From positions 1 through 21,439 of the IMG/VR virus record IMGVR_UViG_3300017739_000141: a DNA stretch of 21,439 nt; one strand, written 5' to 3'. Below the pieces are notes generated by a model that did not search any database, had not been told where the DNA came from, and saw nothing but the letters and a program-made list of their open reading frames with translations. Source of the stretch: a virus. The translations under genes were made by a program, and so were the position numbers. Positions 1-21,439 of this stretch are shown here, piece after piece (the first letter of the stretch is position 1; every line of letters begins with the position of its first letter).

Positions 1-3
1 TAG

Positions 4-204
4 CACTTCCGATCGGTAAGGAAGATAGGAATCACTACAGGTGGTCGAGTTAATTTATATAGTAAAATGTTAAGAAAGGAAAAAGAAGTATTAATTAAAG
101 ATATTAAAAAAAAGTTACTTTATATAACAAATAATTCAACAGAAGCAGATATTTTATTTGACATAGTAAATTTATTAAAAAATATAAAACCTATATCAAG
201 ATGA
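4..204 (+). CDS. 5'-incomplete small protein, partial paralogue of the gene at 334-549
   Basis: The frame is open from just after a TAG at 1-3 to the TGA at 202-204. It has no ATG, GTG or TTG before the ATG at 67, which would give a 45-residue product. Upstream of that ATG the reading frame encodes ITTGGRVNLYSKM, which closely matches ITTGDRVNFYCKM in the next-but-one gene; the DNA at 31-69 matches 376-414 with 3 mismatches in 39. The homologous reading therefore extends upstream of the only start codon. Either the gene begins outside the window and its 5' end is damaged or mis-assembled, or it is a decaying duplicate. The part after the ATG is lysine-rich (KDIKKKLLYI) and has no recognisable domain. 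The stop overlaps the next start as ATGA. Function unknown. Confidence 0.45.
   Translation, partial: HFRSVRKIGITTGGRVNLYSKMLRKEKEVLIKDIKKKLLYITNNSTEADILFDIVNLLKNIKPISR
31..69 (+). repeat. 39-bp direct repeat, copy 1 (copy 2 at 376-414)
   Basis: Both copies begin ATCACTACAGGTG and end GTAAAATG. Only 3 of 39 positions differ, and both are read in the same frame, giving ITTGxRVNxYxKM. This is a recent partial gene duplication within the small-gene train. Confidence 0.8.
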
Positions 205-347
205 AAAGTAAAGAAGAAATAGCACTACTTTGGATAGTAGTAGGTTTAGTAGCAATTCCAATTTGTATACTTTATCCACCAGTAGTTTTAGTTGGAATAT
301 TTATGTACGCAGCAATTAGCTTATATAAACATTATGCCAATGGATGA
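201..347 (+). CDS. Small two-pass membrane protein (48 aa)
   Basis: The ATG overlaps the upstream TGA (ATGA), which indicates translational coupling. A short charged N-terminus (MKSKEE) is followed by hydrophobic segments at about residues 7-25 and 28-43. A Pro-Pro pair at 26-27 separates them, consistent with a helical hairpin in the inner membrane. The C-terminus is short and basic (KHYANG). No family is recognised. Small phage membrane proteins of this shape include holin-like and superinfection-exclusion proteins, but nothing here distinguishes between those roles. Confidence 0.6.
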   Translation: MKSKEEIALLWIVVGLVAIPICILYPPVVLVGIFMYAAISLYKHYANG

Positions 348-549
348 AATAATTAGAGATTCAAATGGAGGTAAAATCACTACAGGTGATCGAGTTAATT
401 TTTATTGTAAAATGGATAGTATGGTGAAAGAAGGTTTAATTACTAAAGTAACAGGTGGTACATTTGGTATTAAATGTTCAAAATATATTACGCTTTACAA
501 ATATAAGGAAGTAGATAAGCATATGATATCAAAAATAAATAAAAAATAA
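334..549 (+). CDS. Small basic protein of unknown function, possible SH3-like fold (71 aa)
   Basis: I start it at ATG 334 (a second ATG is at 340). The frame is open further upstream from a TTG at 292, but that extension lies wholly inside the preceding membrane-protein gene and is unlikely to be used. The protein reads MPMDEIIRDSNGGKITTGDRVN and then FYCKMDSMVKEGLI. The GD-RV strand followed by alternating hydrophobic residues and glycine turns resembles a small beta-barrel such as SH3 or KOW; this is a shape impression only. A truncated paralogue lies at the left edge of the window. It overlaps the upstream gene by 14 nt. Confidence 0.6.
   Translation: MPMDEIIRDSNGGKITTGDRVNFYCKMDSMVKEGLITKVTGGTFGIKCSKYITLYKYKEVDKHMISKINKK
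376..414 (+). repeat. 39-bp direct repeat, copy 2 (copy 1 at 31-69)
   Basis: This is the partner of the repeat at 31-69 and lies inside the 71-aa gene, coding ITTGDRVNFYCKM. Confidence 0.8.
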
Positions 550-553
550 CGTG

Positions 554-598
554 ATGGGTGACAAAAAGGTTATTATATTAAATCAAAAAAACAAATGA
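554..598 (+). CDS. Possible 14-aa leader peptide
   Basis: ATG GGT GAC AAA AAG continues to a TGA that overlaps the next ATG (ATGA at 595-598). The product would be MGDKKVIILNQKNK. It may serve only to couple translation to the next gene. The case rests on the overlap alone and may be chance. Confidence 0.25.
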   Translation: MGDKKVIILNQKNK

Positions 599-732
599 AA
601 GAATTTATTTATCATGCATTAGGAATTTGTGGTGAGCATTCACATCCTCATTTATTAAATGTAGGCTACATTTTATTAGCTACATTTATATTATATAAAA
701 TTGTTAAATTAAAATCAAGGTTAAATGGGTAA
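595..732 (+). CDS. Small single-pass membrane protein with a CGEHSHPH motif (45 aa)
   Basis: The N-terminal third contains C12-G-E-H-S-H-P-H19, a cluster of Cys, Glu and three His residues that could bind a metal. A hydrophobic helix follows at about residues 23-37, then a basic tail (KLKSRLNG). Short proteins with a GxCGExH-type motif next to one membrane helix are, from memory, seen in many marine phage genomes, where they are hypothetical. The gene is 3' of a possible 14-aa leader (ATGA overlap), and its last 8 nt overlap the next gene in another frame. Confidence 0.6.
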   Translation: MKEFIYHALGICGEHSHPHLLNVGYILLATFILYKIVKLKSRLNG

Positions 733-898
733 TAATAGTATAAGACAAACAGTTGCAACAATGTCGGCTTGGAGGAGCGATTTGAAACATATTAAGGAAG
801 CAAAGGCGAAAGCAGATGAGCGAAAAAGGAGAAAGCAAAAGCGATCAAATATAGAGAAGCAAAAATCAAAAAGCTCTTTTAACAATAATAAATATTAA
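725..898 (+). CDS. Small, highly basic helical protein (57 aa)
   Basis: The ATG lies 8 nt inside the upstream gene. After a short N-terminus (MGNNSIRQTVATMSAW) the middle is an almost continuous charged helix with a dense Lys/Arg block at about residues 21-47 (for example ADERKRRKQKR). By hand I count 17 Lys/Arg against 5 Asp/Glu, so the net charge is about +12. Such a peptide would be expected to bind nucleic acid or an acidic protein. The next gene encodes a strongly acidic protein. No family is recognised. Confidence 0.6.
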   Translation: MGNNSIRQTVATMSAWRSDLKHIKEAKAKADERKRRKQKRSNIEKQKSKSSFNNNKY

Positions 899-917
899 CC
901 TACGTATATACAGAATC

Positions 918-1352
918 ATGGAAATTACAATTGAAAGAATAAAAAGTATAGTGCACCAGTATTGGGGTAATGATTATGAAGATGCAGTCTCAGATACAAA
1001 TTTTGATGGTATGGATTATCAGTGTTATTCAGAGTCTACTGCCGATGGGTATGAGGTTTATGTTTTGAAAGATACCAAGGAGGCAATGGATATTCAGGAG
1101 CATATTCATTATTATGATTCGGATTTGGCAGATGATTTATTTGAGGTGTTGTTGGAAGGTAAAACTGTTTTTATGGATCATTATTTGTGGGATGATATCT
1201 ATATGGATGATCAGTATGAGGAGTATTGGGTTGATCAAATGACTAATACAGATGAATTGGATGATATGTTTGAGGAAACAGATATGACAGAGGAGGAATT
1301 TAAGTATTTAAAGTCAGAGTATCATGACGAGGAAGAAGCAGCAGCAGAGTAA
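918..1352 (+). CDS. Very acidic 144-aa protein of unknown function
   Basis: It is a complete frame from ATG 918 to TAA 1352. By hand I count 45 Asp/Glu and only 7 Lys/Arg in 144 residues, a net charge near -38. Acidic residues are spread throughout and are densest near the C-terminus (DELDDMFEETDMTEEEF and DEEEAAAE). Aromatic residues (Tyr, Trp) are also frequent. Size, charge and folded-looking aromatic content resemble DNA-mimic anti-restriction proteins as a class, but no family motif is visible, so that role is a hypothesis. The coding strand is unusually G-rich compared with the virion genes. It lies 19 nt after a very basic small gene, and its 3' end overlaps another basic gene by 29 nt. 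Confidence 0.75.
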   Translation: MEITIERIKSIVHQYWGNDYEDAVSDTNFDGMDYQCYSESTADGYEVYVLKDTKEAMDIQEHIHYYDSDLADDLFEVLLEGKTVFMDHYLWDDIYMDDQYEEYWVDQMTNTDELDDMFEETDMTEEEFKYLKSEYHDEEEAAAE

Positions 1353-1446
1353 TTGGTGGGCATTTTGGGATAATATTAATATGCCCTTGTTAAAAAAAAT
1401 TAGACGTGTTAAACGTAAAAAACCTAGTGTGTGGGATTTAAAATAA
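1324..1446 (+). CDS. Small basic, Trp-rich protein overlapping the acidic gene (40 aa)
   Basis: The ATG at 1324 is in a different frame and lies 29 nt inside the 3' end of the acidic gene. The product begins MTRKKQQQSNWWAFWDN and continues with a Lys/Arg block (LLKKIRRVKRKK). It has about 12 basic against 2 acidic residues and four Trp. The Trp-containing stretch next to basic residues is amphipathic, so it could bind membrane or nucleic acid. Its last 16 nt overlap the next gene, which starts at a GTG. Function unknown; possibly a partner of the acidic protein. Confidence 0.55.
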   Translation: MTRKKQQQSNWWAFWDNINMPLLKKIRRVKRKKPSVWDLK

Positions 1447-1589
1447 TTCAATTATTACTTTCAGCGTTTATAATATCTTTATTTTTAGGTATTGGATGGA
1501 ATGTGGTGAGAGGATTTATTGATGGGTTTATGGATGCTAGGAATGGAAATGATTATAATAATAAAATAAATAACGATGAAAACAAATAA
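1431..1589 (+). CDS. Small single-pass membrane protein with a GTG start (52 aa)
   Basis: GTG at 1431 is the only usable start after an in-frame TAG at 1425-1427, and it gives MGFKIIQLLLSAFIISLF. One membrane helix spans about residues 5-22, followed by a short amphipathic segment (NVVRGFIDGFMDARNG) and an Asn/Asp-rich polar tail. Both ends overlap neighbouring genes (16 nt upstream, 14 nt downstream), which suggests coupled translation. No family is recognised. Confidence 0.55.
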   Translation: MGFKIIQLLLSAFIISLFLGIGWNVVRGFIDGFMDARNGNDYNNKINNDENK

Positions 1590-1827
1590 TATACTAATGA
1601 TATTAATTATACTTTCGTTTGCTGGGGCAACGTGGTTGATAACTGAAAATCATGCTTTAAAACATAGGGAAATTGATATGTTGGATAAATGGTTTAACAT
1701 GGAGGAAGATTTGAGTGATATGCAAGTGGAAATATTTGATATGAAAACTCAGATGAATAGAATTGAGTCGTTGATTGATGAGATGGCGGTTGATTATTCT
1801 GATACTAATACTGTAAATTATAATTAA
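1576..1827 (+). CDS. N-terminally anchored membrane protein with coiled coil (83 aa)
   Basis: A short basic start (MKTNN) is followed by a hydrophobic helix at about residues 6-22. Residues 30-72 then have heptad-like spacing of Leu/Met/Ile (MLDKWFNMEEDLSDMQVEIF), suggesting a coiled coil, and the tail is polar. The layout, a short cytoplasmic N-terminus with one helix and an extended coil, is that of inner-membrane spanins (Rz), but it is also shared by many unrelated small phage proteins. It is directly followed by a second protein of the same layout whose ATG abuts this stop codon. Confidence 0.65.
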   Translation: MKTNNILMILIILSFAGATWLITENHALKHREIDMLDKWFNMEEDLSDMQVEIFDMKTQMNRIESLIDEMAVDYSDTNTVNYN

Positions 1828-2103
1828 ATGGGGGAAGTTATTAAAAATTTAGGTTGGTATTTGATTGTATTTGTTGTTATATTATCTATTGTAGCTGGGG
1901 TTGTTGGAAAAAATAAAGCGCTAAATCAATTGTTAGATGAGTGTAAAGATAAGGACGCTACACATATTGATTTGATACTTGATTTGGAACATGAAAATGC
2001 TAGATTAACTGATTATATTCATAATATTGAAGCGGAAAACGCTATATTAAGTTCATGTTGTGCTAATGGTGGTTTACAACCTGATACTGTTATATTAGAT
2101 TAG
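1828..2103 (+). CDS. N-terminally anchored membrane protein with coiled coil and Cys-Cys (91 aa)
   Basis: The ATG follows the upstream TAA without a gap. The membrane helix is at about residues 9-27 and is followed by a predicted coiled coil (about 30-75, with HENARLTDYIHNIEAENAIL as the clearest part). A Cys-Cys pair at 77-78 and one Cys at 39 could form intermolecular disulphides if the coil is periplasmic. It shares its architecture with the preceding protein, so the two may be a heteromeric pair or ancient duplicates, although I see no clear residue identity. A spanin-like role is possible but unproven, and no lysis enzyme is nearby. Confidence 0.65.
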   Translation: MGEVIKNLGWYLIVFVVILSIVAGVVGKNKALNQLLDECKDKDATHIDLILDLEHENARLTDYIHNIEAENAILSSCCANGGLQPDTVILD

Positions 2104-2108
2104 AAATT

Positions 2109-2192
2109 ATGAGTATAGAATGGAGTTTAATAACGTTGATTGTTGTAGGATGCTTTTTGGTTCTATGTTTAGCACCTATATTTAATGACTAA
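2109..2192 (+). CDS. Membrane micropeptide (27 aa)
   Basis: MSIEWS is followed by a single hydrophobic helix (about residues 6-23, LITLIVVGCFLVLCLAP) and FND. It starts 5 nt after the upstream stop, and its last 8 nt overlap the next gene. Position within a train of abutting genes and a clean membrane helix are the only support. Confidence 0.45.
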   Translation: MSIEWSLITLIVVGCFLVLCLAPIFND

Positions 2193-2343
2193 GTATAAAA
2201 TTACTACTTTATTTAATGATGAATTTGTTACTACCTACACGGGTAAAGATTTATACTGTGCTGTCTTGGATAAGTTTAATATAGAATATGTTGTAAGTGT
2301 GGAAAACGATCCTAATGGGTTACAAACAACACTTGATTTATAA
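2185..2343 (+). CDS. Small soluble protein of unknown function (52 aa)
   Basis: The ATG overlaps the upstream micropeptide by 8 nt. The sequence (MTKYKITTLFNDEFVTTYTG, then KDLYCAVLDKFNIEYVVSVEND) looks like a small alpha/beta fold with two strands, a helix and further strands. No motif is recognised. It is the last gene of the left-hand train before the long non-coding region. Confidence 0.5.
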   Translation: MTKYKITTLFNDEFVTTYTGKDLYCAVLDKFNIEYVVSVENDPNGLQTTLDL

Positions 2344-2448
2344 TAGTATGTTACAAACTATAGTAGTGTTATGTGAGATAAAATGCAACCAATGTTAACC
2401 TTCATTGCCAGCATCCAACCCTTTTTTAACTTACCTTAAAAATATATA

Positions 2449-2467
2449 TGAACAATTAGGTTGTTCA
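2449..2467. repeat. Perfect inverted repeat TGAACAA-N5-TTGTTCA
   Basis: It has 7-bp perfect arms around TTAGG. The right arm overlaps the first TGTTCACGA decamer, so TGTTCA boxes appear once inverted and twice direct. This is the form expected of an operator for a dimeric regulator. Confidence 0.75.
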
Positions 2468-2491
2468 CGAATGTTCACGACTATTCATAAC
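2462..2491 (+). repeat. Tandem decamer repeats (iteron- or operator-like)
   Basis: TGTTCACGAA (2462-2471) and TGTTCACGAC (2472-2481) are followed by a degenerate TATTCATAAC (2482-2491). The 10-bp period places the boxes on one face of the DNA helix. The array ends 16 bp before the -33 element of the promoter at 2508, a position suited to an activator, a repressor or an initiator protein. Confidence 0.65.
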
Positions 2492-2500
2492 GAAGTGCGC

Positions 2501-2528
2501 GGGAGGGTGTGGATGGGTGAGGGAGGGG
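2501..2528 (+). other. Putative G-quadruplex motif
   Basis: There are five G-tracts of three or more (2501-2503, 2505-2507, 2515-2517, 2521-2523, 2525-2528) with loops of 1, 7, 3 and 1 nt. This meets the usual G3+N1-7 pattern. It is on the non-template strand and overlaps the -33 element and spacer of the promoter at 2508-2544. Such a motif stands out in so AT-rich a genome. Confidence 0.7.
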
Positions 2529-2544
2529 TCGTATATTTACACCA
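2508..2544 (+). promoter_or_regulatory. Putative promoter P1 (TGTGGA / TATATT)
   Basis: TGTGGA at 2508-2513, then 15 nt, then TCG-TATATT at 2529-2537 and TACACCA. Two other sites in the window share the same elements at identical spacing. The layout fits the Bacteroidota -33/-7 promoter, here with G for T in the -33 box. The start of transcription would be near 2543. No credible coding sequence follows for more than 500 nt. Confidence 0.55.
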
Positions 2545-2580
2545 TATGATAATTGGATAACATATTAATAATAGCTGGCC

Positions 2581-2594
2581 CAGTACTTATACTG
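2581..2594 (+). repeat. Hairpin CAGTA-CTTA-TACTG
   Basis: Perfect 5-bp stem with a 4-nt loop. It is the first of a series of short hairpins downstream of P1. Confidence 0.4.
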
Positions 2595-2611
2595 CGTGCA
2601 TAAATAAGGCG

Positions 2612-2645
2612 CAACGTACCCTCTACATAGGTAGGGGACTCGTTG
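2612..2645 (+). ncRNA. Two-tier stem-loop, possible structured RNA element
   Basis: An outer stem CAACG (2612-2616) / CGTTG (2641-2645) encloses a 3x3 internal loop and an inner 7-bp stem, CCTCTAC (2620-2626) / GTAGGGG (2631-2637) with one G-U pair, capped by ATAG. Two stems in register are less likely by chance than isolated palindromes, and the element lies in the predicted untranslated transcript from P1. It matches no RNA family I know. Confidence 0.4.
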
Positions 2646-2728
2646 TCGGTACCTTATTATACATTACCATTTACCCACATAGTATTCTACCACGGCATAT
2701 CCCTTAGTATATTATATTGTATTACCTT

Positions 2729-2741
2729 AGCATTATATGCT
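2729..2741 (+). repeat. Hairpin AGCAT-TAT-ATGCT
   Basis: Perfect 5-bp stem with a 3-nt TAT loop. It has the same size and loop as the hairpin at 2771-2783. Confidence 0.4.
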
Positions 2742-2760
2742 GCATATGTTGGTTGTGTGG

Positions 2761-2783
2761 CGTACGTACGGCGTATATTACGC
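2761..2783 (+). repeat. Palindrome CGTACGTACG followed by hairpin GCGTA-TAT-TACGC
   Basis: A perfect 10-bp palindrome (2761-2770) directly precedes a perfect 5-bp stem with a TAT loop (2771-2783). An overlapping alternative pairing GCATA (2782-2786) / TATGC (2797-2801) also exists. Confidence 0.45.
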
Positions 2784-2960
2784 ATAGATACCCATGTATG
2801 CTGATGTCCATATACGCGTGGATACCGCACAAAAAAAAGTAAATATGTGCTTAACTCGAACTTACCCTTTTACTATCGAAATGGTATATACAAATATCCT
2901 ACACGCTAAAGTCCATTTAACCCCAAAGAACCAAAATCCGAGAGTTTCAAAATCTTCTCC

Positions 2961-2984
2961 GTCGACGGATTCTTCATCGTCGAC
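2961..2984 (+). repeat. Hairpin GTCGACG-N10-CGTCGAC
   Basis: This is a perfect GC-rich 7-bp stem, strong for this genome. The next T-run (3015-3020) is about 30 nt downstream, so it is not a typical intrinsic terminator, although it could mark the 3' part of a P1 transcript. Confidence 0.5.
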
Positions 2985-3039
2985 AAGATATATATTTATA
3001 CTGGAATAATAATGTTTTTTATCTTCCCCCACATAAAAA

Positions 3040-3076
3040 TTTGGATTCCCAAGAAAGGGTTCGTATATTCACATCA
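3040..3076 (+). promoter_or_regulatory. Putative promoter P2 (TTTGGA / TATATT)
   Basis: TTTGGA (3040-3045), 15 nt, TCG-TATATTC (3061-3070), then ACATCA. It has the spacing and core of P1 and P3. The predicted start near 3075 leaves a leader of only about 13 nt before the ATG at 3088, so it should drive the small-gene cluster that follows. Confidence 0.65.
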
Positions 3077-3087
3077 AAATTAAGGTT

Positions 3088-3252
3088 ATGATTACATATT
3101 TAACAATATACTTTGCTATTGGTTTGATTTTAGGGTTTAGTGCCGAATCATTTAGCCAAGGAACATCCGAATGGGATAATTTTGTTAGAATATTTGTTAT
3201 AGTATTATGGCCAGTATCTCTTATATTTGTAATTAAAGAATATTTAAAATAA
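3088..3252 (+). CDS. Small two-pass membrane protein (54 aa)
   Basis: The ATG lies in AAGGTTATG, a start context also seen (as AAAGTTATG) at 3258 and 5456. Two hydrophobic helices (about residues 4-18 and 33-49) flank a short polar loop (SAESFSQGTSEWDN). The second helix, RIFVIVLWPVSLIFVI, ends with the WP-SL pattern that I recall from small membrane proteins of marine phages. Function unknown. It is the first gene after promoter P2, and a lipoprotein gene follows 5 nt later. Confidence 0.65.
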   Translation: MITYLTIYFAIGLILGFSAESFSQGTSEWDNFVRIFVIVLWPVSLIFVIKEYLK

Positions 3253-3257
3253 AAGTT

Positions 3258-3953
3258 ATGAAAGAATCAATTAAAACAATAGTATTATTTTTAGGACTCA
3301 TATTATCATTAATATTTGCTCCCTCATGTACAAAACAAGAAGTAATTCAACAATCTCCTTGTGATGGGGATTGTGGTGCTATTTACACTATAGTATATAA
3401 AAACCAAGAAATTTTACCTAATGTAAATGGTCATTATGAAATAGAATGGGATGGTTTAGATTATTTCCAAGTTAAAGGAATTTTAACCCCATTAAATAAT
3501 CAATATGTTATTAATGATATTCCCTTAGTTGAGGCAAGGTTTGATTCAGATTATTGGGTGGTATTTGATTCTATAATGTTTCAAACTCCCATGTACAGTT
3601 ATTTAGGATGGTTTAATAATAATAGTTTAAATACTCCTATACCTTTTGGAGTTCATACTTACACTATGACCGACTTAATAAATGTCCATCCTCCTTTTAA
3701 TATAGCCGGATACCAACTTCCTAGATATTTATGTACAGACTGCCCTTATGCCCCCACACTTGTAGGAAGTAAATCCAAATATAATTATAATCCTACTCAA
3801 AATATGCTTTTAGATGATGAAATGGTAGGAGATACAATTAATATTTTTATTGAGTCAGTATTTAATACAGAAGGAGGAATATGGTATCATGGTCATGATG
3901 CCCCAGTACCTAAAGAAACAATAGAAACTCAAATAAAGGTTATAGTAATATAA
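3258..3953 (+). CDS. Phage-encoded lipoprotein (231 aa)
   Basis: A clear lipoprotein signal peptide is visible: basic n-region (MKESIK), hydrophobic core (TIVLFLGLILSLIF) and a lipobox-like APSC with the acylated Cys at 24. The mature part begins CTKQEVIQQ and lacks the acidic run after Cys that marks surface export in many Bacteroidota, so a periplasm-facing location is as likely. The rest (rich in Tyr, Trp, Asn and Pro, with Cys pairs near CDGDCG and CTDCP) looks like a beta-rich globular domain; no family is recognised. The expected location is the outer membrane or periplasmic face. Roles known for phage lipoproteins include superinfection exclusion and lysis; neither is shown here. The stop overlaps the next start (TAATG). 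Confidence 0.8.
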   Translation: MKESIKTIVLFLGLILSLIFAPSCTKQEVIQQSPCDGDCGAIYTIVYKNQEILPNVNGHYEIEWDGLDYFQVKGILTPLNNQYVINDIPLVEARFDSDYWVVFDSIMFQTPMYSYLGWFNNNSLNTPIPFGVHTYTMTDLINVHPPFNIAGYQLPRYLCTDCPYAPTLVGSKSKYNYNPTQNMLLDDEMVGDTINIFIESVFNTEGGIWYHGHDAPVPKETIETQIKVIVI

Positions 3954-4225
3954 TGGAAAAAACAGGTTTTACAGAAAAAATAGAATTTCTCTTTAATGAG
4001 GCAAAACATTTAGAAATATACATGCCAGGATTATCACGATGGCATAGAGTTACCCCAACTGATTTTAGATCATTTGATGGTAAAAGAAGAATACAAGGTG
4101 AAGAGTATGAAGGTCCGTTATATGCTTATGGAACTAACCGAAAAGTTTCACCAAAACACAATAATAAGATTGTTTCAAGCGAAGTTTTAATCGAACGTAA
4201 TGCACGTTCACAAAAAATGAGATAA
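3953..4225 (+). CDS. Conserved-looking hypothetical protein (90 aa)
   Basis: It is a basic soluble protein. The core reads LEIYMPGLSRWHRVTPTDF, then RSFDGKRRIQGEEYEGPLYA. Alternating aromatics and glycines with a basic turn suggest a small beta-rich fold. No catalytic motif is seen. It overlaps both neighbours by 1 nt (TAATG at each junction), so it is probably translated together with the lipoprotein and the GIY-YIG-like protein. Confidence 0.65.
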   Translation: MEKTGFTEKIEFLFNEAKHLEIYMPGLSRWHRVTPTDFRSFDGKRRIQGEEYEGPLYAYGTNRKVSPKHNNKIVSSEVLIERNARSQKMR

Positions 4226-4695
4226 TGTCTAAACCTAATATTAAAAAAATTTCTTTAGAACAAGCCACTAAATATTTCAGTCTAGACGAAGACTTAATAA
4301 ATTCACCCATTCGATTCTATACTCTAACAGAAGACGAAGATGGGTGGGATAAAATAACATATTACACCTCCAGACGTAAAGATATGTACGCGAATAGAGG
4401 CAATGCTGATCAATGGGTTTATATATTATCAAATCCTGCTTTACCCAATATGCTCAAAATAGGTTATACAAAAAACGATCCACACACACGAGCAAAACAA
4501 ATTAGTGCTTCCACGGGAGTAGCTTTACCATATAAAGTAGAATGGGCATTTCAATGTTTTAATGGCGAACAACTAGAACAAGAAGTCCATCGAGAATTAG
4601 AAACTTACCGCGTAAATCAAAACAGAGAATTCTTTGATATACCATTGGTTGAAGCACAAGAGGCAATTGAAAAACTTGGAAAACACTATGTATAG
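4225..4695 (+). CDS. T5orf172 / MUG113-type GIY-YIG-family protein (156 aa)
   Basis: Residues 65-140 follow the T5orf172 pattern: VYILSN (65-70) in place of GIY, then MLKIGYT (76-82) in place of YIG. Arg89 lies in the following helix (HTRAKQISASTG), QLEQEVHREL (117-126) carries the conserved Glu/His, and REFFDI (134-139) closes the domain. The family belongs to the GIY-YIG nuclease superfamily and occurs in phages and restriction- or KilA-N-associated proteins; its activity is poorly known. The first 60 residues are an unassigned extension. Arg89 and a Glu in 118-125 are the expected catalytic pair, so nuclease activity is plausible. It may be a homing-type or DNA-processing enzyme, and it sits in an accessory cluster rather than beside replication genes. 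Confidence 0.75.
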   Translation: MSKPNIKKISLEQATKYFSLDEDLINSPIRFYTLTEDEDGWDKITYYTSRRKDMYANRGNADQWVYILSNPALPNMLKIGYTKNDPHTRAKQISASTGVALPYKVEWAFQCFNGEQLEQEVHRELETYRVNQNREFFDIPLVEAQEAIEKLGKHYV

Positions 4696-4720
4696 TATAT
4701 ACGTATGTATAAATTAAAAT

Positions 4721-4858
4721 ATGATGAGAGACCTAAAAGAAGAGTTGATGCAAATTAAAGGAGGAGATTTCCCTAAATGGTATGCATCGCTTACCAAACT
4801 TGAAAAAGTAGAATATTCCATTGCATTGGAACAATTAAGTAAAGAATTTAGAAGTTAA
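4721..4858 (+). CDS. Small helical protein (45 aa)
   Basis: Starts at ATG 4721, with a second ATG directly after it. The product (MMRDLKEELMQIKGGDFPKW, then YASLTKLEKVEYSIALEQLS) looks like two amphipathic helices separated by GGDFPKW. No motif is recognised. It is isolated by about 25 nt upstream and 45 nt downstream. Confidence 0.5.
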   Translation: MMRDLKEELMQIKGGDFPKWYASLTKLEKVEYSIALEQLSKEFRS

Positions 4859-4864
4859 AATAAA

Positions 4865-4895
4865 TTTGGATTATGTTTAAATGGTAATATATTTA
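4865..4895 (+). promoter_or_regulatory. Putative promoter P4 (TTTGGA / TATATTTA)
   Basis: TTTGGA (4865-4870) is followed after 17 nt by TATATTTA (4888-4895), one base shorter than in P1-P3 and without the TCG. A start near 4899 would give an almost leaderless mRNA for the gene at 4904. A perfect inverted repeat overlaps the -7 element. Confidence 0.4.
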
Positions 4896-4900
4896 TTACC
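4883..4900. repeat. Inverted repeat GGTAAT-N6-ATTACC
   Basis: It has perfect 6-bp arms around ATATTT. It lies over the -7 element of P4 and ends 3 nt before the ATG at 4904, a suitable place for a repressor operator. In RNA it would be a weak hairpin. Confidence 0.5.
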
Positions 4901-4903
4901 GAT

Positions 4904-5347
4904 ATGAACATTAATCACATATTTAATCTATTTGGAGGTGATCCTAAAAAATACACTGAGGAGACACCTACTACTATTAATATGGCTGATTTTGAAAAAA
5001 CACCAACCTATAAAGTTGGTATGTTTAAAAAAATTATTCTGAATCAGCATGTATTCCAAAAGAAACTTATTAACATGTTTAAAACTCCTAAGGATGATTT
5101 TGGGATGGATGGAATGGATGAAGTAGGAGAATACATAGCTCACCATAGAGCCTGGAGTTATATTAAAGATTGCAAAATAGATGATGAAGTATGGCAAGGT
5201 AGTTTAATGATCCAACATGATGATTATTTAGATACATCATTAAAACTATCAATATCTTTCTTTGAAGAACGAGAAGAGTATGAAAAATGTGCTTTTTTAG
5301 TGAAAATTCAAAAGTATCTTAAAGATAATTTGGAGTCGAAATCCTAA
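4904..5347 (+). CDS. Hypothetical soluble protein (147 aa)
   Basis: The N-terminal half is polar (MNINHIFNLFGGDPKKYTEE). The C-terminal half is helical and patterned (YIAHHRAWSYIKDCKIDDEV, then LSISFFEEREEYEKCAFLVK and YLKDN). The EEREEYEKCAFLxxIQ segment resembles the C-termini of hypothetical proteins in T4-like marine phages as I remember them; no function is attached. The gene stands alone, with promoter P4 upstream. The -33 element of promoter P3 lies inside its last codons. Confidence 0.7.
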   Translation: MNINHIFNLFGGDPKKYTEETPTTINMADFEKTPTYKVGMFKKIILNQHVFQKKLINMFKTPKDDFGMDGMDEVGEYIAHHRAWSYIKDCKIDDEVWQGSLMIQHDDYLDTSLKLSISFFEEREEYEKCAFLVKIQKYLKDNLESKS

Positions 5348-5365
5348 TATCGTATATTCCCATCA
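5329..5365 (+). promoter_or_regulatory. Putative promoter P3 (TTTGGA / TATATT)
   Basis: TTTGGA (5329-5334), 15 nt, TCG-TATATTC (5350-5359), then CCATCA. It is nearly identical to P2 in elements and spacing, and the -33 box overlaps the end of the upstream gene. The predicted start near 5364 gives a leader of about 90 nt before ATG 5456 and would drive the HD/sigma-factor operon. Confidence 0.65.
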
Positions 5366-5397
5366 CGGGGTTTGAAAAAAACTTATAATAAAAAAAG

Positions 5398-5416
5398 TGT
5401 GACAAGGTGACACACG
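5398..5416 (+). repeat. Leader hairpin GTGTGAC-N5-GACACAC
   Basis: A seven-base stem with one A-A mismatch and the loop AAGGT, in the untranslated leader downstream of P3. It is not followed by a T-run, so it is not a terminator. It may protect the mRNA or bind a regulator. Confidence 0.4.
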
Positions 5417-5455
5417 GGATTATAAGGAACACCCTAATAAAAATAAAATAAAGTT

Positions 5456-5626
5456 ATGAGAAATAAAAAACTAGTACAAAACAGATTATCTACCCTCCAG
5501 GGCCAATTAAAGAAACTTGATATGCAAATCCATAGAGGAGGAACTAGAGATGGTATTAATGAAGCACAAAGATCTATTACAGAAACTGTTCAAGATATTA
5601 TTGATATTATAGAAAGAGAAGCATAA
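5456..5626 (+). CDS. Small coiled-coil protein (56 aa)
   Basis: The start codon lies in AAAGTTATG. The product is charged and helical, with heptad-like Leu/Ile spacing: LSTLQGQLKKLDMQI, a short turn (HRGGTRDG), then AQRSITETVQDIIDIIEREA, suggesting a helical hairpin. Function unknown. It is the first gene of the P3 operon, and its stop overlaps the HD-protein start by 1 nt. Confidence 0.6.
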   Translation: MRNKKLVQNRLSTLQGQLKKLDMQIHRGGTRDGINEAQRSITETVQDIIDIIEREA

Positions 5627-6378
5627 TGAGTCTATCAGCAGAACAAATTCAAACAAATTGGAATAAATTTTTAGCGTATATTAATACTTACATCTCAGAT
5701 CCTAGAAGAGAAAAAGTATTAGCATTTTATAAGAAATTCGAAGATGATCTTATATTAATGCCAGCATCTCATAAGGTTGCTTACCACAATGCATTTCCAG
5801 GTGGTTATATTGATCACGTTAATAGAGTTATAGAAGGTGCTTTAGAAATAAATGAGGTATGGAAAAAGTTTGGAACAGAACAAAATTACACCATTGAAGA
5901 ACTTGTATTTTCAGCTATAAACCATGATTTAGGTAAAATGGGTAATGGTGAAGAAATGGCTTATTTACCATCTAAAGATGATTGGAGAAAAAAAAACCTA
6001 GGTGAAATGTATCAATACAATAAAAAATTAGCCTATATGTCAGTTCCAGACAGATCTATCAAGTTACTTGTTGATCATGATATCAAGCTTACTGAAAACG
6101 AATGGATGACTATTAAATTACATGATGGTTTATATGATCAAGCTAATGAGCCTTATTTAAAAAATTACATGCCAGAGCAAAAACCTCGAACCTCCATGGT
6201 ATTTATAATTCATCAGGCAGACTTAATGGCAGCAAGAATCGAATTCGAACAAGTATGGCTTTCTAAATTCAATGAAGAAGTTTTAGACAAACCTAAGGCT
6301 AAAAAATTGGATGTAAAAACTAAAGCACTTGGTTCAATGAAAAGTGAAGGTTTAAAAAACATGTTAAATAGTTTATGA
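5626..6378 (+). CDS. HD-domain phosphohydrolase, YhaM-like (250 aa)
   Basis: The metal-binding signature of the HD superfamily is complete and ordered: GGYIDHVNRV (His64), INHDLGKMGN (His100-Asp101), IKLHDGLY (His166) and HQADLMAAR (Asp199). The GG-x-x-x-H, HD-x-GK, H-x-G and AD-L blocks match the arrangement in YhaM-type 3'-5' exonucleases and related nucleotide phosphohydrolases. I therefore expect a divalent-metal enzyme acting on a phosphodiester or nucleotide substrate in the cytoplasm; the substrate cannot be told. No OB-fold N-terminal domain like that of YhaM is present. Its place before a late sigma factor suggests a role in RNA or nucleotide metabolism during infection. It overlaps the next gene by 4 nt (ATGA). 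Confidence 0.85.
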   Translation: MSLSAEQIQTNWNKFLAYINTYISDPRREKVLAFYKKFEDDLILMPASHKVAYHNAFPGGYIDHVNRVIEGALEINEVWKKFGTEQNYTIEELVFSAINHDLGKMGNGEEMAYLPSKDDWRKKNLGEMYQYNKKLAYMSVPDRSIKLLVDHDIKLTENEWMTIKLHDGLYDQANEPYLKNYMPEQKPRTSMVFIIHQADLMAARIEFEQVWLSKFNEEVLDKPKAKKLDVKTKALGSMKSEGLKNMLNSL

Positions 6379-6659
6379 TAGAAATAGTATTAATATCTTC
6401 CCTATCAGTATTAGTGGTAATCTTAGGATTTACCACTTTTAATTTAATGCGTAAAAATGAAAAACAAGAAGACATTTTAGCAGAGTATCTTACTTATTTA
6501 GATAGATTATCTAAAACAATAGATGCATCTGATAAAAAACTCAAAGAAATAGATCGAGCCGGTACATTTAAATCTGATGATGAGGTTGGACAATTTTTTA
6601 ATTCCATCCAAAAGATTCAAGATATCTTAAATGATTTTAAGTTAAAAGAAATAAAATGA
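6375..6659 (+). CDS. Membrane-anchored coiled-coil protein with DDEVG motif (94 aa)
   Basis: The N-terminal membrane helix is at about residues 3-24 (VLISSLSVLVVILGFTTFNL), followed by a cytoplasmic-looking coiled coil (residues 28-65) and a C-terminal segment FKSDDEVGQFFNSIQKIQDI. I recall the same arrangement, one helix, a coil and a DDEVG-x-FF segment, from hypothetical proteins of many marine T4-like phages. Function unknown. It overlaps both neighbours by 4 nt and so is co-translated with the HD enzyme and the sigma factor. Confidence 0.7.
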   Translation: MIEIVLISSLSVLVVILGFTTFNLMRKNEKQEDILAEYLTYLDRLSKTIDASDKKLKEIDRAGTFKSDDEVGQFFNSIQKIQDILNDFKLKEIK

Positions 6660-7390
6660 TTACCGTGGCTAGAAAAAGAAGACCCAAGAGTAAAAACTAC
6701 TTTACTAAAGATACTGAATATGCTATTGTTAGATATAATAATGAACCAGATCCAGAAATCAGAAGTAAAATATATAGAGATGAAATACATTATGCTTTTT
6801 TTAAATTAACAGAAAATATAATTCATACCTTTAAATTTTATTACACAGAAGTAGATCAAATAGAACACCTACAACATGAAGTAATAACATTTTTACTTTC
6901 TAAATTACATCTATTCAATCCAGATAATGGAGCAAAAGCATATTCTTATTTTGGTACTATAACTAAAAACTGGTTAATAGTATATAATACAAAAAATTAT
7001 AAAAAACGTGTTCAAAAAGCACCTGTGGATGAATTATTTAAAGATGATAATTATTCATATCAAATGGGTGAAGAAAAAGAAAAAGAAAAATTAGGTATTT
7101 TTATAGATGCGTATGTAAAATATGTTGAAAATAGATTTGACATATTTTTTCCTAAAGGTAATGATGCTAAAGTAGCTGATGCTATATTAGAATTATTCCG
7201 TAAAAGAGAAAATTTAGAAATATTTAATAAAAAGGCATTATACATCTATATTAGAGAAATAATGGCTACACATGGTTTAGAAGTTAAAACACCCAAAATA
7301 ACTAAAATAGCAAATAAATTATATGGGTTATTTAAAAATAACTATGTTTATTACTTAGAAACTGGATATATAGATTTTGAAAAACCTTAA
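6656..7390 (+). CDS. Late sigma factor, T4 gp55-like (244 aa)
   Basis: Residues about 28-110 have the look of sigma-70 region 2: helices with EIRSKIYRDEIHYAFFKLTE, a hydrophobic stretch (TFKFYYTEVDQIEHLQHEVI), then LHLFNPDNGAKAYSYFGTIT before KNWLI. This matches the FDP-x-xG-x-x-x-x-x-YF-x-x-I block of sigma factors and of gp55 proteins that direct late transcription in T4-like phages. T4 gp55 is 185 aa, so this one is longer, with a charged insert around 120-150 (EEKEKEKLG) and a lysine-rich N-terminus. No regions 3 or 4 are visible, as in gp55. It lies immediately before the virion genes, fitting a switch to late expression. A host-type ECF sigma factor is the alternative. Confidence 0.7.
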   Translation: MITVARKRRPKSKNYFTKDTEYAIVRYNNEPDPEIRSKIYRDEIHYAFFKLTENIIHTFKFYYTEVDQIEHLQHEVITFLLSKLHLFNPDNGAKAYSYFGTITKNWLIVYNTKNYKKRVQKAPVDELFKDDNYSYQMGEEKEKEKLGIFIDAYVKYVENRFDIFFPKGNDAKVADAILELFRKRENLEIFNKKALYIYIREIMATHGLEVKTPKITKIANKLYGLFKNNYVYYLETGYIDFEKP

Positions 7391-7396
7391 CTAATC

Positions 7397-7405
7397 ATAT
7401 TTATA
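7397..7405 (+). promoter_or_regulatory. Possible late-promoter box ATATTTATA
   Basis: It lies 20 nt before the first gene of the virion module. The same 9-mer recurs before 10846 and before 19449. T4 late promoters have only a -10 box, TATAAATA; this AT-rich box could be the equivalent read by the gp55-like factor. In an AT-rich genome chance occurrence is a serious alternative. Confidence 0.3.
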
Positions 7406-7425
7406 CATGAATCAAACGTATAACT

Positions 7426-7776
7426 ATGAGCCACTTAGACAAAAATATATTCGGTAAAAAATCATACTCAGATTTACTTAAAGAAATCTACGATAATCAA
7501 AAGAAAAAAGAAACTCAAATTACAGCACTAATTAACGAATTAAAACCCCTAATCAGCGATATAGGTGATGCTACAATGATTGTGCCACTTATAAAAGAAT
7601 ACATGGAATTAGGTATTAAAAATGATGAAGCACTTATAAAAGTTGCTACTATTTTTCAACGTATTTTTGCAAACGAAGGTAATGAGGATAATGGATTTGG
7701 TATATCCGAAGCAGAAAAAGAACAACTATTAAACGAAATACAAAATTTACAATTACCACCAAAAAAAGAAGAATAA
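7426..7776 (+). CDS. Hypothetical protein, first gene of the baseplate module (116 aa)
   Basis: It is predominantly helical: IFGKKSYSDLLKEIYDNQKK followed by ITALINELKPLISDIGDATM and IVPLIKEYMELGIKNDEALI. It ends in a charged segment with a PPKKEE tail. I recall closely similar small proteins at the head of the hub-gene block in other marine or Bacteroidota myophages, without known function. The next ATG follows the stop codon directly, so it is probably co-translated with the spike. It could be a chaperone or a small hub component. Confidence 0.7.
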   Translation: MSHLDKNIFGKKSYSDLLKEIYDNQKKKETQITALINELKPLISDIGDATMIVPLIKEYMELGIKNDEALIKVATIFQRIFANEGNEDNGFGISEAEKEQLLNEIQNLQLPPKKEE

Positions 7777-9066
7777 ATGTCAGTTGATTTAGGATTTGGA
7801 GGAGTATTAAATAATGCACAAGCAGAATTTTTAAGAAAATTAAAAGAAGAAATTAATGAACTTAAAAGTGAAATTATTATTGCTAGAGTTACTGATGTTG
7901 TATTAGATGCTGGTCATGATAAATTTAGTGATGTAGGTGAGTATAATGGTATAGGAACTATATTTTGGTCAACTGTAGATTTTACTACTTCCCAAGATAA
8001 TACCGCTCGCCCATTTCATGGAAATTATACCTCTCCTCCTTTAATAAATGAATTAGTTCTTTTATTTTTACTTCCAAATACTGATATAGGTCAGGATTCA
8101 ACTAAAAAATCTTATTATTACTCTAATATAATTAGTTTATGGAATAGTCCTCATTGCAACCCTTACCCTAATACTATATTATCATCACCAAACCCTCCTT
8201 CTAATAATAAAACAATAGATCAAACTTTAAGTGGATCCCCTAATAAAGTATCAACAACAACCCCAGATATAAAACTTAATACTAGTAATAATCAAAAATT
8301 TGAAACTTTTCAGGAAAAAAATGATATTCAACCCCTACAACCTTATCCGGGAGATGTAATATATGAAGGTAGATGGGGTAATAGTCTTAGATTTAGTAGT
8401 ACAGCAAATCCTGCAAATATAGGGGGAGTATTAACCGAAGGTATGCAATGGTCAAAAGTGGGAGATAATGGAGATCCTATAGTAATTATTAGAAATGGTC
8501 AAAATAAAAATATTCAAAGTGAAGACTTTGCTCCTATAACTGAAGATATAAATGAAGATCAATCTTTAATTTATTTAACCTCTACCCAACAAATACCTAT
8601 AGAAACAATAAATAATGAATTTACATCTTATGAATCTGCACCAGACATGCCTAATGAGTATGAAGGAGCTCCTCAAGTTATTATTAATTCTGGAAGATTA
8701 GTTTTTAATGCTAAAACAGATCATGTTTTGATAAGTGGAGAAAAATCTGTATTTTTAGGAGGAAATAATTCAGTTAATATAAATGCAGGAAATAATATAG
8801 TAATAGAATCAAGTGATATCAAACTTGGAAATTCTAATGCTTCTGAATCATTAATTTTAGGAGATAAATTTTTAGACACATTTGATTCTTTATTAGAATC
8901 TATATCACAATTATGTACTCAACTACAAGTTGAACAAAATTGGCCTGCTGGAGTAGCAGTTCCTAAAGTAAATGTATTAACAGCAGCTGCTTCTTTGCAA
9001 GGACTTACAAATAAAATGAAAACAATGATTCCATCTTTTAAGTCTAAAAATACTAAAACTATATAA
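7777..9066 (+). CDS. gp5-like baseplate spike protein (429 aa)
   Basis: An N-terminal helix (residues about 10-35) leads into a beta-rich OB-fold-like region. The PGDVIYEGRWGNSLRFSST block (about 190-209) is a motif I recognise from spike proteins of marine T4-like phages. Residues about 315-355 (FLGGNNSVNINAGNNIVIES) have the short repeating pattern of a triple-stranded beta-helix needle as in gp5/VgrG, followed by ILGDKFLDTFDSLLESISQL and a helical tail. T4 gp5 (575 aa) has a lysozyme domain between the OB fold and the needle; none is visible here. Expected role: trimeric membrane-piercing spike in the centre of the baseplate. It overlaps the LysM gene by 1 nt. Confidence 0.75.
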   Translation: MSVDLGFGGVLNNAQAEFLRKLKEEINELKSEIIIARVTDVVLDAGHDKFSDVGEYNGIGTIFWSTVDFTTSQDNTARPFHGNYTSPPLINELVLLFLLPNTDIGQDSTKKSYYYSNIISLWNSPHCNPYPNTILSSPNPPSNNKTIDQTLSGSPNKVSTTTPDIKLNTSNNQKFETFQEKNDIQPLQPYPGDVIYEGRWGNSLRFSSTANPANIGGVLTEGMQWSKVGDNGDPIVIIRNGQNKNIQSEDFAPITEDINEDQSLIYLTSTQQIPIETINNEFTSYESAPDMPNEYEGAPQVIINSGRLVFNAKTDHVLISGEKSVFLGGNNSVNINAGNNIVIESSDIKLGNSNASESLILGDKFLDTFDSLLESISQLCTQLQVEQNWPAGVAVPKVNVLTAAASLQGLTNKMKTMIPSFKSKNTKTI

Positions 9067-10820
9067 TGGCTCAAGTAAAGATTATAGGTAGAGTAGTAGA
9101 AAGTATAAATGAAAGTGAAGGAGTTCCTTTTGTAAATTGTAAAATTACCCCAAACCCAGGTACAGTAGGTTTTGCTACAGGAGTTAATGGTAATATTGAT
9201 GCCTCTATCAATTTAGATTTTTCTACTACTTATAGTTTTGAATTTTCTTCTATAGGGTATACATCTAAAATTATACAAAAACAGGTTTCATCCCCTACAT
9301 TAGATTTAGGAACTATAAAATTAAGTGAATCTAATACAGTTTTAAATGAATTTGAAATAGTAGCAGAACCTACTACATATGAATTTCGAGGAATTGTTTT
9401 AGATGAAACAACTAACCAACCCATATCAGAAGCTGATATTATCCCCCCTTCCCCAGCTAACAAAGTAAAATCTCAAATTGATGGATCTTTTTTAATTAAT
9501 TTAGATCTTAATTCTTTTACTGAAAGTGTAGTAGAAACAACCCCCAATAAAGATGATATTCAAATTTATACTGTAGTAGAAGGAGATACTTTATATAAAA
9601 TAGCAAGAAAATTCCCAATAGATAAAATTGGGTTAGCTAGTAGGGTAAATGAAATATATGAAGCTAATTTATCCCTTTTACAAGGAAGATCTACAGTAAA
9701 TACCCAAGGAAATATTTTAGCAAATGAAGATTTAATATTTCCTGGCGATAAATTAAACATTGCAGGTTATTATAATTCATCACAAACAAATTTTAAAAAT
9801 TTTAACTTTATAATTACAGCTAAAGATTATAATCAAAAAACAATTCCGGCAACAAGAGGAAATCAAACTCTTATTGATAATTTAGGAAGAATTCTTCTTA
9901 CCCCTATTAAAAAAGATGTAGATCAAGAAATTGTAAAACAAAACCTTTTAACTAAAGATCAAGAAAAAATAATAAAAGAAGATACTAAAAAAGATTTTAT
10001 ATCTTCTGTTCTTAAAAAATTATTAAAAATTATAAATGACAAATTAATTCCTTTATTAATATCAAAAATAGCGGCTTTTGGTGTTACTAAATTAAATGAA
10101 GAGCTATTAAACAATATAGATAAAATACCAAAAACATGTCCTCCTACTATAAAAGCTTTAAATGATATTATTGATGCAAAAAATAAATTAACAAAACAAT
10201 TAAATAATTTTTATAGTAGTATAAATTTAATAAATAAATTTTTACAAATACCCGTTATTGCAATTGATAGTGCTTCAATTTTATCCAGAGGAGCTAAAAT
10301 TTATGTTAACGTTGCATCTTTTATCCCATCAACAGCTGTAACTCCATTACCTGTAGGGCCTATTTTAATAGCTAAAGATTTAATAAGAAATTTAGAAGAT
10401 AAAATTGGTTTTTTAAAAAATAAAAATAAATCCGGGGGTACACAATTAAGATTCATAATAAGTAAACTTAATCAGGTTATACAATTATTAAATATTTTAG
10501 ATATATTAATAGGAGAGTGTGCTGAAGAACTAGGAACTACCTTAAGTGAACAAGAACAAATATCTCAAGAATTATTAAAATCTACTCAAGAACAATCACA
10601 ACAATTATCACCTGTAGTTACAAATGTAAATGGGTTTGATATGGGTGTTGTAACTATAGATAATGTAACTATTGGGGGGCTAAAAAGAAGAAGAGCAATT
10701 GCTAAAAACCCCCAAGGGGTAATTATGCTCCAAGGAGAACCTTCATTTTCTTCAAATGATCAAATATTAATAGATGAATTAGTATTTTATATACAACAAA
10801 ATAATTTAAAAGCAGATTAA
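9066..10820 (+). CDS. Baseplate protein with two carboxypeptidase-regulatory-like domains and LysM (584 aa)
   Basis: Residues 4-85 (IIGRVVESINESEGVPFVNC, then the GVNGNI and FSSIGY blocks) and 105-155 (FRGIVLDETTNQPISEADII, then DGSFLI) follow the beta-sandwich pattern GxVxDxxTxxPIxxAxI of CarboxypepD_reg-like domains. Residues 167-232 form a LysM domain (YTVVEGDTLYKIARKF through FPGDKLNI). The remainder (about 285-500) is long helices with hydrophobic stretches (LLKIINDKLIPLLISKIAAF), and a C-terminal beta part ends at QILIDELVFYIQQN. LysM occurs in T4 gp53 and in hub proteins of many contractile tails, so this is probably a hub or inner-wedge component. The regulatory-like domains are unusual for a baseplate. 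It is encoded directly after the spike. Confidence 0.75.
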   Translation: MAQVKIIGRVVESINESEGVPFVNCKITPNPGTVGFATGVNGNIDASINLDFSTTYSFEFSSIGYTSKIIQKQVSSPTLDLGTIKLSESNTVLNEFEIVAEPTTYEFRGIVLDETTNQPISEADIIPPSPANKVKSQIDGSFLINLDLNSFTESVVETTPNKDDIQIYTVVEGDTLYKIARKFPIDKIGLASRVNEIYEANLSLLQGRSTVNTQGNILANEDLIFPGDKLNIAGYYNSSQTNFKNFNFIITAKDYNQKTIPATRGNQTLIDNLGRILLTPIKKDVDQEIVKQNLLTKDQEKIIKEDTKKDFISSVLKKLLKIINDKLIPLLISKIAAFGVTKLNEELLNNIDKIPKTCPPTIKALNDIIDAKNKLTKQLNNFYSSINLINKFLQIPVIAIDSASILSRGAKIYVNVASFIPSTAVTPLPVGPILIAKDLIRNLEDKIGFLKNKNKSGGTQLRFIISKLNQVIQLLNILDILIGECAEELGTTLSEQEQISQELLKSTQEQSQQLSPVVTNVNGFDMGVVTIDNVTIGGLKRRRAIAKNPQGVIMLQGEPSFSSNDQILIDELVFYIQQNNLKAD

Positions 10821-10824
10821 TTTA

Positions 10825-10833
10825 ATATTTATA
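10825..10833 (+). promoter_or_regulatory. Possible late-promoter box ATATTTATA
   Basis: Identical to the 9-mer at 7397, in the 25-nt gap before the gene at 10846. Gaps are rare in this module, which makes the placement notable, but the box is pure A/T. Confidence 0.3.
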
Positions 10834-10845
10834 ACAAACACAAAC

Positions 10846-11217
10846 ATGAAAACTGAAGCACTTAAAAGAATAATAAAAGAAGCTGTTAGAGAGGCTATAC
10901 AAGAAGAGCTAAAGGAAGTTTTACTAGAAGCAGTTAAAGCACCTAAAGCTGTAGTTACACAACCAATACAAGAAAGTATCACATCAACTACACCTGCACC
11001 TGTTACTCAAACACCTAAAAAATCTTTAAAAGAACAAAGACAGAAATACATGGATATTATAGGTGAAACAGGATTAAATATGAATAGTACACATGCTCCT
11101 GGATTTGGTAATAAACCATTTAATCCTACAGGTAATATAGATACTACCTCAGCAAATGGAAGTTTACCTGCGGGAGAAGTTAATATGGATCAAATAATGG
11201 GATTAATGACTAAATAA
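10846..11217 (+). CDS. Small virion-module protein with amphipathic N-terminal helix (123 aa)
   Basis: Residues 1-32 form a charged amphipathic helix (LKRIIKEAVREAIQEELKEV). A Thr/Pro-rich linker follows (residues 38-58), then a short basic helix (SLKEQRQKYMDIIGETG) and a Gly/Asn-rich tail ending in MDQIMGLMTK. This is the layout of an assembly or linker protein. From memory, marine T4-like phages have similar small proteins among their virion genes. Function unknown. Its stop overlaps the gp25 start (TAATG). Confidence 0.65.
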   Translation: MKTEALKRIIKEAVREAIQEELKEVLLEAVKAPKAVVTQPIQESITSTTPAPVTQTPKKSLKEQRQKYMDIIGETGLNMNSTHAPGFGNKPFNPTGNIDTTSANGSLPAGEVNMDQIMGLMTK

Positions 11218-11624
11218 TGGTATTTGAAGCACAACAAATATTTCCAATAGACTTTAATAAAAGTGCTGCTGTAGGAGTAGATATACCTTTTTCTTCACCT
11301 GGGGTATTCAAACCTAATTATACTACAAAAGAAGCTACTAAAAATAACTTAATCAATTATTTTTTAACCAATCCAGGAGAAAGACCATTAAACCCCACTT
11401 TTGGGGGAGGGTTAAGAGCTTTTATTTTTGAGCAAATTACTACGGACAATTTAGATTTTTTAGAAGAAGAAATATCAAATAATTTAAATTTATTTTTTCC
11501 AAACATTAATATAGATGATTTAAATATATTACAAAAAGAGGATAATAATACTATTAATGTATCTTTAAATTATAGTATTATAAATACTAATATAAATGAT
11601 ACTCTAGAAATAGACTTTGCATAA
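11217..11624 (+). CDS. 25: Baseplate wedge subunit gp25 (135 aa)
   Basis: Residues 43-72 carry the GPW/gp25 family signature: NNLINYFLTNPGERPLNPTF followed by GGGLRAFIFE. The family includes T4 gp25 and type VI secretion TssE. The length is typical (T4 gp25 is 132 aa). The protein joins the inner wedge to the first sheath ring and helps trigger sheath assembly. It directly precedes gp6, the neighbour expected in contractile-tail modules, and overlaps it by 1 nt. Confidence 0.93.
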   Translation: MVFEAQQIFPIDFNKSAAVGVDIPFSSPGVFKPNYTTKEATKNNLINYFLTNPGERPLNPTFGGGLRAFIFEQITTDNLDFLEEEISNNLNLFFPNINIDDLNILQKEDNNTINVSLNYSIINTNINDTLEIDFA

Positions 11625-13483
11625 TGGCTACACCAATAAAAAGAGACATAAAATACTTAAATAGGGATTTTTCAGATATAAGAACTCAGTTAATAGAGTT
11701 TTCTCAAACATATTTTCCTAACACATATAATGATTTTTCTCCTACATCACCAGGTATGATGTTTATGGAGCAAGCAGCTTATGTAGGTGATATAATGTCT
11801 TTTTATTTAGATAATCAGCTACAAGAAACATTTACTACTTTAGCTAGACAAACAAATAATTTATATGAGTTAGCTTATATGTTTGGTTATAAACCTAAAA
11901 CTACTACTGCAGCTCAAACTGAAATAGAATTATTTCAACAAGTTCCTTCAAAAAAAGTAGGTGGGAATTTTGTTCCTGATTATGATTATACTTTAACTAT
12001 AGGAGAAAATACTGTAGTAAATTCTCAAACAGATTCTACTATATCTTTTTTAATTCAGGATAAATGTGATTTTTCATTTTCAAGTTCTTTAGATCCTACT
12101 GAGATTTCTGTTTATAGTATAGCTGGCCAAATTCCACAATATTTTTTACTTAAAAAAACAAGAAAAGCAATTTCTGCAACTTTAAATACTCAAACATTTT
12201 CATTTACATCCCCAGAACAATTTTCAACAGTTAATTTAACAGGAGAAAATATAATAAAAGTATTAGATATTGTAGATTCTGATGGTAACACTTGGTCTGA
12301 AGTTGATTATCTAGGTCAAGAAATGGTATTTGATAGTATTAAAAATACTAATATAAATGATCCTAATAACGTAGCAGATGCAGGTGAAGTACCTTACTTA
12401 TTACAACTTAAAAAAGTTCAAACACGTTTTGCTACAAGATGCATCTCAGAAAATAACCTACAAATACAATTTGGAGCCGGTAACCCAAATGATACAGATG
12501 AATTAATAACACCTAACCCAAACAATGTAGGTATAGGTTTACCATTTGAACAGGATAAACTTACAACGGCATTTTCACCTACAAACTTTTTATTTACAAA
12601 TACTTATGGTATAGCACCTTCTAATACTACCTTAACAGTAAGATATTTAACAGGAGGTGGTGTTGGAGCTAATGTTTCATCTGATGATTTAACTTCTTTA
12701 AATACCTCTAATGTTCAATTTAACAATTCTACTTTAGATCCTAATTTAGCTAATTATGTATTTGCATCTATAGTAGCTAATAACCCTCAGGCTGCAGATG
12801 GGGGTAAAGCAGGAGATACACCTGAAGAAATTAGACAAAATACTTTAATGCAAATAGCTGCTCAACAAAGAACAGTTACTTTAGATGATTATATGGTTAG
12901 AGCATTAAGTATGCCTTCTGATTTTGGAAATATTTCTAAATTATATCTTGAAAAACCCACACTAGACAATCAAACCTCTACAGTTGAAACTTTATGTATG
13001 TATGTTTTATCACAAAACAGTTTAGGTCAATTATCAATACCAACAGAAGCTTTAAAGAAAAATTTAAGAACATATCTATCGCAGTATAAAATGATAGGTG
13101 ATAGTATTGAAATAAAAAATGCTTATATTATTAATATAGCTATTGATTTTGAAATAGTAGTTTTACCTAATTTTATAAATAGTCAAGTAATATTATCTTG
13201 TATTTCTTCCCTACAATCTTATTTTAATAAAGATAAATGGCAAATTAACCAGCCTATTTTATTAAAAGATTTATTTATAATGTTAGATAAAATAAAAGGT
13301 GTTCAAACTGTAAAAAATATTAAAATAACAAATAAAAGAGGAACAACTCAGGGATATTCTCAATATGCTTATGATATAGAAGGGGCAACCCAAAACCAAG
13401 TAATTTATCCTAGTTTAGATCCTTCAATATTTGAAATTAAATATCCTAATAATGATATAAAAGGTAGAGTAGTACCTTTATAA
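11624..13483 (+). CDS. 6: Baseplate wedge subunit gp6 / baseplate J-like (619 aa)
   Basis: The N-terminus (YLNRDFSDIRTQLIEFSQTY, then SPTSPGMMFMEQAAYVGDIM and SFYLDNQLQETF) is the typical gp6 start, with the SPG-x-x-x-x-E motif. The central part is beta-rich. Residues about 405-446 contain the baseplate-J block (AAQQRTVTLDDYMVRALSMP, then SDFGNI). The C-terminal part matches the wedge-dimerisation region in position and predicted fold (VQTVKNIKITNKRG). Length is close to T4 gp6 (660 aa). It forms the iris ring that holds the baseplate wedges together around the hub. Confidence 0.9.
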   Translation: MATPIKRDIKYLNRDFSDIRTQLIEFSQTYFPNTYNDFSPTSPGMMFMEQAAYVGDIMSFYLDNQLQETFTTLARQTNNLYELAYMFGYKPKTTTAAQTEIELFQQVPSKKVGGNFVPDYDYTLTIGENTVVNSQTDSTISFLIQDKCDFSFSSSLDPTEISVYSIAGQIPQYFLLKKTRKAISATLNTQTFSFTSPEQFSTVNLTGENIIKVLDIVDSDGNTWSEVDYLGQEMVFDSIKNTNINDPNNVADAGEVPYLLQLKKVQTRFATRCISENNLQIQFGAGNPNDTDELITPNPNNVGIGLPFEQDKLTTAFSPTNFLFTNTYGIAPSNTTLTVRYLTGGGVGANVSSDDLTSLNTSNVQFNNSTLDPNLANYVFASIVANNPQAADGGKAGDTPEEIRQNTLMQIAAQQRTVTLDDYMVRALSMPSDFGNISKLYLEKPTLDNQTSTVETLCMYVLSQNSLGQLSIPTEALKKNLRTYLSQYKMIGDSIEIKNAYIINIAIDFEIVVLPNFINSQVILSCISSLQSYFNKDKWQINQPILLKDLFIMLDKIKGVQTVKNIKITNKRGTTQGYSQYAYDIEGATQNQVIYPSLDPSIFEIKYPNNDIKGRVVPL

Positions 13484-13494
13484 AAAATAAAATT

Positions 13495-13746
13495 ATGCCA
13501 CTTCCACCTTTTTTAGAAAATTCATTAAATCAAACTAATTTAGATATTGAAAACCCTTTACCAAATGGGGGTCCTAATATAGTTAATGCAGGGGATCTTA
13601 ATACTCCAACAGGATTTTATCAAATTACAAGTCCTGAAACGGGACAAGCTTTAAAAGACGAAAATGGAGATATTGTAATTACTCAATTACATAGATATCT
13701 CCCTAATAATAAATATTTAGATACTATAAACCCAAATAATTCCTAA
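13495..13746 (+). CDS. Small virion-module protein (83 aa)
   Basis: A Pro/Asn-rich, probably extended protein: MPLPPFLENSLNQTNLDIEN, then NGGPNIVNAGDLNTPTGFYQ and a possible beta hairpin (GQALKDENGDIVITQLHRYL). No family is recognised. Position between gp6 and the next structural gene, with only 1 nt to the following ATG, suggests a minor baseplate component or assembly factor. Confidence 0.65.
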   Translation: MPLPPFLENSLNQTNLDIENPLPNGGPNIVNAGDLNTPTGFYQITSPETGQALKDENGDIVITQLHRYLPNNKYLDTINPNNS

Positions 13747-13747
13747 A

Positions 13748-14920
13748 ATGGCAGTTTACAAATTATTCCCATATAAAGATGCTACATTATATTCATTGTA
13801 TCCTGATATGAATACTGGAATAGATCCTATAACTACTATATATAATTTAAATTTTGGTATAGATTCTAATCCTCAAGTAGCTAGATTTTTAACTGAATTC
13901 GCACAAGAAGAAATTGAAGATGTTATAAATAATAAAATTAATGGTGCTGAATGGGATGTAGATTTTAGATCTTATATATCCACAGCCCAAGGTATAGTAG
14001 AATCCACAGATTTATCAGTACATCCTTTAGCTCAATCTTGGAATAATGGTACAGGAACATATTTAGATGTACCCCAAACAACAGACGGATGTTCTTGGAA
14101 TTCATCTCAATTTAAAAATTCTGGAGTAACTTGGCTTACAAGTGGTTCTGATTCCACTAATCACTATGTTACAAGTTCTTTTAATACTACTTTTACTACT
14201 ATAGGAGGTGGAGCATGGTATTATAGTGGTTCAGATGGCACTGAATATGCTATAACTCAATCATTTGATACTAGATCAACAAAAGATTTAAAAATAAATG
14301 CTAAAACAGTATGTTCTTTATGGTATAGTGCTTCATTAGGGGTAAATGTTTCTGCTTCATTGCCTAATTATGGTTTTATTACAAAATGGGAAAATTCAGT
14401 TGAATTTAGTACTAACCCTCAAATTCAACCTGTAATGCAATTTTATAGTGTTGATACTAATACTATATACCCACCACAATTAGAATTTAAATGGAGAGAT
14501 TATTCAAGTGTTTTAACTGGGTCTGCCACAGCTAGCATAGTAAATACTACTAATTTAGTATCTTCACTAGCAGAAAACCCAGGTTACTTTACTCCACAAA
14601 GTGTAAATAGATTTAGATTTAATATTGCACCTAAATATCCAATTAGGGTATTTGCAACTGGATCTCAATTTACAGGAACAAATTACTTACCAACAGCTTC
14701 ATATTATGCTATAAAAGATTTGGATACTAATGAATATGTTATAGATTATGATACTAGTTATACTCAATTAAGTTCAGACGCAAATGGAAATTATTTTGAT
14801 GTTTATATGAATGGGTTAGAACCAGAAAGATATTATGCAATTTGTGTCAAAACAAACATTAATGGTTCTACTCTAATACTAGATGATAATTATTATTTTA
14901 AAGTAGTAAATGCTCTCTAA
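13748..14920 (+). CDS. Structural protein with DNRLRE-like beta-sandwich, probably baseplate (390 aa)
   Basis: The opening AVYKLFPYKDATLYSLYPDM and the later pattern of short strands rich in Ser, Thr, Tyr and Trp (WNNGTGTYLDVPQTTDGCSW) resemble DNRLRE/TGF-beta-propeptide-like sandwich domains, in which a phage protein displays strands with aromatic edges; this similarity is by eye only. There are no enzymatic motifs. It occupies the place where T4 has wedge genes 7/8, and I recall homologues downstream of gp6 in uncultured marine myophages. The gene overlaps the next one by 1 nt. Confidence 0.6.
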   Translation: MAVYKLFPYKDATLYSLYPDMNTGIDPITTIYNLNFGIDSNPQVARFLTEFAQEEIEDVINNKINGAEWDVDFRSYISTAQGIVESTDLSVHPLAQSWNNGTGTYLDVPQTTDGCSWNSSQFKNSGVTWLTSGSDSTNHYVTSSFNTTFTTIGGGAWYYSGSDGTEYAITQSFDTRSTKDLKINAKTVCSLWYSASLGVNVSASLPNYGFITKWENSVEFSTNPQIQPVMQFYSVDTNTIYPPQLEFKWRDYSSVLTGSATASIVNTTNLVSSLAENPGYFTPQSVNRFRFNIAPKYPIRVFATGSQFTGTNYLPTASYYAIKDLDTNEYVIDYDTSYTQLSSDANGNYFDVYMNGLEPERYYAICVKTNINGSTLILDDNYYFKVVNAL

Positions 14921-15348
14921 TGTCAGAAAATATAAATTTAAATAAAGAAGTTTTTAATAAGGGAACATATCAAAAAACAATAGATACATCCTTTAAAGAA
15001 CTAGGAGTCAAAACAATCCAAGAACAAATAGATGAACAACCAACAGTTCAAGAATTTTTTAATATGTACAATACATTATTTTATCAAATTCCTGAATTAG
15101 GTCCTACAAATTCACATGAGTTTTTAGTTAAAAATAGTGGAGAATATATTAATAATGAACAAGATAATGAATTAATAGAAGCACTTCAAGATGAAATTGC
15201 TTCTTTAAGAGAAGAAATACTTCAAATGCAACAAGAAACAATAGATTCAAACATAAATGAAAATGAATCAACTCTAACTAACAATACCACCCCCACAGGC
15301 ACTAATACTAGTGTAAGTTCTGGAGGAGGATCTATAAGTGGATATTAA
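14920..15348 (+). CDS. Small coiled-coil virion-module protein (142 aa)
   Basis: The N-terminal half (GTYQKTIDTSFKELGVKTI, then TVQEFFNMYNTLFYQIPELG and NSHEFLV) looks globular and conserved. Residues about 85-108 (ELIEALQDEIASLREEILQM) form a clear coiled coil. The tail is a low-complexity Asn/Thr/Ser/Gly linker ending in SSGGGSISGY. It may tether the adjacent giant protein. Function unknown. Confidence 0.65.
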   Translation: MSENINLNKEVFNKGTYQKTIDTSFKELGVKTIQEQIDEQPTVQEFFNMYNTLFYQIPELGPTNSHEFLVKNSGEYINNEQDNELIEALQDEIASLREEILQMQQETIDSNINENESTLTNNTTPTGTNTSVSSGGGSISGY

Positions 15349-15360
15349 TTTTTAAATTAA
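15345..15360. repeat. AT-only inverted repeat TTAATTT-N2-AAATTAA
   Basis: Perfect 7-bp arms fill the short gap between two virion genes and end at the ATG at 15361. All-A/T palindromes arise easily here, so a function is uncertain. Confidence 0.3.
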
Positions 15361-18300
15361 ATGGCAGAAATAATTAAAATAGATCCTACTACATTTGAGT
15401 TACAGTCCTACAAAGGTTCTGATACTTCTTTAGTTTCCCAATTCCCAATCAGTAAAAATTTTAATAATTCTAGTTATATAGAATTTTTTATTTATGATTT
15501 AAATAAAAATTTATTAGATTTTAATCTAAATTATAATAAATATAAAGTATTTAATGATGGGGCGGCATCTCCAGAAAATAATACTATTTCTAATTTTAAT
15601 ATTTCTCCCGGTAGTGATATAACACAAAAGGGATATACCCAAGGACAATATATAGCTTTTTACAATTTTTTACAAAAACAAATAGGAGATCCAACAAGAA
15701 ATCTTTATATAACAGAAATCTCCTCAGACAAAACAGAAATTAGGTTAGATAGTAATATTTTATCAAATTTTGATATTATAGATCAAACTAATAATTTTAT
15801 TCAATTTAGAGAAAATCAAAATTATTTTGTAGATTTTTACTTAAATTTTGGAAATAATAATTTAGTTATAGCTAATAATATTAAATTAGAAAATAAAGAG
15901 ACTGATAATCCTACAATATTAATAAAATTATATAAACCCTTACCATTTAATTTTAATATAAAATCCGAACTTTGGATAGTTACTACATTAAATGAGCCCG
16001 AAGCTTTTCAAGTAACATATCCAATAGAATCCATTCCTTTTAATGATTTTACACAAATTTCAGGTCCAAATTTTTCTATTCCCGTAAAAAATGAAGTTAA
16101 TAATTCTTCCCAAAATTTATCTTATAATGATATAATCATGGGGGCATCTACAGGTTCTCAAAACCAAATAGATAGTTTATTATCCCAATCAGCTATTAAT
16201 ATTAGTGTAGATTATAATAATTTTTTTGATTTTATTAATTTTAGTTCGGCTCAAACTCGTATAGAAAATTTTTATTATAAGGTAGGTTTAATTGAATCTT
16301 ATACTTCCCAATCTAATAACCTATTAGAAGTAACAGGTTCATCTACAAGCCAAGTAATATTTCAAAATAAAATTTCAAATGTCATAACAAATTTTGATAA
16401 ATTTGAATATTTTATGTATTATAGTAGTGGTTCTGCTATTTCATATCCTAAATCAAACTTAGAACCTCCTTATACTTTATTACCTACTACTAGTTCTCAA
16501 GTATTAACTTGGCTAGGTAGTATAGATGAATCCAATTCAAATTTTGGAGGACAATTACTATCAGCATCTAATTTTGATAATGCTAATCCTAATGAACTTA
16601 AAAAATCTATCCCTGAATATTTAAGAGAAGATCCTGCAAATCAACAATATGATTTATTTGTTGATATGGTTGCACAGTATTATGATAATGTTTGGTTATA
16701 CACTAAAGATATTACTCAAAAATATAATGCAGATAATAGATTAGATTTTGGAGTATCTAAAGATTTAGTAGCAGATGCTATTAGAGATTTTGGTGTTAAA
16801 TTATATCAAAATAATTTTTCTAATAAAGAATTATATACAGCATTCTTAGGATTAACTCCTAATGGTAGCTTATTCCCTTTCCCAGAAATAACAGGATCAT
16901 TACCTGCTCCTACAGGATTTGAATTTGTAGATACATTAATATCAGCATCAAATGATGTAATATCAATGGATGATACTAATAAATCTTTATATAAAAGAAT
17001 ATATCATAACATTCCATATCTGTTAAAATCAAAAGGAACTCTTACTGGGTTACGAGCATTAATAACCTCATACGGTATACCTGATACTATACTTAGAATA
17101 TCTGAATTTGGTGGAAAAGATCAAGTAAATGCTAATGATTATGATTTGTATTTTAATAATTTTAATTATGCTTTAGGAGTAGGACCTAACACAAATTTTG
17201 TTTCCTCATCTTGGCAGATAGATAGTGCTTGGGTAGGTGAGGATGGTAGACCTTCAACAGTACAATTAAGATTTAAATCAGAGGAATTTCCACCTACTAG
17301 CTTATCTCAATCTTTGTGGCAAGTACAGGGATCTGGTTTAACAGGAGAACTTCTTTTAGATTACAGTGGTTCGGGTTTAATTAGTGAGTCTTATGCTGGC
17401 TCAATTCCCTCATCTTCTTACCAATATGCTAATTTAAGGTTTATTCCTCAAAATGATGCTCCTAATATAAGTGCTAGTATATCATTACCTTTTTATAATG
17501 GGGATTGGTGGTCAGTTATGGTTACAGCAGATCAAACTGGAAATTATTCTTTATTTTCAGGTAATAAAATATATAATGGGAATGATGGAACCTCTATTGG
17601 ATATTATTCTTCATCATCTATTACAGGAGGAGGTATAGAAGCTTGGAATGAGGGAACTACTTCAACATTTGCTTCAGCTTCATTAAATTATTCTCAGTAT
17701 AAGGGTTTTTCAGGATCATTACAAGAAATAAGATATTATACTACCCAAATAAGTGAAAGTGTATTTAAAGATTATGTAATGAATCCTTTATCTATTGAAG
17801 GTAATGGAATTAATAGTGCACCTGATCAATTAATATTTAGAGCAGATTTAGGAAGTGAATTAGATACAACACCCCCAAATATATCAATCCATCCTAAAGT
17901 AACGGGATCTTGGGCTATTACTTCATCTTTTAGAAATTTTAATAATAATTTTTATCTATCTAATACTAGGGCCTACCCTTTAGGAACATATGAAACTAAT
18001 ATCGAAACATTCTTTTTAGACCAACCAGCAGTAGGTATAAAAAATAGAATAACAGATAAAATTAGATCAGAAAGTGATACTCTACCTTCAGGTAGTGTGT
18101 TATCTCCTATTCGTAGATTATCTCAAACTACTGAAGCAAGTGCTTCATATACAGACAATATAAACTATTTAGAGGTAGCATTTTCACCCCAAAACCAAAT
18201 TAATGATGATATTATATCTCAAATGGGTCATTTTAATATTGGTGATTATATAGGTGATCCAAGACAAAGGTCTTCATCTGCCCAAATTTATCCTGATTTA

Positions 18301-19434
18301 AATGATTTAAGTAAAGAATACTTTAAAAAATATATTAAACAATATGATCTAGTAGATTTTGTTAGACTAATAAAATTTTTTGATAATTCATTATTTAAAA
18401 TGATTAAGGATTTTATTCCTGCAAGAACAAGCTTAGCATCAGGTTTAGTAGTAAAACAACATTTATTAGAAAGAAATAAATACCCTCAACCTCAAGTAAA
18501 TAAAGAAGAAATATTATTAACGGGTTCTATTCAATCTAAACAGATATGGGTTGAATCAATGTCGGGATCTATAATGTCTTCATCTTTAATAGAAAGCTTT
18601 AATGGTGGAGCAGCAGGTATGTTTAATCCTTTTAATATTAATTATAATTTAAATGCTACTAGTTCTATTGAAACTACAACATTTAATTTTTCAGCTAATG
18701 TTCAGGCTATTACACCCCCAGATGAAGATGGTACAACTATAAGTTTTGGAAGTGGTGTTGTTTCAACAACAGCTCCAAGTTTAGAATATTTTGAAAGATT
18801 TATAAGTGCTTCATATGATGGAAATCCAAATCTTTGGATGGATTTATCAGGTGAAGAAATTCAAATTTTAAATCCTTTTAATTCAGGTTCGGGAACAAAT
18901 AATGCTAGGAGAGCTCGAGTTGCTAATATAGATTTATTATTAAATAATTTAACTTTAGCTAGTGGTTATACTGTAAGTTCTCAGGGAGCAGGAGCATACC
19001 AATTTACTTTTTATACAGCATCAGTAGGAGCATCTACAAATTTCCAATCTTCATCTCAAGCTCTAGTCACTCAAGAAGACTATTATTATGACACTACTCC
19101 TCAATTTAATGTTACACAAAGTTATACAATTACTACACCTTCATTAAATGGACCCGTAACTAGAACACATAGATCGCAAGATGAATTTTATAATGGTGAA
19201 TTAAGTGGCTCTACTTTAGTAGTATCTAATGGGGAATTAAATGAAGATTGCGCACAATTTAAATTTATTAATCCTAGAGGTGGTAATTATGGAATAAGAT
19301 CGTATAATTCAACTGATGATAATTTTAATGATTTTATTAATACACAAAACTTACCTTTACAAGGATTTATACAAACATGGTTTCAAGATGATGCTACCAG
19401 TGGTCCTTTACCAGCACCAAATCCAAGTGGGTAA
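15361..19434 (+). CDS. Giant baseplate/tail protein, gp7-like with Tail_I-like and LamG-like parts (1357 aa)
   Basis: Residues 1-400 are beta-rich. Residues about 411-485 (NELKKSIPEYLREDPANQQY, then the DLFVDMVAQYYDNVWLYT block) and 545-585 (IYHNIPYLLKSKGTLTGLRA, then LITSYGIPD) resemble phage tail protein I / wedge initiator proteins, where a KGT-x-x-x-L-x-x-L block follows a helical repeat. Residues about 616-812 look like a LamG/concanavalin-type sandwich (DWWSVMVTADQTGNYSLFSG and GFSGSLQEIRYYTTQISESV), which in phages often binds glycans. The C-terminus has the EFYNGELSGSTLVVSNGELN block that I recall from other marine phage structural proteins. It is longer than T4 gp7 (1032 aa). Likely an outer wedge protein that also contacts receptor-binding parts. 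Confidence 0.7.
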   Translation: MAEIIKIDPTTFELQSYKGSDTSLVSQFPISKNFNNSSYIEFFIYDLNKNLLDFNLNYNKYKVFNDGAASPENNTISNFNISPGSDITQKGYTQGQYIAFYNFLQKQIGDPTRNLYITEISSDKTEIRLDSNILSNFDIIDQTNNFIQFRENQNYFVDFYLNFGNNNLVIANNIKLENKETDNPTILIKLYKPLPFNFNIKSELWIVTTLNEPEAFQVTYPIESIPFNDFTQISGPNFSIPVKNEVNNSSQNLSYNDIIMGASTGSQNQIDSLLSQSAINISVDYNNFFDFINFSSAQTRIENFYYKVGLIESYTSQSNNLLEVTGSSTSQVIFQNKISNVITNFDKFEYFMYYSSGSAISYPKSNLEPPYTLLPTTSSQVLTWLGSIDESNSNFGGQLLSASNFDNANPNELKKSIPEYLREDPANQQYDLFVDMVAQYYDNVWLYTKDITQKYNADNRLDFGVSKDLVADAIRDFGVKLYQNNFSNKELYTAFLGLTPNGSLFPFPEITGSLPAPTGFEFVDTLISASNDVISMDDTNKSLYKRIYHNIPYLLKSKGTLTGLRALITSYGIPDTILRISEFGGKDQVNANDYDLYFNNFNYALGVGPNTNFVSSSWQIDSAWVGEDGRPSTVQLRFKSEEFPPTSLSQSLWQVQGSGLTGELLLDYSGSGLISESYAGSIPSSSYQYANLRFIPQNDAPNISASISLPFYNGDWWSVMVTADQTGNYSLFSGNKIYNGNDGTSIGYYSSSSITGGGIEAWNEGTTSTFASASLNYSQYKGFSGSLQEIRYYTTQISESVFKDYVMNPLSIEGNGINSAPDQLIFRADLGSELDTTPPNISIHPKVTGSWAITSSFRNFNNNFYLSNTRAYPLGTYETNIETFFLDQPAVGIKNRITDKIRSESDTLPSGSVLSPIRRLSQTTEASASYTDNINYLEVAFSPQNQINDDIISQMGHFNIGDYIGDPRQRSSSAQIYPDLNDLSKEYFKKYIKQYDLVDFVRLIKFFDNSLFKMIKDFIPARTSLASGLVVKQHLLERNKYPQPQVNKEEILLTGSIQSKQIWVESMSGSIMSSSLIESFNGGAAGMFNPFNINYNLNATSSIETTTFNFSANVQAITPPDEDGTTISFGSGVVSTTAPSLEYFERFISASYDGNPNLWMDLSGEEIQILNPFNSGSGTNNARRARVANIDLLLNNLTLASGYTVSSQGAGAYQFTFYTASVGASTNFQSSSQALVTQEDYYYDTTPQFNVTQSYTITTPSLNGPVTRTHRSQDEFYNGELSGSTLVVSNGELNEDCAQFKFINPRGGNYGIRSYNSTDDNFNDFINTQNLPLQGFIQTWFQDDATSGPLPAPNPSG

Positions 19435-19435
19435 A

Positions 19436-19444
19436 ATATTTATA
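19436..19444 (+). promoter_or_regulatory. Third ATATTTATA box (weak)
   Basis: Identical to the boxes at 7397 and 10825, but it ends only 4 nt before the ATG at 19449. If it acted as a -10 element, transcription would start at or after that ATG. It is listed for completeness. Confidence 0.15.
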
Positions 19445-19448
19445 TAAA

Positions 19449-19712
19449 ATGGCAGGAAGTATACAATATATTAAAGTAGCAAGAATAGATGGAAATGGTA
19501 ATGATTTAACAAATACATTAGAATCATTATCTAATATTACTCTACCTTCAGGATCAAGTTCTAATACCTATGTTATTAATAATAGAACTAGGACTAATGA
19601 TTACTATTTATATTATGTTACAGCACCTAATAGATTAGATATAGCTGAGGAAGATAAACACTCACCTAATTATAATATAGTAGGAACAGTTACAAATTTT
19701 AAATTCCCATAA
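19449..19712 (+). CDS. Small virion-module protein (87 aa)
   Basis: It is beta-rich: IQYIKVARIDGNGNDLTNTL, SNTYVINNRTRTNDYYLYYV and a C-terminal strand ending NFKFP. There is no known motif. Between two very large structural proteins and 3 nt before the next start, it is probably a minor virion part or a folding partner of one of them. Confidence 0.65.
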   Translation: MAGSIQYIKVARIDGNGNDLTNTLESLSNITLPSGSSSNTYVINNRTRTNDYYLYYVTAPNRLDIAEEDKHSPNYNIVGTVTNFKFP

Positions 19713-19715
19713 CAA

Positions 19716-21439
19716 ATGTCAGCAAGTACCGCAGGAATACCATTACAATTTAGTGCATCTATAGATATAAATAATTTTTTTATCCCTATTTCTACAGGAA
19801 TAAAAAATAGTGCAAATAAATCTCTTACAGCTTTTCAAATTAAAACGGTACCTCAAAAATCTTTATTATTTAATATTACGGGCAGTATTGAAGGTCTTAA
19901 TGTAGGTGCTGGTGGATCTAGTGTATCGGCTTCAATACAATTACTAAAAGCTTCTAATCCTCAACCATCATCAAACTTTATACAAGATATCAATATAACA
20001 ATTATAACTCAAAGCATTTTTATAAAGCAAGCAGGAGCTAGCATTACTAATGGAAGTGGACAATTTAATTTTTCGGCTACAAGCTCAGTAGAATTTAATG
20101 ATCTTTTATATTTAAATCTTATGGGATTTAATAATGCAGTCCTTCGAAATGCCTCATCATTTACTGCTTCATTACATTCATTCCAAATAACTTCAGAACC
20201 CACAGGTTCAGCTAAAGAATTAGTAGTAGAACCATATTTAACTTCTCCTTTTTATGGAACTGATTGTGATGTAACATATGGAAATGTTTCTCAACCTGTT
20301 ACTAACCCATTTTTACAAGATATAGATTATGGGGATGGGATTATTATTCCTATTAATAATGCTGCTATTATAAGTGGATCTGCAACAAGAGGAACTGTTC
20401 CCGAATCTTATTATACAGCTTTATCTAGCATTAATATAAAATATAATGGATCTAAAAATCAATCTAGTGATGTAAATTTATATGATCCTTTAGCTGGGAA
20501 AGATGATTTTGATAATTTAATTAATGAAGGAACCTATGGACAAACTCCTTCAGTAACACTAAACCAATCTTTAGTAGCATATTGTGATTGGATTGGAGGT
20601 ACAACACCTGAATTAAATAATAAAGTAGCAGCTCATATTAAGTATTTAATAAATGAAAATGGAGATGCGATCTCCCCTAATTTATCTCCTACAACTATAA
20701 AAGATGTACAAGATAATTTTACCAAAGGAAAAAATATTGAGGTATCTTTAATAGACCCTGCTGCTGGTTCAGGGATGCAAGTATTAAATGGAAATAAAGA
20801 AATATTAAAAGGAGGATATAGGGTTGAACCTATTTTATATTCTCAAATTCCAAATTCTCCTTTTTCTTCTAGTATTACTCTAGAAACTAGCTCATTAATA
20901 CCAGTAACTGATGTAAGAAATTCTTCTATTAGAAATTCATCTCAAACAGCAACAGCAGGTGCTAGTAATACTTTAATATGCACAACAGAATTATTTGATT
21001 TTGTAAATAGTTATAATAATAGTACTGGAACCTACACAGTACAATCAGCTACTGTAGAAAGTGGAGTAGATTTAATATTTAGAGCTCAATTAGTATTATC
21101 AGCACCGGGTACGGCAGGAGGATTAATGGATATTAGAATAGAAAATACTACAACTGGGGAATTAATAGTACAGGATAATCGAAGTCATTTTGGTTCTGGC
21201 CATGCCCCAGCAGAGTACACTTTTGATATTTCAGGAACAGTATTAAGTAATGAATTAGTTGCTGGACATGTTTATAAAGTATTAGTGGATTTAAGTAATT
21301 TTGGTCCTACCAGTGGAACTATTTTATCTGGAGCTACTTTTGAAACCTCCCAAATCCCTTCAGCTACAACTGATGCTTTAATAACTGGATCCATGTGGGA
21401 ATTTTCGGCATCAAGACAAGATGTTTTAACTTCTACAAA
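19716..21439 (+). CDS. Large structural (tail fibre/baseplate) protein, 3'-truncated by window end
   Basis: I translated the frame from ATG 19716; it is open without a stop to the last base (574 full codons). The start codon is in ACAAATGTC, the usual A-rich context. The protein is Ser/Asn/Thr-rich and beta-structured. A recognisable block, LTSPFYGTDCDVTYGNVSQP then QDIDYGDGIIIPINNAAIIS and SATRGTVPESYYTALSSINI with KYNGSK, closely resembles a motif I remember in other uncultured marine myophage virion proteins. No catalytic motif appears in the visible part. Around residues 450-540 there is another sandwich-like section (LIFRAQLVLSAPGTAGGLMD). Probable role: peripheral baseplate or fibre protein; the receptor-binding end may lie beyond the window. 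Confidence 0.7.
   Translation, partial: MSASTAGIPLQFSASIDINNFFIPISTGIKNSANKSLTAFQIKTVPQKSLLFNITGSIEGLNVGAGGSSVSASIQLLKASNPQPSSNFIQDINITIITQSIFIKQAGASITNGSGQFNFSATSSVEFNDLLYLNLMGFNNAVLRNASSFTASLHSFQITSEPTGSAKELVVEPYLTSPFYGTDCDVTYGNVSQPVTNPFLQDIDYGDGIIIPINNAAIISGSATRGTVPESYYTALSSINIKYNGSKNQSSDVNLYDPLAGKDDFDNLINEGTYGQTPSVTLNQSLVAYCDWIGGTTPELNNKVAAHIKYLINENGDAISPNLSPTTIKDVQDNFTKGKNIEVSLIDPAAGSGMQVLNGNKEILKGGYRVEPILYSQIPNSPFSSSITLETSSLIPVTDVRNSSIRNSSQTATAGASNTLICTTELFDFVNSYNNSTGTYTVQSATVESGVDLIFRAQLVLSAPGTAGGLMDIRIENTTTGELIVQDNRSHFGSGHAPAEYTFDISGTVLSNELVAGHVYKVLVDLSNFGPTSGTILSGATFETSQIPSATTDALITGSMWEFSASRQDVLTST

What the first reader, a model, noticed from the sequence alone, without database searches (positions are those of the whole stretch)
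2449..3030. Repeats, G4 motif and a promoter leading into folded, apparently non-coding DNA: candidate regulatory RNA or R-loop replication origin
Seen: operator-like repeats, five G-tracts and a promoter are followed by about 500 nt with no credible gene but at least five short perfect hairpins, in a segment GC-richer than the structural genes. Known: T4 origins such as oriF/ori(uvsY) use a middle-type promoter whose transcript stays in an R-loop and primes replication, and a G-rich non-template strand favours R-loops. Inference: this locus is either such an origin or a promoter for a phage regulatory RNA. I recognise no described RNA or origin here.
Basis: partly seen in the sequence, partly recalled or inferred. 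Interest (0 to 1): 0.78.

Follow-up and report, generated by a model that had tools for sequence, protein, structure and literature searches.

The report
Phage iteron element, probably replication origin
A non-coding stretch of this marine phage carries a short DNA array, three repeats exactly one helix turn apart next to a conserved core, that is kept in the same genome neighbourhood of many related phages, including a cultured Flavobacterium phage, and looks most like a start site for copying the phage DNA.

Summary
The non-coding segment is real and conserved. Homologues of its core occur in about 30 phage contigs, once per record where scanned, and in no bacterial genome or catalogued phage searched. 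The 2794-3009 frame is not coding. The G-tracts are not a transcribed G4: they sit in the spacer of an early-type promoter (TTTGG-N17-CGTATATTYA; P1 2508-2539), and ordinary sequence replaces them in relatives. A short hairpin (2581-2594) covaries in 11 of 11 close homologues, so a structured 5' part exists in this clade. The deeper conserved feature is DNA-like: three 11-bp direct repeats (2758-2790), a core (CCCAYGYRYGCTGATGTCCAT, 2791-2811) and a GTATATAC box at a fixed 101-104 bp. Lag-11 periodicity has z = 13.7. A second clade, including cultured Flavobacterium phage immuto (about 74.14-74.30 kb), has a different repeat sequence with the same 11-bp period (z = 20), followed by an A/T box about 75 bp downstream, at the corresponding place. 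In immuto a terminator lies directly before the repeats. This is the architecture of an iteron origin, closest to the iteron-bearing T4 oriE. R-loop priming and a trans-acting RNA are less supported. No replication data exist; a transcription-control array remains possible.

The parts
2450..2491 (+). Inverted repeat GAACAA/TTGTTC (2450-2466) and three 10-bp direct repeats (2462-2491) upstream of P1: operator-like array
   Evidence: repeats kept in L035, L149, L174 and partly in L045, L201
2501..2528 (+). Five G-tracts, in and just upstream of the P1 spacer; not conserved as a G4
   Evidence: relatives compared
2508..2539 (+). P1, early-type phage promoter TGTGG-N17-CGTATATTTA
   Evidence: census (125 hits, all N17, null 0); direct repeat with P2
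2581..2594 (+). Hairpin H1 (CAGTA/TACTG), covarying
   Evidence: own arms pair 100%, arms swapped between homologues 65%, 11 homologues
2612..2645 (+). Hairpin P2h (2620-2626/2631-2637) enclosed by CAACG/CGTTG
   Evidence: 7 pairs kept in 10 of 10, with C-G to U-A in L045/L201
2758..2790 (.). Three 11-bp iterons TGGCGTACGTA, CGGCGTATATT, ACGCATAGATA
   Evidence: lag-11 z = 13.7, confined to this stretch
2791..2811 (.). Conserved core CCCATGTATGCTGATGTCCAT, one copy per record
2875..2899 (.). Box 1, ATCGA-n4-GTATATAC-n2-ATATCC, at fixed distance from the core
   Evidence: 101-104 bp (trimmed sequences) in 29 of 30 homologues
2976..3001 (.). Box 2, degenerate second copy (ATCGTCGACAAGATATATATTTATAC), A+T-rich
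2794..3009 (+). 71-codon open frame; rejected as a gene
   Evidence: no Pfam match
3040..3071 (+). P2, early-type promoter TTTGG-N17-CGTATATTCA for the 3088 and 3258 genes

Best explanation
2758-2899 (at most about 2450-3010) is a single-copy, iteron-type DNA element, most likely a replication origin of a T4-like phage of Bacteroidetes. Shown: non-coding; conserved; one copy per record; three 11-bp repeats one helix turn apart; a fixed-length core ending in a GTATATAC/A+T box; the same layout with different repeat sequences in other clades at the corresponding genome position. Inferred: a phage-encoded initiator binds the repeats side by side on one face of the DNA, strains the adjacent A+T box open at fixed distance, and the phage helicase/primase load there. 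In this clade transcription from early promoter P1 through structured RNA may help opening or priming, as has been suggested for T4 oriE.
For: 11-bp period: z = 13.7 over 27 homologues, still 0.42 against 0.25 +/- 0.03 with 7 sequence clusters, confined to the array. Independent clade: lag-11 z = 20.2 over 27 loci, A/T run starting 74-79 bp after TTCCCT in most; immuto array at 74146 is the strongest lag-11 site of its 160-kb genome. Three repeat families (GCGTAYRTA, YGATAGCG, TGATRTCA) with the same period suggest co-change with a binding protein. Fixed 101-104 bp from core to box. One copy per record including 170 and 128 kb contigs. Intrinsic terminator just before the immuto array, so it acts as DNA there. 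RecA-family gene next to it in L205. T4 oriE has evenly spaced 12-nt repeats and an early promoter (PMC3016281) and lies in the baseplate gene region.
Against: No replication data. GC skew falls from about +0.4 to about 0 across the element in this clade, which is not the minus-to-plus switch of a bidirectional origin and may only mark the early/late gene boundary. The A/T box alone is near chance frequency in these AT-rich genomes. No initiator was identified. Repeats are imperfect and weak in some homologues (L193, L138, L244). P1 is not universal.
Confidence: 0.5

Rival explanations
1. A transcription-control array: a phage regulator binds the 11-bp repeats and controls a promoter at the A+T box, switching the early/late boundary region.
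For: The immuto-clade A/T box often contains ATATTTATA, resembling the late promoters seen before structural genes; genes follow closely in L136, L159, L213; the element lies at the early/late boundary.
Against: The array-to-box distance (74-103 bp) is long for an operator; the GTATATAC and ATATGTATA/ATACATATA variants do not fit the late motif; the motif is single copy; the next gene differs between phages.
Confidence: 0.22
2. A centromere-like, packaging or recombination site: a protein assembles on the repeats to segregate, package or resolve phage DNA.
For: Helically phased direct repeats are also typical of ParR-type centromeres (general knowledge); single copy; context-independent.
Against: No partition gene was seen beside it (not searched for systematically); a lytic T4-like phage has no known need for partition; in immuto it lies about 45 kb from the terminase gene.
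Confidence: 0.12
3. A phage non-coding RNA of roughly 450 nt made from P1, acting in trans or on the downstream genes.
For: Promoter P1 directly before covarying hairpins; conserved unpaired GCGTGCATAAATAAGG.
Against: No Rfam match; overall fold not better than shuffles; no consensus fold in the deepest-conserved part; 5' domain absent from most clades; terminator before the array in immuto; 11-bp phasing.
Confidence: 0.12
4. A T4 oriF-like R-loop origin driven by the G-rich P1 region.
For: Promoter followed by non-coding DNA with an A+T-rich end.
Against: G-tracts are upstream of the transcript and not conserved; the promoter is early-type; P1 is not visible in L211/L212 and a terminator precedes the array in immuto.
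Confidence: 0.04

Closest known systems
Phage T4 oriE (with repEA/repEB)
   Same: T4-like phage; evenly spaced short direct repeats; early-type promoter nearby; baseplate gene region (PMC3016281)
   Different: T4 repeats are 12 nt and oriE lies within gene 5; here 11 bp, contiguous, non-coding, with a conserved core and A/T box at fixed distance; no sequence relation seen; role of the T4 iterons unproven
Iteron plasmid origins (RK2 oriV, R6K gamma)
   Same: Direct repeats beside an A+T-rich unwinding element (PMC4980987)
   Different: 11 bp instead of the longer plasmid iterons; no Rep gene identified; no DnaA box sought or shown
PLE satellite origin of Vibrio cholerae (RepA iterons)
   Same: Non-coding iteron origin used during a lytic phage infection; different repeat sequences between variants that co-vary with the initiator (PMC8263062)
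   Different: PLE iterons are about 30-bp semi-palindromes; satellite, not the phage itself
Phage T4 oriF / ori(uvsY)
   Same: Promoter followed by non-coding A+T-rich DNA
   Different: oriF needs a MotA middle promoter and an R-loop; neither is indicated here

Membership tests
Iteron-type replication origin | Array of evenly spaced direct repeats | tested here: met
   Lag-11 z = 13.7 and 20.2; 7-cluster test p < 1/5000
Iteron-type replication origin | A+T-rich unwinding region at fixed distance from the repeats | tested here: met
   101-104 bp core-to-box in 29 of 30; A/T run at 74-79 bp in most of 27; box alone is not rare
Iteron-type replication origin | Cognate initiator protein | not tested
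   No candidate gene identified
Iteron-type replication origin | Drives initiation of DNA synthesis | not testable with these tools
   Needs infection sequencing or plasmid assay
T4 oriE | Evenly spaced 12-nt repeats | tested here: not met
   Repeats are 11 bp and unrelated in sequence; resemblance is of layout
T4 oriE | Early-mode promoter feeding the origin | tested here: inconclusive
   P1 present in the window clade; not visible in L211/L212; terminator before the array in immuto
T4 oriF/oriG R-loop origin | Middle-mode (MotA) promoter | tested here: not met
   P1 matches the common early-type promoter used before many genes
T4 oriF/oriG R-loop origin | Persistent R-loop in the unwinding element | not testable with these tools
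   Needs S9.6/DRIP or nuclease mapping
Known structured RNA families (Rfam 15) | Match to a covariance model | tested here: not met
Protein-coding gene (2794-3009) | Open frame kept with codon-position constraint | tested here: not met
   Variable columns 15/8/14 and 12/11/11 by codon position; stops and lost starts in relatives
ParR/parC-type centromere | 11-bp repeats beside a parM/parR operon | tested here: inconclusive
   Repeat length fits; neighbouring frames were listed but only a few were given family searches, and none matched a partition protein

The most novel reading that the evidence does not exclude
A whole group of T4-like phages of Bacteroidetes replicates from one dedicated, initiator-driven iteron origin whose repeat sequence switches between lineages while its 11-bp phasing, core and unwinding box stay fixed, unlike the several transcription-primed origins of T4.
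Probability: 0.4. Interest if true: 0.8.

Novelty: new variant of a known kind. Interest (0 to 1): 0.7.

Why it matters
What the iterons at T4 oriE do has been open for decades. A single, positionally conserved iteron element in many environmental T4-like phages, and in a cultured one (Flavobacterium phage immuto, about 74.14-74.30 kb), makes the question directly testable. It also gives a marker for finding candidate origins in uncultured phage genomes, and it predicts a lineage-specific initiator that should co-vary with the repeat sequence.

Tried and rejected
Coding frame 2794-3009: rejected. Rfam families: none. G4/R-loop: G-tracts are in the promoter spacer and not conserved. GC-skew switch as an origin mark: wrong direction, and no inversion at the element in the 170-kb contig. 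RNA fold of the core: RNAalifold gives 0.0. GTATATAC as the general late promoter: rejected; late genes carry ATATTTATA-type boxes and CGA-n-TATATAC is mostly confined to this element. Microcystis phage Mel-JY01 and LR756508: no 11-bp array found in the region taken. T4 oriE as a positive control for the lag scan: no strong lag-12 peak, perhaps because its repeats are not contiguous, so it did not serve as a control. Strict-pattern and A/T-box copy-number scans in the immuto clade were uninformative. No core pattern match in 84,980 bacterial/archaeal genomes or in catalogued phages.

Full report
What the window is. A 21.4-kb fragment of an uncultured virus record, with baseplate wedge homologues at 11217-13483 (PHROGs) and a protein at 6656-7390 whose catalogued relatives are mainly Flavobacterium phages immuto (46% identity; also an uncultured phage and Microcystis phage Mel-JY01). 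That protein reads to me like a late sigma factor, but it has no Pfam, PHROG or convincing PDB match, so I use it only as an anchor gene. The host is therefore probably a member of Bacteroidetes (inference).

Checking the observation. The 10-bp repeats, five G-tracts, promoter, gene-free stretch and raised GC are all there. The promoter is solid: TTTGG-N17-CGTATATTYA occurs 125 times in related loci, always with N17 although 17-20 was allowed, 119 times just before an ATG, and never in shuffled sequence. P1 (2508-2539) has one mismatch to it, P2 (3040-3071) none. The G-tracts therefore lie within and just upstream of the P1 spacer and are not transcribed from P1. In L033, L067 and L080 ordinary sequence takes their place. 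Overall folding is not exceptional (z = -1.25).

Conservation. Blast of 2344-3087 against related loci found homologues at about 65-87% identity, and pattern scans enlarged the set to about 30. The core occurs once in each record in which it was found, including 170- and 128-kb contigs. It was not found in bacterial genomes or catalogued phages.

Not a gene. The 71-codon frame has a stop in L035 and L201, no start in L033 and L201, a frameshift in L045, and no third-position bias (variable columns 15/8/14 and 12/11/11).

A structured 5' part. Hairpin H1 (2581-2594) pairs perfectly in 11 of 11 homologues although its letters change; arms swapped between homologues pair only 65%. The next hairpin keeps seven pairs in 10 of 10, with a C-G to U-A double change in L045/L201. 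This supports a nucleic-acid structure in the 5' domain, but that domain exists only in this clade. In L033, L045, L067 and L080 one or two small genes lie between the P1-like promoter and the element.

The deeper signal is DNA-like. RNAalifold finds no consensus fold in the core. Instead, the distance from core to GTATATAC box is constant (101-104 bp in 29 of 30 homologues), and the 33 bp before the core are three 11-bp repeats. Autocorrelation at lag 11 is 0.436 against 0.242 expected (z = 13.7), while lags 10 and 12 are not raised. The signal is confined to this array and holds when homologues are reduced to seven clusters (0.42 against 0.25 +/- 0.03). In L139, L159 and L191 the repeat is a different sequence (YGATAGCG) with the same period. 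One later-found homologue (L244) keeps the fixed length but has only weak periodicity (0.31).

Independent confirmation. In Flavobacterium phage immuto the strongest lag-11 site of the whole genome is at 74146 (23 of 33; reached by 2 of 50 Markov genomes), in the corresponding place upstream of a T5orf172 gene and the anchor gene. Relatives of immuto share there an array of TGATRTCA-type 11-bp repeats, lag-11 z = 20.2 over 27 loci, followed by TTCCCT and, in most of them 74-79 bp on, an A/T run. A terminator (GAGGCTTAGGCCTC plus a T-run) stands directly before the immuto array and a similar one before several relatives, so the element there is not read from upstream.

Mechanism. Phased repeats, a fixed spacer and an A/T box in single-copy non-coding DNA are the layout of iteron origins, where an initiator binds repeats and melts a neighbouring unwinding element (PMC4980987). 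T4 oriE also has evenly spaced repeats, 12 nt, and an early promoter, with their role unproven (PMC3016281). I therefore favour an iteron-type origin at 0.5. The binding, melting and loading steps are inferred, not shown. Against it: GC skew drops from about +0.4 to about 0 at the element in this clade, which fits a gene-class boundary rather than a bidirectional origin; A/T boxes are common in these genomes; and no initiator is known. A transcription-control array is the main rival (0.22).

Verdict. Real, conserved and probably functional as DNA.

Noticed in passing
L238 (NC_055915) 24265-24420, record 74265-74420: Annotated immuto gp127 overlaps the A/T box of the element and is probably not a gene.
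   Followed up: partly
window 10820-10846, 19434-19449; immuto tail sheath and tube genes: Late genes are preceded by ATATTTATA-type boxes, a likely late promoter of the group that reads like the complement of the T4 TATAAATA box.
   Followed up: partly
related loci, 125 sites: Early-type promoter TTTGG-N17-CGTATATTYA with strictly invariant spacing, usable for annotating this phage group.
   Followed up: yes
L210 4947-5009 (-): Near-threshold match to freshwater-1 RNA (68.3 bits, gathering 72) inside a large phage tRNA cluster.
   Followed up: no
L210 3885-3960 (-): tRNA-like gene with a four-base anticodon (aaat) reported by ARAGORN.
   Followed up: no
L206, L215, L217, within about 200 nt upstream of the iterons: tRNA-like sequences that differ between the three phages and look degenerate, directly before the element.
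   Followed up: no
window 1-2400 against 2400 onward: GC skew falls from about +0.4 to about 0 at the element although all genes point the same way; seen in close relatives too.
   Followed up: partly
L033 about 2388-2430, L043 about 175-220: Hairpin H1 carries an inserted loop of about 30 nt with its own TAAC/GTTA arms in these two homologues only.
   Followed up: no
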